Part shown: positions 1 through 64,000 of the stretch, piece by piece
Numbering within the stretch: the stretch's first letter is position 1
Layout of the letters: each line of letters opens with the position of its first letter
DNA from: Spartobacteria bacterium
GTDB lineage: Bacteria > Verrucomicrobiota > Verrucomicrobiia > Chthoniobacterales > UBA10450
DNA length: 64,000 nucleotides
Direction: 5' to 3'
Assembly (NCBI GenBank): GCA_003167365.1
Contig: PMTM01000012.1
Coordinates: forward strand, 65,255-129,254
The notes under the pieces: model-generated
What the model was told of the DNA's origin: nothing
The model's input: the letters and a program-made list of their open reading frames with translations, nothing else
Database searches by the model: none
Program-made: the position numbers and the translations under genes

Positions 1-472
1 CGTGCGGATCGAGACTGTGACCGTAGGTGTAAAGCCGATACCAAAACGACGCAATTGAGAACGAGCCGAAGTAAGAATAGATCGCGAAAAGATCGACAAC
101 GTTGCTCATCTCGCCGAACACGACCGAGCGCAGGGTCATCAAAATAATCAGACCGAAAACGAACGGCATCCAGCGCATCTCCAAGAAATCCGCTTCCTGA
201 ATCGGTTTCATGCCGATGTAATGATTGAGGCCGTTGATCTCGTTGAGATGCTGGCCATTCAATCCGCCGCCCTGGATCTTGTACGAGAAGATGTAGAGAT
301 CGAGTCCATCGGAATATTGGGGCGCGACCAAATGCATTTTCCACAACGGAAAAAAGATCGATGCGGCAATGGTCACCGCGGCGGCCAAAAGAAGGAGCCG
401 CGACCAGGGATTGAGCGGTTTGTGCAGAAACCGAAACTCGCGTCGAAGAAAAGTGGAAACCTGTTGGACCAT
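1..472 (-). CDS. nos-cluster membrane protein (3' end outside window)
   Basis: The ATG at 472 opens a frame that runs off the left edge (about 157 codons visible). The protein starts with MVQQVSTFLRREF, has a hydrophobic segment around residues 25-45, then a soluble stretch containing DLYIFSYKIQGGGLNGQHLNEIN and HYIGMKPI, then at least one further hydrophobic segment. This Tyr/Gly-rich block is, from memory, typical of a conserved membrane protein next to nosZ in clade II nos clusters; its biochemical role is not known to me. It lies 21 bp downstream of nosZ on the same strand, so co-transcription is likely. It also carries one copy of the 10-mer AGATCGACAW at 90-99. Confidence 0.75.
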   Translation of the reverse strand, partial: MVQQVSTFLRREFRFLHKPLNPWSRLLLLAAAVTIAASIFFPLWKMHLVAPQYSDGLDLYIFSYKIQGGGLNGQHLNEINGLNHYIGMKPIQEADFLEMRWMPFVFGLIILMTLRSVVFGEMSNVVDLFAIYSYFGSFSIASFWYRLYTYGHSLDPH

Positions 473-493
473 TTTTGCCCTAGGGTTGTGAGC

Positions 494-2410
494 TTATCGT
501 TGTGCAGTTGCTCCGGCGGGAGCTGGGTTGGCCGGTCCTTCGCCTGTTTTCCATACCACGAGGTAGCCCTGCATTTCCTGGTGCAGCGCCGAACAGAAAT
601 TCGTGCAGTAAAAGGGAAACACGCCGGTCTTGGTTAACTTCAGCTTCATCGTTTTTGTTTCACCCGGATCGACGGTGATGTTGATGTTGTTTTCCACGAT
701 GCCAAACCCATGAATCATGTCCCGCGTCTGTTCGATATTGGTCAGATAAATCGTGAGCGTGTCGCCCACCTGCGCGTCAATCCGGTCCGGCGTGAAGCGG
801 CTGCGAATGGCGGTGAGCTTGGCGACGACTTGGTTGCCGTTGCGCGTTACGCCGGTCTGCGCTTTATCCCAAACGGCATTTGGATCCTTGTTTTCGTCTT
901 TGGGATAAACTTCGGCTGGCTGGATTTCGCTGACCTTGAGAATCTGTGCGAAGTGCGGCTCCGGTTCGGTGTACGCTTCGGCAACCATTTTCATTTTGTC
1001 GCCGCTGATGTCGATCAATTGGCTCGACTCCGGCTCCGCCGGGCCGACATTGATGTGCCGGCCGGCTGAAAGCTTGTTCATGGCCACCAGCCATTTTCCA
1101 TACGGATTTTTCGTGTCGCTGCCGGCGACGACAAGATGGCCGGTGGCGAAATGCGTCTGCACTTTGTCGAGCACGACTTTGTTCAAATCTTTTTTCTCTT
1201 CGCCACTCCACGGCGGCAGTTTCCATTTCACGATGCACGAATCGATGAACATCGATGTGTAGGCGAAACCTTTGCCGTCATACTGGGTGTGGAGCGGCCC
1301 GAGCCCGACCGGCACCTCGCCTTCCACGACTGCTTCGTATTTCAAAATCGGCACGCCGCGAAAATTGCCTTCGAATGTTTTGTTATTAATCGCCGCCTGG
1401 ACTTTTTCGAAGTTCAGCACCGTCGTCGCGGGTTGCAGCTTTCCGCCGGCCACGACCCATTTGCCGGTGGGATCGACATCGAACCCGTGCGGCGATTTGC
1501 CGATCGGCACGAAATATAAAATGCCCGGAACTTTCGCCGGATCTATGATCGGCACGCCGTCCATCATTTGCGCTTTGCCGTCGGCGACTGCTTGCGCGGC
1601 TGCGCGCCAGTTCACGATCGCGCACAGGTCGCGGTCCTTCTGAGTCGCGTTCGCCTCGAGGACGTCGTGGGCCATGGCCGTGTTGTAATTCGTCCAGAAC
1701 GCCCAACCGCTGCTCGGTCCTTTGCCGGTTGAGCCGAGGTCCCAATCGAATGGCGGTGTCAAAATCTGCCATCCCACTTTCATCTCGCCAGTCTGCGGAT
1801 CGACTTTGATGCCGCTGACCATGCCGTTGAATTCTTTCTCGTAATCTTTCGGATCGGCCACGCGGCCTTTCGGCAGCGGTACCGAGAAACGCGTCGCGCA
1901 CAGGATGTATTCGGTGTTTTCGGTTACGAACGAGGATCCGTGATTACCCATCGAATTCGGAATCGGGCCGAGAATCTGGTGTGTTTTGAAATCGCGCAGA
2001 TCGATCCGCGCGATTCGATTGTTGGCAACGTCGTTTACGAACAGCCACCGGCCGTCGTATTTCGAATCGGTTTGCGAAAGAGCCGGGTGATGCATGTCGC
2101 CCCAGGCGAAACCGCCCAGCATCTTCTTCGATGCCTCATCGAACCCGTAACCGGTGCCCGGATACGGCGCGAACACGGGAATGGTGCTGATATGGCGCAA
2201 CGACGGAAGGCCAGCGACAAAGACCTGGCCGGAATGTCCCCCGGAATAGAAGAGGTAATATTCATCTTTTTCTCCCGGCGCGACGTAAGTGGCGAGTGCG
2301 TTTGCGGTCCGGTCGCCTTGTGACGTGCTGCTGCTTTTCCCGCAACCGGTAAAGCCGGTCGCGATGACTCCGATCGCAAGCGCGATCCAATATTTCTTTG
2401 TTGTTTTCAT
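494..2410 (-). CDS. nosZ: Nitrous-oxide reductase, clade II (Sec/lipoprotein type)
   Basis: Periplasmic multicopper enzyme reducing N2O to N2, the last step of denitrification. At 638 residues it has the family length. The N-terminal beta-propeller carries seven histidines in the expected CuZ contexts: H107/H108 (DMHHP), H157 (GNHGSS), H248 (MAHDV), H308 (SPHGF), H374 (GPLHTQ) and H425 (TGHLVV). The C-terminal cupredoxin domain has the CuA set H567, C602, C606, H610 and M613 (FYCTNFCSALHQEM). The leader lacks a twin-arginine motif and ends in a lipobox-like GFTGC (C23), so export is probably Sec-dependent with possible lipidation; this is the clade II pattern. An azurin-like gene lies immediately upstream and a nos membrane protein downstream. 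Confidence 0.97.
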   Translation of the reverse strand: MKTTKKYWIALAIGVIATGFTGCGKSSSTSQGDRTANALATYVAPGEKDEYYLFYSGGHSGQVFVAGLPSLRHISTIPVFAPYPGTGYGFDEASKKMLGGFAWGDMHHPALSQTDSKYDGRWLFVNDVANNRIARIDLRDFKTHQILGPIPNSMGNHGSSFVTENTEYILCATRFSVPLPKGRVADPKDYEKEFNGMVSGIKVDPQTGEMKVGWQILTPPFDWDLGSTGKGPSSGWAFWTNYNTAMAHDVLEANATQKDRDLCAIVNWRAAAQAVADGKAQMMDGVPIIDPAKVPGILYFVPIGKSPHGFDVDPTGKWVVAGGKLQPATTVLNFEKVQAAINNKTFEGNFRGVPILKYEAVVEGEVPVGLGPLHTQYDGKGFAYTSMFIDSCIVKWKLPPWSGEEKKDLNKVVLDKVQTHFATGHLVVAGSDTKNPYGKWLVAMNKLSAGRHINVGPAEPESSQLIDISGDKMKMVAEAYTEPEPHFAQILKVSEIQPAEVYPKDENKDPNAVWDKAQTGVTRNGNQVVAKLTAIRSRFTPDRIDAQVGDTLTIYLTNIEQTRDMIHGFGIVENNINITVDPGETKTMKLKLTKTGVFPFYCTNFCSALHQEMQGYLVVWKTGEGPANPAPAGATAQR

Positions 2411-2425
2411 TTTCGACGTTCCGTG

Positions 2426-2435
2426 TTGTCGATCT
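2426..2435 (-). repeat. AGATCGACAW 10-mer, intergenic copy
   Basis: This copy of the over-represented 10-mer (AGATCGACAA on the minus strand) sits in the 24-bp gap between the cupredoxin stop and the nosZ start, so protein sequence cannot explain it. See the finding on the dispersed 10-mer. Confidence 0.6.
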
Positions 2436-2911
2436 TATTTCACTGTCATGATGCCCTTGGTGCCCTGTGAATAGTGTCCCGGGAACGAACAGAAAAACGG
2501 GTAGTCACCGGGGATGTATGGCGCGTTGAAAGTGACGGTATCGCTTTCTCCGGGTCCGAGCAGCTTGACGTGTGCGATTACACCCTTCGCATCCGGCGGA
2601 ACGTAATCATGCGACGCGTTCGTCGAGGCCGCATCCAGAAAAGCTTGGACGTTCACGTTGCGGTCAAGCACGACGAAATTGTGACCCATCGAAAATTTTG
2701 GCGTTGTCCCGACATTCTTTAGCGTGACGGAAATCTTCTGGCCCGGCTTCGCATCGAAAGCCGTGACGTCGTATTTCATTTTGTCGTCGGCGTTGATTTC
2801 GACGGTTTTGGGCGGCGCTTCCGGCGCGCGCGAACAACCGGTGATGGAAAATAGAAGCGCGCTGCACCCGAGCGCGATGATCGAGAGTGGCTGGTTAGAT
2901 ATTTTTCTCAT
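2435..2911 (-). CDS. Azurin/plastocyanin-like copper lipoprotein
   Basis: Small type-1 copper electron carrier, probably periplasmic and membrane-tethered, and a plausible electron donor to the adjacent NosZ. The leader ends in SITGC (C26), a good lipobox. The cupredoxin fold shows the azurin pattern: H77 in SMGHNF, then C141 and H146 in FFCSFPGHYSQGTKGIM. The usual axial Met four residues after the second His (GHSALM in azurin) is absent; Q149 or G150 occupies that place and the next Met is M155. The copper site may therefore have a Gln or other weak axial ligand. Transcribed with nosZ, 24 bp apart. Confidence 0.9.
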   Translation of the reverse strand: MRKISNQPLSIIALGCSALLFSITGCSRAPEAPPKTVEINADDKMKYDVTAFDAKPGQKISVTLKNVGTTPKFSMGHNFVVLDRNVNVQAFLDAASTNASHDYVPPDAKGVIAHVKLLGPGESDTVTFNAPYIPGDYPFFCSFPGHYSQGTKGIMTVK

Positions 2912-3011
2912 GGCTTTAAGATTGGATTTCTTCGGTGGTCCCGCCTTGATTCAAATCAAGGTTTAATCGGATTTCTTCTGGACGTAACAGACCAGCGAAC
3001 TCAATTGTGAG

Positions 3012-3914
3012 ATGCGAAATTCGTCCCTCAGCGCATCAGTGACGTTATGCGCCTTGTTCGTTTTCATTGCCGGCAATCGCTCAGCGCAAACGGCGGACAA
3101 TAATCTCGACCGGCATTACGACGCCCGCGGAATCATTCGCGGCTTCGCCCCCGATCGCCGAGCGATCGATGTCGAACATGAAGATATTCGCGGCTTCATG
3201 CCCTCAATGACAATGTCGTTCTCGGTGCGCGATTCGAAACAGATCGCCGGAATGCGAATTGGCGACGCGATTTCATTCCGACTGACCGTGACGGACAATG
3301 ATTCGTGGATCGATCAAATTAAAAGGATCAACGTCGATGAAGTGCGACTGCCCGCACCCACTGGTACGCCGAAGACAAGGTCGACAATCGATAATTCGGC
3401 GCGACTGCGCGAAGGCGAAATGATGCCAGCGTTTGAGCTCACCGATCAGAGCGGCGATCAAATCACGTTAAAGAAGTTTCGCGGACATCCGTTTGTTTTG
3501 ACCTTCATCTTTACGCGCTGTCCGATTCCCAATTTTTGTCCGCTGATATCGAAGAATTTCGTTGAGCTGCAGAAGGCAATCAAAAACGGCTCCGGAACGT
3601 TAGCGCAAACGCGATTGCTGAGCATTTCATTCGATCCGGATTTCGATACGCCGCAAATTTTGAAGGCTTACGCGGACCACGAGCAGGCCGACCGGAAAAT
3701 CTGGGAGTTCGCAACTGGCGAGAAATCCAAGATAGACAATCTCACCCGCGCTTTCTCGGTTTATGTGCAAGCCGAAGCCGGCACAATCTCGCACAGTCTC
3801 GCCACGGCATTAATTGGTGAAGATGGGAAGATCGCAAGGATCTGGCGCGGCAATGGTTGGAGCCCTTCCGAGGTTATCGGCGAGATTGAAGGCAACAAGC
3901 AGCCGACCAAATAG
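3012..3914 (+). CDS. CusF-like / SCO1-SenC copper chaperone fusion
   Basis: Secreted two-domain copper protein of 300 residues. After a signal peptide (to about residue 25), residues 35-105 resemble the CusF-type copper-binding fold, with H56 and the Met-rich GFMPSMTMSF (M63, M66, M68). Residues 135-295 are a Sco/thioredoxin domain with the metal-binding cysteines C170 and C176 (TRCPIPNFC, a CX5C spacing rather than the classical CX3C) and the conserved His at H261 (TISHSL). Sco proteins insert copper into CuA sites. The gene is divergent from the cupredoxin/nosZ unit, so it probably supplies copper to the NosZ CuA centre or to a cytochrome oxidase. Confidence 0.85.
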   Translation: MRNSSLSASVTLCALFVFIAGNRSAQTADNNLDRHYDARGIIRGFAPDRRAIDVEHEDIRGFMPSMTMSFSVRDSKQIAGMRIGDAISFRLTVTDNDSWIDQIKRINVDEVRLPAPTGTPKTRSTIDNSARLREGEMMPAFELTDQSGDQITLKKFRGHPFVLTFIFTRCPIPNFCPLISKNFVELQKAIKNGSGTLAQTRLLSISFDPDFDTPQILKAYADHEQADRKIWEFATGEKSKIDNLTRAFSVYVQAEAGTISHSLATALIGEDGKIARIWRGNGWSPSEVIGEIEGNKQPTK

Positions 3915-3958
3915 GCCGATAGCAAACCTTCGGCACGCCAGGAAGCGGAGTCACTGTT

Positions 3959-5125
3959 TTATTCCTCCAGGTCAGCAATCGCGACCTTGGGAATTACTTT
4001 TCCCATCCAAATCAACACTGCGATGAGCCAGAAGATTGCCGCCGCGACGAGATGGACGGTGCGTGCTTTTGGCGCAAGATCGGCGACGTAACGTGAGAGC
4101 ATCGCGAAGAAGATCAGCGCTCCGACAATGATAAAAAACGGCAGCCGTTTCAGGAACAGATGCGCATTGCCGCTGTGACCAAAGACCACTCGGATGGCGA
4201 TGGTTAGGACGATGAAGCTAAATCCGCTGACGAACACAACGTGGAGAGCGCCGATTCGATATTGCGGCCAGAGCGCTTCTACTCCAATGCCGATGACAAC
4301 CGTAGCAATGCCGACGCGTAAACAGTCACCCAGGAAACTGCGACCGCGCCGAGGCATCCTCGCGATGAGGTAAACCAGGATGGCGCCGAGTCGCACCCAT
4401 CCGGCGATGGCGTTTACAACAATCGATTCGGTGATGAATGTTAGATCGACAATAACACCGATCGTCGCGGCAAAAGTCGCTCGCGTGATCCAACCTGGCG
4501 GAAGCGTGCGCGATTCTGCCAACTCGTCGGCACATGGGAGATCGAGCAGGCGCGGCAACAGGAATGGCGCGACGCCGAGAATCGGGAGGAGGACAAATCC
4601 CTGCTCGAGCAGCGACGCGCCGACGCGATATTGCGCGGAATAAGCTTTGTTTTCGAAGAGCGTGAGCAGGAGAGCGCCCGCAAATCCGTTTAAGAGCCCG
4701 AGCGCGACGAGCGCGAAATTTGGCGGAGGCGAGTCTTTGCGCCGCACGAAACGCTTGCCGATAACACAGAGAAAAAATGCGAGACAAAGAATAAACAAGG
4801 CGTCGCCAGCGCGATACGCCCCGCCAAAGTGAAAGCCCGCCGAGAGAAGATCGAGAGTCAAAAGCGTGATCAATTCACCCCTCGAGAAATGGCGCGTCGA
4901 GGTTATCCGCGGACCGGCCGTTCCCAGAAAGCCGATAATGAATGAAGCCATGAAGCCCTCGATCATCAGCCGCGCGTGAGCCGTCGCCGGATACGTGGTG
5001 ATGAGTCCAGCGTAGTAGAGAGGCCAGAGCGACACCCCGACGATTCCGAGCGTCAGCCCAACCGGAAAGAAAAGTCGGAATGGCTCCTCGCAAAAGAGCT
5101 GAATCGAGCGATTCCGAGTTTCCAT
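3959..5125 (-). CDS. NnrS-family multi-pass membrane protein
   Basis: Polytopic inner-membrane protein of 388 residues with about 10-12 hydrophobic segments. The N-terminal signature FRLFFPVG followed by ATAHARLMIEGFMASFIIGFL and GTAGPR matches the NnrS family, heme/copper membrane proteins linked to nitric-oxide stress and denitrification. Its place beside nosZ and copper-handling genes fits. It converges with the Sco gene, with 44 bp between the stops. The ATG at 5125 gives the FCEEPFR lead typical of the family, so this start is preferred. Confidence 0.88.
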   Translation of the reverse strand: METRNRSIQLFCEEPFRLFFPVGLTLGIVGVSLWPLYYAGLITTYPATAHARLMIEGFMASFIIGFLGTAGPRITSTRHFSRGELITLLTLDLLSAGFHFGGAYRAGDALFILCLAFFLCVIGKRFVRRKDSPPPNFALVALGLLNGFAGALLLTLFENKAYSAQYRVGASLLEQGFVLLPILGVAPFLLPRLLDLPCADELAESRTLPPGWITRATFAATIGVIVDLTFITESIVVNAIAGWVRLGAILVYLIARMPRRGRSFLGDCLRVGIATVVIGIGVEALWPQYRIGALHVVFVSGFSFIVLTIAIRVVFGHSGNAHLFLKRLPFFIIVGALIFFAMLSRYVADLAPKARTVHLVAAAIFWLIAVLIWMGKVIPKVAIADLEE

Positions 5126-5434
5126 CTGTGCAGCAAACGGGCTTCGAGAAAAATCTCAAGCGCGAAGACGTAGCGAGAAAAGTGGCTTAAGTGATAATGC
5201 CAGCCCGGAGGTGCAGGCCCAAACCAACTTTGTCACCTTAAGTAACGAGGAAGATGGGTTTGCTTACGCAATGGGTAAATTTGTCTTCCTCAATGGAAAA
5301 AAATAGGGCGGTATGGAAGTTCTCTCTGTGATCTTCGTGATTGAGTTCGACGGGATGAAATTGTGATGTGAACCGCGAAGGCACAGGAGCGACGCAAGCC
5401 GTTACGATCAATTCGAATTATTACGACAACTGGT
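5126..5434. other. Intergenic region, 309 bp
   Basis: Between the divergently transcribed NnrS gene and the DUF488 gene. It should contain both promoters, but I cannot place convincing boxes. A short inverted pair GAGGAAGA (near 5248) and TCTTCCTC (near 5283) flanks about 28 bp and could form a weak hairpin. No credible gene is visible here. Confidence 0.5.
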
Positions 5435-6049
5435 TTGAAGAAGAAGAATGCCAAGGTCAGACATTCTACGGTCGCATTGACGATTGGGCACTCCACACGC
5501 GCGATCGAGGAATTTATCGGCCTTCTTCAAGCGCACACTGTATCGCGCGTAGTAGATGTGCGGACGATCCCGCGCTCCCGATACAACCCGCAGTTTAACC
5601 AGGATTCGTTGGCAGATTCATTGAAGAAAGCTGGCCTGGGTTACGTTCACATGCCGGGACTAGGAGGGTTGCGTCATGCCAGACGCGATTCGGTCAACGT
5701 GGGCTGGCGAAATGCTTCCTTTCGAGGTTATGCGGATTACATGCAGACGCCACAATTTGAGCAGAGCCTTGAAGAATTGATCCAGTTGACCGAGCAGGAA
5801 CGGATCGCAATCATGTGTGCCGAAGCGGTGCCTTGGCGTTGTCATCGCTCGCTCATCGCCGATGCCTTGCTGGTTCGGGGAATCCGCACAGAGGACATCA
5901 TGAGTCCAACTAGCCGCCAGGTTCACACTCTCACGCCTTTTGCGAAAGTCCGCGGCACCACGATCACATATCCAGCCGAAGTCTCACGGAGTAATCTAAA
6001 GAAGCCGTCGGCCAAACGCTCGGGAGCACGACCAATCAAAGCAACCTGA
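5435..6049 (+). CDS. DUF488 family protein
   Basis: Cytosolic protein of about 200 residues. It shows the DUF488 hallmarks: TIGHST near the N-terminus, VVDVRTIPRSRYNPQFN, the GLGG loop, then IAIMCAEAVPWRCHRSLIADAL and a basic C-terminal tail. The conserved Cys in MCAE and the CHR motif are intact. The family's function is unknown; a role in nucleic-acid or stress metabolism has been suggested but not shown. The start is uncertain: the frame opens with TTG at 5435 inside an AAG-rich run, and another TTG lies just before TIGHST. Confidence 0.85.
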   Translation: MKKKNAKVRHSTVALTIGHSTRAIEEFIGLLQAHTVSRVVDVRTIPRSRYNPQFNQDSLADSLKKAGLGYVHMPGLGGLRHARRDSVNVGWRNASFRGYADYMQTPQFEQSLEELIQLTEQERIAIMCAEAVPWRCHRSLIADALLVRGIRTEDIMSPTSRQVHTLTPFAKVRGTTITYPAEVSRSNLKKPSAKRSGARPIKAT

Positions 6050-6071
6050 TTCAAACTAGAACCCACTCCTC

Positions 6072-7739
6072 ATGCAGACATTCGACGAAGTCCATCGAGC
6101 TATCCACTATCCACCGGATCGCCGTTTCCGTGTCTGGATAAATCCCTGGTTCGTTGTTGCGTTTGCAGTTGTCGCTCTCGCTCCAGTCGCGATTGCCTGG
6201 GGACAATATCTCATCGCCGGGCTTCCAACGGAGACTTTCCAGCCGCCGATCAGTCTGGAAAATCCTCCGACTCCGCATGGTTTCCCCGTGTGGTTGCGAT
6301 TGACCCATTTTGTGAACTTCTTTTTTCTGATTCTCCTTGTCCGCAGCGGACTCTCTATTTTGATGGATCATCCACGACTTTATTGGAACCGCCATTGCAC
6401 GCCGAATTCGGAGTGGATGCGGTTTACACCGCTCGAAGTGCCGATTGACCGCTTCTGGACAGCGAAGGACGACGCCCGTTACATTTCCCCGTTGGTGGCG
6501 TTGCCCGGATACCGACACACCGTGGGCATGGCGCGCTCGTGGCATTTCCTCTCGGTTTACGGATTTCTTCTCAATGGTTTTATTTTTATCGCGCTGCTTT
6601 TCTTCACCGATCAATGGAAGCGTCTGGTTCCGGTTTCATGGGAGATTATTCCGGCCGCCTGGAAAGCTTTTGTCTATTACGCCACCTTCCATCTGCCGGC
6701 GGAACCAAACGGCTTCTATCAATTCAATCCGCTGCAACAGCTTTCATACTTCGCTGTCATTTTCGTCATGGCACCGCTGTCCATGTTAACCGGGATAGCG
6801 ATGTCCCCGGCGGTTGATAATCGGTTCCCTCTTTTCCCAAAGCTCTTCGGGAGCAGGCAAGGAGCGCGATCCATCCATTTTATTTTGCTGATTGGTTACC
6901 TCTGCTTTCTGGCGATGCATGTGGGCTTGGTCGCCATCACTGGATTTGTGAGAAACATGAACCACATCGTTACGGGGCGCGATGACGCGCACCTCATCGG
7001 GATGATGATTGGTCTCATCGCCATTGGCCTCGTAGTGGTTTCCTGGGGCCTCGTTCACTTTATCGCATGGAAATATCCTCGTACCATGCAGCATTTATAT
7101 AAAGCCATCGCCGGGCTATTTCACTGGAATGTGCTGAGCCGCCTCAAGCCCGATGAACGCTATACACAAAAGGACATTTCCCCCTTCTTCTGGCCGAATG
7201 GAAAGTTACCGGTTTCCGATAAATGGAAGCAACTCGCGGCGAATGGATTCCAGGATTTCAAATTGAAGATTGGTGGTTTGGTGGAAAATCCGATCGAGCT
7301 TTCACTTGAGGAACTTCGCGCGCTTGGCAAGGAAGAATACATCTCCATGCATCATTGCATCCAAGGCTGGTCGGGAATCGCGCAATGGGGCGGGCTTCCG
7401 TTTAAACGGTTGATCGAGATCGTCAAACCCAAGCCCGAAGCAAAAGTCGTGGCTTTCTATTCCTACGGCGAAGGGTTGTACGGTGGACAATACTATGACA
7501 CCCAAAGCATGGAAACAGCGCTCAAGGCGAGATGTTTACTCGCCTATGAGATGAACCAAGCTCCGCTGCCTGAAGCGTATGGCGCTCCGCTTCGACTGCG
7601 CGTTGAAAATCAACTTGGCTATAAAATGGTGAAGTGGATAGACCGCATCGAATTCATCGAAACGGAAAAGACTCTTGGCAAGGGAGAAGGGGGCAAGAAC
7701 GAGGATGATGAATATTTTGATATCTTGCCTAACATTTGA
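6072..7739 (+). CDS. Cytochrome b561-like / sulfite-oxidase-type molybdopterin fusion
   Basis: A 555-residue fusion. Residues 1-350 form a membrane domain with about five helices and several helix histidines (H79, H158, H269, H283), like the di-heme cytochrome b subunits of thiosulfate or formate oxidoreductases. Residues 390-545 are a soluble sulfite-oxidase-like molybdopterin domain, with C429 in SMHHCIQGW as the expected molybdenum ligand, then GLYGGQYYDT and GAPLRLRVENQLGYKMVKW. It probably passes electrons between a periplasmic substrate and the quinone pool; the substrate cannot be read from sequence. It has its own ATG 22 bp after the DUF488 stop. Confidence 0.9.
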   Translation: MQTFDEVHRAIHYPPDRRFRVWINPWFVVAFAVVALAPVAIAWGQYLIAGLPTETFQPPISLENPPTPHGFPVWLRLTHFVNFFFLILLVRSGLSILMDHPRLYWNRHCTPNSEWMRFTPLEVPIDRFWTAKDDARYISPLVALPGYRHTVGMARSWHFLSVYGFLLNGFIFIALLFFTDQWKRLVPVSWEIIPAAWKAFVYYATFHLPAEPNGFYQFNPLQQLSYFAVIFVMAPLSMLTGIAMSPAVDNRFPLFPKLFGSRQGARSIHFILLIGYLCFLAMHVGLVAITGFVRNMNHIVTGRDDAHLIGMMIGLIAIGLVVVSWGLVHFIAWKYPRTMQHLYKAIAGLFHWNVLSRLKPDERYTQKDISPFFWPNGKLPVSDKWKQLAANGFQDFKLKIGGLVENPIELSLEELRALGKEEYISMHHCIQGWSGIAQWGGLPFKRLIEIVKPKPEAKVVAFYSYGEGLYGGQYYDTQSMETALKARCLLAYEMNQAPLPEAYGAPLRLRVENQLGYKMVKWIDRIEFIETEKTLGKGEGGKNEDDEYFDILPNI

Positions 7740-7772
7740 AGTGCCATTCTCACACACATCCACGCCTGCGAT

Positions 7773-8052
7773 ATGATCGCGTGCAAAATCTCTAAGAATG
7801 CGAGGATAGTTTTTGTGGGCATCAATCCGCATCCCGGTTCCTATCGGCGCGGCGTGCCCTTTTCCAACAACAAGATGTTTTGGTATTTGCTGAACCGGGC
7901 CGGGTTACTCCAGGAAGCAGAAAGTGATCTGAAGCTGGCAGACGGAGATCGGCGACGCAAGAGTTTATCTGATGCATTTTCCAATCCGGAGCCCGGCGGC
8001 GATCCGCGTGAAAGAACTTAGGGAAGTGGAGGACGCGAGTGATGGGATCTAG
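7773..8052 (+). pseudogene. Broken mismatch-specific uracil-DNA glycosylase (MUG-like)
   Basis: The first frame (ATG 7773) reads ARIVFVGINPHPGSYRRG, then NKMFWYLLNRAGLL, matching the N-terminus of MUG/TDG-family glycosylases (FVGINP catalytic loop and the N-x-FW-x-LL motif). Similarity then stops. A later stretch in another frame reads IRVKELREVEDASDGI up to a TAG at 8050-8052, resembling the family's 'RAELREG' segment. The C-terminal half with the GMPSS-type motif is missing. I read it as a frameshifted, truncated remnant; a short functional protein is unlikely. Confidence 0.65.
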
Positions 8053-8106
8053 GGCCGGCAAGCAGAATCATGTTATTGCACGGACCACGCTGCATCCGGA
8101 ACTAGA

Positions 8107-8964
8107 TTGAGATTTGTGAACTGCCCGATTGTCTCATGGCGGCCGCTGATTTGGTTGAACATCCTCTGTCTGGATGCACCGATCGTCGCTATCAGTTGGC
8201 AATGGCTTTTTGCGCGAGTCTTCCGTGTCCCAGTCCCGTTAGGCGCACGCGAAGCATTGTTCCTCACTGCGTGGGTCATTTATCTGGTCGACCGCTTAGC
8301 CACTTCGATCTCACTTCCAGCTAATGTTCCAAAAGCAGCGCGAGAGGAATTTTGCTTCAATCACAAAAATGTCTGGGTCGGGCTGATTGCGGTCGGTGCT
8401 TTGCTGGATGCCGAGGTTATTTTCACAGGCATTGAGCGCGAGACATTTGTTCTTGGACTATTTTTGGGCGTGCTTGCCACTGCCTATCTCGTCATTAACC
8501 ACGCGCTCAGCAGACTTTGGCGGGCAATTTCACTCAAGGAAGTGATCATCGGGTTTTTGTTCGCCGCCGGAACACTCCTCGCGCTCTCATCGCAACTTTC
8601 TCTAACGAGATCGACAATCGCACTGACTGCGCTCCTCTTCGCCAGTCTCTGCACGCTCAACTGCGTGAGCATCGCTGTGTGGGAACGCGATCTCGATCGA
8701 GCACAAGGAGGGTATTCGATCGCCACGCGCTGGCCGCAGATGAAATTGTATGCGCGTGTTGCGTCCTTCATTCTCGCAGCGGCGAGCGGCGTCCTGATCT
8801 TGTTCGACCGGCGCCTTTGGCCGATCGCGGTTTGTCTCGGAGTAAGCGCTATTCTTCTGGCCGCGCTTCATTTTGTGTCGATTGCCCGTGATGAACGAAC
8901 GGCACTGGCGGATATGGTTCTACTCACGCCGCTTGTCTTGATGTTTAGCGGCAAAATCGTGTGA
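8107..8964 (+). CDS. UbiA-like polytopic membrane protein
   Basis: Integral membrane protein of 285 residues with about seven hydrophobic helices. The layout resembles the UbiA prenyltransferase superfamily: an aspartate-containing loop after helix 2 (TAWVIYLVDRLATS) and a second acidic loop (VWERDLDRAQGGYS). Neither loop is a textbook NDxxDxxxD, so catalytic activity is uncertain. Its 3' end overlaps the next methyltransferase gene by 4 bp, suggesting translational coupling and a joint role, perhaps in lipid or quinone-like metabolism. Confidence 0.65.
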   Translation: MRFVNCPIVSWRPLIWLNILCLDAPIVAISWQWLFARVFRVPVPLGAREALFLTAWVIYLVDRLATSISLPANVPKAAREEFCFNHKNVWVGLIAVGALLDAEVIFTGIERETFVLGLFLGVLATAYLVINHALSRLWRAISLKEVIIGFLFAAGTLLALSSQLSLTRSTIALTALLFASLCTLNCVSIAVWERDLDRAQGGYSIATRWPQMKLYARVASFILAAASGVLILFDRRLWPIAVCLGVSAILLAALHFVSIARDERTALADMVLLTPLVLMFSGKIV

Positions 8965-9641
8965 GCTTCGATCGTCTTGCGCGGCCTTATCGATTACTTG
9001 AGACCCTCGCCTTTGGCAATGCGCTGCAACGCGCTCGCACTTTTTGGATCGACAAAATTCCTTCGCCGAAGCGTGCCCTCATTGTTGGCGAAGGCAACGG
9101 CCGCTTTCTTTGCGAACTATTATGCACCCATCCTAAGATCGACATCGACTGTGTGGACGCGAGCGAACGCATGCTGGATCTCGCTCGCACGCGCGTCCGG
9201 GAAACGTGCATTGAGTTTCAGGAGCGCGTCCGATTCTTTCACGAAGATGTTCTGACGTGGTCGCCGTCCGCTTCGTACGATCTCCTAGTGACACATTTTT
9301 TCCTCGACTGCTTTCCACCTGAAGAGGTTAAGCAGATCGTCCAAAAACTCGGATATGCAGCCGCGTCCGATGCGATTTGGTTAATTGCTGATTTCGCGAT
9401 TCCATCATCACAAGTTGCGGGAATGCATGCAAGGCTTTGGCTGCGAGGGATGTATTCCTTTTTTCAAATCACCGCCGGAATCAAGGTGAAGCAACTTGTC
9501 GATCCAACTTCTTGTCTGTGCGAAATGGGATTTGTCCGCACGGCATCTCAAGTGTTTCGAGCAGGGATGTTGAAGTCCCACGTCTATCAGCGCGGCGATA
9601 ATGTAAGGCTCGCTTCCGCGTTGACCACAGATTCGCGGTGA
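8961..9641 (+). CDS. Class I SAM-dependent methyltransferase
   Basis: Cytosolic Rossmann-fold methyltransferase of 226 residues. The SAM-binding motif I is ALIVGEGNGRFL, the acidic end of strand 2 is IDCVDASERMLDLAR, and motif IV is YDLLVTHFFLDCF. The start (GTG, 4-bp overlap with the UbiA-like gene) gives MSFDRLARPYRLLE, a common family opening. The substrate is unknown. The gene carries an AGATCGACAT copy at 9136-9145 encoding part of KIDI. Confidence 0.85.
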   Translation: MSFDRLARPYRLLETLAFGNALQRARTFWIDKIPSPKRALIVGEGNGRFLCELLCTHPKIDIDCVDASERMLDLARTRVRETCIEFQERVRFFHEDVLTWSPSASYDLLVTHFFLDCFPPEEVKQIVQKLGYAAASDAIWLIADFAIPSSQVAGMHARLWLRGMYSFFQITAGIKVKQLVDPTSCLCEMGFVRTASQVFRAGMLKSHVYQRGDNVRLASALTTDSR

Positions 9642-9844
9642 CAGAAAATAAAAGTTTTAACTTTGCGATGCAGACTGTCCTTTTAGCTCGGTAAAGAAGC
9701 GCAACGTAAAGTTGCGGTCGTTTTTGGACATTGGACATGCAGAAAATACTCAAATATTCAGCGAAGTTACACTTCCGTCCCCCGCCAATTGTCAATCTTT
9801 ACCGCGACTGGCTGCTGTGTAGGTTGTTTCATCGTTAGGAAGCG

Positions 9845-12800
9845 ATGAGCGACGCAATGAAATATGTTCTCCCCGAAAACCCTTATCGCAAAAAATTGCT
9901 TTTGCGATACCTCTTGTTTGGTCTGATCGGAATAGCCGCGCCGCTTTCTTCTTTCGCTGCTGACGTCCATTCAAATCTCGGTCTCGGACTCAAGCAACTG
10001 GTCGAGAATTATCAAAACAATCGAGCGCAATTTCGCGCGACAATTTCCGACGCGAAAACGGTGCAGGCCGACAGCGCGGACCGCGTGGTCGTGAATATTC
10101 ATCTCGATGGGACAAAGCGCGTGGAAGATGTTGCCGCAGCTCTCGAAGGCCTCGGTTTGGAAATCATCGCGATCGATCCGAATTGGCGAAGTGGAGTCGT
10201 GTCGGCGTGGCTGCCGATTTCCCAGGCGACCGCTGTTGCCCAATTAGCCGGCGTGCGAAGTGTGATGCTGGCGCCGCCGCCAAAAAAACGGGTTGGCTCT
10301 GTCACGGCGGAAAGCGCGGTGGTCGAGCACTCGCAACAAGTGAACACGCCGGGGCTTTACACGCCGTCGGGAATTCTTGGCAATGGCATCACTGTCGGCC
10401 TCATCTCGGATTCTTATAACCAGACGCATAGCGCGAGCGCGGGTGTTACTTCCAAAGATTTGCCCGGCACCGGCAATCCCGATTACCCCACGCCGGTGGT
10501 TGTGCTTTTAGATGATGGTTCCGGCGGGAATACCGATGAAGGACGCGGTATGGCCGAGATCGTGCACGACATTGCGCCAGCGGCGCATATTTGTTTTTCG
10601 ACGTCGGGCAATAGTCAAACATCGATGGCCCAAAGCATTCGAAATCTGCGCACGAATCCCCTGGCAAATTGCGACATCATCGCCGACGACATTTATTTTA
10701 CGGATGAGCCATTTTTTTCCGACGGCCCAATCTCGCAAGCGATTGACGATGTCGTAACGAGCAGCGCTCTGCAGGGAAAGAAGGTCGTCTATTTTTCCGC
10801 GGCTGGGAACGAAGGAAATTCCGGCTATTCTTCCGATCTGAATCTCGTCAGCGCCAACGCCGGCACAGCGTCGGCCGTGGGCACATTGAATTTCACCGCC
10901 AGTCAGCCGCCGCTCGGTACTTACACGAACGGTTTTCACAACTTCAATCCCGGCGGCGCCACGAGGATTTGGACTAAAGTCACGACCGATTCGAGCGGCA
11001 CCGCAACTGTCGTTCTGCAATGGGACGACCCGTTCGATACAGGCACCGTGACTACCGACTACGATTTTCTCGTGTTTAACGCCAACGGCACCTACAACAG
11101 CAAACTCAGCAGCACAGATGACAATATCGCCAATGGCGAGCCGATCGAAACGTCCAATCTGGCCAAGAGTACGACGTATTATCTAGTGATCGGCCTTTCG
11201 GCCAACTCTCCTCCTTCGCCAGCTACACATTTGCGGTTTATCTCCGTATCGGGCGCTTCAATTTCCGGTCCTGACATTGCCTATAGTGCGACATCGATGT
11301 TCGGTCATACGACAGCGGCGAATGCCAATGGCATCGGCGCATACGCTTACAACAACGGCCCAAATACAATTGCCAATTACAATTCTGGAATGGTGAACCC
11401 GCCACCGGGCGCTTATCGGCCGCAACTCGAAGACTTCAGCTCTAACGGCGGCAATATCACCATTTACTTTGACAACAATGGGAATCGTCTCGCGACACCT
11501 AGCGTGCGACAGAAACCGGAACTTTCTGCGTGCGATGGAGTGGATACGTCATTTTTCCCGGCGCCTGCGAGCAGTAACGATTACGACAACGATACTTTCC
11601 CAAACTTTTTTGGAACGAGCGCGGCCGCACCGACAGCCGCGGCGATTGGCGCGTTGATGCTCGAAGCTGCGGGCGGCCCTGGCACGCAGACCCCAGATCA
11701 AATGCGAACGCGCATGGAACAATCAACGTTCCCGCACGATCTCGATCCAAATTTTTGTCAAGCAACGGCCACGAACGGCACTGCCACGGTCCAGGTAAGT
11801 GCGAACGGAAACAATACCAACTACAGTTCGAGTAGCCCGAATTTTTTCACAGTAACGTTTAACGGAAATTCAGGCGAAACGCTCAACAAGTTGGTAATCG
11901 ATCTGACGCCGACTCTGCTCGTTTTCGATGAAAGCAGTAACGGATTTCCGCTTACGGTCGGCTCGAATCCAAACGGTGTTTCAGTGAGCCACACACTTTC
12001 TGCCGACAATCGAGTGCTAACGTTAACATTTATTAACTTCGTTCCGGGCGATTCGATTTCGTTTGGAATCGACCGCGACTTCAGTGCCATCAATGCCGAC
12101 GGCAACTCGGCCGATTATCTGGCCGGCGCAGACATCAACGCGACCATCGATAGCGGCACCACGCTTTTGGGCGCCTTCGCAAACCAACTCGGCGCCGGTT
12201 TCACATTTGCCGACGGTTACGGACTGGTGAATGCGCAGGCGGCGGTGGAATCCGTTCTTGGTCCGTTGCCGCCGTCGGCCAGTGTCGCGGCCAACCTTTC
12301 CACCCGCGGACTTGTGCAAACTGGTAACAACGTGTTGATCGGCGGATTCATCGTGCAAGGCGGCCCGTCCAAGAACCTCATTATCCGCGCGCTCGGGCCA
12401 TCGCTCACTAGCGCCGGGGTTTCCGGCGCGCTCGCCGATCCAACACTCGAATTGCACGACCAGAATGGAACTCAGATCGCGTTCGATGATAACTGGCAGG
12501 ACGATCCCAACCAAGCCGCGCAAATTCAAGCCGCCGGCCTCCAGCCGACGAATGCCAACGAAAGCGCGCTGGCCGAGACGTTGAGTCCGGCAGCTTACAC
12601 CGCGATTGTGCGCGGAATTAACAACACCACTGGCGTCGCGCTTTTCGAAGTTTACGATATCGACAGCAAGCCGCCCCCATCGCAGCTAGCCAACATTTCC
12701 ACACGCGGACTCGTGCAAACTGGTGACGAGGTGCTGATCGGCGGATTCGTCATCAACGGCAGCACTCCAACCAACGTCCTCGTCCGCGCGATTGGTCCAT

Positions 12801-13066
12801 CGCTCACTGCATTCGGCATCTCGAACGCACTCGCCGATCCACTGATTGAACTTCACGACAGTCAGGGAAACCTGATCACGTCGAACGACAATTGGCAGCA
12901 GGATTCGTTGCAGGCCACACAAATTCAAGCGACGGGACGCGCGCCCGGCAGCGCACTCGAAAGCGCTCTCGTCGCGACCCTCAATGCGGGCAGTTACACC
13001 GCGATTGTTCGCGGCGCGAACGCCACCACCGGAGTCGGGCTCGTCGAAGTTTATAACTTGAAATAA
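9845..13066 (+). CDS. Secreted subtilisin-like (S8) serine protease with two C-terminal repeats
   Basis: Large exported protease of 1073 residues. A basic lead is followed by a hydrophobic signal segment ending near SFAAD (about residue 40). The S8 catalytic triad is D189 (VGLISDSYN), H241 (MAEIVHDIAP) and S592 (FFGTSAAAP), with GNEGNSG as the oxyanion region. A beta-rich insert lies between the His and Ser blocks. Residues about 816-945 and 950-1073 are two copies of a module beginning N-[LI]-STRGLVQTG and ending Y-TAIVRG...GV-LFEVY/GLVEVY, common on secreted verrucomicrobial proteins. The start is supported by AGGA just upstream. A broken third module follows at 13110. Confidence 0.93.
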   Translation: MSDAMKYVLPENPYRKKLLLRYLLFGLIGIAAPLSSFAADVHSNLGLGLKQLVENYQNNRAQFRATISDAKTVQADSADRVVVNIHLDGTKRVEDVAAALEGLGLEIIAIDPNWRSGVVSAWLPISQATAVAQLAGVRSVMLAPPPKKRVGSVTAESAVVEHSQQVNTPGLYTPSGILGNGITVGLISDSYNQTHSASAGVTSKDLPGTGNPDYPTPVVVLLDDGSGGNTDEGRGMAEIVHDIAPAAHICFSTSGNSQTSMAQSIRNLRTNPLANCDIIADDIYFTDEPFFSDGPISQAIDDVVTSSALQGKKVVYFSAAGNEGNSGYSSDLNLVSANAGTASAVGTLNFTASQPPLGTYTNGFHNFNPGGATRIWTKVTTDSSGTATVVLQWDDPFDTGTVTTDYDFLVFNANGTYNSKLSSTDDNIANGEPIETSNLAKSTTYYLVIGLSANSPPSPATHLRFISVSGASISGPDIAYSATSMFGHTTAANANGIGAYAYNNGPNTIANYNSGMVNPPPGAYRPQLEDFSSNGGNITIYFDNNGNRLATPSVRQKPELSACDGVDTSFFPAPASSNDYDNDTFPNFFGTSAAAPTAAAIGALMLEAAGGPGTQTPDQMRTRMEQSTFPHDLDPNFCQATATNGTATVQVSANGNNTNYSSSSPNFFTVTFNGNSGETLNKLVIDLTPTLLVFDESSNGFPLTVGSNPNGVSVSHTLSADNRVLTLTFINFVPGDSISFGIDRDFSAINADGNSADYLAGADINATIDSGTTLLGAFANQLGAGFTFADGYGLVNAQAAVESVLGPLPPSASVAANLSTRGLVQTGNNVLIGGFIVQGGPSKNLIIRALGPSLTSAGVSGALADPTLELHDQNGTQIAFDDNWQDDPNQAAQIQAAGLQPTNANESALAETLSPAAYTAIVRGINNTTGVALFEVYDIDSKPPPSQLANISTRGLVQTGDEVLIGGFVINGSTPTNVLVRAIGPSLTAFGISNALADPLIELHDSQGNLITSNDNWQQDSLQATQIQATGRAPGSALESALVATLNAGSYTAIVRGANATTGVGLVEVYNLK

Positions 13067-13109
13067 TAACTTTCCGCGGTTCGGCGTTGTTATTTGTCGA
13101 TTTTCTAAG

Positions 13110-13286
13110 AACGACAATTGGAAAGATTCCCAACAGGCCGCAATCCAGGCGACGGGCCTCGCTCCAAGTAATGATCTCGAATCTGCGATCCTGGCGACGC
13201 TCCAGACCGGTCCCTATACCGCCATCGTCCGCGGCAAGAATAACACGATCGGGGTTGGACTTGTTGAAGCCTATACCGTGGACTAA
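13110..13286 (+). pseudogene. Orphan fragment of an STRGLVQTG-type C-terminal module
   Basis: These 58 codons plus TAA read NDNWKDSQQAAIQATG... TAIVRGKNNTIGVGLVEAYTVD, closely matching the second half of the modules at the end of the upstream protease (NDNWQQDSLQATQIQATG... GVGLVEVYNLK). There is no start codon or first half. Either a second protease-like gene was deleted down to its tail, or the protease lost a third module when a new stop arose at 13064-13066. Confidence 0.75.
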
Positions 13287-13369
13287 CCGTCTTCGGCGCC
13301 TCTGTCCTTGGACGGTTGCTTTTACAACTTGATGTAGCTCCGGCGGCGCCAGGATGATACAAGACGCCC

Positions 13370-15844
13370 TTGCGCAAAAAAATCATTCACTGTGCCGACG
13401 ATGCGGTCGTCGAGTTGTCGATCGACGATGACGAATTAACCATTTGCTATCGCGCCGCGAATCTCTCCGGCAACAACGTTTATCTCGCGCTGAACACTCG
13501 CCGCGAGATCGGCTCGGCCGTTCTGCCATTCGATTGCAATCACGACGGCTCGACTGTTTTCCTTCCGTTCAAGGCAGATTTGTTTCTCTTCGCGGCGTGC
13601 GATCGCGCAAAAACAGAATGCCATGAGCGCAGGTGGAAAAACTGGAAGTGGAGCGATCGAGCATTGACCGAATCTTGCGGCGTTTTTTCGGAGAAGGATG
13701 CTCTCACCTTTCGTCTGCCGCTGAAGCAACTCGGCCGCGCCATCGAATTCGCCGTTTACGCGAAAGACCTCCGAGAAAACGACGGCTGGGGCAGGTTCTG
13801 GGGATGTTCGGACAGGAGCGGCGCGGCGGGCGGAGGAGATAAATACATCCCTAACTATTATGAGTTACATCTCGCTCCTGCCGCCAAAGAGTTCGTTTTT
13901 CCACGCAGCCGTCTCGGCGCCGATCGATCGCGAATGCGAATTTATCAATTGTTCGTCCGGCTCTTCAGTAACATAAACGAAATGCGCAAACCAAACGGCA
14001 CTCTGGCCGAGAACGGCGCCGGCAAATTTAACGACATCAACAACGCCGCGCTCGACTCCATCCGCGAGATGGGCTTCACCCACCTCTGGCTCACTGGAAT
14101 CTTGCAGCAGGCGACCGGGACCGATTACTCGAGCATCGGTCAACCGGCGGACAATCCAGATTTGCTCAAAGGCATCGCCGGAAGTCCGTACGCCATCAAA
14201 GATTACTTCGACGTTTGCCCGGATTACGCCGACAACCCGGAGCGACGTCTCGATGAATTCAAATCGCTTCTCGTTCGCATTCATGAGCACGGAATGAAGG
14301 CGCTGATCGACTTCGTTCCAAATCATGTCGCGCGCAGTTACAACTCCGACGTCAAGCCGGAGCTGAACTTTGGAAGCAAAGGCAACGACGGCGCCGGTGA
14401 CGACAAGTCGATCTTTTTTTCGCCGAAGAACAATTTCTTTTATCTCAAGCCGGACGGCAATGGACCGCCCTTGCGTTTGCCGACAGCGGTCTCCAAAAAA
14501 AATGGAGGGACAACCTCCGTGTCGTCCGATTTGCCTAAAGGACGGGACGAAGCCCATCCCTCCACCCGCGATGGATTCTTCGACGAAGAAATGAATTTTG
14601 GCCGCGTGACCGGCAACAACGCCGTGAGTTGGACGCCCACGATCAATGATTGGTACGAAACCGCGAAGCTTAATTACGGTTTCGATTTTACCGGATCGTC
14701 CGAATGCGTTCGCGAATATCCGAATGCGAATACACCGGACAAACCCGTTCCCGACACCTGGAACAAAATGGATGCCGTACTGGCCTACTGGCAGCAAATC
14801 GGCGTCGACGGATTTCGCTGCGACATGTCGCACATGGTGCCGCCGGAATTCTGGAACTGGGTCATCGCGAAGGCGCGCGCGCGCGATGCCGATGCTGTTT
14901 TTGTCGGCGAAGCTTATGACAACGATCCGGCCAAAGTGCCGGGGGTCGATCCGGTGATTTCAAAACTCAACTGGGGCAGATCGAATGTGATGTTCGATCT
15001 TTTGAATGCGGGATTCACCGCCGTTTACGACGACCCAACTTATCGCGCGATCAAAAAAATCTACGAAGGGGGCGGCTGGGCCAACGATATCGACGATGCG
15101 CGCCCGGATGATTTTATTTTCGAAAACTCGCTTCGCTATGCCGAGAATCATGACGAAGCGCGGATCGCCGCCTCTTCGCAATGGGGCGGCCTTGGCCTGA
15201 GAGCCGGCGCGCCGGTTTCCGCAATCCTCTACGGTCTCTCGCGCGGCGCGGTCATGCTTTACAACGGTCAGGAAGTCGGCGAACCGGCTGAAGGCGCCGA
15301 AGGGTTCGGCGGAGACGACGCGCGCACTTCCATCTTCGATTACTGGTCGATGCCGGAGATGGTGAAATGGGTCAACGGCCATCGCTATGACGGCGGCAGG
15401 CTTTCGCGCGATCAAAAAGAGTTGCGCTCGTTTTACGGCCGCTTGATCAACTTGATCGGTCAACCCGCTTTTCGTGACGGCGTTTGTATTCCATTGAATG
15501 CGATAAATCGCGACAATCCGCACTACGGGCGTTTAGCGAACGAACAACCGAGCGGTCATTGGTTATACGCCTTTCTGCGGTGCGATCCTGAAAGCGGGCA
15601 ACGTTTTCTCGTAGCGGTGAACTTGAATCCGGCAACGCCCTTGAAAGACGTGCGGATTATTTTCACGGAGGCCGCCATCGCTCCGCAAGACCAACATGCC
15701 GGTCTTCACTTTGTCGATCGCCTGGCAGAAAAGAATCCTGCCACGCTAAGATCGACAATCGCTGAGGCGATCGATCGCGGCGTTCTAATCGCGGAAATTC
15801 CGCCGCTCAGCGCCTATTATTTCGAGTTCAGCTCGAAGGCCTAA
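13370..15844 (+). CDS. GH13 alpha-amylase family glycosidase
   Basis: Glycoside hydrolase of 824 residues. Residues 1-170 form a beta-rich N-terminal domain, then the GH13 barrel begins near RMRIYQLFVRLFS. GH13 motifs are present: DFVPNH (region I), GFRCDMSH with nucleophile D485 (II), FVGEAYD with acid/base E514 (III) and AENHDE with D595 (IV). It probably acts on alpha-glucans or maltooligosaccharides. No signal peptide is evident, suggesting a cytoplasmic location. The start is TTG at 13370 and is not certain. A palindromic element is inserted in frame at residues about 378-399 (KNGGTTSVSSDLPKGRDEAH), between conserved regions. Confidence 0.9.
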   Translation: MRKKIIHCADDAVVELSIDDDELTICYRAANLSGNNVYLALNTRREIGSAVLPFDCNHDGSTVFLPFKADLFLFAACDRAKTECHERRWKNWKWSDRALTESCGVFSEKDALTFRLPLKQLGRAIEFAVYAKDLRENDGWGRFWGCSDRSGAAGGGDKYIPNYYELHLAPAAKEFVFPRSRLGADRSRMRIYQLFVRLFSNINEMRKPNGTLAENGAGKFNDINNAALDSIREMGFTHLWLTGILQQATGTDYSSIGQPADNPDLLKGIAGSPYAIKDYFDVCPDYADNPERRLDEFKSLLVRIHEHGMKALIDFVPNHVARSYNSDVKPELNFGSKGNDGAGDDKSIFFSPKNNFFYLKPDGNGPPLRLPTAVSKKNGGTTSVSSDLPKGRDEAHPSTRDGFFDEEMNFGRVTGNNAVSWTPTINDWYETAKLNYGFDFTGSSECVREYPNANTPDKPVPDTWNKMDAVLAYWQQIGVDGFRCDMSHMVPPEFWNWVIAKARARDADAVFVGEAYDNDPAKVPGVDPVISKLNWGRSNVMFDLLNAGFTAVYDDPTYRAIKKIYEGGGWANDIDDARPDDFIFENSLRYAENHDEARIAASSQWGGLGLRAGAPVSAILYGLSRGAVMLYNGQEVGEPAEGAEGFGGDDARTSIFDYWSMPEMVKWVNGHRYDGGRLSRDQKELRSFYGRLINLIGQPAFRDGVCIPLNAINRDNPHYGRLANEQPSGHWLYAFLRCDPESGQRFLVAVNLNPATPLKDVRIIFTEAAIAPQDQHAGLHFVDRLAEKNPATLRSTIAEAIDRGVLIAEIPPLSAYYFEFSSKA
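14503..14564. repeat. 62-bp palindromic element inside the amylase gene
   Basis: It is bounded by perfect terminal inverted repeats TGGAGGGA (14503-14510) and TCCCTCCA (14557-14564), with a partly self-complementary interior (GTCGTCC facing GGACGGGAC). It is translated as low-complexity sequence between conserved GH13 blocks. It has the same length as the element in argJ. Confidence 0.75.
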
Positions 15845-16749
15845 TTCGATTTACCGGAGGCCACCTCGGCCAGGATCGCTTTCTGCACGTGCAGCCGATT
15901 CTCCGCCTGATCGAAAATCGTCTGCGCGTGCGCCTCGAATGTTTTCTCGTCGATTTCCTGTCCGCGGTGCGCGGGCAGACAATGCATAACCAGCGCGTCC
16001 GGCTTCGCCAGTTTCACAACCGATTCGTTGATCCAATAGGGCGCGAGTTCGGCCTCACGGCGCGCCTCCTCGCCTTCTCGTCCCATCGATACCCAGATGT
16101 CGGTGTAGAGCACATCGGCGCCGCGCACGGCTGCCGGCAAGTCGTCCGTGCAAATGACGCGACCGCCGGCGCGTTTTAGCACCTTCGCCTTGGGTTGATA
16201 TTTCGGCGCCGACGCGATCCGCAATTCAAAATCAAGTTTGTTCGCCGCGAAAAGCCATGACCGCGCCGTATTGGACGCGCCGTCGCCCACAAATGTCACA
16301 ACCCTCCCGGCAATGCTTTTCCGTTTTTCTTCAATTGTGAAAATGTCGCCCAGAATCTGGCAGGGATGTTCGTCATCGGTCAGCGCGTTAATCGTGGGTA
16401 TACCGGAAAATTCCGCGAACTCTTCGATATCAGCCTGCGCGTAAGTGCGAATGACCGCCCCATGGACCATGCGACCGAGCACCCGCGCGGTGTCCTTGAT
16501 CAGTTCGCCGCGCCCGAGCTGGGCGTCAGTTGCGTTGAGATAAATCGAATTGCCGCCGAGCTCGCGAATACCCACTTCAAACGAAACCCGCGTGCGCGTC
16601 GACGGCTTGGAAAAAATCAGGGCCCAGGTTTGTCCGACCAGCGGTTTCTTCGAATTCTTTTCACGGTTCTTTTTGTAATCGGCCGTGGCGCGAAGAATTC
16701 GGACGATCTCGTCGCGCGAAAGTTGTTCAATGCTGAGAAGATGTTTCAT
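15841..16749 (-). CDS. argF: Ornithine carbamoyltransferase
   Basis: Cytosolic enzyme converting ornithine and carbamoyl phosphate to citrulline. The 302 residues match the family. The carbamoyl-phosphate loop is FSKPSTRTR, followed by HPCQILGD and the ornithine/catalytic motif MHCLPAHRG. It is the last gene of the arg cluster, 176 bp after argD with a long imperfect palindrome in the gap. Its stop codon overlaps that of the convergent amylase, so no room remains for a classical terminator between them. Confidence 0.97.
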   Translation of the reverse strand: MKHLLSIEQLSRDEIVRILRATADYKKNREKNSKKPLVGQTWALIFSKPSTRTRVSFEVGIRELGGNSIYLNATDAQLGRGELIKDTARVLGRMVHGAVIRTYAQADIEEFAEFSGIPTINALTDDEHPCQILGDIFTIEEKRKSIAGRVVTFVGDGASNTARSWLFAANKLDFELRIASAPKYQPKAKVLKRAGGRVICTDDLPAAVRGADVLYTDIWVSMGREGEEARREAELAPYWINESVVKLAKPDALVMHCLPAHRGQEIDEKTFEAHAQTIFDQAENRLHVQKAILAEVASGKSN

Positions 16750-16797
16750 CGATTATACGGCCGCGATTCTTTGCCAAGACGGTTTTTCAAAAAAATC

Positions 16798-16927
16798 AGC
16801 CACGGATTCACACAAGTGAAACACAGATAATCTTCACTAGGAATCCAAAATCCGTGTTATCCGCTGCCTGCCCGCCGTGGCGGGTAATCCGCGGTTCATG
16901 TTTCTGAATCTGTGCGCATCTGTGGCT
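16798..16927. repeat. 130-bp imperfect palindrome between argD and argF
   Basis: It begins AGCCACGGATTCACAC and ends GCGCATCTGTGGCT, so the ends are inverted repeats (AGCCAC / GTGGCT). The interior holds CACAGATAAT and CCGTGTTATCCGC, and a perfect hairpin CCCGCC-GT-GGCGGG. The argD stop codon lies in its right end. This looks like a known style of verrucomicrobial intergenic repeat and may form an RNA hairpin modulating argF expression. Confidence 0.7.
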
Positions 16928-18233
16928 AAGTCTCCTTCGCCAGATCGACAATTACATTTTCGATCGCGCGCAATCCTTCTTCCGCTTCACTTCGTTTGAG
17001 ATTGAGCGCCGGCAACAGTCGAATCACTGAAGTCGCCGCCGGAACGGTCAGGATTCCGCCTGTGTGCAATCGATTCACAATTTGAATAGCGGGGGATTTC
17101 TCTTCGCGCCCAAATACGGCTGCATCAGGAACAAATTCAAGGCCGATCATCAGGCCAAAGCCGCGCGCTGCGCGCAGAATCTTTGGGTGTTTCTTAACAA
17201 GACCTTGTAACTCGCTCAGCAAAAACTCGCCAATCTTACGCGCATTCTCCGCCAGATCGTCCCGCTCGATCACATCGAGAATTCGTAGTGCAACCGCGCA
17301 GGCGAGCGGCGTTCCGCCAAAAGTCGTGGCATGCGTGCCAGCCGACAAAACGTCCGCATACTTTTCGCGCACCCAAAACGCGCCCATCGGAAATCCGCCG
17401 CCCAACGATTTGGCCATGGAAACGCCATCGGGCAAGCAGGGCGCCCCCTCCAAGATCCGCTGCCAGCTTTGAAATTTTCCCGTGCGAAAATGTCCGGCCT
17501 GCACTTCGTCGAAGAGCAAAAGCAAATTGTGCTCGTCACAGAGTTTGCGCAGACCAAGCAAATACTCCGGCGTCGCGATGGTGATTCCGCTCTCGCCTTG
17601 AATCGGTTCGATCAGAATGGCGATGGTCGATTTGGTGATGGCCGCTCGCATCGCCTCAAGATCGTTGAACGGCACGTGCTTAAATCCCGCCACCGCGGGC
17701 TCGAATCCTTTCTTAACTTTCGCCTGACCGGTCGCGGCGATCCCGGCCAGGGTGCGGCCATGAAATGAATCGACCGTCGTGATGATTTCGTAACGGTTTT
17801 CGTCGTGCCCGAATTTGCGGGCAAACTTGAATAGGCCTTCGTTCGCTTCCGCGCCGCTGTTGCAAAAAAAACAGCGCCCGGGCGCGATAAGATCGACAAT
17901 TCGTTTCGCGAGCCGCGCCTGCAACTCATAATAATATAAATTAGAAACGTGGATGAGCTTGCTGGACTGCTCGGTCAGCGCCGCGGTGATTTCCGGGTGC
18001 GCGTGCCCGAGCGAGCAAACGGCGATGCCGCCGGCTAGATCCAGATACCGCTTCCCGTTTGCATCCCAAACATAACTTCCTTCACCGCGCTCAAGCACGA
18101 GATCAAACCGCGTGTACGATGGAACAACAAAGTTTTCGAATGCGTCGCGAATCTCATTCTGATTGGGACGCTGGACGTTGGACGTTTGCCAGTCCGGCTC
18201 GGACCGTCGGGCGTTTTCTTCTTCTGACTTCAC
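16926..18233 (-). CDS. argD: Acetylornithine aminotransferase
   Basis: PLP-dependent class III aminotransferase making N-acetylornithine from the semialdehyde. The 435 residues include SGAEANEG, FDEVQAG and the PLP-lysine context MAKSLGGGFPMGAF. The GTG start at 18233 overlaps the argB stop by 4 bp. The first roughly 30 residues (containing SNVQRPNQNE) precede the conserved start of the enzyme and are encoded by an ACGTTGGACGTTT-type periodic repeat near 18170-18190, so this N-terminal extension is probably repeat-derived. The functional protein may start later, near the FENFVVPSY segment. It carries AGATCGACAW copies at 16942 and 17890. Confidence 0.96.
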   Translation of the reverse strand: MKSEEENARRSEPDWQTSNVQRPNQNEIRDAFENFVVPSYTRFDLVLERGEGSYVWDANGKRYLDLAGGIAVCSLGHAHPEITAALTEQSSKLIHVSNLYYYELQARLAKRIVDLIAPGRCFFCNSGAEANEGLFKFARKFGHDENRYEIITTVDSFHGRTLAGIAATGQAKVKKGFEPAVAGFKHVPFNDLEAMRAAITKSTIAILIEPIQGESGITIATPEYLLGLRKLCDEHNLLLLFDEVQAGHFRTGKFQSWQRILEGAPCLPDGVSMAKSLGGGFPMGAFWVREKYADVLSAGTHATTFGGTPLACAVALRILDVIERDDLAENARKIGEFLLSELQGLVKKHPKILRAARGFGLMIGLEFVPDAAVFGREEKSPAIQIVNRLHTGGILTVPAATSVIRLLPALNLKRSEAEEGLRAIENVIVDLAKET

Positions 18234-19105
18234 AGCACCACCTCCGTGCCGACACCCGCGTCGGTGAAAATCTCGAGCAAGACCGAGTGCGGAATTCTGC
18301 CATCGACAAATTGCACTTTTTCCACGCCGCTCTCGATTGCGGCCATCGCGCTGTCCACCTTCGGAATCATACCCTCCCCGATCACTCCGGTTCGTCTTAG
18401 CTCCGGGACTTCCATCAGTCGCAAATGAGTCATGAGCGTGTCGGGATCTGCCGGATTCCGCAAAAGTCCCGGGACATCACTCATGAAAACAAGCCGGCGC
18501 GCCTTGAGCGCAATCGCCGTCCTGGCCGCCGCGATGTCCGCGTTGCAATTGTAGATCTTGCCGTCATCGCCGCGGGCCGTAGGACTAATCACCGGAGTAA
18601 CGCTGCGCCGGATGCATTCGCGCAACGGCTCGACATCCACCTCGCTCACTTCTCCGACAAAACCGAGATCGAGTGGTTTTCCATCTACATCGAGTGGACA
18701 AAATTTTCGGCACCGGAAAATCTCCGAGCCGGCAAACCCGCGGGCTTTACCGCCGAAGCCCTCAATCGCCTTCGTGATTTCCGGATTGATCTCGCGCGAC
18801 AGTACTCGGTCGACAATTTCCGCGGTGGCGGTGTCGGTTACGCGGTAGCCTTGCACAAATTCAGCTTTCAGCCCGGCGGCTTCGAGCGCACGCGTAATTG
18901 CCTTGCCGCCGCCATGCACGACCACCGGATTAATGCCGACCGCTTCAAGGAAAACAACGTCTCGCGCAACGCGATGCCGCACCTCCGGATCCTCGGAATC
19001 CATGAAACTGCCGCCATATTTCACGACAAAAACCTGGCTGCGAAAACGCTGAATGTAGGGCAGCGCTTCCAGCAGCGTCGCAGCTTTGGAGATGATCTCT
19101 TCCAT
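18230..19105 (-). CDS. argB: N-acetylglutamate kinase
   Basis: Amino-acid kinase phosphorylating N-acetylglutamate, the second step of arginine synthesis. It shows VVKYGGSFM, VVVHGGGKAI, the internal NCNADIAAARTAIAL and FMSDVPGLL. I place the start at ATG 19105 (MEEIISKAATLLEAL), because GGAGG lies a few bases upstream; a longer in-frame ATG at 19150 would read into the upstream palindrome. The 3' end overlaps argD by 4 bp (GTGA), indicating translational coupling. Confidence 0.97.
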   Translation of the reverse strand: MEEIISKAATLLEALPYIQRFRSQVFVVKYGGSFMDSEDPEVRHRVARDVVFLEAVGINPVVVHGGGKAITRALEAAGLKAEFVQGYRVTDTATAEIVDRVLSREINPEITKAIEGFGGKARGFAGSEIFRCRKFCPLDVDGKPLDLGFVGEVSEVDVEPLRECIRRSVTPVISPTARGDDGKIYNCNADIAAARTAIALKARRLVFMSDVPGLLRNPADPDTLMTHLRLMEVPELRRTGVIGEGMIPKVDSAMAAIESGVEKVQFVDGRIPHSVLLEIFTDAGVGTEVVL

Positions 19106-19125
19106 TTCAGCCTCCGGGAATCCAT

Positions 19126-19193
19126 CGCACAACGACCACAAAGGACACAACGGATAAAAGATCGACGTCGTCCCCCTTTGTGACCGTTGTGCG
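19126..19193. repeat. 68-bp palindrome between argJ and argB
   Basis: Terminal inverted repeats CGCACAACG (19126-19134) and CGTTGTGCG (19185-19193) extend inward with CCACAAAGG facing CCCTTTGTG. It can form a long hairpin within the operon transcript, just upstream of the argB ribosome-binding site. The same 'CACAAAGGACACAACGG' style differs in sequence from the TGTAG-type family. Confidence 0.8.
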
Positions 19194-19211
19194 AAAATTC
19201 TGCATCGTTGT

Positions 19212-20576
19212 CTAACCGCCGAGTGTGGCCGGATCGTTCACATCGCCTTTATTGAATGTCACATAATTTTCCGTGAGATCGGCTGCATACAGGACAAACT
19301 CGCCGCGACCTGCGTGAAGATCGACATGCAGATCGAATTCCGGCGCGGAAGTAATCTTGGCGAGTTTCTGCAACGAGACATTCGTCGGGTTTCCACGTCG
19401 AAAACCAAAAATCACTTTGCGATCTCCGGGCTTGGCATAACCAACATCGACCATCGCTTCGTCAACCTTCGCTCCGGAATACCCAAGCGCACAAAGAATG
19501 CGGCCCCAATTCGGATCGCCTCCGCACCAGCTTGTCTTGACCAGCGAACTGTTTGCGATCGATCGCGCAGCGGTTTCCGCGTCGCGAGCATGGCGCGCGC
19601 CCCGCACATGCAGCGTGACGAATCGCGAAGTGCCTTCGCCATCACGCACAATCATCTTCGCTAATTCGAGACAAATATGATTAAGAGCAGCCTGAAACAA
19701 TTCGAATCGTGAATTTCGAGCTCCAAGCTTCGAATTTTCCGCCAATCCATTTGCCAGCATGATCACCGCATCGTTCGTGCTCATGTCGCCATCCACTGTG
19801 ATGCGATTGAAACTCTGCGCGATCGCGATTTCGAGAGCGCGCTTGAGCGAACCCGGCTCGATCGCCACGTCGCTCGTGATAAATGCAAGCATGGTGGCGT
19901 GTTTTGTTGCCACAGCCATTCCCGGCTGAATCATGCCCGCGCCTTTGCAATTGCCGCCGATGCGCACCCTGCAATTGTCGATCTTGAATTCGACGGCGAT
20001 TTCTTTGCGCCGCGTATCAGATGTCATGATCGCTTCGGCCACCTGTCGCGCATTGGTTGTCGATCTTGCCAGCAACGGCGCGCATTCGCGGATACCGCGT
20101 TCAACGTTTTTCATCGGCATGGCAATGCCAATGCGACCGGTCGAACAAACGAGAACATCTTGCGCACTAATTCTTCTGTAGCGGTAGTCTGTGACCGCCG
20201 ATTCTTTTCTGTTCCGGCGCTCGTAGAGCGCCGCTACAGCCTGCGCGGTAAGCCGCGTCATCTCTTCCGCGTCGCGCATTCCCTGCCGGCCTGTGCACGC
20301 ATTGGCGTTTCCTGAATTCACCACGATTGCTCGTGCAAATTTTGTCGCGGCGCGCCGCGCGCTAACCTTAACCGGCGCTGCGCATACCTGATTGGTCGTG
20401 AACATTCCCGCGACCGCGGCCGGAACGTCGGAAACGATCAGCGCGAGATCGCGTTTCTGTCCTTTCTCCGAACCCTTACCCGTGCCGATTCGCTTGATAT
20501 CGCAAAACACGGCGGCGGCCTTGAATCCACGCGGTGCGCAAATGGATCCGGGAATTTGTCGAAGCGAATTTTTCAA
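19212..20576 (-). CDS. argJ: Bifunctional ornithine acetyltransferase / N-acetylglutamate synthase
   Basis: Transfers acetyl from acetylornithine to glutamate (cyclic pathway). The self-cleavage nucleophile context KHATMLAFITSD (Thr) follows GNCKGAGMIQPGMA, and CLELAKMIVRDGEGTSRF and DPNWGRILCALGYSGA are conserved. TTG at 20576 overlaps the argC stop by 4 bp and gives a family-like N-terminus; an in-frame ATG at 20621 would overlap argC by 49 bp and is the alternative. Two oddities: a 62-bp palindromic element is translated as about 20 extra residues (YERRNRKESAVTDYRYRR) just before VLVCSTGRIG, and SKLGARNSRFE may be another repeat-derived insert. Confidence 0.96.
   Translation of the reverse strand: MKNSLRQIPGSICAPRGFKAAAVFCDIKRIGTGKGSEKGQKRDLALIVSDVPAAVAGMFTTNQVCAAPVKVSARRAATKFARAIVVNSGNANACTGRQGMRDAEEMTRLTAQAVAALYERRNRKESAVTDYRYRRISAQDVLVCSTGRIGIAMPMKNVERGIRECAPLLARSTTNARQVAEAIMTSDTRRKEIAVEFKIDNCRVRIGGNCKGAGMIQPGMAVATKHATMLAFITSDVAIEPGSLKRALEIAIAQSFNRITVDGDMSTNDAVIMLANGLAENSKLGARNSRFELFQAALNHICLELAKMIVRDGEGTSRFVTLHVRGARHARDAETAARSIANSSLVKTSWCGGDPNWGRILCALGYSGAKVDEAMVDVGYAKPGDRKVIFGFRRGNPTNVSLQKLAKITSAPEFDLHVDLHAGRGEFVLYAADLTENYVTFNKGDVNDPATLGG
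20177..20238. repeat. 62-bp palindromic element inside argJ
   Basis: Terminal inverted repeats TGTAGCGG (20177-20184) and CCGCTACA (20231-20238) enclose two hairpins (GCGGT..ACCGC and CGGCGCTC..GAGCGCCG) separated by a short T-rich spacer. It lies in frame within argJ and is translated without a stop. The same architecture is seen in intergenic copies at 42743 and 61127, and more divergently at 62966. Confidence 0.85.
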
Positions 20577-21643
20577 AGCAAACCGGCGGTCTCGTCGAAG
20601 CCACACATTAAATTGAAACACTGCACCGCCTGACCGCTCGTACCTTTGGTTAGGTTATCGATCGCGCTCATCACCACGAGCCGGTTCGTGCGATGGTCGA
20701 TCTTCCAGGCAAGGTCGATGAAGTTTGTGCCGACAACATTTTTCGTGTCGGGCAAGCGTTCACTGGCCAGCAAACGAACAAAAGGCTCGTCTCGATACGC
20801 GCGCTCATAAATCGACGCCACCTTCCCGAGGTCGATCTTACCGCGAAGATCGACATACATGGTTGAAATGATGCCACGATTTACCGGCACCAGATGCGGC
20901 GTGAATTGAATCGTGACCTTCTCGTTCGCGACCTGGGAAAGCTCCTGTTCGATCTCGGAAAGATGCCGATGTTTCGGCACGCCGTACGGACGGATGCTCT
21001 CGTTGCACTCGGCAAAGAGATAATCAGCCTCGACCTTGCGGCCCGCGCCGGTCACGCCGCTCAAACTCGTGACCACGATACGGCCAAGATCGACCGCCTG
21101 CTCTCGCACCAGCGGGAGAAGCGGCAGCAAAATGCTTGTCGGGTAACAGCCAGGAGACGCGACCAATTGCGCGCCGCGAATCTTGTCCCGATAAATTTCC
21201 GGCAATCCGTAGATCGCAGTCCCGAGCAATTCCGGGGCGGGATGATCGGCGCCGTAAAATTCCTTATATATATGAGCGTCGCGGAGCCGAAAGTCGGCGC
21301 TCAGATCAATGACGCGCGCGCCAAGATCGACGAGTGATTTAGCGATTCCAGCGGAGACGCCGTGCGGCAACGCGAGAAAAATAATATCGGCCTTACTGGC
21401 GAGCGTCTTCGGGTCGACGTCGGCAAACTCCAGCGCCTTTGCTTTTTCGTGATGGGAGAATCGCGGAAAAATTTGCGCGATCGTTTTCCCGGCAAACTGC
21501 CGCGACGTTACGGCGACGAGATCGACATCGGGATGTCCGAGCAACAGGCGCACCAGTTCTTCCCCGGCATAGCCGGATGCGCCGATCACCGCGGTTTTAG
21601 TCTTGCTGCGGCTGAGAACAGCCGCCTCTGCGGGTTCCTTCAC
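20573..21643 (-). CDS. argC: N-acetyl-gamma-glutamyl-phosphate reductase
   Basis: NADPH-dependent enzyme of the third arginine step. It shows the nucleotide-binding [17 protein letters not shown], the catalytic [13 protein letters not shown] and [11 protein letters not shown]. The start is uncertain. The frame stays open to ATG 21769, but that would leave no space for promoters between argC and the divergent floA (ATG 21772). GTG 21643 gives a 16-residue lead, part of which (AEAAVLSRS) is encoded by a palindromic-element half, so a repeat seems to have replaced the native N-terminus. First gene of the arg operon, overlapping argJ by 4 bp. Confidence 0.95.
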
Positions 21644-21771
21644 AAGGCGCAATGGGTATTCCGTCTCGACGCGATTGCAACGAAAACGTTGTAGAGGCGC
21701 TTGTGGCAGCGAGCGCCGAAACTCGATTAAACTTTTCGCTGCGCCCAGAGTGGCATAAGTTCCAAACACTT

Positions 21772-22788
21772 ATGGATGCGCTTTATCTTGTCGGCGTTGC
21801 GGTGCTCGCGGTTTTTGGATTAGTTCTCGCGATCGTTCTTTTCAACTTCTTCGGTGTTTGGCTTCGTGCGCGTATTGCCAATGCGCCCGTGGGGATGGGA
21901 AAGATGGTCGGCATGCGATTGCGGCGCGTTCCAGTCGGATTGATTGTCGACAGCCGAATCACCGCGGTAAAAGCGGGTATCGAGATTCCAAGCGATCCGC
22001 TTGAAGCGCATTATCTCGCGGGCGGCGATGTCAGTCAGGTAATTCTCGCTTTGATCGCGGCCGACAAGGCCGGCATTTCGCTCGATTTCAATCGCGCTTG
22101 CGCGATCGATCTGGCCACGAAAGGCACCGGCAAGACCGTGCTCGAGGCGGTGCGCACCAGCATCAATCCAAAAGTCATCGACGTCCCCAACCCGGCGGCG
22201 GGCCGGCCCACCATCGATGGCGTGGCCAAGGATGGCATCGGCGCCAAAGTGAAAGCTCGGGTGACGGTGCGTTCGCATCTCGACCGGTTCGTGGGCGGCG
22301 CGACCGAAGAGACGATCATTGCTCGTGTCGGCGAAGGAATCGTGAGTGCAATCGGTTCGGCCGATTCCTACAAGGACGTGCTCGAAAATCCGGATCGCAT
22401 TTCCAAAGCGGTGCTGGCCAAGGGACTCGATAGTAACACGGCGTTTGAAATTCTTTCGATCGACATTGCCGATGTCGATGTAGGCGACAACATCGGCGCC
22501 AAACTGCAGAGCGAACAAGCGGACGCGGACAAGCGTATTGCCCAGGCGAAGGCGGAAGTGCGTCGCGCCGCTGCGGTGGCGGTCGAACAGGAGATGCGCG
22601 CCAGGACGCAGGAAATGCGGGCAAAAGTTGTCGAAGCCGAAGCGCAGGTGCCACAGGCAATGGCGGAAGCGTTCCGCTCCGGAAATCTCGGCATCATGGA
22701 TTATTACCGCATGAAAAACGTGCAGGCCGATACCTCGATGCGTGAATCGATTGCCGGAGGCGACAAACCGCGCGCAGAGGGAACGTGA
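21772..22788 (+). CDS. floA: Flotillin-like protein FloA (SPFH family)
   Basis: Membrane-microdomain scaffold protein. ATG 21772 gives 338 residues beginning [16 protein letters not shown], the usual FloA length; the frame is open further upstream but that sequence is not family-like. One N-terminal hydrophobic hairpin is followed by the SPFH domain ([49 protein letters not shown]) and a coiled coil rich in [14 protein letters not shown]. The C-terminus ([17 protein letters not shown]) is typical. It is divergent from argC and followed by a small proline-rich membrane protein. Confidence 0.95.
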
Positions 22789-22835
22789 GCAATGATAAGT
22801 AGCGACTAACTCCTCAACCTCTCAACTTCCGCCAC

Positions 22836-23417
22836 GTGCATCTCAATAATTGGATTTTCTTTCTGCTCGTGCTGGTGGCGATGTTGTTCCGATTGCTGGG
22901 GCGCGCGGCGAATAAAGCCAGCAAAGGCTCCGACAATACCAACAAAAGATCGACATCATCGCCGCCACTTCCACGCGCGCCAATTGAATCGGACGACGCA
23001 CGCATTCGAAAGTTCCTCGACGCGCTTGGCCAACCGGTTGGCTCAACGCCACCACCACCAGTGGCGCATCGAACGGATATCCCGCCGCGACCAGTTGCAC
23101 CGATCCAGCCGCCATCTCCGTATCCGCGCAATATTCTCAGTCGCCCCAAGCAACAAATTATCCCGTCCAAAACATCTCGCGAATCGACGCCCGTTTTTGA
23201 AGTTCAAGGACGATCCGCACCGGTCGAGTCGCAGCCCGAGATAAAAGCGCCAGTCAAAGCATATGCGCCTCCCACTCCGCCGGCGATCGGCGTGGCCCGC
23301 AGCGAAACAAGCATCGTTGCGCTACTTCGATCTCCCTCTGGTTTGCGCGACGCGATCGTTCTCCGCGAAATATTCGGGCCGCCGCGAAGCTTGCAGCCGC
23401 TTGATTTTGTGTTGTAG
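22836..23417 (+). CDS. Small membrane-anchored proline-rich protein
   Basis: Protein of 193 residues starting at GTG 22836. One N-terminal transmembrane segment (NWIFFLLVLVAMLFRLLG) is followed by a Pro/Ser-rich linker, then a conserved C-terminal block ARSETSIVALLRS-PSGLRDAIVLREIFGPPRSLQ. I do not recognise a named family; this block recurs, from memory, in Chthoniobacterales proteins next to floA. The last 45 or so codons are repeated about 1.1 kb downstream (24430-24582), on the other side of a PEP-CTERM gene. It contains an AGATCGACAT copy at 22947 read as RSTS. Confidence 0.7.
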   Translation: MHLNNWIFFLLVLVAMLFRLLGRAANKASKGSDNTNKRSTSSPPLPRAPIESDDARIRKFLDALGQPVGSTPPPPVAHRTDIPPRPVAPIQPPSPYPRNILSRPKQQIIPSKTSRESTPVFEVQGRSAPVESQPEIKAPVKAYAPPTPPAIGVARSETSIVALLRSPSGLRDAIVLREIFGPPRSLQPLDFVL

Positions 23418-23480
23418 AGGTGCTTGACGTCAGCAGCGCGAAATGGCGACTGCTATCATCAAAAATTAGCAACAGTGGAT

Positions 23481-24212
23481 TTACTTCGCCTTTGCCAAGC
23501 ACTTTTGGCGGTAGCCAAAAATCAAGAGGCTTCCCAAGCCAAAGCTTAATAGCAAGGTGCTGGAAGCAGGTTCAGGAACGTTAACGGTAATCGAATCGAT
23601 GTTTGCGCTCGCGGGGATAATTAGCGCACCGTTGTCCCAATTGCCGATCTCGACACCGGTTTCATAGACTCCGAGCTGGCCAAACGTGGTAGTCCCGTTG
23701 TATAAGATGCTATCAAGAGCTGATAGGGTGTCGCCGAAGTAGGTGTTCGTAGTGTGGGCACTTGGATCGGTATCGTAATCATAAAATACATGGATTTGAG
23801 AAGAGCCGTTTAGATCCGGCCCACCAAAGCTGACCACCCCGATGTAACTACCGTCGGGTGCATAGAGATAGGTAAGCCAGTAAGGTTGAGTTCCAGCCGG
23901 TCCGATGGCAGTGCCGAAAAGATCGTAACTCGCGCTAAGGGTACCTAAAGTTCCCAGTGTAGGAAGCCCAACGTTAGCAGCCCTGACATAGACCGCCGGG
24001 GCGTCAGCTGTAGGTCCGGTTCCGGAGTCAGGCGTGGAAAGCGCGGCGAGGGCCGGAGTTACCCCGGCTGGAGGCACATATTGCGCGTCAGGAGCATAAT
24101 GGTAAGTCAAGCCGCTAAGGTCGGTACCCGAAATGGTAGTCGCCCAGGAGGAGCATGCCATAAATTCCATGGCAGTTACACTTAATAGCAATCCGATATT
24201 TTTTATATTCAT
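23481..24212 (-). CDS. PEP-CTERM sorted secreted protein
   Basis: Exported protein of unknown function. From ATG 24212 (MNIKNIGLLLSVTAMEF) a signal peptide ends near SSWA; the mature part is Gly/Thr/Tyr-rich with no recognised enzyme motif. The C-terminus is a standard PEP-CTERM anchor: VPEPASSTLLL, a hydrophobic helix and YRQK. Such proteins are processed by an exosortase, which is not in this window. Base composition is visibly more AT-rich than the neighbours, and the gene sits between two copies of a duplicated segment, so recent insertion is plausible. An in-frame ATG at 24245 is a weaker start. Confidence 0.85.
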   Translation of the reverse strand: MNIKNIGLLLSVTAMEFMACSSWATTISGTDLSGLTYHYAPDAQYVPPAGVTPALAALSTPDSGTGPTADAPAVYVRAANVGLPTLGTLGTLSASYDLFGTAIGPAGTQPYWLTYLYAPDGSYIGVVSFGGPDLNGSSQIHVFYDYDTDPSAHTTNTYFGDTLSALDSILYNGTTTFGQLGVYETGVEIGNWDNGALIIPASANIDSITVNVPEPASSTLLLSFGLGSLLIFGYRQKCLAKAK

Positions 24213-24369
24213 ATATTCAATTCTTAAGCGCGCGATTTTACTCAAGCAAAATGACTGAGGTCAAGTCAATACGGCAAGATGTGTAAGATTCCGGATGTTC
24301 TTCGCTCCCGTCCGACGGCTCTAATTCCGTATCCGAACGCCAATAGCCGTTCTTCGAAGTTGCGAAAGC

Positions 24370-24585
24370 GTGCAGCTTGCCTCCGATCTCGCGTCTCAAA
24401 TCAAATCCACAGCTGAAACCTACGCGCTCGTAACGGAGCCAACACCCGCGCCAGCGCGAAGCGAGACAAGCTTCGCCGTGCTTCTTCGATCTTCCTCTGG
24501 TTTGCGGGATGCGATCATTCTCCGCGAAATATTCGGGCCGCCGCGAAGCTTGCAGCTGCTCGAGCTGGTGGAACAACAATTGTAA
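24370..24585 (+). pseudogene. Duplicated 3' end of the proline-rich protein gene
   Basis: The frame from ATG 24370 (71 codons) ends with ARSETSFAVLLRSSSGLRDAIILREIFGPPRSLQ, nearly identical to the C-terminal block of the gene at 22836-23417. DNA identity over about 130 bp is very high, including CGCGAAATATTCGGGCCGCC. The N-terminal membrane segment is absent. I read it as a truncated duplicate left when the PEP-CTERM block was inserted or recombined; expression as a soluble mini-protein cannot be excluded. Confidence 0.65.
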
Positions 24586-24625
24586 TAGGCTCGCCGCGTG
24601 AGTTGTAGCGCGGCGCGGCCGGAAC

Positions 24626-24635
24626 ATGTCGATCT
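24626..24635 (-). repeat. AGATCGACAW 10-mer, intergenic copy
   Basis: AGATCGACAT on the minus strand in non-coding DNA between the duplicated fragment and tRNA-Leu. It is one of two copies not explained by any gene. Confidence 0.55.
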
Positions 24636-24692
24636 TGCGGTGAAGCTTGCAACTGCGGTTCAAACTCCGTAATTTCCCGCCCGCTTCCCGCC

Positions 24693-24776
24693 GCCGGCGT
24701 GGCGGAACTGGCAGACGCGCTGGACTCAAAATCCAGTGATCGCAAGATCGTGTGGGTTCGAGCCCCTCCGCCGGCA
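24693..24776 (+). tRNA. tRNA-Leu (anticodon CAA)
   Basis: An 84-nt class II tRNA. The acceptor stem GCCGGCG (24693-24699) pairs with CGCCGGC (24769-24775), with discriminator A at 24776. The anticodon stem CTGGA/TCCAG encloses loop CTCAAAA, giving anticodon CAA, which reads UUG. A variable arm (GATCGCAAGATCG) and T-arm GGGTTCGAGCCCC follow. CCA is not encoded. The duplicated gene fragment just upstream suggests local rearrangement near the tRNA. Confidence 0.95.
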
Positions 24777-24837
24777 CTTCACGGGAATCAGAGCCCACCG
24801 ATTCTTAAACTAGAGCTAACTCGGTCGCGCTTTTCGT

Positions 24838-25248
24838 TTAGCCCGTCTCGAGATGGAACAGCTGTTTCACCGATTCTCGTGAGAGCACGATGATGGTGAA
24901 AACACCGAGAACCGTACCGAACGGCATGAAGATGCATTCAATACCCGCAACGATGAAGGCGAACCAATAGCGTTGGCGCTTCGCCAGCGCGCGACCGGCC
25001 CGGATAATACAAATCGAAACGGTTAGGCCAATCAGAAAAAATAATAAACCGATGCCGACCACAAACCAGCCAATGAATTCTGGGGGCGGTTCTTGTCCGG
25101 GCTTATAGGCAGTGTGACGCTGAGCGTAGATGAAAAATGAGCCCATCGCTGTGTAGAGCAACGGGAAAAAACTGAAAAGCACGGCCAATCCTCCGACGAT
25201 GTAGTGAAAGATCGATAAGAGACGAAGATGTTCGCTGTCCTGATTCAT
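24838..25248 (-). CDS. Small multi-pass membrane protein of unknown function
   Basis: 136 residues with about three to four hydrophobic segments (IVGGLAVLFSFFPLLY, FVVGIGLLFFLIGLTVSICI, FIVAGIECIFMPFGTVLGVFTI). The N-terminus MNQDSEHLRLLSIFHYIVGG and C-terminus LSRESVKQLF are conserved in many unrelated bacteria as an uncharacterised membrane protein, to my recollection. It lies 2 bp downstream of the DUF885 peptidase gene, so the two are likely co-transcribed. Confidence 0.8.
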   Translation of the reverse strand: MNQDSEHLRLLSIFHYIVGGLAVLFSFFPLLYTAMGSFFIYAQRHTAYKPGQEPPPEFIGWFVVGIGLLFFLIGLTVSICIIRAGRALAKRQRYWFAFIVAGIECIFMPFGTVLGVFTIIVLSRESVKQLFHLETG

Positions 25249-25250
25249 CG

Positions 25251-27077
25251 CTATGAACCTTGTTTCGATTTAATCCAGCGATCGACCAGCTGTTCGAGAA
25301 CATCCAACGGCACCGGTCCGTTTATCAGCACCACTTCGTGAAATTGGCGGATGTCGAATTTGCTGCCTAATTGCTTCTTCGCTTTTTCGCGCAGCTCCAG
25401 AATTTTCAACATGCCGATCTTGTAGGCGGTCGCCTGGCTCGGCAGGACGATGTAACGGTTGATTGAATCCACACAATCGGCCTGGCTGTTCGGCGTGTTG
25501 TCCGCCAAATATTTGATCGCCTGGTCGCGCGTCCAATGTTTCGCGTGAATTCCCGTATCCACCACCAATCGCCCGGCGCGCCACAGTTCGAGCGACAATC
25601 GTCCGAAGTCCGAGTAGGGATCCTGATACAATCCGATTTCTTTCGGCGTCAGCTCGCTGTAAAGTCCCCACCCTTCGGTGTAAGCCGTGTAACGAAGACC
25701 GAATTTGCGGAACTTCGGAATGCCGGTGAATTCCTGCGCGATCGCGATCTGCATGTGATGGCCAGGAATACCTTCGTGATGCGCGAGCGATTCCAGTTCG
25801 TAGGTCGGATTGTCATGCATGTGCCGCAGATTGACATAAAACATTCCGGGACGTGAACCATCGGGCGCAGGCTGCTGATAAAATGCTTTGCCGGCCGAGC
25901 TTTCACGAAATTTCTCAACTGCTTTAACCTGGATGTCCGCTTTCGGCTTGGTCACAAACAATTCATCGAGGCGCTTTTTCATCGTATCGATGATCTCGAC
26001 CGCGTTCGCGAGATACTTCGCCCGGCCTTCATCGGTATCGGGCAGATAAAACTGTGGGTCGTCGCGCATGAACTTGAAGAACGCCTGCAGATCTCCCTTG
26101 AATCCGACTTTCTCTTTTATTTTGCGCATTTCCCCGTGAATGCGCGTGACCTCCTTCAGCCCGATCTCGTGGATTTGATTGGCCGTGAGATCGGTCGTGG
26201 TCGTCCGGCGCAACGCGAATTCATAGAACGGGCCGCCATCGGGAAACTTCCACACCCCGGCATCGTCCGTGGCGCGCTTCTCCAAATCCTGCAGATACGC
26301 GATCAGTTTTTCATAAGCAGGTTTTAACGAAGTGGTCAGCGCGTTCTTCGCCTCGCTCAGTAATCGGTCGCGCGTAGCCGGATCGACATCTTTCAACGCG
26401 CCGACCTTCTTCGAGAAATCGTCCAGCAACGGACTGTTGGCTCCGGCCGCGTCGAAAGGTTGTCCTTGAATCACTTTCCGCGATGCGTCGATCACCAGCG
26501 GGAAAACAAACTTCGGCGGAATCACGCCGCGATCGGCGCGGGTTTGCAGATTAACGAGAAGCTGGTCGAACAATTTCGGAACGCCGTTGATCCGCGCGAT
26601 GTACGCTTCCGCGTCTTTCACATTGTCGATCTTGTGAATGTTGATCAGAAACGTCGGCGTCTCGGAATGGGCGCCATACATTTGATTCACCGGATAAGTA
26701 TCGAACCGAAAACGGAAACCTTCGGCGTCGCGCTGGACGTCATTCTCGAAAAGCTTGTAGCTGAGCTGGGTTTGCGGATCGAGCGCGTCGTAATCGAAAT
26801 CGCGCTTCAACGTCGCCAGGTTCGATAATTCCTGGGCGAGATCGCCGGCAGCCCGCGCGTCCGAAATGTCATCCCACTTGTCGTAATCGGTCTTGAGGCC
26901 GAGACGCGACGCGACTTGGGGATGACGCGCGACGTAATCATCGAAATTTTTATCGAAGAACTCGTTAGCGCGTTTGGATTCCGTCGCGATTTGCTCAGGC
27001 GTGTAGGTCTTTCCCGCAGCAAAGCCTGCGGACGCGAACGCCAAGCAGATTATCAAGCTTACAATAGTTTTTTTCAT
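25251..27077 (-). CDS. Secreted DUF885 family peptidase-like protein
   Basis: Exported protein of 608 residues with a clear signal peptide (MKKTIVSLIICLAFASAGFAAG). The DUF885 hallmarks are present: LAHHEGIPGHHMQIAIAQE, a gluzincin-like metal-binding helix, then TEGWGLYSE downstream supplying a further Glu. The C-terminal AYKIGMLKILELREKAKKQLG and FHEVVL-NGPVPL-VLE are typical. Members are thought to be zinc carboxypeptidase-like enzymes; the substrate is unknown. It has an AGATCGACAA copy at 26623 read as KIDN. Confidence 0.9.
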   Translation of the reverse strand: MKKTIVSLIICLAFASAGFAAGKTYTPEQIATESKRANEFFDKNFDDYVARHPQVASRLGLKTDYDKWDDISDARAAGDLAQELSNLATLKRDFDYDALDPQTQLSYKLFENDVQRDAEGFRFRFDTYPVNQMYGAHSETPTFLINIHKIDNVKDAEAYIARINGVPKLFDQLLVNLQTRADRGVIPPKFVFPLVIDASRKVIQGQPFDAAGANSPLLDDFSKKVGALKDVDPATRDRLLSEAKNALTTSLKPAYEKLIAYLQDLEKRATDDAGVWKFPDGGPFYEFALRRTTTTDLTANQIHEIGLKEVTRIHGEMRKIKEKVGFKGDLQAFFKFMRDDPQFYLPDTDEGRAKYLANAVEIIDTMKKRLDELFVTKPKADIQVKAVEKFRESSAGKAFYQQPAPDGSRPGMFYVNLRHMHDNPTYELESLAHHEGIPGHHMQIAIAQEFTGIPKFRKFGLRYTAYTEGWGLYSELTPKEIGLYQDPYSDFGRLSLELWRAGRLVVDTGIHAKHWTRDQAIKYLADNTPNSQADCVDSINRYIVLPSQATAYKIGMLKILELREKAKKQLGSKFDIRQFHEVVLINGPVPLDVLEQLVDRWIKSKQGS

Positions 27078-27192
27078 AGCCGTTCCCTTCCTCGCACAAC
27101 GTCCGCACAGGACATCCAGTGCTTACTATTGACAGGCTATCTCGCGTTTGGTCAATCTGCGTTTCGACTGTTGCGCCTTCCACCGATTGCCT

Positions 27193-27783
27193 ATGAACGA
27201 TTCCGTCACTCAAATCAAAGACAGCACGGCTAATCCCGCTCCGCTCGGGCTGCTCGCCTTTGGCATGACCACCGTGTTGCTCAATCTGCACAACGCCGGC
27301 TTCTACGAACTCAACAGCATGATCCTGGCGATGGGTCTCTGCTATGGCGGCGCCGCGCAAATCATCGCCGGCATCATGGAATGGAAAAAGGGGAACACCT
27401 TCGCCACCACCGCGTTTCTTTCCTACGGTTTCTTCTGGTGGTCGCTGGTGGCCTTGATCGTCCTGACCAAACTGGGATGGGGCGCGCCCTCCAACGAAAC
27501 ATCGATGGCGGCGTATCTGGCCATGTGGGGATTGTTCACCGCCGTCATGTTCGTCGGCACGTTGCGGTTAAACCGCGCGCTGCAAATTGTTTTCGCCACG
27601 CTCACGGTTCTGTTCTTTCTGCTCGCCTACGGCGATTTCACCGGGGCGAGTGCCGGATTCAAACATGTCACCGGTTATGAAGGAATCCTCTGCGGATTTT
27701 CCGCGATTTACGCCGGTCTGGCGCAGGTGCTCAACGAATTGTTCGGCAAAATTGTGCTGCCACTCGGCCCAGTAACAAAATAA
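27193..27783 (+). CDS. Acetate/succinate uptake transporter (GPR1/FUN34/YaaH family)
   Basis: Inner-membrane transporter of 196 residues with six hydrophobic helices. The family signature [23 protein letters not shown] opens helix 1, followed by [33 protein letters not shown] and an NRALQIVF loop. I choose ATG 27193 ([10 protein letters not shown]); the frame is open to 27148 but that lead is not family-like. Divergent from the DUF885 peptidase. Confidence 0.92.
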
Positions 27784-27841
27784 TCGCTGGCTCAGTATTG
27801 GGACAAGACTCAACCCGCCAGAAAATCCAAGCAAGACGCTC

Positions 27842-28333
27842 ATGTGGTTTCTTTCTCCCACCGGTGCTTTTTGGGCGAGCGTTGGCATTATCTTAGGATT
27901 GGTTGGCACCTATTACTTATTTCGTACCAAGCTAACGATTGAGCCGGATGCGACTTTAGATCCGAAAAATCCCCTAGTGACTCCTTTCCGGATCACAAAC
28001 GATGGAGTCTTAAGTATATACGATGTGGATCGCTCTTGTGATATTCGACTCATCAAAGCGAGCAACATCACAGTGAGTAACGTAAACGTGATAAATGCTG
28101 TTCCGAAAATCCCGAAATTAAGAACCGGCGAGCAAACCTCTTTAACTATTCCGTCATTTCCTAATCGGGTTATTCCGATTGTTCCGACACTTCCATTTGA
28201 AAACGTGGATGTGGAGATCGTCGTGAAATACAAGACGCTTTTTAGGCTGCAAAGGGAAATTCGATCTAGATTTGATGTCATGGTATTAAGTGACGGCTCA
28301 TATCAGTGGTTTCATAAAGCGCTTTCCGAATAA
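27842..28333 (+). CDS. Hypothetical single-pass membrane protein
   Basis: 163 residues with one N-terminal helix (FWASVGIILGLVGTYYLF) and a beta-rich soluble part. No family is recognised. Composition is more AT-rich than the neighbours. The ATG is 58 bp after the transporter stop. It may be an accessory gene; no catalytic motif is visible. Confidence 0.6.
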   Translation: MWFLSPTGAFWASVGIILGLVGTYYLFRTKLTIEPDATLDPKNPLVTPFRITNDGVLSIYDVDRSCDIRLIKASNITVSNVNVINAVPKIPKLRTGEQTSLTIPSFPNRVIPIVPTLPFENVDVEIVVKYKTLFRLQREIRSRFDVMVLSDGSYQWFHKALSE

Positions 28334-28522
28334 GAAGGCATTGAGTTGTTTCAAGGGGTAATCACCCGCATTTATCCGTTCCAGAATTGGGACGGTGACA
28401 TCCCGCAGGTGGGACATTCTTACTGAGTGCGGGTTTTAGCTCCGGAAGATAATGAGCTTTGTCTGAACACGTTATACGAAACATTTTCCTGTGGCATATC
28501 GCTTGCAAAGGGAAGCGGAGAC

Positions 28523-29515
28523 ATGGCCATGATCATTCGCGTTGTATTCTTGTTATTGGCCGCGGCATGTCCGGTGTTTGCGTTGTCCGAACAACACGCG
28601 GACGAAAGTTTTGATGTCACGGCGGGCGCAAAATTGGTGGTCGATGTCGACTTCGGGACGATCGACGTGACCCACGGCGCGGAAAATAAAATCGCGGTAA
28701 ACGTTTATCGAAAAATAGACGGCCCCAACGAAACGCTCGAAAAAGAGTATCTCGCTTCCGCGCCGCTCACGATCGTGAAGGAAGGAAACACTGTCGTAGT
28801 TCGAGCGCAACGCGAGGAGCACCATAAGAATTGGAGCTGGAGTGGTCACACCACCATGCAAGCGCGCTACACCATTCGCGTGCCGGCGGAAATCAACGCG
28901 GAACTTTCCACCGGCGGCGGCGAAATCTCGGCCACGGAAGTGTCCGGTTCGTGCAAAGCGGATACCAGCGGCGGCGATCTCAAATTCACGCGATTGCGCG
29001 GTCCGCTCCAGGCCAGCACGAGCGGCGGACATATTTTGCTCGAGGCTTGCGATGGCGCGATCAATATCGAAACGAGCGGCGGCAAGATCGAATCACTTGC
29101 GGGTAGCGGTACCTTGAATGCGACTACGTCCGGCGGCTCGATCGCGGTGCGCAATTTTAGCGGAGACACCAAAGTGGAAACGAGCGGCGGCGCGCTCAAT
29201 CTGGAAAATATTCGCGGCCGCCTCTCCGGCGAAACTTCCGGCGGTTCGATTACGGCAATCATTCCCGCGCCCGTGCCCGGCGACATCAAGTTGGAAACTT
29301 CCGCCGGCGCAATCGAGATCGCGGTGCCGCCGGATGCAGGTTTGGATGTAAAAGCGGAAACGAACATCGGCGGCGTAACGAGTGAGCTCCCGATGATCAC
29401 AAAACACGCCGGCCGTGACGGATTACAAGGCACGATCAATGGCGGCGGCAAATCGATGGTGTTGCGCACTGGCGCCGGACACATCGTGATCAGGTCGACC
29501 AGTCCGGCCCATTAA
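28523..29515 (+). CDS. Secreted DUF4097-type beta-repeat protein
   Basis: 330 residues from ATG 28523, with a signal peptide MAMIIRVVFLLLAAACPVFA. The mature protein is a right-handed beta-repeat with recurring S/T-SGG steps (DTSGGDLKF, STSGGHILLE, ETSGGKIES, TTSGGSIAV, ETSGGALNL, ETSGGSITA), matching the DUF4097/adhesin-like family found in envelope-stress operons. Upstream in-frame codons to 28427 lack a ribosome-binding site. It is followed 48 bp later by two ABC-permease genes on the same strand. Confidence 0.85.
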   Translation: MAMIIRVVFLLLAAACPVFALSEQHADESFDVTAGAKLVVDVDFGTIDVTHGAENKIAVNVYRKIDGPNETLEKEYLASAPLTIVKEGNTVVVRAQREEHHKNWSWSGHTTMQARYTIRVPAEINAELSTGGGEISATEVSGSCKADTSGGDLKFTRLRGPLQASTSGGHILLEACDGAINIETSGGKIESLAGSGTLNATTSGGSIAVRNFSGDTKVETSGGALNLENIRGRLSGETSGGSITAIIPAPVPGDIKLETSAGAIEIAVPPDAGLDVKAETNIGGVTSELPMITKHAGRDGLQGTINGGGKSMVLRTGAGHIVIRSTSPAH

Positions 29516-29563
29516 TTTTTATGCGCTAACCAAAATCGACATTTTCATTCAACCCTACTACTC

Positions 29564-32128
29564 ATGAACGATTTCCGGTTTGCCGTACGTCAACTTTGGA
29601 AAGCGCCGAGTTTTACGATCGCCGCCGTCGCGGTGCTTGCACTTGGCATCGGCACCAACACGGCCATTTTCAGTCTGGTTAACGCCATGTTGTTCGCGCC
29701 ACCGGTGTATAAGCAACCTTCGGAGATCGTGCAGCTATTCTCGCAGGACCGGACGAACCCGAAGAGTTTCCGCGCCTTCTCTTATCCGACCTACTGCGAC
29801 ATTCGGGACCAGAACAGTGTGTTCTCAGGCCTGATGGCGCATAGAGATACCGTGGTTGGGTTGGGGGAAAAGGGGAACACCCGTCGCGCGGAGGCGTTTC
29901 TGGTGAGCTCCAACTACTTCTCAGTGCTCGGAGTCTTACCGGCCTACGGTCGCCCGTTTCTGCCGGAGGAAGAAAAACCGGGTGGCGATCAACGCGCCGT
30001 AATCGTGAGCTACACCTATTGGCAGAAAAACTCGCGCGATCCATCCCTTCTCGGCCGTACGCTCCTGCTTAACGGCCACGCATTCACCATCGTCGGCATC
30101 ATGCCGGAAGGCTTCACTGGCACCGTGAGCATCGAATCGCCGGAAATTTGGCTGCCGCTCGGAGTTCATGACGAAGTCGGGAATGAGCTTGGAGGCGTAC
30201 GTAACCACTCCCTCGCCGATCGCAATATGAACAATCTTCTGCTCGTCGGCCGGCTCAAGCCGGGAGTCACGTCAGCGGCGGCGGCCCCTGCGCTCAAAGG
30301 CCTCGCGGCAAACTTGGAAAAAGAATTTCCAGTTGAACAAAAGAACCAAACATTCATGACGGCGCCGTTGTTCCGGTTCGGCGCTGGCACCGATCCCACG
30401 GAAGGCGATCCGATTACCACCGTTGGAACAGTCCTGACGGGAATGGCGGCTGTGGTGCTGCTCGTCGCGTGTTTGAACCTGGCGAACATGCTGCTCGCGC
30501 GCGGGACCGCCCGCCGCAAGGAAATTGCAATTCGTCTCGCACTGGGCGGCAGCCGATCGCGCATCGTCAGACAACTTCTCACCGAAGGATTCGTGCTCGC
30601 GCTTCTGGGCGGCCTGTGCGGAATGCTGCTGGCGCTCTGGTCTTCCGAGCTGCTCATCGCGTCACTCCGCGCAATTCTGCCGATCGACATTATTTGGTTG
30701 AGTGGCCCCAACCCGGTGGTCCTGGGCGCGACTCTGGTATTCTGTGTTCTGGGCACACTTTGCTTTGCGCTCGGTCCGGCGCTCAAGCTCTCTCGCACGG
30801 CCGTGGTCGGAGACTTGAAACAACAAGCTGGCGAGGACGTGAGTCGCCGGCGTTGGAAATTTCTGCCGCGCAATCCGCTCGTCGTGGTTCAGATCGCTTT
30901 CTCACTCGCGCTGATCACAGCAGCCGCGCTTTTTATTCGGGGGGCCGCGAAAGCGGCTTCGGTCGAGACCGGATTGCATGCCGATAATACCTTTCTCGTT
31001 GAAGTCGATGCGAGCCTGGGTGGCTTCGATCGAACTCGGACCCAGGATCTTTATCGCGTTGTCAGCGAGAAGCTCGCCGGTCTTCCGGGCGCGGAACACG
31101 CGAGCATCTCGGCCACGGTGCCATTTGGACTCAATTCCGTGAAAAAAAACGTGCGGCGCGCGGGCGTTCACCCGGCTCCGGACGCCAGGCCATCCACTGC
31201 GGCGGAGGGACTGACGCTCGCTCCCTGGTGGAATGGTGTCGGCGCGGATTATTTCGCGGCAGTTGGATTGCCACTGTTGCGCGGCCGCACCTTCACGGCC
31301 GCGGAAGCGACCCAAGCCGGTGGGCCGGCGGTCGCCATCATCGACGAAGTCCTCGCGAAAAAACTGTGGCCGGATGGTGATGCGCTCGGCCAACGAATCC
31401 AATTCCCCATCCGGGATGATGCCCCGCCGGAAAACCCCGAGGACAGCAACGGCGAGATCAAACGCGGAGAGACGATCGAAATTATCGGCATTGTGCCGGC
31501 CACGAAAAACAGGTTGTTCGAGAAACAGCCGGCCGGTTCTCTCTATCTGCCCTTTGCCCGAAGTTTTCAAAGCGACGTGTTCTTTTTCGTCAGATTTGCT
31601 TCGCTCTCGCCCAGTAACGATCCCGCCACCGCCGACCTCCTGCGCCGGACGGTGCAAAGTGTCGATCCCTTGCTGCCCGTCATCGAGTTGAGAACGTTCG
31701 CGCAGCACCTGGATGGCAATCCGCAGTTATGGATCGTCCGGGCCGGAGCGGTCTTGTTCTCGGTTTTTGGTGGACTCGCTCTGGGCCTGGCCGTCGTAGG
31801 AATCTACGGCGTCAAAGCGTATGCGGTCGCGCGGCGAACGCGTGAGATCGGAATCCGAATGGCGCTGGGCGCGGAGCGCAAGACCGTCCTGTGGATGATT
31901 CTGCGCGAAGGCTTCGTCATGGTCGCGGCCGGTCTCGCGCTGGGACTTCTCCTTGCCTTCGGAACCGGAAAAATCGTGAGCAGCATTCTGTATCAAGTGA
32001 GCCCGCTCGATCCGTTCGCGTTCACTCTTGCGCCCGCGCTTTTGGCCATGGCGGCGTTGCTCGCCACCTGGCTGCCTGCTCGGCGCGCGACGCGCATCAG
32101 TCCGATGGCGGCTCTTCGCACAGAATAA
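29564..32128 (+). CDS. MacB/FtsX-type ABC transporter permease (ADOP family)
   Basis: Permease of 854 residues. The N-terminal helix FTIAAVAVLALGIGTNTAIFSLVNAML is followed by a large periplasmic MacB-type core domain, two FtsX helix bundles (the first with RRKEIAIRLALGGSRSRIVRQLLTE, the second with RTREIGIRMALGAERKTV) and a second periplasmic domain between them. This duplicated layout without an attached ATPase is the acidobacterial duplicated orphan permease (ADOP) type. The substrate is unknown. Forms a pair with the next gene. Confidence 0.92.
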   Translation: MNDFRFAVRQLWKAPSFTIAAVAVLALGIGTNTAIFSLVNAMLFAPPVYKQPSEIVQLFSQDRTNPKSFRAFSYPTYCDIRDQNSVFSGLMAHRDTVVGLGEKGNTRRAEAFLVSSNYFSVLGVLPAYGRPFLPEEEKPGGDQRAVIVSYTYWQKNSRDPSLLGRTLLLNGHAFTIVGIMPEGFTGTVSIESPEIWLPLGVHDEVGNELGGVRNHSLADRNMNNLLLVGRLKPGVTSAAAAPALKGLAANLEKEFPVEQKNQTFMTAPLFRFGAGTDPTEGDPITTVGTVLTGMAAVVLLVACLNLANMLLARGTARRKEIAIRLALGGSRSRIVRQLLTEGFVLALLGGLCGMLLALWSSELLIASLRAILPIDIIWLSGPNPVVLGATLVFCVLGTLCFALGPALKLSRTAVVGDLKQQAGEDVSRRRWKFLPRNPLVVVQIAFSLALITAAALFIRGAAKAASVETGLHADNTFLVEVDASLGGFDRTRTQDLYRVVSEKLAGLPGAEHASISATVPFGLNSVKKNVRRAGVHPAPDARPSTAAEGLTLAPWWNGVGADYFAAVGLPLLRGRTFTAAEATQAGGPAVAIIDEVLAKKLWPDGDALGQRIQFPIRDDAPPENPEDSNGEIKRGETIEIIGIVPATKNRLFEKQPAGSLYLPFARSFQSDVFFFVRFASLSPSNDPATADLLRRTVQSVDPLLPVIELRTFAQHLDGNPQLWIVRAGAVLFSVFGGLALGLAVVGIYGVKAYAVARRTREIGIRMALGAERKTVLWMILREGFVMVAAGLALGLLLAFGTGKIVSSILYQVSPLDPFAFTLAPALLAMAALLATWLPARRATRISPMAALRTE

Positions 32129-32195
32129 AAACAAGTGACGTGTGACCAAGAAAACGCAGTGACTACTCAATCCAGAATCTAGAATCCAAAATGGT

Positions 32196-34658
32196 ATGAT
32201 GAACGACATTCAATACGGACTGCGCCAGTTGATAAAGCATCCGGCCTTCACCTTCGTTGCCGTAATCACCCTCGCGCTCGGCATCGGGGCTAACACCGCC
32301 ATTTTCAGCGTGGTCAACGCGGTGCTCTTAAAACCGCTGCCCTTCCCGGCGCCGCAGCAGCTTCTCGCCGCCGGCATGATCAATTCGCGTAATGGCACTT
32401 CGCCCGATCAGCTCGGCTCGCTCTCCTATCCCGACTTCTTCGATTTCCGGGAACAGAATCGCACCCTTGCCGGCATCGCGCTTTATCGCGATCGCAATTT
32501 CGCCGTCTCCGACGAACAAGGTGCGCATAATCTTCGCGGCATGACATGCAGCGCGGAATTTTTCGACGTACTGGGGATCAAACCGGCCATCGGCCGTGGT
32601 TTCGTGCGCGTAGATGAACAGGCCGGCGGCGGGCCCGGCGGTTTGAAAGTGGTTTTGAGTCACGACTATTGGCAGTCGCATTTTGGCGGGGACAAGAGCG
32701 TGATCGGGCGAACGATGGAACTCGATCGCCGCCAATACATCATTCTCGGCGTGATGCCGCCACGGTTTCAGTTCCCGATCGATCCCGACCCGATCGAGCT
32801 TTACGTGACCATCGCGGACGACGCTTCGACTTCGGATGGATCGAAGCCGTCCACGGAACAGCGCGGCAGTCATAGCATGAAGGCGATCGCGCGCTTGAAA
32901 CCGGGAGTGGCGATCGAACAGGCGCAAAGCGATCTCTCTACTATTGCGGCGAATCTCGAAAAGCAATTTCCGGATTCGAATACGAATTTCGGAATACTGG
33001 TGAAACCGTTGCGCGAAGACTTGATCGGCGATGTGCGAACCGGACTTTATGTTTTGTTTGGCGCGGTTCTTTGCGTTCTTCTAATTGCGAACGCGAACGT
33101 AGCCAATTTGCTGCTCGCGCGCGCATCCGTGCGCGGGAAAGAGATGGCGTTGCGCGCAGCCATGGGCGCGAGCCGCATGCGCATCATCCGGCAATTGTTG
33201 ACGGAAAGCCTGCTGCTTGCGGGAATCGGCGGCGCGTTGGGACTGCTCTTCGCGCAATGGGGAACCGAGGCGCTGGTCAAAGTCGTGCCGGGAAATATTC
33301 CGCGCATAGGCGAGATGCACCTCGACGGCGTGGTGCTCGGATTCACGCTTCTGGTTTCGCTCACCACCGGAATCATTTTCGGCCTGGTGCCGGCGTGGCA
33401 GGCATCGCATGTCGATCTCAACAGCTCGCTCAAGTCCGGTAGCCGTACCGGCAGCGGCGGCGAACGAAAAGGCCGGTTGCGCAACGCGCTGGTCGTAGCG
33501 GAAGTGGCGTTGGCTTTGGTCTTGTTGATCTGCGCGGGCTTATTGATTCAAAGCTTCGCGCGCCTCGGTCGCGTGCAATCGGGCGTACGCACAGAGCGCT
33601 TGTTTACCGCACGCATCGACTTGCCGGGTTCCGCTTATCCGAAGAACGACAATATCATTAATTTTTTCCGGCAGTTGCTCCCGCGTGTCCGCGCGCTTCC
33701 GGGGGTGGAATCGGCCAGCACGATCTTGCCGCTGCCTTTAAGTGGGAGCAACATGACGACGGATTTCGACATCCAGGAACATCCGTTGCCGGAAGGGCAA
33801 CGCGCGGCCGCCCCGGTGCGAATCGCAGATAACGATTATTTCAAGACGATGGGGATCCCAGTCCGGGCAGGCCGGGTCTTTAACGACAACGATCGCTTTG
33901 ATTCCACTCCGGTGGCAATCGTGAACGAACGCTGGGCGAGTAAATATTTTCCGGGTCAAAACGTAATCGGGAAACAGATTCAACCCGGCTTTAGCGCGGA
34001 TGATAAAGACGCGAAAATGCGCGAGATCATCGGCGTGGTGGGTAATGTGAAGCACCTTTCGCTGCGAAAGGAGGAAACGCCGGAGATGTATCTGCCGCAG
34101 ACGCAGATCCCATTTAACATGATGACGCTGGTCGTACGCACGAGCGTTTCGAATCCGGCGGCGCTTACCTCCGCCATCCGCGGAGAACTGGCTGCGCTCG
34201 ATCCGAATCTTCCCCTGACGAATGTGCGCGTGTTTGACGAATACATCTCCCGTTCGCTCGCGCGCCCGCGTTTCAATGCGCTTTTGCTTTCCATCTTTGC
34301 CGGCACTGCGTTGCTTCTGACGGCGATCGGAATTTATGGCGTCATGGCTTACTCGGTCGCGCAGCGGACAAACGAAATCGGGATCCGCATGGCGCTCGGC
34401 GCGGCGCAGTCGTCCATCTTCCGATTGGTCGTTGGCCAGGCCATGATCCTGGTCGGAATCAGTCTGGCCATCGGCTTGGTCGGCGCATTTGCTGCGACCC
34501 GCTTGCTTAACAGTCTCCTCTTTGGCATCGGCGCCTGGGACCCGATCACGTTTGGCCTGATCGTGTTGCTTGTTTCCGTCGTCGCATTTCTGGCGGCATG
34601 GTTGCCCGCTCGTCGCGCCTCGCGCGTCGATCCCATCATCGCTTTGCGCTCCGAATAA
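32196..34658 (+). CDS. Second MacB/FtsX-type ABC permease (ADOP family)
   Basis: 820 residues with the same architecture as its neighbour: FTFVAVITLALGIGANTAIFSVVNAVLL, a MacB-like core, RGKEMALRAAMGASRMRIIRQLLTESLLL, a second periplasmic domain, then RTNEIGIRMALGAAQSSIFRLVV. The two proteins are clearly paralogous but diverged. The gap before it holds a periodic CCAGAATCTAGAATCCA repeat (about 32170-32190). ATG 32196 is followed by a second ATG, either of which could serve. It has an AGATCGACAT copy at 33409 (HVDL). Confidence 0.92.
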   Translation: MMNDIQYGLRQLIKHPAFTFVAVITLALGIGANTAIFSVVNAVLLKPLPFPAPQQLLAAGMINSRNGTSPDQLGSLSYPDFFDFREQNRTLAGIALYRDRNFAVSDEQGAHNLRGMTCSAEFFDVLGIKPAIGRGFVRVDEQAGGGPGGLKVVLSHDYWQSHFGGDKSVIGRTMELDRRQYIILGVMPPRFQFPIDPDPIELYVTIADDASTSDGSKPSTEQRGSHSMKAIARLKPGVAIEQAQSDLSTIAANLEKQFPDSNTNFGILVKPLREDLIGDVRTGLYVLFGAVLCVLLIANANVANLLLARASVRGKEMALRAAMGASRMRIIRQLLTESLLLAGIGGALGLLFAQWGTEALVKVVPGNIPRIGEMHLDGVVLGFTLLVSLTTGIIFGLVPAWQASHVDLNSSLKSGSRTGSGGERKGRLRNALVVAEVALALVLLICAGLLIQSFARLGRVQSGVRTERLFTARIDLPGSAYPKNDNIINFFRQLLPRVRALPGVESASTILPLPLSGSNMTTDFDIQEHPLPEGQRAAAPVRIADNDYFKTMGIPVRAGRVFNDNDRFDSTPVAIVNERWASKYFPGQNVIGKQIQPGFSADDKDAKMREIIGVVGNVKHLSLRKEETPEMYLPQTQIPFNMMTLVVRTSVSNPAALTSAIRGELAALDPNLPLTNVRVFDEYISRSLARPRFNALLLSIFAGTALLLTAIGIYGVMAYSVAQRTNEIGIRMALGAAQSSIFRLVVGQAMILVGISLAIGLVGAFAATRLLNSLLFGIGAWDPITFGLIVLLVSVVAFLAAWLPARRASRVDPIIALRSE

Positions 34659-34736
34659 AAACCAAAACAATACATACGTTTTGACCTTCAGTGCTGAGCG
34701 CGACTGCTCACATACATGATTCAAAAGTTAAACGCC

Positions 34737-35162
34737 ATGAAAGCAATATCGATTAAATCACTGGTATTGCTGCTGCTCACATTTTACGGAGTCGCCGGAG
34801 CACAGAGCGAGTCGCACGAAGGGATCAGTTTCTTCAACGGAACGTTGAAAGAGGCAATCGCAAAAGCAGAGAACAAGTTTGTGTTCTTCGACGCCTACGC
34901 CAGTTGGTGCGGACCGTGTAAAGCGATGGATAAAGATGTTTTCACGGACAAGACCGTCTCCGCTTACCTGAATGCGAAGTTCGTCTCTATCCGAATCGAC
35001 ATGGAAAAAGGAGAAGGTCCGGTGCTGGCGAAAAAGTACGCTTCGATTAACGGCTATCCGTCATTATTATTTCTCGATAACGGTGGAATGGCTCTTAAAA
35101 CCCTCCTCGGCTCCCGGGATGCAGAAGAATTCCTAGCTGAAGCGAAGCTAGTCGCCAAGTAG
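34737..35162 (+). CDS. Secreted thioredoxin-like protein
   Basis: About 141 residues from ATG 34737; an in-frame ATG at 34716 is possible. A signal peptide (SIKSLVLLLLTFYGVAGAQ) is followed by a thioredoxin fold with the classical WCGPC redox motif (FDAYASWCGPCKAMDKDVF) and the cis-proline stretch NGYPSLLFLD. It resembles DUF255/thioredoxin_7 proteins that act in the periplasm. It could keep cysteines of exported proteins reduced. Confidence 0.9.
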   Translation: MKAISIKSLVLLLLTFYGVAGAQSESHEGISFFNGTLKEAIAKAENKFVFFDAYASWCGPCKAMDKDVFTDKTVSAYLNAKFVSIRIDMEKGEGPVLAKKYASINGYPSLLFLDNGGMALKTLLGSRDAEEFLAEAKLVAK

Positions 35163-35508
35163 TTCAGGGCGGCGATCTTCTAATGTAGCTAGTTGTGAGG
35201 CGGTGCATTCGTTTCGCCATTGGAACCGATGGCAATTCATAATATTGTGCCCTCGTGCAGTTCCCCTCGTACTTTCAATCGATCCGATTTATCCTTTCTT
35301 ACTCGTTAAGGTTTTTACACGCAGGGGCTAGACGGGCGAACCTCATATATATATGAGGTTCTCGCTCTTAGCTCCGCGGTAGGAACCTGAATGTTCTTAC
35401 GCCGATTGTGTCTGTGACGGATAATCTAGCTTTACCGGAAAAACCGTCTTGACGCGCATCCCCGCGGTGCCAGTTTCAAAAACAGAGCCTGGTATTTGAC
35501 AATTGCCT
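35163..35508. other. Intergenic region with a perfect 24-bp palindrome
   Basis: 346 bp without a credible gene. At 35338-35361 the half GAACCTCATATA is followed directly by its exact reverse complement, giving a 24-bp perfect palindrome with an ATATATAT centre, suited to a dimeric regulator or a terminator-like hairpin. It lacks a following T-run on either strand. The rest is AT-rich and may include the promoter for the downstream genes. Confidence 0.6.
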
Positions 35509-35664
35509 ATGACACCCGCTGCCCGCGTCGCTCGCTTTGTTTCCTGGATCGGTCATCCACTGGTTATTATCACAACTTCTGTCGGAATTGTTGTTGCGAC
35601 ACAGCTGCCGGCGAGAACGGGAGTTCTCATTTTGGCAGCGCTAGGAACGCATCAAACCCAATGA
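35509..35664 (+). CDS. Short membrane ORF upstream of the amidase (possible fragment)
   Basis: 51 codons from ATG 35509: MTPAARVARFVSWIGHPLV, then a hydrophobic helix and LPARTGVLILAALG, ending at TGA 35662-35664. The SWIGHPLV start resembles PAP2-like or related membrane phosphatases, but the protein stops after one to two helices. It overlaps the amidase start by 4 bp (ATGA), which argues that it is translated or is the leftover 5' end of an earlier gene. Confidence 0.4.
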   Translation: MTPAARVARFVSWIGHPLVIITTSVGIVVATQLPARTGVLILAALGTHQTQ

Positions 35665-36968
35665 TAAACCGTAGCTGCCTCGTCGCCCGAGTAATTCTCG
35701 GGCTTTGCTCGATCAGTTGTCTCAGTGGCTGCTCGGCTCTGCAGAGGCACTCGCGCACCGGCACTCCGGACGACGCATTTATTGTGTACTGGCCACCGCC
35801 GAATAATAGCGGGCGCTTGCGCCTGGCGGTGAAGGATCTCATCGATTTGAAGGGCGTGGTCACGACGGCCGGGTCTGAATATGTCTCCAAGAATGACCCG
35901 CCCGCCGCCCAAGATGCGAGCTGCATGGCAATTGCTCGCGCGCGAAATGTGCTGATCGTGGGCAAGACAAACCTCAGCGAATTCGCGCTCTCACCCTCGG
36001 GGTTCAATCGATTCTTCGGCACCCCGAAAAATCCTTTGAACCGAAGGACAAATCTCATCCCCGGAGGCTCATCGAGCGGTTCCGCGGTGGCCGTCGCGGA
36101 CGGGTCGGCGGATGTGGCATTTGGCACGGATACCGCGGGGTCAATTCGCGTGCCCGCGGCTTGTTGCGGGGTGGTCGGATTGAAGACGACTTTCGGACTC
36201 GTTCCGCTGCGCGGAGTGTTCCCGGTTGAGCCGAAGCATATGGATACGGTCGGGCCGCTAGGCAAGGACGTCGCGCACACGGTGGAAGGCATGGATCTTT
36301 TGCAAGCGGGATTTGCGCAGGAGTACAAGGCCGCCGTCGCGGATAAGCCTTCGGCCAAAAGCATCAGGATCGGGCGGCTCTACCTGGATCGCACCGACCC
36401 AAAGATCGACCGCGCGATCGACGAGACACTCAGGCAGGCGGGCTTTGAAGTGATCAAGTTGGACGCAGCCTTTAAGGCCAATTGGGACAAAGCTAACAAG
36501 GATGGAACGAACGTGGCGGCGGCCGGCGGCTGGCTGAGCGACGGCAAATATGCCACCAAACCGGGTGTAGCCACCCGCACAAGATCGGTGATCGCTCTGG
36601 GCCAAATAGCATACAACACCACCTACCAGGACGCGTTGAAGAGGCAGGCGTCATGGAAGCGCTCGCTGCGGCGGGTTTTTGAGCAGGTCGATTTCGTGGC
36701 TTTGCCAACAATTCAGCAGCTGCCGCCGAGGGTGCCGCTTTTCCTGGGATCGCCGTTTTTTGAATCGCACGTGTTGAGTTTGCAAAACACGGCCGCGGTC
36801 AACTTTGCCGGGAATCCGGCGCTGGCGGTACCGATCCCGGTGCATGATAAGCGGGTCCCACTGACCAGCGTGCAATTAGTCGGACCGCGGTTCAGCGAAG
36901 CCGGGCTGCTCAATGCCGGCCGCTTGATCGAAGCCACGCGGACACAGTCTGACCGCGGCGCAGAATAA
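35661..36968 (+). CDS. Lipoprotein amidase (amidase signature family)
   Basis: Amidase of 435 residues from ATG 35661. The signal peptide ends in LSGC (C24), so the enzyme is probably a periplasm-facing lipoprotein, unusual for this largely cytosolic family. The catalytic Lys is K58 (RLAVKDLID), followed by the Gly-Ser loop PGGSSSGSAVA and the nucleophile region TDTAGSIRVPAACCGVVG. Substrates of the family include amides and nitrile-derived amides; none can be chosen here. The frame is open to 35496 but that lead has no ribosome-binding support. The stop overlaps the next start (TAATG). Confidence 0.9.
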   Translation: MINRSCLVARVILGLCSISCLSGCSALQRHSRTGTPDDAFIVYWPPPNNSGRLRLAVKDLIDLKGVVTTAGSEYVSKNDPPAAQDASCMAIARARNVLIVGKTNLSEFALSPSGFNRFFGTPKNPLNRRTNLIPGGSSSGSAVAVADGSADVAFGTDTAGSIRVPAACCGVVGLKTTFGLVPLRGVFPVEPKHMDTVGPLGKDVAHTVEGMDLLQAGFAQEYKAAVADKPSAKSIRIGRLYLDRTDPKIDRAIDETLRQAGFEVIKLDAAFKANWDKANKDGTNVAAAGGWLSDGKYATKPGVATRTRSVIALGQIAYNTTYQDALKRQASWKRSLRRVFEQVDFVALPTIQQLPPRVPLFLGSPFFESHVLSLQNTAAVNFAGNPALAVPIPVHDKRVPLTSVQLVGPRFSEAGLLNAGRLIEATRTQSDRGAE

Positions 36969-37762
36969 TGCGAACGCCGGGGGCGCCGGAGAATTTGAAT
37001 CAACGTTTCACCAAGGCATGTCTCGCTATTGCGGCACTGTTTCTCTTGAGCGCGACTGTGCAGGCCGGACCGGCGGATGAACTCGTCGCCAAAGGCAACG
37101 TTTATTACGAGAAGCTCGACGCGCAGGAGGCGCTGAAGTATTACCTGCCAGCCGAAAAGCTGGAGCCGAAGAACGTACGCCTCCTAGTGCGGATCTCGCG
37201 CGAATATCGGCACCTGATGAGCGATGCCTCGAAGACGGAGGAGAAGCTTCGGCTCGGCGGGATCGCCGTTGACTATGCGAAGCGCGCCGCCGCCCTGGGG
37301 CCAAATGATCCAGAAGCCCAACTGGCAGTGGCGATCAGTTACGGCAAACTGCAGCCGCTGGAGAGCACCAAGGAGAAGTTGGAGACCTCGCGCATCATCA
37401 AGAGCGAGGCGGACAAGGCGATCAAACTCGACCCGCGCAGCGATTTAGCCTGGCATGTACTGGGACGCTGGAACATGGGGTATGCCGAGATCACGGGCGT
37501 GAAGCGGGCGTTGGCGGAACTGGCTTACGGCAAGCTGCCGGCGACGACTTACCAGGACGCAGCCAAATGTTTTGAGAAAGCGATCGAACTGAAGCCCGAC
37601 CGACTCATGCACTACGTCGAGTTGGGGCTGGTTTATTCTCACATGGGCCGAACGGCCGATGCCCGGCGTGTTATCACCAAAGGACTGGCGATGAAGGAGA
37701 CGGAGAAGGACGATCCCGAGGCGAAGCATCGCGGAAAGGAAGAGCTGGCGAAACTTCGCTAA
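36968..37762 (+). CDS. Secreted TPR-repeat protein
   Basis: 264 residues, with an N-terminal export segment (ACLAIAALFLLSATVQAG) and several tetratricopeptide-like helical pairs: AKGNVYYEKLDAQEALKYYLPA, YAKRAAALGPNDPEAQLAVAIS, ADKAIKLDPRSDLAWHVLG, and CFEKAIELKPDRLMHYVELG. It resembles the bacterial RMD-type TPR family. It overlaps the amidase stop by one base and is probably co-expressed. Confidence 0.8.
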   Translation: MRTPGAPENLNQRFTKACLAIAALFLLSATVQAGPADELVAKGNVYYEKLDAQEALKYYLPAEKLEPKNVRLLVRISREYRHLMSDASKTEEKLRLGGIAVDYAKRAAALGPNDPEAQLAVAISYGKLQPLESTKEKLETSRIIKSEADKAIKLDPRSDLAWHVLGRWNMGYAEITGVKRALAELAYGKLPATTYQDAAKCFEKAIELKPDRLMHYVELGLVYSHMGRTADARRVITKGLAMKETEKDDPEAKHRGKEELAKLR

Positions 37763-38020
37763 AAGCGGGCCAGGGCGAGAGACGGCCTGCGTCATGCGGC
37801 GGACGCTACAAGAGACCTTTCAGAGTTCGCAAACGTTTTCTCGATCGAGAGCGGTTTCATCGAGATTTAGCTGACTTCGGCAAGCCGGAATGGTTTTCAT
37901 TCTTGAATTCCGGTAAACCAAAAGTGGAAATCGAGAATCTGGCCCGTATATTTACCGCCGTGCTCGAATCCGTTTGCCCCTCGCCGGAAACCCGGATCGC
38001 CAATCTGTTGACCTGACCCG

Positions 38021-38977
38021 ATGAACGCCACGCTCGAAATGGAAGATTTGCTTGAAACGCATGAGCCCCACTGGGTCAGCCGCGCGGCATTTCCGGTGGT
38101 TGTGCTCGTTTTCTTTTTGAACCAAGCGCTCTTGGGCGCGGCCCTTTACCGCGACTACTTTTGGCTCGCGGTGTTGCTGGTCTTGAGCATCAGCCATCTG
38201 ATGCACGGGCTATTGATCGGCTTCCACGAAGCCGCGCACGGGCTGCTGCGGAGGAACCGGCGCTGGACTGAGATTGATGGCGTTGTCCTCGGCGTGCTCA
38301 GCTTCATGAGCTTCAGCCTCTATCGCGCGGCGCATCAATCGCACCACGCCCACCTGGCCACACAGCGAGATGAAGAACTCTGGCCGTTTGTCATTACCAA
38401 GATGCCGCGCTGGCGCAGGATCATGGCCGCCTTTCTGGAACTCAACGCCGGAATCTTTTACACGCCGTTTCTGTTTCTCCGCACCTTCTGGCGCGCGGGT
38501 TCGCCGATTCGGAATAAAGGGTTACGCCGGCGGATATGGGCGGAACTTGCGCTAATGGTCTTCGTCTGGTCCTGCCTGCTGGGGGCGGTGGCATGGCTGG
38601 GCGTTTGGAAATACTTCCTCTGGATGTACGTGGTGCCGGCTTATCTGGGGGGGAATCTGCAGAGCTGGCGGAAGTACATTGAGCACATGGGCCTGACCGG
38701 TTCCACCGTGAACAGCTCCACCCGCAGTATTGTCTCAGAGGGGTTGATTGGGCGGTTCGTGTCTTTCACCCTCCTCCACGAACCATACCATGGCGTGCAT
38801 CACCGCGACTCGGGACTGCCGCATGCGGAACTTCCGGCACACGTCTCGAAACTCGAGCCGCGGAACCCCGGGGAAACGCCTCCGTTTCTCAGCTACCGGC
38901 ACGCCTTACTTCATCTCTTCCGCAGCCTGGCTGATCCCCGCGTGGGAGCGCAGTGGCGCACAGCCTCCTCATCCTGA
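38021..38977 (+). CDS. Membrane fatty-acid desaturase family protein
   Basis: 318 residues with four or more hydrophobic helices and the three histidine clusters of membrane di-iron desaturases: H69EAAH73, H105QSHH109, and HEPYHGVHHRD near residues 253-263. It could desaturate or hydroxylate lipid acyl chains or carotenoid-like substrates. The preceding 258 bp contain a reading stretch without start (ending AVLESVCPSPETRIANLLT) that may be the tail of a lost gene. Start ATG 38021. Confidence 0.88.
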   Translation: MNATLEMEDLLETHEPHWVSRAAFPVVVLVFFLNQALLGAALYRDYFWLAVLLVLSISHLMHGLLIGFHEAAHGLLRRNRRWTEIDGVVLGVLSFMSFSLYRAAHQSHHAHLATQRDEELWPFVITKMPRWRRIMAAFLELNAGIFYTPFLFLRTFWRAGSPIRNKGLRRRIWAELALMVFVWSCLLGAVAWLGVWKYFLWMYVVPAYLGGNLQSWRKYIEHMGLTGSTVNSSTRSIVSEGLIGRFVSFTLLHEPYHGVHHRDSGLPHAELPAHVSKLEPRNPGETPPFLSYRHALLHLFRSLADPRVGAQWRTASSS

Positions 38978-39198
38978 ACCGGATCTGGCAACCGATCAGG
39001 CTCAGAACTAATCTTATGGCTGTCCGGAAGCAGAATGCGGATGCGAGATTAAAGTGACCATGCGCGCCGCGCCCGGCAAAGGTGGCAATCAAAATCCGTG
39101 GTGCTGTTGCGGAAAACAGATGAAGAAAATCGCTGTCTCACCTGTGTTCGTGTCTACTCCGAGAATCATGCTAGGCGGGATCGAATAGCTTCGAAACA

Positions 39199-40083
39199 AT
39201 GAACACTAATACAAAACTCCTATTGCTCATCCCAGCTCTCCTTTCTTCGCTGCCTGTGCTTGCGATAGAGGTAACCGAATTTGAGGGCGGCGCTCACGCA
39301 TTTCCGGCGTTGTTGGACTCGGCCGGAAAAAAGCTCGCCGACGGTGACTTCTCTCAGTGGATCGAAGATGACCGGCTGCACATCAGAATCATTTATAAGT
39401 TCGGCCATCGCCAGCGCATCGAGGAGAACGCGGTTTTCCGGCAAAAACCGGAACTGATTCAGGACGAATGGTCGTGGCGTGAACTGAGAGAGGGGCAGCT
39501 TTATCGCGAATTCGCGGTGGATTTCAGATCGCAGACGGCGACGGCGCAGAAGCGTGACAAGGACGATCTAAAACATTGGTCCGAAAAGATCGACATCCAA
39601 ATTGGTCGCGCATACGCCGGATTTGGTTTCGCGCTTGCGCTTCAGAATCTGCGCAAACGCCTCATTGATGGAGAACGGATCGAGCTGCAAGCAATCGGCT
39701 TCAATCCGAAGCCGCAAGTCGTCGCGGTGGAGCTTTCGCATGGCGGCGTGGACGAGATGAAAATGTCGGACCGCTCGCTCGAAGGCGACCGCTTCATCAT
39801 CCATCCGAAAATTCCGGCAATAGCCAAGCTTTTGGTCAAAGTGCCCGACACGCAGATTTGGTTAACGAAACCGCCGGCCAGCTTCCTCCGGTGGGAAGGA
39901 CCGATGGCCGAGCCTAATGACCCCATCATCCGCGTCGATCTCGTCCCGGGTGCTGAGAGCGGACCAGCAAAGCCTGTCGAAACAAACGAGGAACAGCAGA
40001 AACATTCTCCCGAACAACTCGGTCAGATAACACACGGTCGCTCCTTGCATGTGGCGCAGGTGATAAAATCGCAAGGTAAGTGA
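39199..40083 (+). CDS. Secreted protein of unknown function
   Basis: 294 residues with a good signal peptide (LLLLIPALLSSLPVLA). The mature protein has mixed alpha/beta composition and no recognised motif; it includes FKFGHRQRIEENAVF-type charged stretches and a C-terminal tail rich in Glu/Gln. It carries an AGATCGACAT copy at 39587 (KIDI). The stop codon touches an attC-like site (40082), so it may lie at the edge of a cassette region. Confidence 0.6.
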   Translation: MNTNTKLLLLIPALLSSLPVLAIEVTEFEGGAHAFPALLDSAGKKLADGDFSQWIEDDRLHIRIIYKFGHRQRIEENAVFRQKPELIQDEWSWRELREGQLYREFAVDFRSQTATAQKRDKDDLKHWSEKIDIQIGRAYAGFGFALALQNLRKRLIDGERIELQAIGFNPKPQVVAVELSHGGVDEMKMSDRSLEGDRFIIHPKIPAIAKLLVKVPDTQIWLTKPPASFLRWEGPMAEPNDPIIRVDLVPGAESGPAKPVETNEEQQKHSPEQLGQITHGRSLHVAQVIKSQGK

Positions 40084-40145
40084 CTAAGCGAGGCCGACGG
40101 TAGACATAACGCCGGGGAGCCGTCGGTTGCATTGCTTGGTTAGGC
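40082..40145 (-). other. Integron attC-like recombination site (candidate)
   Basis: Read on the minus strand it starts GCCTAAC (R''-like, 40145-40139), has CCGACGG facing CCGTCGG as the inner arms around about 20 nt, and ends CTTAGTC (40088-40082), which matches only 5 of 7 positions of the complementary GTTAGGC. Total 64 nt, within the usual attC range. It lies just downstream of the minus-strand ICMT gene, the position expected for a gene cassette. No integrase is in the window. Confidence 0.5.
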
Positions 40146-40161
40146 CATGCGCGTGTCCCAT

Positions 40162-40731
40162 TCAAAATATTCCCGGCAGCAGTCGTTTAGTGCGCCGGGT
40201 GTAGGCGGCGTAACCCTCTCCCAAGTTGGCAAGGAGAGCTCTTTCCTCCACTCGGATGCGGTGGAACAGGACAAGGAACGTGGGAACTACAATAACGAAC
40301 AAGCTTAACGCCGTGCCGAGCACTACGGCGAGGCCCGCACACTGCAAAAGCAAACCAGTGTAGGAAGGATGGCGCACAACATGGTAAGGACCGGTGTCCA
40401 CGACTTGGTGGTCGCGCGCTATCGCCACGTCCACCGAGAAGAAACGGCCCAAGTGCACGATGGCCCACCAGCGCAACGTCGTGCCAGCGGCAAAGAGACC
40501 CGCCCCGAACCACGGCCAGGGGAGGCCGGGGAGCAACCTCGGACCGACGTTGCTGAGCCCGGCAAAGTGACCGACGGTGATCGAGCCGGCAATTACCACC
40601 CAGAGCAAAAGGTGAGAGCCCCGATCCAGCCGCGTGCTCGGAGCTCGGGAGGCAGGTCGTCGCCAGACCAGAGCAAGCTCGGAAACTAGCAACACGGCAT
40701 CCAAAATAAGGTAGAGCGGCGGGAAAAACAT
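40162..40731 (-). CDS. Isoprenylcysteine carboxyl methyltransferase (ICMT) family protein
   Basis: Membrane methyltransferase-like protein of 189 residues with four to five helices. The family signature is VVDTGPYHVVRHPSYTGLLL, followed by RIRVEERALLANLGEGYAAYTRRTKRLLPG. The substrate in bacteria is usually unknown. It is more GC-rich than neighbouring genes and lies between two attC-like palindromes in the same orientation, consistent with a single-gene cassette. Confidence 0.88.
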   Translation of the reverse strand: MFFPPLYLILDAVLLVSELALVWRRPASRAPSTRLDRGSHLLLWVVIAGSITVGHFAGLSNVGPRLLPGLPWPWFGAGLFAAGTTLRWWAIVHLGRFFSVDVAIARDHQVVDTGPYHVVRHPSYTGLLLQCAGLAVVLGTALSLFVIVVPTFLVLFHRIRVEERALLANLGEGYAAYTRRTKRLLPGIF

Positions 40732-40741
40732 GATGTTGGCG

Positions 40742-40779
40742 GTCTAACGAGAAGGTAGCTCAGCTACCGCTGGTTCTAG
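40742..40779 (-). repeat. Short palindrome, possible degenerate attC
   Basis: GTCTAAC at 40742-40748 and GTTCTAG at 40773-40779 flank a perfect hairpin GGTAGCT-C-AGCTACC (40754-40768). The layout recalls attC, but it is only 38 nt, and the outer boxes are imperfect. It could equally be an ordinary hairpin. Confidence 0.3.
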
Positions 40780-41013
40780 CAAGGTAGTAATTTCATCCAA
40801 GCTCCAAACGTGACCAGAAACGCCAGCTGATTGCCGCAGAGCCGTGTATTACCATTTCACTTTTTGCTGGCGGTCCTCTCGCGACCATCCCAAAATAAAA
40901 ATCGATACAACTGTCACGTCAGCGAACACTCACGCAACTAAAGTTGCTCTATTGCGCGTGGCGAGTTGAAATCTACACGCTGGCTAATGACCGCGGAACC
41001 AGTGTGTCTCGCG

Positions 41014-41955
41014 TCAATCGTCGTGCTTCGGTGTCGAATTTCCATTTTGGTGCCACTGAGTGGAGAGAAAGCGCACCACGGCCTCTCGATACTGGTCGGT
41101 CGATTGGCCAAGCGTCTCGTGCGTGCAGTTATCGAAAACAACGAGCGTTTTGTCTCGACTTGGCGTCGCGTCGTACAGGGCGCGCACGTCGCTGGGCACC
41201 GCGATTTCATCTTGTGCGCGGGCGATGAACAGGATGGGAAGATTCTGGATCTGGCGCACGGCCACGCGCGCGTCGACCACGTCCGGCGAGGTCTTTACCC
41301 CCGTGATAAGGTGGTAGGCTAGTTTTGACATCTGGGTGACACCGGGTAGCCGGACGAATCTCAACCACAAGCGGGTGCCCCATCCCAACGTGGGGTCGCG
41401 TAGCGCCTGATCGATCGTGCGATCCATCATCTCGCGATGGCCGGCAATGGGAGCGTCGGCAATCACTCCGCTGACACCAGCGGTCATAGCTGCGTGCAAC
41501 GTCGCGACAGCGCCATATGAAAATCCGAACAATATGATCGGCTCAGCGGCGCCGTGTTGTTGCGCCCACGCAACGGCCGCGCGAAGATCGTCCGCCTCTT
41601 GGTACCCAAGACTGGGAAACCGACCGCCACTACGACCGTGTGCGCGGAGATCGACGGCCAGAGCGTTGTAGCCGATGTCGTGTACCCAAGCGGCGCGGCG
41701 CAGCATTGCCGAGCTGTTTGTTCCTATTCCATGCGCCAGAATGACGGTACCGCGCGGCGGCTGTGCGGCCGGTATCCAGCGCGCAACGATCGTGACTGCA
41801 TCGCTCGTACGAAATGAGACTCTGTCGGAGACCAGCCGGAACTGTGCTGGTGTGGCAAATTCTTTCTGCCGGAGCGGATGCGAGGTACATCCAACGGAGA
41901 GAAACGTTGCCGCGATTGCGCGGCTGATTGCTTCGGGGCGCGGCTGACCTTTCAT
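41014..41955 (-). CDS. Alpha/beta hydrolase
   Basis: 313 residues. GTVILAHGIGTNSSAM gives the oxyanion region, the nucleophile elbow is GFSYG (LFGFSYGAVAT), the acid lies in RAQDEIAVPSD and the His in NCTHETLG. An N-terminal hydrophobic stretch with a Cys (FLSVGCTSH) suggests a lipoprotein or membrane anchor. It resembles dipeptidyl-peptidase-like or BAAT-like serine hydrolases; the substrate is not predictable. Start ATG 41955. It may be a second cassette gene upstream of the ICMT gene. Confidence 0.82.
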   Translation of the reverse strand: MKGQPRPEAISRAIAATFLSVGCTSHPLRQKEFATPAQFRLVSDRVSFRTSDAVTIVARWIPAAQPPRGTVILAHGIGTNSSAMLRRAAWVHDIGYNALAVDLRAHGRSGGRFPSLGYQEADDLRAAVAWAQQHGAAEPIILFGFSYGAVATLHAAMTAGVSGVIADAPIAGHREMMDRTIDQALRDPTLGWGTRLWLRFVRLPGVTQMSKLAYHLITGVKTSPDVVDARVAVRQIQNLPILFIARAQDEIAVPSDVRALYDATPSRDKTLVVFDNCTHETLGQSTDQYREAVVRFLSTQWHQNGNSTPKHDD

Positions 41956-42395
41956 AAACGCGTCCGAGATCTGCGGACATCAAGGTACCGGAGAAAGGCA
42001 CTCGCCAGTTCGGCGGCGAGGCCGTCATCCGATAGACCGTGTGCGGCAGTCGTAGCAGATGAAACGACAACCAATTCGCGCAGCGTGCATAATACCATAG
42101 CAAAGACGAGCCGCACTTCACACCGATTCGAAAACGAGTCAAGGAGTTCCCCGCCTGCGAAGGAAGAGCATTTATGCTTGCTGTCACCCGAGCTACAATG
42201 ATGCCATACCGACAAGTAATGACCGGCCAAACGGATTTCGCGACAATTCGAAAGAGGGAGTCGAGAATTACAAAGACCTTGAAGCAGGGCGATTCAGCGA
42301 ACATACAGTGGTGTTCCACAACTTTTTGCTAGGTCGGCGACCGCAGTCGATTTTGCGCAGCAGGAATTTGTAAGAATTACATTTGGGAAGATATC
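41956..42395. other. Intergenic region, 440 bp
   Basis: I see no gene with family similarity on either strand, although long accidental frames exist. It separates the hydrolase from the broken YiiX-like gene and probably contains the hydrolase promoter. No clear repeat or terminator was recognised. Confidence 0.5.
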
Positions 42396-42682
42396 TTGGA
42401 AGCGCTTAAGAAACTTCATGTCGCGCTCGACCATTATTTGGGCCGGCCCTACGACTATCATTGCGCGCCGGGAGATATTGTTCCGAGCTGGTCTATGACG
42501 CTCACCGCGACGCGTTCGGCGTCAAACTCGGGCAATGGCAGCCGCTGCGCGATCTCGACTGGAAACCATTTGAGAAGTTGATTCGCGCGAGTGAGATCGA
42601 CGTTCCGCTCGAAAGACCGATCATTACGCCAGTAGGGCTGACGCGCTCCGACTTGCTAAAGCGCGTTTACCCAAAGAACTAA
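42396..42682 (+). pseudogene. Broken YiiX/permuted NlpC-P60 type peptidase
   Basis: The first frame reads ALKKLHVALDHYLGRPYDYHCAPGD, then similarity jumps frame at about 42475 and continues YCSELVYDAHRDAFGVKLGQWQPL...RPIITPVGLTRSDLLKRVYPKN to the stop at 42680-42682. Together they match the C-terminal half of YaeF/YiiX-like permuted papain-fold enzymes (YCSELVY carries the catalytic Cys in the family). The frameshift and missing N-terminal half mark it as a pseudogene. Confidence 0.75.
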
Positions 42683-42742
42683 AACTCCACCGAACGGCTG
42701 GCCAGGCCAGGTTAAGAAGCCCGGCGGAGTTCTCTGCCAAAT

Positions 42743-42807
42743 TGTAGTGGCGGTCGCCGCGGCGACCGCAGAACACCGATGTGCGGCTGAGGACAGCCGC
42801 CTCTACA
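42743..42807. repeat. 65-bp TGTAG...CTACA palindromic element
   Basis: Begins TGTAG (42743) and ends CTACA (42807), with hairpins GCGGTCGCCGCGGCGACCGC and GCGGCTGAGGACAGCCGC separated by about 13 bp. It abuts the stop codon of the PDZ protein gene. The second hairpin nearly matches the sequence encoding the argC N-terminus. Confidence 0.85.
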
Positions 42808-43851
42808 TCAAATCACCACAGTGCGAGAAAACCAGGGATACCAATTATTTGAGACCTGCTCCTTCGACGCGCCGTTGTCGTCCTCATCATTCATATCGGA
42901 GTCCTCGTCGTTGTCGTTGTCATCCGAAGACATGACCGAGGGGATGTCCCTTTGCTGCAACTTGTCGAAACGCTGACGGACGTCCGCCGGCACCTTGTCG
43001 AGATCTTCCTTGGTTTCGACCGGCCCGCTGAAAAGGAGTTTGCCTTGCGGATCTTTGGCCGTGAGCACTTTCTTGCCGTCCACCGTTTCGATTTTCATTT
43101 CGCCTTTGTCATCGGAGAAAACGATTTGCGCTTTGCCGATATCGATCCTGGTCGACTTCAGCGCGCCGTCGTCTTTCGAATAAATCTTAACGTTGCCACG
43201 CGTGTCGCGCGCTTCGTCGCGCGCACGCCTCACTTCTTCGCTCGCCTTCATCACGGCGTCGTGAATCATGCCACGCTGTTCGCCCGCCTGCTCCCTTAAA
43301 TTGTTTTTCAAGTCCTGGAGTCTTTCCTTCAGATTCCCCAGGTCGACATTGCCGAAGTCGCCGTCGAAATTGAAATCCCAATTCCCGTCGTGTCCCGGCA
43401 TGAAGGCATGCCGGTTCGGCACTTCCTTTTTCACCAGTTTCACACTGACTTTCTGTTCCTGGCCCTTGCGCAAAACAGTAAGCGTCACGGTTGTGCCTTC
43501 GGAGAAAGTCTGGAGGAGCTTTCGGAGCTGCCCCGGTTCGAGCAGAATTTGGTCGTTCAACATTTTGAGGATGTCGTTCTGTTGCACGCCGGCGGCGGCC
43601 GCCGGTCCATCTGGAACGACATAATCGACGACGAGTCCAAATCCTTTGGCCAGACCAAGCTGATCGCTGACCACGCTCGGAACCGTCGATGTTTCGACGC
43701 CGAGAAATGTCACCGGGACTTTCGGCATTCTTTCGTGCGGATTTGGTGGAATAGGCGGCACCGGCGGAACGGGTGGCGCTGGCGATTGGGCGAATCCTGC
43801 GATGGGCAGGAGCGCGATGGCGGCAATAGTGGCGATGGATTTAATTTTCAT
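42808..43851 (-). CDS. Secreted PDZ-domain protein
   Basis: 347 residues from ATG 43851 (MKIKSIATIAAIALLPIAGFAQ, signal peptide); the frame is open to 43980 but overlaps the upstream gene. A Pro-rich segment precedes a PDZ domain (VTFLGVETSTVPSV, GLVVDYVVPDGPAAAAGVQQNDILKMLND), then a charged coiled-coil-like region and a highly acidic tail (DDNDNDEDSDMNDEDDN). No protease domain is present, so it is more likely a binding or sensor protein. It is the last gene after ECF sigma and anti-sigma genes. Confidence 0.88.
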   Translation of the reverse strand: MKIKSIATIAAIALLPIAGFAQSPAPPVPPVPPIPPNPHERMPKVPVTFLGVETSTVPSVVSDQLGLAKGFGLVVDYVVPDGPAAAAGVQQNDILKMLNDQILLEPGQLRKLLQTFSEGTTVTLTVLRKGQEQKVSVKLVKKEVPNRHAFMPGHDGNWDFNFDGDFGNVDLGNLKERLQDLKNNLREQAGEQRGMIHDAVMKASEEVRRARDEARDTRGNVKIYSKDDGALKSTRIDIGKAQIVFSDDKGEMKIETVDGKKVLTAKDPQGKLLFSGPVETKEDLDKVPADVRQRFDKLQQRDIPSVMSSDDNDNDEDSDMNDEDDNGASKEQVSNNWYPWFSRTVVI

Positions 43852-43895
43852 GGTTTTGTTGGTTAAGGGTCCGAGACGGACTGGTATCGAAAAAT

Positions 43896-44396
43896 TCATT
43901 GGCCGGAAACAGGAGTGAGCACGACTTCCTCGCTTGGATAAGAAACTCGCAGCGACGCGCCCGTGTTCGGATTGCGCCACTGCAACGTCTCGCGCTTCTG
44001 ATAACGGATCCGGCGCATCGGCTCTTCGTATCCCGCGGTGAAGTGCAGACCTTCGTCGTGCGTGTGGTAGACGACTTGCGTGGCACCGGTTGGAATGAAG
44101 GACGAGATCGAGCTGGGCGACGGAGCCGGAGTATTTTGCGCGACCCGATTCGTTTGCGCCGGCGTGCGATCGACGTTGATGCGCGCAAAGACGAGAAACG
44201 CAGCGGCGGCGGCAAGACCGAGCCCAAGCGAAAGCCAGTTCAAATGAAACCGTCGTGGCTTCGTTACGATGGCCGCGGTAATGGCCGATCTATCCGCCTC
44301 CGCCAACGCGCATTCGATTCGCGCCGCCAAATCCTCCGACGGTCGCGCCGGGCGCAGCTTCTTCAGTTCGTTCTCGATCTCGGAGAAATCGTTCAT
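43896..44396 (-). CDS. Single-pass membrane protein, probable anti-sigma factor
   Basis: 166 residues. The N-terminal 45 residues (FSEIENELKKLRPARPSEDLAARIE) resemble anti-sigma N-terminal segments, followed by one membrane helix (WLSLGLGLAAAAAFLVFA) and a periplasmic part. No zinc-binding HxxxCxxC motif is present. The 4-bp overlap with the ECF sigma gene upstream is the main argument for an anti-sigma role. Confidence 0.75.
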   Translation of the reverse strand: MNDFSEIENELKKLRPARPSEDLAARIECALAEADRSAITAAIVTKPRRFHLNWLSLGLGLAAAAAFLVFARINVDRTPAQTNRVAQNTPAPSPSSISSFIPTGATQVVYHTHDEGLHFTAGYEEPMRRIRYQKRETLQWRNPNTGASLRVSYPSEEVVLTPVSGQ

Positions 44397-44884
44397 TGCG
44401 TTTGAAAATTTTTCTTCAGCGCGTTGAGCGCGTAGCGGTAACGCGAAGCGGCGGTGTTGTGGGAAATGCCGAGCGCGGTCGCGATCTCGGCGAAAGTGAG
44501 TTCGCTCCAGATTTTCATGACCAGCACCTCGCGTTGTTCGTGCGGCAAGCGATCGATGGCGGCAACGAGCGCTTGTTGCGATTCGTCGACGAGTTCGAAT
44601 TGCGGCTCGATCGATTGTTCCGCATCGGAAAAAGCTTCGGCCTCACGTCGCGCCCGCCGGCTATCGCGCCGAATGAGATCAAGTGCGATCGAGCGCACCG
44701 TTGCATAAAGTAGAGCGCGGTTGTCGATCCGGTGGTTGCGTCGCCAGAATTTGACGAAAGCTTCCTGAACGATGTCCTCGGCATCAGTGGGCGACCGGAC
44801 CCATTGCCGCGCAAAAAGCAGCAGGCCGGGTCCGAACTCGGAAAAACAAACTTTCCAATCTTCATGGGTAGCGACATTGTCCAT
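44393..44884 (-). CDS. ECF-type RNA polymerase sigma factor
   Basis: 163 residues with sigma-70 region 2 (FARQWVRSPTDAEDIVQEAFVKFWRR and RALLYATVRSIALDLIRRDSRR) and region 4 (LPHEQREVLVMKIWSELTFAEIATALGISHNTAASRYRYALNALKK, the helix-turn-helix). It is the first gene of a three-gene unit with the anti-sigma-like and PDZ genes, so it probably directs an envelope-related regulon. Divergent from the NTF2-like gene. Confidence 0.95.
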   Translation of the reverse strand: MDNVATHEDWKVCFSEFGPGLLLFARQWVRSPTDAEDIVQEAFVKFWRRNHRIDNRALLYATVRSIALDLIRRDSRRARREAEAFSDAEQSIEPQFELVDESQQALVAAIDRLPHEQREVLVMKIWSELTFAEIATALGISHNTAASRYRYALNALKKNFQTQ

Positions 44885-44931
44885 GACCTATTCACGGTCT
44901 TTTATAATCAAGACGCCGCCAACCCCTGATT

Positions 44932-45795
44932 TTGTTTAAAGCGCTTACAATTTTTTCCCTGACTGCGATGCTCGCTTTGGTCGGATTGCACGCCGAAGAG
45001 GTCGATCTTGAAAAAATAGCCGGTGAATTGGTCCAAGCGGAAACTGATTACGGCAAGCTCGCGCTGGAAAAGGGATTTCGCGCCGCGTCCATTCATGTTT
45101 TCGCGGATGACGGCATCATGTTCGCGCCCGGGCCCGTTAATGGAACAAAATATTGGCAAAAACAAACGGAAGAACCGCTCCTGATCTGGCGGCCAGCTTT
45201 CGCCACCGTCGCCCGTACCGGCGAGCTTGGGTACACGACCGGACCCTGGGAATTGAAGAAAGCGCGCGACGATGCGAAGGCGCAAGCGTTTGGACAATAC
45301 GTCACGATTTGGAAAAAGGGCGCGGACGGCGCATGGAAAGTCGTGGTTGATGTCGGCGTCGAACATTCACAGCCAATAGAGCAGCCGGGCGAAGTCGAAA
45401 CTTTTTTACCCGAGTTCCACATTTTTCAACCCGAGTCCGCCCGCGAGAAATTGGAAACCGCGGAACGCACTTTCGCCGAACTGTTAAGCACGGACGCCGG
45501 CTCGGCCGTTATTGCCAAAGCGAGCGACGATGTTCGCATTCTTCGGCGCGGCGTGTCTCCGGCCATCGGGAAAACGGCCGCGCGCTTAATGCTCAGCTCC
45601 GACCACGGAAAGACGAAGCGCATTCGCGCGGGAGGCGACATCAGCCGTTCCAACGATCTCGCCTACAGTTACGGCGAGTATTCGACCGAGCGCACCAATG
45701 TTACCGAGCAGGGTATTTATCTTTCGATCTGGCAACTCGATCTCAACACCGATTGGAGACTCGTTCTCGATCTTCAGAAACGCGCGGCCAAGTAA
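44932..45795 (+). CDS. Secreted NTF2/SnoaL-like (DUF4440-type) protein
   Basis: 287 residues from TTG 44932 with a signal peptide (LTIFSLTAMLALVGLHAEE). Two NTF2-like halves are visible: residues about 25-150 (ALEKGFRAASIHVFADDGIMFAPGPVNG ... YVTIWKKGADGAWKVVVDVG) and about 165-285 (VRILRRGVSPAIGK ... LSIWQLDLNTDWRLVLDL). The function is unknown; such proteins often bind small ligands. Divergent from the sigma-factor operon. Confidence 0.8.
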   Translation: MFKALTIFSLTAMLALVGLHAEEVDLEKIAGELVQAETDYGKLALEKGFRAASIHVFADDGIMFAPGPVNGTKYWQKQTEEPLLIWRPAFATVARTGELGYTTGPWELKKARDDAKAQAFGQYVTIWKKGADGAWKVVVDVGVEHSQPIEQPGEVETFLPEFHIFQPESAREKLETAERTFAELLSTDAGSAVIAKASDDVRILRRGVSPAIGKTAARLMLSSDHGKTKRIRAGGDISRSNDLAYSYGEYSTERTNVTEQGIYLSIWQLDLNTDWRLVLDLQKRAAK

Positions 45796-45805
45796 AATCA
45801 GATTG

Positions 45806-46576
45806 TCATTCTGCGATTCGATTTTTTCCCACGTCCCAGCGGCCCAGCGCGGGTTTTGGCGAAGCGGCCGCCCAGGCGATATCGCGCACGAATAAATTGT
45901 AGGGCAATTTCAAATACGGATGGCGCTCCGCCGTGCCGCTCAATGGCAGATAATCCACTTCGTGAAAATAAAACCTGAGCAGTTGATCCAGTTCCTTAAA
46001 CGAAAAGTGGTGAACGTGCGTTTGTTCGCCCGAGAGCCGTTTCCCGCGCATCACTTTCCAGCGCCGATGCAGATGATAATCGAGCGGCACGGAGCCGACA
46101 TAGACGCTGCGCGGGTCCTTCTTTAAAATCCGATGCACCTCGCGAACGATAATCGAGGGGTAAGGCAAGTGTTCCAGTACCTCGGTCATCATCACGGCGT
46201 CGAAACTTTCATCCTGAAAACCGATGCCGAATGTAATATCCATTTCAGCGCAGGGAATGCCTGACTCACGCGCGACCGCCAAGGCTTCCGTGTCAACGTC
46301 GACACCGATCCACTGAATCAGGTCGACCATTTTGATTAGAACGCCGCCGCGGCATCCCACGTCCAATCCCAAGCTCTGCCGGTCGTACCCGCGCGCCTCG
46401 AGAAACTTCCGGTAAAATGGCGCCTTGATTTCTTCGTGCTGCGTCCCCGAACGCGTGTAATAGCCGAGGTTGCGCTTGGTCTCGTGATACTGTTCGTAGA
46501 ACTCGCGGATTAAACGAGCGCCGCGATTTGGCTCATTCAAAAAAAGCTCTTCGGGAAATCTTGGGCTTTCGCTCAT
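45806..46576 (-). CDS. Class I SAM-dependent methyltransferase
   Basis: 256 residues. SAM motif I is LGLDVGCRGGVLI, the acidic residue after strand 2 is in IGVDVDTEALAVA, and post-motif residues VMMTEVLEHLPYP resemble UbiE/COQ5-like and glycan-modifying enzymes. It lies 7 bp downstream of the GH26 gene and the three-domain polysaccharide enzyme, so it may act on an envelope glycan or lipid. Confidence 0.85.
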   Translation of the reverse strand: MSESPRFPEELFLNEPNRGARLIREFYEQYHETKRNLGYYTRSGTQHEEIKAPFYRKFLEARGYDRQSLGLDVGCRGGVLIKMVDLIQWIGVDVDTEALAVARESGIPCAEMDITFGIGFQDESFDAVMMTEVLEHLPYPSIIVREVHRILKKDPRSVYVGSVPLDYHLHRRWKVMRGKRLSGEQTHVHHFSFKELDQLLRFYFHEVDYLPLSGTAERHPYLKLPYNLFVRDIAWAAASPKPALGRWDVGKNRIAE

Positions 46577-46583
46577 GATCGTA

Positions 46584-47675
46584 TCAATAGTGTGGAATCG
46601 CGCGCAGGATCAAATTACCCAACCAGTCCGGATGCGCGACGCCTTCGCGGTAAGCTTGTAGGGATTCCACGGAAGAATTGACGCGCAGGTTGCTGTACGA
46701 TTGATCGAGATTTTGCCAGCGCTCATGCCAGTAGATTGCGGCTTTGATTCGTGGATAGCGCGTGCGAAAAAGTTCAAGGCCTTCTTTGATCCATTCACTC
46801 TTGTTTCCTGACTTCGGAAATTCGCCCGTCCCCCATTCCGCGATCATGATCGGCTTGTTCGGATCGAGGCCGCTCATTTCTTGATAAGGCCAGTCGATCA
46901 GAGACCGAACGTTCGCCCAAGGTTCGTCTCTGAACTGCTGGCCGTAAACGCTGAGGCCGAGCCAATCGACATAGTCCGCGCCGGGGTAATAAGCCGGCGC
47001 GAAGTTCCAGGTTTCGAGCGGGTAGGAATAATTGTTGGTATGAAACATCCACTTGATGTTGGACACTCCTCGAGCGCGAACGCGATCGACCACATAGCGA
47101 TAGGCCTGCTTGAAACGCTCGGGTCCCACCCATTTCGTGCCTTTCTCGTCGGCGCGCTGGTCGCGGCCGTAGTACGTGCCCGACCACGGAAACCATTCAC
47201 CGTTCATTTCCACGCCGAAGGCGACGATCATCGGGTGCCCGAACGCCCGCGCGGCATCCGCCCACTTGTCGATGTAGGCATCCCACTTTCCGGCGATGAT
47301 TTCATTCAAGCCGAATTTGTCCGGTCCGCGGTTTTGTTCGTACGGTTTGTCCCACGGCGACCAAAACACCACCGGCAAGGCGCCGTGCCGCCAGATCACA
47401 TTTAGATTCGCGGTTGGAAAACTCTGCTCGCCCCAGTAACTGGACGACGCGATGACGGCCTGATGTTTCCCGACCATCTCCTCGAAATCTTCAATCATCT
47501 CCAGCGTGACTTCGTCTTCCGCCTCTCCGAAATCCATGAATGCTCCCGTGTAAACTCCGTGTTTCGGCAAAACGATTTCGACCGGTCCATTTGGATCGAC
47601 GTGCGATGCGGTGTGTTTGCCGCACGCGCCAAAACCGCACGCTAAGAGCGCGACCAACCCGGTCCTGGTAAACAT
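46584..47675 (-). CDS. GH26-like glycosidase (mannanase family), lipoprotein
   Basis: 363 residues from ATG 47675 with a lipobox FGAC (C18). The barrel shows GVEMNGEWFPWSG with predicted acid/base E156 and IAEWGTGE with nucleophile E280, plus WHERW near the C-terminus, the GH26 pattern (beta-1,4-mannanase or related). A longer in-frame ATG at 47696 lies in an AACGTTC-type repeat and is less likely. It is 13 bp downstream of the large transferase gene, suggesting joint glycan metabolism. Confidence 0.88.
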   Translation of the reverse strand: MFTRTGLVALLACGFGACGKHTASHVDPNGPVEIVLPKHGVYTGAFMDFGEAEDEVTLEMIEDFEEMVGKHQAVIASSSYWGEQSFPTANLNVIWRHGALPVVFWSPWDKPYEQNRGPDKFGLNEIIAGKWDAYIDKWADAARAFGHPMIVAFGVEMNGEWFPWSGTYYGRDQRADEKGTKWVGPERFKQAYRYVVDRVRARGVSNIKWMFHTNNYSYPLETWNFAPAYYPGADYVDWLGLSVYGQQFRDEPWANVRSLIDWPYQEMSGLDPNKPIMIAEWGTGEFPKSGNKSEWIKEGLELFRTRYPRIKAAIYWHERWQNLDQSYSNLRVNSSVESLQAYREGVAHPDWLGNLILRAIPHY

Positions 47676-47709
47676 CCAAACCCGAACGTTCAACATTCAA
47701 TTCCCAATC

Positions 47710-50700
47710 TTAGGCGCGCACCGGCACGCTAGCGGTGCGATCGAGTTTACCCCAGCTGACCAACGCGCCCTTGATCGCGCGCAAGATCGCTTTCCAAATG
47801 ACATAACTAAGCATCGGCCGGTAGATCAGACGCATGGGAAGAATTCGCCATGCCCGCAGAATCGGTTCGCGCTCGAGAATGCAGGCCAGCGTGGCCAGAA
47901 TCAAATCCATCGATAGGAAAGTAATCACAAAAGGCATGAGCGCGCGCCACGCGCCGAACGGGAGAGACACGAGCAAAAACAAATCCACCATGGGCGTGAT
48001 GGCAACGAGGATAATCTGAAAGAACCACACGCTCGGCAAACTGAACCAGCCCAGCGCGCGATAGTTCCAGTTGAAAACCATGTCGCGATGTTTCCAAAGA
48101 CATTGCAGCGTACCGTAAGCCCAGCGAAAGCGCTGCCGGGCCAGTGTCCGAACGCTTTCCGGCGCTTCCGTCCATGCGATCGCTTGCGGCACGTACACGA
48201 TTCGTTGCCGGTCTTTGTGCAGGGCAAGTGTGAGATCGGTATCTTCGGCGAGTGTTTCCAAACTGAGACCGCCAATTTTTTCAATCGCACTTTTTCGGAT
48301 CGCGCTGATGGCGCCGGGCGCGACCGTGATGCAATTCCAGCGATTGTAAGCGCGCCGGTCGAGGTTGAATCCGCAGGTGTATTCGAGCGCCTGACAGCGC
48401 GCGATAAACGTTCTCAAATTTCCCACTTTGGCATGACCCGAAACCGCGCCGATGCTTTCGTCGACCAGAGGCTCGAGCAAGCGCGGCAATGTATCGCGTT
48501 GAAATTGCGTGTCGGCATCGATGAAGACAATCATTTCGTGGCGCGCGATCGCCAGAGCGCGTTGCAGCGCTCGCGCCTTCCCCTGGTTCTCCTGCCGAAA
48601 AAGCCGCACGCGCGGATCTACGGTTGCAATCGCTTCGACTTCCGCAGCCGTTTCATCGCGCGAGCCATCATCGACCACGATCACTTCGATCTCGCCTTCG
48701 TACTCCGTGTTCAGAAGCGCGCGCAATGTGCCCGCGATCACTTTTCCTTCGTTATAAGCGGCAATAATGATGCTGGCCGGCGCAGTGAAATCCGCTTTCG
48801 GGACCGGCCGGAAACGATACGCCAGCCAAATCACCAACAGCGTGCGAATCACCACGAGGCCAGTGGCCACAATCATGAAGGCCCAGAGAAATTCTTCGAC
48901 GGTGTGATAAACACGAAAGCCGGTGGTACTGACAAAGCGGCTGAGCGGCTGGTTGTTTCCCACCACCAGCGGCATGAGCGCATCGCGCGTCGTGCCGAGC
49001 AGCTTGCTCAACGGCACCACTGTGTCGCCGCGGGTTTGCAACCAATCCAAAATGCGCGGAAGCGCCGCTACCGTTTGCGACCGATCGCCGCCCGCGTCGT
49101 GCAGCAAAATAATGCTGCCGTCGCGGCGTTGTTGTTTTACCCGCTGCACGATGATGTCCACGCCAGGCCGCGCCCAATCCTGCGGGTCGATATTTTCGAG
49201 CACGACCAGGTAATTTAGATCCTGCGCTATTTGCAACGGAATCAGCTCGCTCAAACTGGAAGGACTTGTGTCCGCCGCGTACGGCGGCCGAAACAATGTG
49301 GTCGCGCGGCCCGTAATCGTCTCGATCAGCAACTGCGTCGCGTTCAGCTCCAGCCGGATGTGCTCCGGCCAGCAAAGGGCCAGGTTCGGATGGTAATAGG
49401 TGTGGTTCCCGATCTCGTGCCCTTCATCGACAATCCGCCGAACCAATCCCGGATAACGTTCCGCGTTCACGCCTACGAGGAAAAACGCGGCTTTCACTTT
49501 GGCGGCTTTCAGGATGTCGAGAATTTCCGGCGTCCATTCTGGATCCGGCCCATCGTCGAAGGTGATCGCAACCTCGTGCTCGCCGCCGGTTCCTTGATGA
49601 TAAAGCGTCGGGAATTCGGGGAATTTCGTATAGTTCGCGGTCAAATAACCCTCCGCATCGACCGCGAGATTGCGCATTCCATCCGAGCGGCTTTGGTCCA
49701 CCGTTACGATTTCGCCGTCGCCTACGTCTGCGATCGTGTCGGTACCTCTGAGCACCTCGAGCGATTCCCGCGTTTGACTTTCGATCTTAAAATCGGCCGG
49801 CACATTGAGCGCATCCCAGATGGCGGTGTCTTCGGTTCCCAACCGATAAAGCGCGAAACCACCAGTCTTTTCCTTGCGCACTTCGCGCAACTCATTCAGA
49901 AACGTAATCATGTCGAGGAACCAGACGCTGTGCGCCTTTTCGCCCTCCTCATAATAGAAGTAAGGATTGTAAACCGGCGCCACGATTGAAACCGTGCCTA
50001 CGTCCGCGTTGTTGGCCCGGGTCATCGCCTCGGGGAAACTGATCAATTCCGCTTTTTTTGCTCCGTCAGTCCAATCGTATGCGTAGCCGCCGAGCGCGAT
50101 CACCCATTGCTTGGGATCGCTGTCTTCCAGCAAGACGTGCAACCAGCCTTCAAACCATTTTTGCGAACAGAGCGGCCCCGGCGGATCGATGTCCGAAGTT
50201 TCGTCAAACAAGAAGGCGACGAACCGATCGACGTTGTCGGAAAGCGCGTCGAAATCGATGTAATCCAGGTCCTGGCCTGGCTGCACGCAAAGCCAGAGTT
50301 CCTTGTCGTCGTAGTGAAGCGCGTCCGTAAATTTATCGAGAAACGCCGCGATATCCGTTTTGTAAACCGGATCGAGTTGCTCCCAGTCCACCACCACGCC
50401 CGCGGCTTTCGCCTCACGCAAGACCGCCAATACTCTCTGGATAAATTTGTCCTGCCTTTCCGGCGGACCGTGCGCCAGGTTTTCAATCGCTTCGGGTTGC
50501 CAGGTATCGCCCACCAGATTCGTCAGCAGCGGCATCAGAGCGATGCCTTTGCTCGCCGCCAATTTCGGAATTCGAACATCGGGATCGACTTGCAAATCGC
50601 CCATGCCATTCGCGACCGCCATCCATTCCGGACAGACGTGCGTGATCTGCGCGGCATGCTCTTCGAGCGAGGTGTAACTATAGGGGTCGCCGTTGATATA

Positions 50701-51069
50701 AAACGCCAAGCGCACTTCGTTGATCGGCGATTTTTTGCGCGGATGTGCTGGCACCGGTTGTGGAGGAGCGCCGACCGGTTTCTTTGCTGCCAGACGAGCG
50801 GCCGCGAATTTTTCCCAGAGCGCCGCTCGGGCAGGCAATTGCCCCGCTGGATTTCGTCTCTCCAGCGATTTGAGCTGGCCCTTTAATTGCCGCAACGAAA
50901 ACGGCACTTGCATTTGCGGCGCAATAAAAAGCGTCTGCACAAAAAGCACGATCCCGAGAAAAACCAGCACGCCGAAAACGAGCACAGTCAACCGCAGCCG
51001 CGGCCAGCGCTTACCCGCTGGATCGGAAAAAACAAACGGCGTAACCGTGTGCGGGGGACCTTCGTTCAT
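47710..51069 (-). CDS. Three-domain GH18-like / NodB deacetylase / GT2 glycosyltransferase
   Basis: Inner-membrane protein of 1119 residues. One helix (27-48), then a GH18-like barrel (about 115-480) with VVVDWEQL, E230 being the likely catalytic acid. Residues 495-690 are a NodB polysaccharide deacetylase (TFDDGPD D505/D506, GNHTYYH H556/H560, RPPYAAD). After two helices (725-752) comes a processive GT2 domain (VVDDGSRD, DAD 851-853, ED 942-943, QRFRW 979-983) and C-terminal helices. It probably makes, trims and deacetylates a beta-linked amino sugar polymer such as poly-GlcNAc. Confidence 0.93.
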   Translation of the reverse strand: MNEGPPHTVTPFVFSDPAGKRWPRLRLTVLVFGVLVFLGIVLFVQTLFIAPQMQVPFSLRQLKGQLKSLERRNPAGQLPARAALWEKFAAARLAAKKPVGAPPQPVPAHPRKKSPINEVRLAFYINGDPYSYTSLEEHAAQITHVCPEWMAVANGMGDLQVDPDVRIPKLAASKGIALMPLLTNLVGDTWQPEAIENLAHGPPERQDKFIQRVLAVLREAKAAGVVVDWEQLDPVYKTDIAAFLDKFTDALHYDDKELWLCVQPGQDLDYIDFDALSDNVDRFVAFLFDETSDIDPPGPLCSQKWFEGWLHVLLEDSDPKQWVIALGGYAYDWTDGAKKAELISFPEAMTRANNADVGTVSIVAPVYNPYFYYEEGEKAHSVWFLDMITFLNELREVRKEKTGGFALYRLGTEDTAIWDALNVPADFKIESQTRESLEVLRGTDTIADVGDGEIVTVDQSRSDGMRNLAVDAEGYLTANYTKFPEFPTLYHQGTGGEHEVAITFDDGPDPEWTPEILDILKAAKVKAAFFLVGVNAERYPGLVRRIVDEGHEIGNHTYYHPNLALCWPEHIRLELNATQLLIETITGRATTLFRPPYAADTSPSSLSELIPLQIAQDLNYLVVLENIDPQDWARPGVDIIVQRVKQQRRDGSIILLHDAGGDRSQTVAALPRILDWLQTRGDTVVPLSKLLGTTRDALMPLVVGNNQPLSRFVSTTGFRVYHTVEEFLWAFMIVATGLVVIRTLLVIWLAYRFRPVPKADFTAPASIIIAAYNEGKVIAGTLRALLNTEYEGEIEVIVVDDGSRDETAAEVEAIATVDPRVRLFRQENQGKARALQRALAIARHEMIVFIDADTQFQRDTLPRLLEPLVDESIGAVSGHAKVGNLRTFIARCQALEYTCGFNLDRRAYNRWNCITVAPGAISAIRKSAIEKIGGLSLETLAEDTDLTLALHKDRQRIVYVPQAIAWTEAPESVRTLARQRFRWAYGTLQCLWKHRDMVFNWNYRALGWFSLPSVWFFQIILVAITPMVDLFLLVSLPFGAWRALMPFVITFLSMDLILATLACILEREPILRAWRILPMRLIYRPMLSYVIWKAILRAIKGALVSWGKLDRTASVPVRA

Positions 51070-51136
51070 GAAGCTTCAACATCGTGTGGATGCCAAAATA
51101 ATAAAAGCAATTCCAGCAAGCCACTGCTCTTCTTCC

Positions 51137-51170
51137 ATTGAACGTTGAGCGTTGAACGTTGAACGTTAAT
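51137..51170. repeat. Periodic ACGTTGA/G repeat
   Basis: Several copies of a GTTGAACGTT/GTTGAGCGTT unit in tandem just before the gamma-carbonic anhydrase start. The unit recurs at 51721-51753, 60957-60993 and, more weakly, near 47686 and 18170. Translated frames give NVQRSTLNVQ-like peptides. Confidence 0.8.
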
Positions 51171-51173
51171 CAC

Positions 51174-51734
51174 ATGAATAGCGACCGAGACACGCTTCCC
51201 ACCGGCCACGCCGGCATCGATGCGCGACTTCGCAAAGGGCCAACTATCCATCCAACCGCCTGGATCGTCCCTAGCGCAACGGTCGTTGGCGACGTCACAC
51301 TCGAAGAGGAATCGAGCGTTTGGTACGGCGCGGTTCTGCGCGGCGACATCAACCGCATCGTCATCGGTCCGCGCTCAAACATTCAAGACAATGCCGTCGT
51401 CCATCTCGACGATGCTTATCCAACAATTTTGGGCGAGCTCGTTACGGTCGGCCACAGCGCCATCGTCCACGCTTGCAAGATCGACGACGAAGTTCTCATC
51501 GGCATGGGCTCGATCGTTCTCGATGGCGCGGAAATCGGAGCGCGCTCCATCATCGGCGCGAATGCGCTGGTCACGCTCGGAATGAAGATTCCGCCCGGCT
51601 CGCTCGTTCTCGGGTCACCCGCAAAAATACGCCGGCAACTCAGTCTCGATGAGCAGAAAAGTCTCGCCGGCTGGGCTTGGAAATACGTCGAGACCGCCAA
51701 ACATTTCCGCGAGTCATTCGGCGTTGGACGTTGA
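51174..51734 (+). CDS. Gamma-carbonic anhydrase-like hexapeptide-repeat protein
   Basis: 186 residues from ATG 51174. A left-handed beta-helix with hexapeptide repeats (VGDVTLEEESSVWYGAVLRGDINRIVIG, NIQDNAVVH, TVGHSAIVHACKIDDEVLIGMGSIV). The His residues of VVHLDD, VGHSAIVHACK fit the metal-site triad of the Cam/YrdA family; enzymatic activity is not always present in this group. The frame is open upstream into the periodic repeat (TTG 51159). The last residues and stop (GVGR) are encoded by another copy of that repeat. Confidence 0.93.
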   Translation: MNSDRDTLPTGHAGIDARLRKGPTIHPTAWIVPSATVVGDVTLEEESSVWYGAVLRGDINRIVIGPRSNIQDNAVVHLDDAYPTILGELVTVGHSAIVHACKIDDEVLIGMGSIVLDGAEIGARSIIGANALVTLGMKIPPGSLVLGSPAKIRRQLSLDEQKSLAGWAWKYVETAKHFRESFGVGR

Positions 51735-52856
51735 GCGTTGAGCGTTGAGCGTTTCCCGTAAAGCCGCCACTAACTCTCGCCCGCGCGCTCGTAACAGCTT
51801 CCCCGCATTCGCAATGCTTTCTTGCTCGCTCATTCCGGGCTGGGTCAGCTCATAAACTCCATCAAACAATTCTCGCGCTGGCCGATCTTCACTCGCGCGT
51901 CCGACAATTGCGTAAACGCGCTTGCCAAGTTTCCGCGCCAGCCGCGCCACGCCAGCCGGCGTTTTTCCTTCCAGCGTTTGTCGATCCAAACTTCCTTCGC
52001 CCGTGATCACAAGATCGGCATCCTTCATTTTCGCCTCGAGCCCGACTGCTTCGGCAACGACGTCGAAACCTGGCCGCACGATTGCGCCGCAAAAACTCAT
52101 CAGACCAAATCCAAGTCCGCCGGCCGCGCCGGCGCCAGGTTCATCGCGAAAATCGACGTGAAGATCTCGCGCAACCATATCGGCGAGTCTCGTGAGCACG
52201 CGCTCCAATATCTCGATCTGGTCCGGAGTCGCACCTTTTTGAGGACCAAACATTCGCGTCGCGCCGTCTTCTCCGAGCAAAACATTTCGCACATCGGCGG
52301 CAGCGATAATCTTCGGCAACGACAAACTTGGTACTTTGATGCTGGCAAGCCCGAGCAGTTCGCTAACACTCCCAGTCAGCTCCTTCTCTTGCTCGAAAAA
52401 TCGAAATCCCAACGCCCTCGCCATTCCAAATCCGCCGTCGTTTGTCGCGCTGCCGCCAAGACCAATGATAATTTCTCGCGCGCCATGTCGCGGCGCCTCG
52501 AGAATCATTTCGCCAACGCCAACCGTGTTCGCGAGATCGACGTCATACTCGTTGGGCTGCAAACGCCGCATTCCCGCCGCTTCGCTCATCTCCATCACTG
52601 CGAGCTTGCGATCATCTATGTACGCATAACGCGCTTCAATCTCGCGGCCGCGCGCATCGTGCGCGGACATCGTCAGCCATTTTCCGCCCAGTGCATCCGA
52701 GATTACTTCCGCGGTCCCTTCGCCGCCATCCGCCATCGGCATAATGTCGATTTTTGCGTCAGGCAAAACTTCGCGCAGACCAACGGCAATGTTGTCGGCG
52801 ACTTCTCGCGCGGTCAGCGAGCCTTTGAATTTATCCGGCGCGATTAAAATTCTCAT
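51714..52856 (-). CDS. Glycerate 2-kinase (GlxK/GarK type)
   Basis: 380 residues. It opens MRILIAPDKFKGSLTA, followed by MADGGEGTAEV, GLGGSATNDGGFGMARALG and VITGEGSLDRQTLEGKTPAGVA, all diagnostic of the bacterial glycerate kinase family that phosphorylates glycerate in glyoxylate/serine metabolism. The C-terminal tail ETLNAQRSTSNAE is encoded by the periodic ACGTTGA repeat, and the stop lies inside it. The gene converges with the gamma-carbonic anhydrase gene, overlapping by 21 bp there. Confidence 0.94.
   Translation of the reverse strand: MRILIAPDKFKGSLTAREVADNIAVGLREVLPDAKIDIMPMADGGEGTAEVISDALGGKWLTMSAHDARGREIEARYAYIDDRKLAVMEMSEAAGMRRLQPNEYDVDLANTVGVGEMILEAPRHGAREIIIGLGGSATNDGGFGMARALGFRFFEQEKELTGSVSELLGLASIKVPSLSLPKIIAAADVRNVLLGEDGATRMFGPQKGATPDQIEILERVLTRLADMVARDLHVDFRDEPGAGAAGGLGFGLMSFCGAIVRPGFDVVAEAVGLEAKMKDADLVITGEGSLDRQTLEGKTPAGVARLARKLGKRVYAIVGRASEDRPARELFDGVYELTQPGMSEQESIANAGKLLRARGRELVAALRETLNAQRSTSNAE
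51721..51753. repeat. Periodic ACGTTGA/G repeat shared by two gene ends
   Basis: GCGTTGGACGTTGAGCGTTG continuing with further GAGCGTT units. It encodes the last residues and stop of the gamma-carbonic anhydrase on the plus strand and the RSTSNAE tail of the glycerate kinase on the minus strand. Confidence 0.8.
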
Positions 52857-52857
52857 T

Positions 52858-52911
52858 GGTAGGGACCGCGCGCTGCGCTGTCCGTGGACGCCGCAGCGCG
52901 GCGTCCTTACC
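52858..52911. repeat. 54-bp palindromic element between glycerate kinase and gatB
   Basis: Ends GGTAGGGAC (52858) and GTCCTTACC (to 52911) are near-perfect inverted repeats around CGCTGCGC and GCAGCGCG. It fills almost the whole 50-bp gap; the gatB stop codon is inside its right end and the glycerate kinase ATG is 2 bp from its left end. Confidence 0.75.
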
Positions 52912-54361
52912 CCTTCAATTTCCTCTCCAAAATCTCTCCCGCGAGCTGCGGATTCGCTTTGCCCTTGGACAACTTCATTACCTGCCCTTTGAGAAAATTG
53001 AGCGACGCCGCGTTACCCGCCTTGAAATCTGCCGCCGGCTTCGGATTCGCCGTGATCGCTTGATCGCAAAATGCTTCGATCTCTCCCGTGTCGCTCAATT
53101 GTTCGATCCCCTTCTCTTTCACGATCTTCGTCGCCGGCTTGCCGCTTGCGAACATTTCCGCAAAAACTTCCTTCGCCTGTTTGCCGCTGATTTTTCCGCT
53201 CTCGATTAAATTGACCAGCTCATCGAGCGCCTCCGGTGGAATCGGACAATCAGAAATCGTTTTGCTCGCGCTACTCAACGCGCTCTGCAGATCGTTCAGA
53301 ATCCAATTGGCAACGTTCTTTGGTTTCTTCGCGCCGTTGGCCGCGGTTTCAAAATATCTTGCAAGCTCGAGGTCGTCCGCCAGGACGTCGGCATCGTACG
53401 AGCTCACTTGATATTGCTCAACGAAGCGCGTCCGTTTCGCTCTCGGCAGTTCGGGAATGCGCGCGCGTGCCTCCTCCAGCAGCATTTCACTTTTCACTGG
53501 CACAAGATCGGGATCAGGAAAGTATCGATAATCATGCGCCGACTCTTTCGTGCGCATCAAAAATGTCTCGCCGATTGCATCATCCCATCCGCGCGTTTCC
53601 TGTCGTAACTTCTCGCCGCGTTCGAGCGCGCCGGTCTGCCGTTGAATCTCATAGGCAAGCGCGCGCCGCACGCCGCTGATCGAATTCATGTTCTTGATCT
53701 CGATCTTGGCGCCGAGTTCGGCTTGCGCCTCAGGCCGAACCGAAACGTTGCAGTCGCAACGCAGTTGCCCTTTTTCCATATCCGCGTCGCTCACCGCCCC
53801 GTAAATTAAGAGTTGCTTCAGCGAAGTGAGAAACGCGAATGCTTCCTCCGGTGAATTGATCGCCGGCTGCGTCACGATTTCCATCAATGGCGTGCCGGCC
53901 CGATTGAAATCGATCCCGGTGCTCGACTCGAAGTGAAAACTCTTCGCGACGTCTTCTTCGAGATGGATGCGCACCAAATGCACTTCCTTGTCCGGCGTCG
54001 CGATGGTCTTCTGCGCGTCTTTTGGATAGGCGAGATCGTGCAACGGCACGCTCCCATTCTCGCAGAGCGGCATGTCGTATTGCGAAATCTGGTAATTCTT
54101 CGGCATGTCCGGATAAAAATAGTTTTTGCGATCGAACTTACTGGTCGGCGCAATGTCGCACCCCAGCATCAATCCTGTGATCACCGTCATGCGCACCGCT
54201 TCGTGGTTCATCACCGGCAATGCGCCCGGCAATCCCAGACATGTCGGACAAGTGTGGCTGTTCGGCTCTGCGCCAAATTCCACCGGGCAGGCGCAGAACA
54301 TTTTCGAGCGCGTCTTTAGCTGCACGTGGACTTCAAGTCCGATCGTCGTGATGTAAGACAT
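52907..54361 (-). CDS. gatB: Asp-tRNA(Asn)/Glu-tRNA(Gln) amidotransferase subunit B
   Basis: Subunit of the GatCAB complex that amidates mischarged tRNAs. ATG 54361 gives MSYITTIGLEVHVQL, the canonical start (484 residues); a 4-codon longer ATG at 54373 lies in an inverted repeat. It shows VHLVRIHLEEDVAKS, GTPLMEIVTQP, QLRCDCNVSVRP, EIKNMNSISGVRRAL and the C-terminal YqeY-like domain (NPKPAADFKAGNAASLNFLKG). The gatA and gatC partners are not in the window. Confidence 0.97.
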   Translation of the reverse strand: MSYITTIGLEVHVQLKTRSKMFCACPVEFGAEPNSHTCPTCLGLPGALPVMNHEAVRMTVITGLMLGCDIAPTSKFDRKNYFYPDMPKNYQISQYDMPLCENGSVPLHDLAYPKDAQKTIATPDKEVHLVRIHLEEDVAKSFHFESSTGIDFNRAGTPLMEIVTQPAINSPEEAFAFLTSLKQLLIYGAVSDADMEKGQLRCDCNVSVRPEAQAELGAKIEIKNMNSISGVRRALAYEIQRQTGALERGEKLRQETRGWDDAIGETFLMRTKESAHDYRYFPDPDLVPVKSEMLLEEARARIPELPRAKRTRFVEQYQVSSYDADVLADDLELARYFETAANGAKKPKNVANWILNDLQSALSSASKTISDCPIPPEALDELVNLIESGKISGKQAKEVFAEMFASGKPATKIVKEKGIEQLSDTGEIEAFCDQAITANPKPAADFKAGNAASLNFLKGQVMKLSKGKANPQLAGEILERKLKG

Positions 54362-54365
54362 TGCA

Positions 54366-54768
54366 GATTTCAAATTGCCGATTTCAAATTGAGCGATGCA
54401 GACTTGCGCGATGTGACAAAAATCGCAACCAGTTCGTTTGTCTCCGCCAGCAAAGAGTCGACCCGCTTTACTGGAAGCAACCTCGCTTCAATAATCAGCT
54501 CAAGCCAAAGTTGAGTCTCATCGGCTTCCTCGAGGACGACTCCCATTTTCGCGACAAATTCACTTCGCGAGCGCGCGCGACATGTTGCGCGATAGTTTGC
54601 TGCGACCGAAATGCCACTCCGCACAAGTTGATTCGCAATGGCTCGACCTTCGATCGTCTTCGGCAGTGCGCCAACAAGCTTAATAATTCGCAACGCGAAA
54701 TGTTTGATGCGTGTTCTTAATTCGTCGGGGGTCATGTCATTTCAATTTGCAATCAGCAATTTGAAATC
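54366..54768. mobile_element. Inverted-repeat-bounded IVP (four-helix bundle) unit
   Basis: GATTTCAAATTGCCGATTTC... (26 bp, 54366-54391) is repeated in inverted orientation at 54743-54768 with 24 of 26 matches by eye. Between them lies one complete four-helix-bundle gene whose stop is inside the left repeat. The unit of 403 bp sits exactly between cvpA and gatB. This looks like a small mobile or hitch-hiking unit; no target duplication could be confirmed. Confidence 0.5.
54370..54735 (-). CDS. Four-helix-bundle protein (23S rRNA intervening-sequence protein family)
   Basis: 121 residues, all helical. ALRIIKLVGALPKTIEGRAIANQLVRSGISVAANYRATCRARSRSEFVAKMGVVLEEADETQLWLELI is the family's core (S23/IVP family, PF05635-type). 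Such proteins were first found in intervening sequences of spirochaete 23S rRNA; here the gene stands alone in a housekeeping operon and is bounded by 26-bp inverted repeats. The function is unknown; the basic surface suggests RNA or DNA contact. The C-terminal LNLKSAI is encoded by the left repeat. Confidence 0.92.
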   Translation of the reverse strand: MTPDELRTRIKHFALRIIKLVGALPKTIEGRAIANQLVRSGISVAANYRATCRARSRSEFVAKMGVVLEEADETQLWLELIIEARLLPVKRVDSLLAETNELVAIFVTSRKSASLNLKSAI

Positions 54769-54773
54769 TTCAA

Positions 54774-55694
54774 TCACTTCTGCAGCGCAAAATCCAGCGC
54801 GCGTTGCAGATCGAACTTCTTGAGTTGCTCGAGCAGCGTTGGATCATTCAGCGCGTCGATGACCCGTTGATCTTGGAGAAGATCGAGCAAACGTCCCTGC
54901 GAGATCAGTTCTTGAACCTCGGGGTCGTCCCGCAGCGCAACAATTTTCGGATGCTCGCTCAACTCCTGCGCACCGGGAAATGAAAGAAAACGCTCCGCGT
55001 TTTGTGGGTTCGAAATAACTTGACCGAGTTTGCCGACGGTTTCGTAGGTCTTCGTCGGGACCGCGTCCGTTTTCTTGACCAGATCGCCGACGGTACCCAT
55101 CTCAAGGGAGTTCTTGAGCCGCGCGAGCGACGACATTAAAGACGGAGACACCTCGCTCGCCTTGTTCAAGAGGCCGCGTCGAACATCGATCGCGTGCAAA
55201 GTTCGGGACGGCATCGCGGGTTTGGCCGTGGCGGCCTGTTCCTGAACTTGGGCGTCGGCCACCGCCCCGATCGATCTCACTCCAACGACGATCAGCCAAA
55301 CCAGGAATGCTCCGAGAAAGAGCCCGATCGCCGCGCCGGTTAATCCGTAGAAAAATCGAATGATACCCGACTGCTGTTGCCGGGTGCGTTTAAACACGAT
55401 CGTCCCGACGCTTGTGATGACAAAATACACAATCAGGGCCAGAAGCGCGCCGCACATGATCGACAAAACAACGTCCGGTATTTTCAACAATGGCCGCGCC
55501 ACCGGAACCAGAAATTGCCCCCCAAAAAATGCCGCCGCATAGGCCGCCACTATGGCAATGACGCGCATTACTTGACGCATCAATCCAAGCCGCCAGCCGC
55601 GCACGATCTCAAACAAGATCAGGACAATCGCGAACGAGATGAAGACTAACTGCCAAAGGGGCGAACCGGCGGATTGTTGAAATTGCGGATTCAT
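54774..55694 (-). CDS. CvpA-family membrane protein
   Basis: 306 residues from ATG 55694 ([14 protein letters not shown]), overlapping the aroC stop by 4 bp; longer in-frame starts lie inside aroC. Four hydrophobic helices ([81 protein letters not shown]) match the CvpA fold, with a long cytosolic C-terminal helical region containing [20 protein letters not shown] and [16 protein letters not shown], seen in verrucomicrobial homologues. CvpA is linked to envelope homeostasis. Confidence 0.88.
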
Positions 55695-56779
55695 GCGCCG
55701 GAAGAAATTGCGCGCTGACGCAACGCATGATCGCACAACACCAGCGCCGCCATCGCTTCGACCATCGGCACGGCGCGTGGCAGCACGCAAGGATCGTGGC
55801 GACCGCGCGCAGCGAGCTTTGTTTGCTCGTGCGACGCCGTCACAGTGGATTGTTCACGCGCGATCGTCGCGGTCGGTTTGAATGCGACGCGAAAATAAAT
55901 CTCTTCACCGTTGCTGATGCCGCCTTGGACGCCGCCCGATTTATTTGTCGATGTCCGAACGCGATCGTCTCGCATTTCAAATGCATCGTTATGCTCGGAA
56001 CCGCGCATTTGTGTCGCCGAAAACCCCGAACCGATCTCGAAACCCTTCGTCGCCGGCAAACTCAACATCGCTTTCGCCAGGTCGGCTTCGAGCTTGTCGA
56101 AAACTGGTTCGCCCAATCCCGCCGGCGCATTGCGCACAACACATTCAATCACTCCACCAATGGAATCGCCTTCTTCACGAACCTTCTCGATGAGCGCGAT
56201 CATGGATTTCGCCGCCGCTTCGTCCGGGCAACGCACGATGTTTGCCTCGACCTCCTCGATTTTCACTTTCGACCTGTCGATTTTGGCGGCGATCTCGTGG
56301 ATCTGTGTGACGTAAGCGACGATGTCGATCTTCGGATACAGTTTCTCGAGAACCTTTCGCGCGACCGCGCCAGCCGCGACCCTTCCAATCGTCTCACGCG
56401 CGGATGCACGTCCGCCTCCCTGCCAATTTCGAATTCCGTACTTCGCTTCGTAAGTGAAGTCAGCATGCGATGGACGAAAGGTTCCCTTCATCTCCGTGTA
56501 GGCTTCGGGTCGCGCATCCTGATTGCGAACCAGGATCGCGATCGGCGTGCCGAGCGTCTTGCCTTCAAAGATTCCGGAAAGAATTTCGCAGCGATCTTCT
56601 TCTTTGCGTTGCGTTGTGATTTTGCTTTGCCCCGGTCGTCGCCGATCCAGTTCGCGTTGAATGTCCGCTTCGGAGATGTCGATCTTCGGCGGGCAGCCGT
56701 CGATCACGACGCCGATGCCGCCCCCGTGCGATTCGCCGAACGTGGTAACGCGAAAAAGTTGGCCGAAGGTGTTGCCCAT
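55691..56779 (-). CDS. aroC: Chorismate synthase
   Basis: FMN-dependent last step of the shikimate pathway (EPSP to chorismate). 362 residues of the full family length. It opens [48 protein letters not shown] and the C-terminal [24 protein letters not shown] are diagnostic. The ATG is at 56779; the 3' end overlaps cvpA by 4 bp. It carries two AGATCGACAT copies (56322, 56676), both read as KIDI. Confidence 0.98.
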
Positions 56780-56837
56780 TCCGCGAGCATCTTAAGGCGA
56801 AATGCGCCGGAATTGTAGAGCGTTTCTGCGAAACGCC

Positions 56838-57998
56838 TCAGATCGCGGCAAAGGCGGTCTCCAAATCGTCGATCAAATCGCGCACGTCTTCGACGCCAAC
56901 GGAAAGACGCACCAGCGAATCAGTGACGCCAAGCGCTTCGCGTTGCTTCTTCGGAACCGATGCGTGCGTCATGAGCGCGGGATGATTGATCAGGCTTTCG
57001 ACGCCGCCCAAACTTTCCGCGAGCGAAAACAAATGCGTGTTCTCAAGAAACCGTCGCGTGCCTGCGAGATCGGTCTTCAAGACGATCGTCACCATTCCGC
57101 CGAATCCGCGCATTTGAATTCGCGCGAGATCGTGTTGCGGATGCGACTTGAGTCCAGGATAACTGACAGACTTGATCTCCGGCCGTTCTTCCAGCCAGCG
57201 CGCGATCTCCAGCGCGTTCGCGCAGTGCCGCTCCATCCGCAGCGCAAGCGTTTTCAAACTGCGCATGACTAAGAAGCTCTCGAAAGGTCCCGCGATCGCG
57301 CCGACCGAATTTTGCAGAAACGCAATTTGATCGGCGAGCTCCTTGTTTTCGCCAACAACGATAACACCGCCGACCAAGTCCGAGTGTCCGTTCAAATACT
57401 TAGTCGCGGAATGGATCACCATATCGAAACCGAATTCGATCGGGCGCTGAATCCAAGGGCTGGCAAACGTGTTGTCGGAAACCGAGATGATGTTTTTCTG
57501 GCGCGCGATTTTAGAGATCGCTTCGAGATCGATCAACTTGAGTAGTGGATTGCTCGGCGTCTCGATCCACACCATGCGCGTGTTCGGTTTGATCTCACGC
57601 TCCAACCGGGTCGCGTCGGTCAGATCGACAAATGTGAAATCGAGATTGGCGGAACGACGCCGGACTTTTTCGAACAACCGAAATGTGCCGCCGTAAAGAT
57701 CGTCGCTCGCGACGACGTGGGAGCCGCTGTCGAGAGCTTCGAGCGCAGTGGACATCGCGGCCAGCCCGGATGCAAATGCCCAGCCCCGCGTTCCGCTCTC
57801 GAGATTGGCAATACATTTTTCGTAAGCAAGCCGCGTCGGGTTGATCGAGCGCGCGTAATCGTAGCCTTTATGTTTGCCCGGGCTTTCCTGCACGTAGGTC
57901 GAGGTCGCGTAGATCGGTGTCATGATCGCGCCGGTGGTGGGATCGGGTTCCTGTCCGGCGTGAATGGCGCGGGTCGCGAATTCGTGCTGCTTTTTCAT
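56838..57998 (-). CDS. Cystathionine gamma-lyase / gamma-synthase family PLP enzyme
   Basis: 386 residues of the Cys/Met metabolism PLP family. It shows GYDYARSINPTR, FASGLAAMSTALEAL, SSDDLYGGTFRL-type loop, and the PLP-lysine K200 in HSATKYLNGHSD. Family members share these motifs, so gamma-lyase versus gamma-synthase cannot be settled by motif alone; the adjacent cystathionine beta-synthase favours gamma-lyase (cysteine synthesis by reverse transsulfuration). The 124-bp gap to the upstream CBS gene holds an AACCGCGAATTACGC-type repeat. Confidence 0.93.
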   Translation of the reverse strand: MKKQHEFATRAIHAGQEPDPTTGAIMTPIYATSTYVQESPGKHKGYDYARSINPTRLAYEKCIANLESGTRGWAFASGLAAMSTALEALDSGSHVVASDDLYGGTFRLFEKVRRRSANLDFTFVDLTDATRLEREIKPNTRMVWIETPSNPLLKLIDLEAISKIARQKNIISVSDNTFASPWIQRPIEFGFDMVIHSATKYLNGHSDLVGGVIVVGENKELADQIAFLQNSVGAIAGPFESFLVMRSLKTLALRMERHCANALEIARWLEERPEIKSVSYPGLKSHPQHDLARIQMRGFGGMVTIVLKTDLAGTRRFLENTHLFSLAESLGGVESLINHPALMTHASVPKKQREALGVTDSLVRLSVGVEDVRDLIDDLETAFAAI

Positions 57999-58122
57999 GT
58001 GATCTAATTTAACCGCGAATTACGCTGATGAATACAGATTAAGAATTAGGAAAAGAGGAAAAATTCAGATGTCAAAATAGACAAACCAGTTCCTTCCTGA
58101 GTTCCTGCTTTCCTGATTCGTT

Positions 58123-59565
58123 TTACGAATATTCGCGGCTCACCGGCATCGATGCTTTCGGCATGTGCAACCGCAAATACGAAAGCAGATCGGTGCGCGT
58201 GATGAGTCCGAGAAACTTGTCGGCGTCCATCACGATCGCGACGCGGCCGCGATCGAACACGCCAAGCAGGTCGTTGATGTTCGCATTTGGCGGAAGCGTT
58301 TCGAGTCGATCGGTCATCGCGTTTTTTACCAGATCGTTAAACTGCGTCGAATCGCGATGGACTTTCACCAGGAGGTCGGACTCATCGAGAATTCCAACCG
58401 GGCGCCCTTTTTCATCGACCACCGGAACTTGCGAAACATCGGCCTGGCGCATGCGTTTGAACGCCGTCAGCAGCGTGTCCTTCGGACCAACGGAAATGAC
58501 TTCGCCTTTTTCATAGCGATGCGAAACCAAATCGCTCAAGTCGCCCTGCGGCGGACGATGGATGAATCCCTGTTCCGTCATCCAAAAATCGTTGAACATC
58601 TTGGAAAGATACTTATTGCCGGTGTCGGCCACGAAAGTGACGACGCGCTTCGGCGCAGTTTGCTGCCGGCAATAACGGAGTGCGCCGGCTACGAGCGTGC
58701 CGGTGGATGAGCCGCCCAGAATTCCTTCCTGCCGCAAGAGTTCGCGCGCGGTCGCGAAACTTTCTTCGTCATCGATCTCGAACGCATCGGTGACAAAAGA
58801 CATGTCGGCGATTTCGGGAATGAAATCTTCGCCGATGCCTTCGACCGCCCAGCTTCCCGATTCCACCAGTTTTCCGGTCTTGACCCATTCGAAAAGAATC
58901 GAGCCTGTCGGATCGGCCAGAATCATTTCGATGCCGCGCCGCGGTTTAACGCGCGAAAAAAATCGGCCGAGTCCAGTCAACGTTCCGCCCGAGCCAACAC
59001 CGCAAACGATTGCGTCGACATCGTGTCGCATTTGCTCCCAGATTTCTGGGCCGGTCGAGCGCTCGTGCGCGAGCGGATTCGCCGGATTACCGAATTGATT
59101 CACATAAAACCCGCCCGGAATTTCCGTGGCCAGCCGCGCGGCCACATCTTGATAGTATTCGGGATGGCCGCGAGTCACGTCGGACCGCGCCATGACCACT
59201 TCGGCGCCGAGCGCTTTGACGTGCGAGATTTTTTCCTGCGACATCTTGTCGGGGATAACGAGAATGACTCGATAACCTTTCGCGCCGGCAACCAGCGCCA
59301 AACCGAGACCGGTGTTTCCCGCCGTCGCTTCGATCACGGTCCCGCCCGGTTGCAATTTTCCCTCTTGCTCGGCCGCCTCGATCATAGTGAGCGCGACGCG
59401 ATCTTTGATCGAGCCGGTCGGATTCTGATTTTCCAGTTTAACGAAAAGCTGGCAGGGACCGGTATCGATCCGCGTGATCTCGACGAGCGGCGTATCGCCA
59501 ATGAGTGAAAGAATGGCGGGCGGCTTGCTGTGCGCTATCGGTGGCGCGGTCGAAAGTTCGATCAT
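58123..59565 (-). CDS. Cystathionine beta-synthase with CBS-domain pair
   Basis: 480 residues. The PLP domain (1-330) has K54 in NPTGSIKDRVAL, TAGNTGLGLAL, and GSGGTLTGLGRFF. Residues about 340-470 are two CBS domains (MRQADVSQVPVVDEKGRPVGILDES and MTDRLETLPP...GRVAIVMDADKFLGLITRTDLL), as in eukaryotic-type CBS where they sense S-adenosylmethionine; here the ligand is unknown. It joins homocysteine and serine to give cystathionine, or acts as a cysteine synthase. It is 2 bp downstream of the aspartyl-protease gene. Confidence 0.94.
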   Translation of the reverse strand: MIELSTAPPIAHSKPPAILSLIGDTPLVEITRIDTGPCQLFVKLENQNPTGSIKDRVALTMIEAAEQEGKLQPGGTVIEATAGNTGLGLALVAGAKGYRVILVIPDKMSQEKISHVKALGAEVVMARSDVTRGHPEYYQDVAARLATEIPGGFYVNQFGNPANPLAHERSTGPEIWEQMRHDVDAIVCGVGSGGTLTGLGRFFSRVKPRRGIEMILADPTGSILFEWVKTGKLVESGSWAVEGIGEDFIPEIADMSFVTDAFEIDDEESFATARELLRQEGILGGSSTGTLVAGALRYCRQQTAPKRVVTFVADTGNKYLSKMFNDFWMTEQGFIHRPPQGDLSDLVSHRYEKGEVISVGPKDTLLTAFKRMRQADVSQVPVVDEKGRPVGILDESDLLVKVHRDSTQFNDLVKNAMTDRLETLPPNANINDLLGVFDRGRVAIVMDADKFLGLITRTDLLSYLRLHMPKASMPVSREYS

Positions 59566-59567
59566 GG

Positions 59568-60419
59568 TTAAAGCAAGCTGAACAATTCGTTTGGATAGTC
59601 GATCACAACTTTGTAGTTCCGGAGAAAATTATAACCGACAATGCCGTCGAGCTTCGCGCCGACCGCTTGGCTCAGCATGGCAAAAAAATCAGCCACCACC
59701 ACGGACATATTGTCGACCTTGGCTCCGCCAACTTGAAAGGATTGGAGCATGCCCGCCGTAACATCGACGTGCGCGCCACCGGTTGTGGCGGGTCCGATTG
59801 GCGCACTTGCGACGCCGAGTTCTTTGGCCAATTCCGGCGTGATTGCCGTTGTTGATGTGCCGGTATCGATCGCGAATTGAAATGGCCCGCGACCGTTTGC
59901 GTGTACATCCACGAGAATGAGCGGCTTGGCTGGACTGGCCAGACGCATTGCGATTTCGGTTTTCGCCGGACTGCCGAAACTCTCGATACGCTTCGGATCG
60001 TCGAGGCGAATTTCGCAATCGCGATAATCGATCGTGATGCGGAAATGCTTGAGAAAATTGTAACCGAGATCGCCGTCGATCTTGGCGCCAATCGTTTTGC
60101 CGATGTGGCTAAGATCGACAATCCCCACGTCGACATCGTCCATTTTCGCTTCGCCGACTGCGAACGAATCCACTTTTGCCAGGGACACCGAAACTTTGCC
60201 GCCCGCGCTCTGGCCTTCTTTAGAACCAACAACCTTGACCTCGAGTTGCTTCGCCAGCTCCGACGAAAGCAGCGAAGTGCCGGCGCCCGTATCCAAAATG
60301 AATTCGAAAGGTCCCCGACCGTTCACTTTCACCGGCAGGAGGATCAGCGGTTGTGCGCCGCCGGGAAGATGAAACTTCACCTTTGTGCTCTTCGGCGAAA
60401 ATGCAGCAGTGGCCGTCAC
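59568..60419 (-). CDS. Tandem retropepsin-like aspartyl protease
   Basis: 283 residues with two aspartyl-protease halves. Half 1 has GRGPFEFILDTGAGTSLLSSELAKQL and ends GDLGYNFLKHFRITIDY; half 2 has GRGPFQFAIDTGTSTTAITPELAKELG and ends GIVGYNFLRNYKVVIDY. Each has a D-T-G active-site triad, so one chain could form an intramolecular two-lobed enzyme like pepsin. No signal peptide is seen from GTG 60419, which overlaps the upstream thioredoxin-like gene by 4 bp; later starts are possible. Confidence 0.9.
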   Translation of the reverse strand: MTATAAFSPKSTKVKFHLPGGAQPLILLPVKVNGRGPFEFILDTGAGTSLLSSELAKQLEVKVVGSKEGQSAGGKVSVSLAKVDSFAVGEAKMDDVDVGIVDLSHIGKTIGAKIDGDLGYNFLKHFRITIDYRDCEIRLDDPKRIESFGSPAKTEIAMRLASPAKPLILVDVHANGRGPFQFAIDTGTSTTAITPELAKELGVASAPIGPATTGGAHVDVTAGMLQSFQVGGAKVDNMSVVVADFFAMLSQAVGAKLDGIVGYNFLRNYKVVIDYPNELFSLL

Positions 60420-60934
60420 CGTTTCTCCTCGAAAGCTTTTTCACCTTTGTGCGACCACTCCGATTTGCTGTCCTCGAGGAATTCTTGGAGAACGGGAAAG
60501 CGGACTTCGCCGTAATTGAGCGCGTAGCGAAGGTTTTCTCCTTTGAAGACCCACGTGGTTGGAATCCACGAAAGCGGCAGGCCGAGAAACTGATTAATCT
60601 TGTTCCCGGTGCGCGGACCGGGATCGGCCAGGATCATGACGTTGGGTTGGTCGGCGATCTGGTATTTCTTCAGCATGGCGCGGCCGTCGTCGCCGCCGTT
60701 CCAAACCGAAACGAAATAGAATTTCACTTCCGGATTGTTTTTCACCATTTTGAGCCAGCCGCCGCTCTTGAGTTCGGCCTGGCAGTTCGAGCACCAAGTC
60801 GCCCAGAGATGAACGACACTCAGATCGGGCGATTTGATTGCTTCAGCGAGTTTCTGTTCCGCGGGAGAAGGTCCTGCGCGAAGAGAAGTTACCGTCAGGA
60901 TGAAGGCTAAGATCGGTAGGCGGAAGATCGACAT
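60416..60934 (-). CDS. TlpA-like exported thioredoxin-fold protein
   Basis: 172 residues with a signal peptide (MSIFRLPILAFILTVTSLRAG). The thioredoxin fold has a CxxC redox pair C48-C51 (LWATWCSNCQAEL), then a cis-proline region LSWIPTTWVFKG. The CSNC dipeptide is atypical compared with CGPC. First gene of the four-gene unit ending with cystathionine gamma-lyase; the ATG itself lies in an AGATCGACAT copy (60925-60934). Probably reduces disulfides outside the cytoplasm. Confidence 0.88.
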   Translation of the reverse strand: MSIFRLPILAFILTVTSLRAGPSPAEQKLAEAIKSPDLSVVHLWATWCSNCQAELKSGGWLKMVKNNPEVKFYFVSVWNGGDDGRAMLKKYQIADQPNVMILADPGPRTGNKINQFLGLPLSWIPTTWVFKGENLRYALNYGEVRFPVLQEFLEDSKSEWSHKGEKAFEEKR

Positions 60935-60956
60935 CGTGGTTCAATGTTATGGGAGA

Positions 60957-60993
60957 AACGTCCAACTCTCAACGTCCAACGCTCAACGCTCAA
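60957..60993. repeat. Periodic CAACGTC/CAACGCT repeat
   Basis: AACGTCCAACTCTCAACGTC followed by CAACGCTCAACGCT: the reverse-complement form of the ACGTTGA/G unit near 51.1 and 51.7 kb. Located just upstream of the thioredoxin-like gene, in the divergent gap to rpsA. Confidence 0.75.
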
Positions 60994-61126
60994 TTTAGAA
61001 ACGATGGTAGTCCATGTGCCTCGCGGGCCGGTTTTGCCACCTACACGCGAGGGCACATGTGCTCCCGGAGCACGGGGTTGACCAACCTTTGGAAAACCCC
61101 TACTGTGGCGCTCCGTTTTCGCTGCT

Positions 61127-61182
61127 TGTGCCGGCGGTCTCCGACCGCCGAAAATATGCGACGATCGGAGATCGCCGCTACA
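61127..61182. repeat. 56-bp TGTAG-family palindromic element upstream of rpsA
   Basis: Starts TGTGCCGGCGG (a variant of TGTAGCGGCGG) and ends CGCCGCTACA. The hairpin GGCGGTCTCCGACCGCC is followed by a 13-bp spacer and GCGACGATCGGAGATCGC. It ends 18 bp before the rpsA Shine-Dalgarno sequence and could affect the 5' leader. Confidence 0.75.
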
Positions 61183-61199
61183 GCGTGATAGTGTGCCCC

Positions 61200-61206
61200 A
61201 AGGAGG
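61200..61206 (+). promoter_or_regulatory. Strong Shine-Dalgarno for rpsA
   Basis: AAGGAGG 12 bp before ATG 61219. The spacing is a little long, but no nearer match exists and the next in-frame ATG (61228) is further away. It supports the chosen rpsA start. Confidence 0.7.
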
Positions 61207-61218
61207 CCTCTTAATTAT

Positions 61219-62964
61219 ATGGTACAAATGCAGGATTTGATGTCGAAGCCGATGCCGGAATTCCGGGAAGGAAGCATCGTCAAAGGACGCATTCTGGAGA
61301 TTCGTCCACGAGAAGTGCTCGTGGATATTGGCTACAAATCCGAAGGCGTCATTCCGTCATCCGAGTTCGAGGACATCCAATCGATGGAAGTGGGCGACGA
61401 AGTCGATGTACTGCTCGAGCGACTCGAGAACGATGAGGGCATGGTCATCCTTTCGAAGGAGAAAGCCGCATATCGCCAGAACTGGAACAAGATCGCAGCC
61501 GTGTTTCAGGGCGACGGCCTGATCAAAGGCAAAGTGAAATCGGTCGTCAAAGGCGGATTGATGGTGAACATCGGCGTGGAAGCATTTTTGCCCGCGTCGC
61601 AAATCGACATCGTGCCGCCGAAAGATTTGCAGCAGTTCGTCGGTAACACTTACGATTTCAAAATCGTCAAAATCAACGACGACCGCCGCAACGTTGTGCT
61701 AAGCCGTCGCGAGTTGATCGAGCACGAACGAAGCGAGAAACGGCAGAAATTCCTCGAAGGCGTGAACGTGGGCGACAAGGTGCAGGGCACGGTCAAAAAT
61801 CTTACCGATTTCGGCGCGTTCATCGATCTCGATGGCATGGACGGTCTGCTTCATATCACCGATATGACTTGGGGCCGGCTCGGGCATCCGAGCGAGATGG
61901 TGAAAGTGGGCCAGCCGCTCGAAGTTGTCGTGCTCGATATCAACAAAGAGAAAGAGCGCGTCTCGTTAGGCTTGAAGCAGACGCAGAAAAATCCGTGGGA
62001 CCAGATTGAAGAGCGATTCCCGGCCGGCCAGAAGGTCAAAGGCAAGATCACGAATCTCGTTCCTTATGGTGCGTTCGTAGAACTCGAAGAAGGCGTCGAA
62101 GGTCTCATCCATGTCTCCGAACTTTCGTGGACGAAACGCATCCTGCGTCCGTCCGACATTTTGACTGTTGGTCAGGAAGTCGAAGCCGTCGTGCTCGGCG
62201 TAAATAAGGAAGAGCAGAAAATTTCATTGGGCTTACGTCAGCTCGAACAGAACCCGTGGGATGAGATCGAGAAGAAATTCACCATCAGCAGCCGCGTCAA
62301 AGGCAAGATTCGCAACATGACCGCATATGGCGCGTTCGTGGAGCTCGATGAAGGGATCGACGGCATGATCCACGTCTCTGATTTGAGCTGGACCCGGAAA
62401 ATTAATCACCCAAGCGAAGTCTTTAAGAAAGGCGACGAAGTCGAAGCCGAAGTTATCGACATCGATAAGACGAACCAACGAATCAGCCTCGGCATCAAAC
62501 AGCTGAGCGACGATCCGTGGAAGAACATCGATCAGAAATACAAGATCGGCGATCTGGTGAAAGGCAAAGTGACGAAGCTCGCCAGCTTCGGCGCGTTCGT
62601 GCAACTAGCCGACGACATCGACGGCCTCGTTCACATTTCACAGCTGAGCGAAGACCACGTGGCCAAAGTGAAAGACGTGCTCAAAGTCGGCCAGGAAGTC
62701 GAATCGCGCGTCATCAAGGTGGACAAAGTCGAGCGCCGCATCGGCCTCTCGATCAAAGCCGCCAATTATTCCGAAGAAGAATTGCGCAAGGAATCCGAAG
62801 CCTTCGACACGCTCAAGCCAGGCGAAGACATGGTCGGCTTGGAGAAAGCATTCGCCGCTGCCGAGGAAGATTATCGTCCCGGCGACGTGAAGAAAGAAAC
62901 CAAGGAACCGAAAGAGCCGAAGGAATCGAAGCGCGAGTCGAAAAAGGAATCCAAGAAGAAGTAA
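61219..62964 (+). CDS. rpsA: 30S ribosomal protein S1
   Basis: 581 residues with six S1 RNA-binding domains, roughly residues 18-88, 103-170, 188-260, 275-345, 361-432 and 448-520. Typical S1 cores occur, for example GAFIDLDGMDGLLHITDM, GAFVELEEGVEGLIHVSEL and GAFVQLADDIDGLVHISQL. The C-terminal tail is rich in Lys/Glu (KKETKEPKEPKESKRESKK), low complexity and probably disordered, longer than in E. coli. Needed for translation initiation on structured mRNAs. Monocistronic here, with palindromic elements on both sides. Confidence 0.98.
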   Translation: MVQMQDLMSKPMPEFREGSIVKGRILEIRPREVLVDIGYKSEGVIPSSEFEDIQSMEVGDEVDVLLERLENDEGMVILSKEKAAYRQNWNKIAAVFQGDGLIKGKVKSVVKGGLMVNIGVEAFLPASQIDIVPPKDLQQFVGNTYDFKIVKINDDRRNVVLSRRELIEHERSEKRQKFLEGVNVGDKVQGTVKNLTDFGAFIDLDGMDGLLHITDMTWGRLGHPSEMVKVGQPLEVVVLDINKEKERVSLGLKQTQKNPWDQIEERFPAGQKVKGKITNLVPYGAFVELEEGVEGLIHVSELSWTKRILRPSDILTVGQEVEAVVLGVNKEEQKISLGLRQLEQNPWDEIEKKFTISSRVKGKIRNMTAYGAFVELDEGIDGMIHVSDLSWTRKINHPSEVFKKGDEVEAEVIDIDKTNQRISLGIKQLSDDPWKNIDQKYKIGDLVKGKVTKLASFGAFVQLADDIDGLVHISQLSEDHVAKVKDVLKVGQEVESRVIKVDKVERRIGLSIKAANYSEEELRKESEAFDTLKPGEDMVGLEKAFAAAEEDYRPGDVKKETKEPKEPKESKRESKKESKKK

Positions 62965-62965
62965 T

Positions 62966-63029
62966 TGTAGGCCGTCTCTGTGAGACGGCGGTTTGAAGTT
63001 CGATCGGCGTCTGACACAGACGTCCTATA
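62966..63029. repeat. 64-bp TGTAG-family palindromic element after rpsA
   Basis: Begins TGTAGG and ends CCTATA, with hairpins GCCGTCTCTGTGAGACGGC and GGCGTCTGACACAGACGTCC. It lies between the convergent rpsA and gdhA stops, so it may also act as a bidirectional transcript end, though without T-runs. Confidence 0.75.
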
Positions 63030-63042
63030 AATCGAACTTTCG

Positions 63043-64000
63043 TCACACCACGCCTTGGTCGAGCATAGCGTCGGCGACTTTGACAAAGCCGGCGATATTG
63101 GCGCCGATGACGAGGTTACCAGGCTGATCGTATTCCGCGGCGGTGTTCGATGCGTTTTTGTGGATCGTCGTCATAATTTGCCGAAGGCGTTGATCGACTT
63201 CATCGCGCGGCCAGGGCAAACGCATGGAATTCTGAGACATTTCCAGGCCAGAAACGGCGACCCCGCCGGCATTAGCGGCTTTGCCTGGGCCGTAAAGAAC
63301 CTTCGCGGCCAAAAACAAATCAACCGCTGCGGGCGCGGTCGGCATATTGGCCGCTTCCGAGACGACATAGCAGCCGTTGTCTAGCAACGTCTTCGCATCG
63401 GCGCCGCTGATTTCATTTTGCGTGGCGCACGGAAAAGCGCATTCACATGGGACGCTCCAGGGACGCTGACCATCCATATAAGTCGCTCCGAAGTGATCGG
63501 CATATTCCTTGATCCGGCGACGGCGCACGTTCTTCAGATCCATGATCCAACTCAGTTTTTCATCCGTGATGCCGTCTTTGTCGTAGATGAAGCCGTTTGA
63601 ATCGGACATGGTCAGGACCTTGGCGCCGACCTGGTTCAACTTCGAAACCGTGTATTGAGCGGCGTTGCCGGAACCGGAGACAGTGCAAATCCTGCCTTCA
63701 AGGTTTTCCCGGCGGGTCTTAAGCATCTCTTCGGCAAAATAAACCGCGCCATAACCCGTGGCTTGTGGGCGAATGAGCGACCCGCCCCAATTGAGTGATT
63801 TGCCAGTCAAGACGCCGGTGAACTCGTTGGCGAGACGTTTGTATTGGCCAAACAAGTAACCGATTTCCCGGCCGCCAACCCCGATATCGCCGGCGGGCAC
63901 GTCTGTGTTGGGACCGACATGGCGAAACAGCTCGGTCATGAACGATTGACAGAAGCGCATCACCTCGTTGTCGGATTTTCCTTTCGGATCGAAATCGGCC
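63043..64000 (-). CDS. gdhA: Glutamate dehydrogenase, NADP-type (5' end outside window)
   Basis: C-terminal about 319 residues of a hexameric GDH; the frame continues past the right edge. Visible motifs: GPNTDVPAGDIGVGGREIGYLFGQYK, TGKSLNWGGSLIRPQATGYGAVYF, the dinucleotide fold CTVSGSGNAAQYTVSKL, and PCATQNEISGADAKTLLDNGCYVVSEAANMP. The C-terminal NLVIGANIAGFVKVADAML is typical of E. coli GdhA-type enzymes. It assimilates ammonium into glutamate, which also feeds the arginine pathway encoded upstream. Convergent with rpsA. Confidence 0.97.
   Translation of the reverse strand, partial: ADFDPKGKSDNEVMRFCQSFMTELFRHVGPNTDVPAGDIGVGGREIGYLFGQYKRLANEFTGVLTGKSLNWGGSLIRPQATGYGAVYFAEEMLKTRRENLEGRICTVSGSGNAAQYTVSKLNQVGAKVLTMSDSNGFIYDKDGITDEKLSWIMDLKNVRRRRIKEYADHFGATYMDGQRPWSVPCECAFPCATQNEISGADAKTLLDNGCYVVSEAANMPTAPAAVDLFLAAKVLYGPGKAANAGGVAVSGLEMSQNSMRLPWPRDEVDQRLRQIMTTIHKNASNTAAEYDQPGNLVIGANIAGFVKVADAMLDQGVV

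Follow-up and report, generated by a model that had tools for sequence, protein, structure and literature searches.

A palindromic element inside argJ

The window, i.e. the whole stretch of 64,000 nucleotides of Spartobacteria DNA that was analysed, contains an argJ gene on the reverse strand (19212..20621), flanked by argC and argB. The open reading frame codes for a protein of 469 amino acids, and residues 53-457 match the Pfam ArgJ family with an E-value of 4e-126. Within the gene, on the reverse strand, we find a 62-bp palindromic element (20177..20238) that is in frame with argJ. It consists of TGTAG, a hairpin, a 14-nt spacer, a second hairpin and CTACA. The first repeat (20215..20237, reverse strand) is intact and contains GTAG followed by CGGCGCTC tac GAGCGCCG, i.e. 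an 8-bp stem with a 3-nt loop. The second repeat (20178..20200, forward strand) contains GTAG followed by CGGTAGTC tgt GACCGCCG, where the consensus is CGGCGGTC; its stem is partly decayed and folds over 5 bp. The two are separated by the AT-rich spacer (20201..20214), which is free of stop codons in the argJ frame.

In the GTAG REP superfamily, stems of 6-13 bp close over a short loop and have an unpaired GTAG at one foot, and the repeats found here agree with this. In the class to which the argJ copy belongs, here called class 1, the unit is formed by two REPs placed head to head, both with TGTAG, an 8-bp stem and a 3-nt loop. The element at 20177..20238 is a REPIN/BIME-type element, an inverted pair of GTAG-tagged REPs. 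Folded as single-stranded DNA and compared with shuffled sequences, it obtains z-scores of -4.2 and -4.5 on the two strands.

A first-pass annotation of this DNA had described a repeated 62-bp palindrome in frame inside argJ, and both the coordinates and the sequence are confirmed. It had also proposed about 20 extra residues just before a conserved strand. The insert is exactly 20 residues long, V129-Y148 (VAALYERRNRKESAVTDYRY), and is encoded in the GTA frame by codons 129-148 (20178..20237, reverse strand). According to the alignment with ornithine acetyltransferase (1vz6), it falls into a gap, with a helix on one side and the strand VLVCSTG on the other. The placement is based on this alignment; an AlphaFold model built from 21 sequences was too weak, with a mean pLDDT of 63.

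Copies of the element in the genome and in the window

The exact-ended pattern TGTAGCGG-N20..48-CCGCTACA is found at 14 places in the genome, while the reversed pattern, used as a control, is found at none. The first-pass annotation had suggested a genome search with the element as a profile. With a covariance model of class 1, about 75 places are obtained at E<=1, and 34 of them are full copies (E<=2.1e-10). The argJ copy obtains an E-value of 2.8e-21, being itself one of the 14 seeds of the model. Class 1 has the many copies that characterise GTAG REPs, and matches are present in nearly all family members searched. Covariation within the class 1 copies is no better than in shuffles, because the copies are too alike. 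Using spanning ORFs and Pfam to count copies in genes, for this class and for the one described below, 32 of the 34 full copies lie outside conserved genes, as expected for an extragenic REPIN. The other two are in argJ and uvrA.

In the window, the first-pass annotation had listed three intergenic companions of the argJ element, at 42743, 61127 and, probably, 62966. The one at 61127..61182 does belong to class 1 (covariance model E 9e-12; C11:126381-126436) and is intergenic. The element at 42744..42806 is also intergenic and is the only unmistakable REP dimer when the window is scanned with strict structural criteria, but it has no match to the class 1 model at E<=1 and is a REPIN of a different GTAG class (GTAGTGGCGGTCGC.../GTAGAGGCGGCTGTCC..., i.e. 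GTAGTGG.../GTAGAGG...). The palindrome at 62965-63031, GTAGG...CCTATA, is imperfect; it folds well (z -4.3) and does not match the class 1 model. An Rfam search of the window identified tRNA only and no family for the REP element. The GTAGAGGCGGCTGTCCTCAGCCGC arm of the REPIN at 42744-42806 is identical to the REP that flanks a RAYT gene in another genome (L361 in G013).

The argJ locus in related genomes

We compared 80 ArgJ loci from Verrucomicrobiota. The relatives all belong to other genera, so the ends of the insertion are approximate. In 72 of the 80 loci the site is empty, with 12-15 nt at the insert point, and in the other eight it is longer. The ArgJ alignment proposed in the first-pass annotation thus supports a lineage-specific insertion. 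Among the family members, the insert is absent in G016, G020, G013, G027, G018, G006 and G032; its presence differs between genera, the level at which the comparison was made. The alignments, in which the empty sites come from other genera, suggest that about 2 nt were lost, rather than duplicated, at insertion.

A class 1 element is found at the identical base of argJ in the genome studied here, in G024 and in G025, and in G011 one is located 9 bp upstream of this point. The same loop contains other GTAG REPINs in L283/L309 and in L336/L340, the latter in another reading frame. In G034 (L027) and L271 it contains a near-perfect palindrome without GTAG (AAACTTAACTGCTTTAAGCAGTTAAGTTT), and L287 has a degenerate insert. 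The ArgJ loop has received at least three unrelated GTAG REPINs, and on the ArgJ tree at least seven changes of insert state are needed. The variety of these REPINs and the number of changes therefore identify the loop as a recurrent landing place.

In over half of the family genomes that were searched (G001-G036) the ArgJ match is missing, while their neighbours retain ArgJ. Either arginine synthesis has been lost in a patchy manner, or the assemblies are incomplete.

A G+C-rich class located mainly inside genes

The genome contains a second class of elements, TGTAGCCGG..GTCgctGAC..., with a length of 49-80 bp and a G+C content of 57-82%. The model of class 2 was seeded from five copies, chosen because they lie in ORFs; together with a copy in mutL, these seeds represent all class 2-like matches of the first model. 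Places were counted at E<=1e-5, leaving out class 1 matches. For 23 of the 28 places the element is in frame inside a conserved or long gene, so that class 2, and only class 2, departs from the extragenic location of REPINs. The contrast between the classes is strong (Fisher p = 7e-10, and 1.6e-8 without the five seeds).

The hosts include ileS, leuS, alaS, miaA, rimO, uvrD, dnaE, mutL, ychF, DNA ligase and a family-B polymerase. Two copies each are found in purL and in a pyruvate dehydrogenase E1-E2 fusion. The others are an acyl-CoA synthetase, a lipoate-ligase-like gene, a Rieske oxygenase, a histone-deacetylase-like gene, an ABC-F gene, a histidine kinase and two long genes that have no match in Pfam. 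The majority of class 2 copies sit at loops or linkers within essential enzymes. In total, about two dozen in-frame REP insertions are found in housekeeping genes of this genome, argJ among them.

All 23 in-gene copies of class 2 are open in the GTA frame and 22 of them on both strands, compared with about half for class 1. The spacer of class 2 is often merely 1-2 nt. A stop-codon filter accounts for part of the contrast between the classes, but it does not account for the scarcity of class 2 between genes. It is conceivable, although we hold this only tentatively, that class 2 is a mobile element that has become adapted to residing within protein genes. If so, the host genes would be a refuge for the element, as its deletion there is costly.

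Different REP classes use the same protein loops

Alignments of eight genes across ten genomes of the family show that REP elements occupy loops which the other members have in a short form. The loop in IleRS contains a class 2 element in the present genome, G003 and G004, and one of class 1 type in G005. For UvrA, elements are found in the present genome and G005, and one of a different class in G011. A third class, a GTGG-tagged dimer encoding the peptide (R)GMGFQPMSHRQDADAT, was read from the DNA of three loci (L202, L237, L244), where other genera carry the GTGG-tagged palindrome in the loops of LeuRS and PurL. It is found in the PurL loop of G004 and G013, where the present genome and G016 have class 2, and in the LeuRS loop of G018, where the present genome and G010 also carry elements. 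The DnaE site of the present genome is also filled in G008. Across genera, several of these loops hold REPs of more than one class. The in-frame elements are not always clean net insertions: those in IleRS and MiaA stand in place of a loop that has a similar length in solved structures.

RAYT transposases and a possible route into argJ

REPINs are expected to be paired with a RAYT flanked by matching REPs (PMC3116915). We found two RAYT-type Y1_Tnp genes in the present genome (L015/L016), flanked by GTAGCCGTCGCCC and GTAGTGGCAGGCG REPs and not by class 1, whose REPs are GTAGCGGCG REPs. No RAYT cognate to class 1 was found in the 24 contigs of this genome, where gaps at contig ends could hide one. 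In sister genomes, where the flanks were determined with tblastn, the pairing is present: L368 (G018) and L369 (G015) have GTAGCGGCGGTCTATGACCGCCG-type, i.e. class 1, REPs on both sides. One RAYT in G023 (L370) is flanked by class 2 REPs and has one stop inside the gene. As both RAYTs of the present genome carry other REPs, class 1 may no longer move, or may be mobilised in trans.

Taken together, the segment in argJ is very probably a REPIN that was moved by a RAYT and is now read as an in-frame, probably neutral, loop extension. By analogy with the literature, two inverted GTAG REPs would fold as hairpins in single-stranded DNA, and the RAYT, an IS200/IS605-like HUH transposase, would move the REPIN. 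A copy would have been inserted into argJ at the helix-strand loop and would have survived there given its stop-free phase (T|GTA GCG GCG) and a net length change that is a multiple of three; because of these two properties it is read as an extension of 20 residues. The neutrality of the insert is probable. Selection against frame breaks, together with the tolerance of loops, presumably shapes the pattern of insertions. Points against this reading are the decayed second REP of the argJ copy, the failure to find a cognate RAYT among the 24 contigs, and the fact that class 2 is mostly found in genes, unlike the "extragenic" REPs.

Alternative explanations

The segment in argJ could instead be ancient and vertically inherited, with losses in the relatives, and owe its likeness to REPINs to gene conversion between REPs and not to fresh insertions. 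The insertion base shared by the present genome, G024 and G025 fits with this, as does the ArgJ tree, which does not separate the present genome, G011 and G024 from each other. However, the copy in G011 is displaced by 9 bp, G025 is nested, within its genus-level group, among members with an empty site (G032, G018, G006), and elsewhere the same loop contains other REP classes and the palindrome that lacks GTAG. We therefore regard an ancient segment as improbable.

Even less likely is that the insert is a functional part, in which the REP-encoded peptide or an mRNA hairpin serves ArgJ or its regulation. The insert is retained in frame, and related peptides are found in other housekeeping proteins of the genome, which speaks for this reading. 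However, at the same site both the sequence and the length of the peptide vary between genomes, 72 of the 80 relatives manage without it, and the host proteins are unrelated enzymes. The first-pass annotation had compared the element with the palindromes of Rickettsia (RPEs), which are also about 20 residues long when translated and lie in frame inside protein genes (PMC3733652). As an identity this is hardly credible: the ends are GTAG, and the RAYTs in sister genomes are flanked by the same repeats, whereas the intragenic RPE-4 and RPE-6 of R. conorii are CGTC repeats with no RAYT association (PMC3733652). We rejected a Rickettsia-type RPE given the GTAG tag, in place of the CGTC assigned to RPE-4 and RPE-6, and the link to RAYTs; what remains is a GTAG-tagged REP dimer.

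Relation to known systems

Di Nocera, De Gregorio and Rocco (2013) described in-frame GTAG REPs inside ORFs of many species (PMC3733652). Over half of the surveyed intragenic inserts are dimers or groups and code for 20-30 residues. Many host genes are involved in repair or replication, some are tRNA synthetase genes, and flexible linkers or loops were suggested as neutral insertion sites (PMC3733652). The largest number was found in Opitutus terrae, a member of the Verrucomicrobia, where both uvrA genes are among the hosts (PMC3733652). The argJ element fits with these intragenic GTAG REPs, and the phenomenon is already known, also in the phylum, contrary to the first-pass annotation, which was aware of no such report.

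The elements of O. terrae and those described here share the GTAG stem-loops, the in-frame position in housekeeping genes and the phylum. They differ in that the present ones belong to the Chthoniobacterales (a Udaeobacter-like family), have argJ as a host, include a mostly intragenic class and reuse loops with different REP classes. A shared insertion site was reported in the survey only for recB of two Xanthomonas (PMC3733652). What is new relative to the open-licence literature is the lineage and its host genes, a class found mostly inside genes, and loops that are hit repeatedly.

With the REPINs of Pseudomonas fluorescens (Bertels and Rainey 2011, PMC3116915), class 1 shares the inverted, hairpin-forming REP doublet and the link to a cognate RAYT, although in the present genome the cognate RAYT of class 1 was not found. 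The P. fluorescens REPINs are treated as extragenic (PMC3116915), while in the present genome argJ holds one copy and most places of a sister class are genic. The Rickettsia RPEs resemble the present elements in being palindromes in frame across many unrelated protein genes, but the intragenic R. conorii RPE-4 and RPE-6 belong to the CGTC superfamily and lack a RAYT; the likeness seen here is one of mode of working.

In an abundant, little-cultured soil lineage, REP elements thus lengthen conserved enzymes and come back to the same loops in different genera, with many natural replicates. Two questions become testable: which loops tolerate about 20 foreign residues, and whether evolution can make a REP class readable on either strand. 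In practice, the inserts will lead to errors when Verrucomicrobiota proteins are annotated, modelled or placed in phylogenies.

Other inserts in UvrA and ArgJ

The UvrA protein of the present genome (L061) contains two further repeat-like inserts, NAQRPT..QSAIRN and NAQRST..QSAIRN, apparently a different kind of in-frame repeat. In ArgJ, the extra residues MAVATKHATML (19889-19919) directly precede the conserved ATML of the cleavage site, and their length varies across the family. A second variable loop (NSKLGARNSRFELF, 19700-19745) is coded by TTCGAA-rich near-repeats, and the extra segments of family members at this position are similar or longer, with more than 20 residues in G006 and G018.
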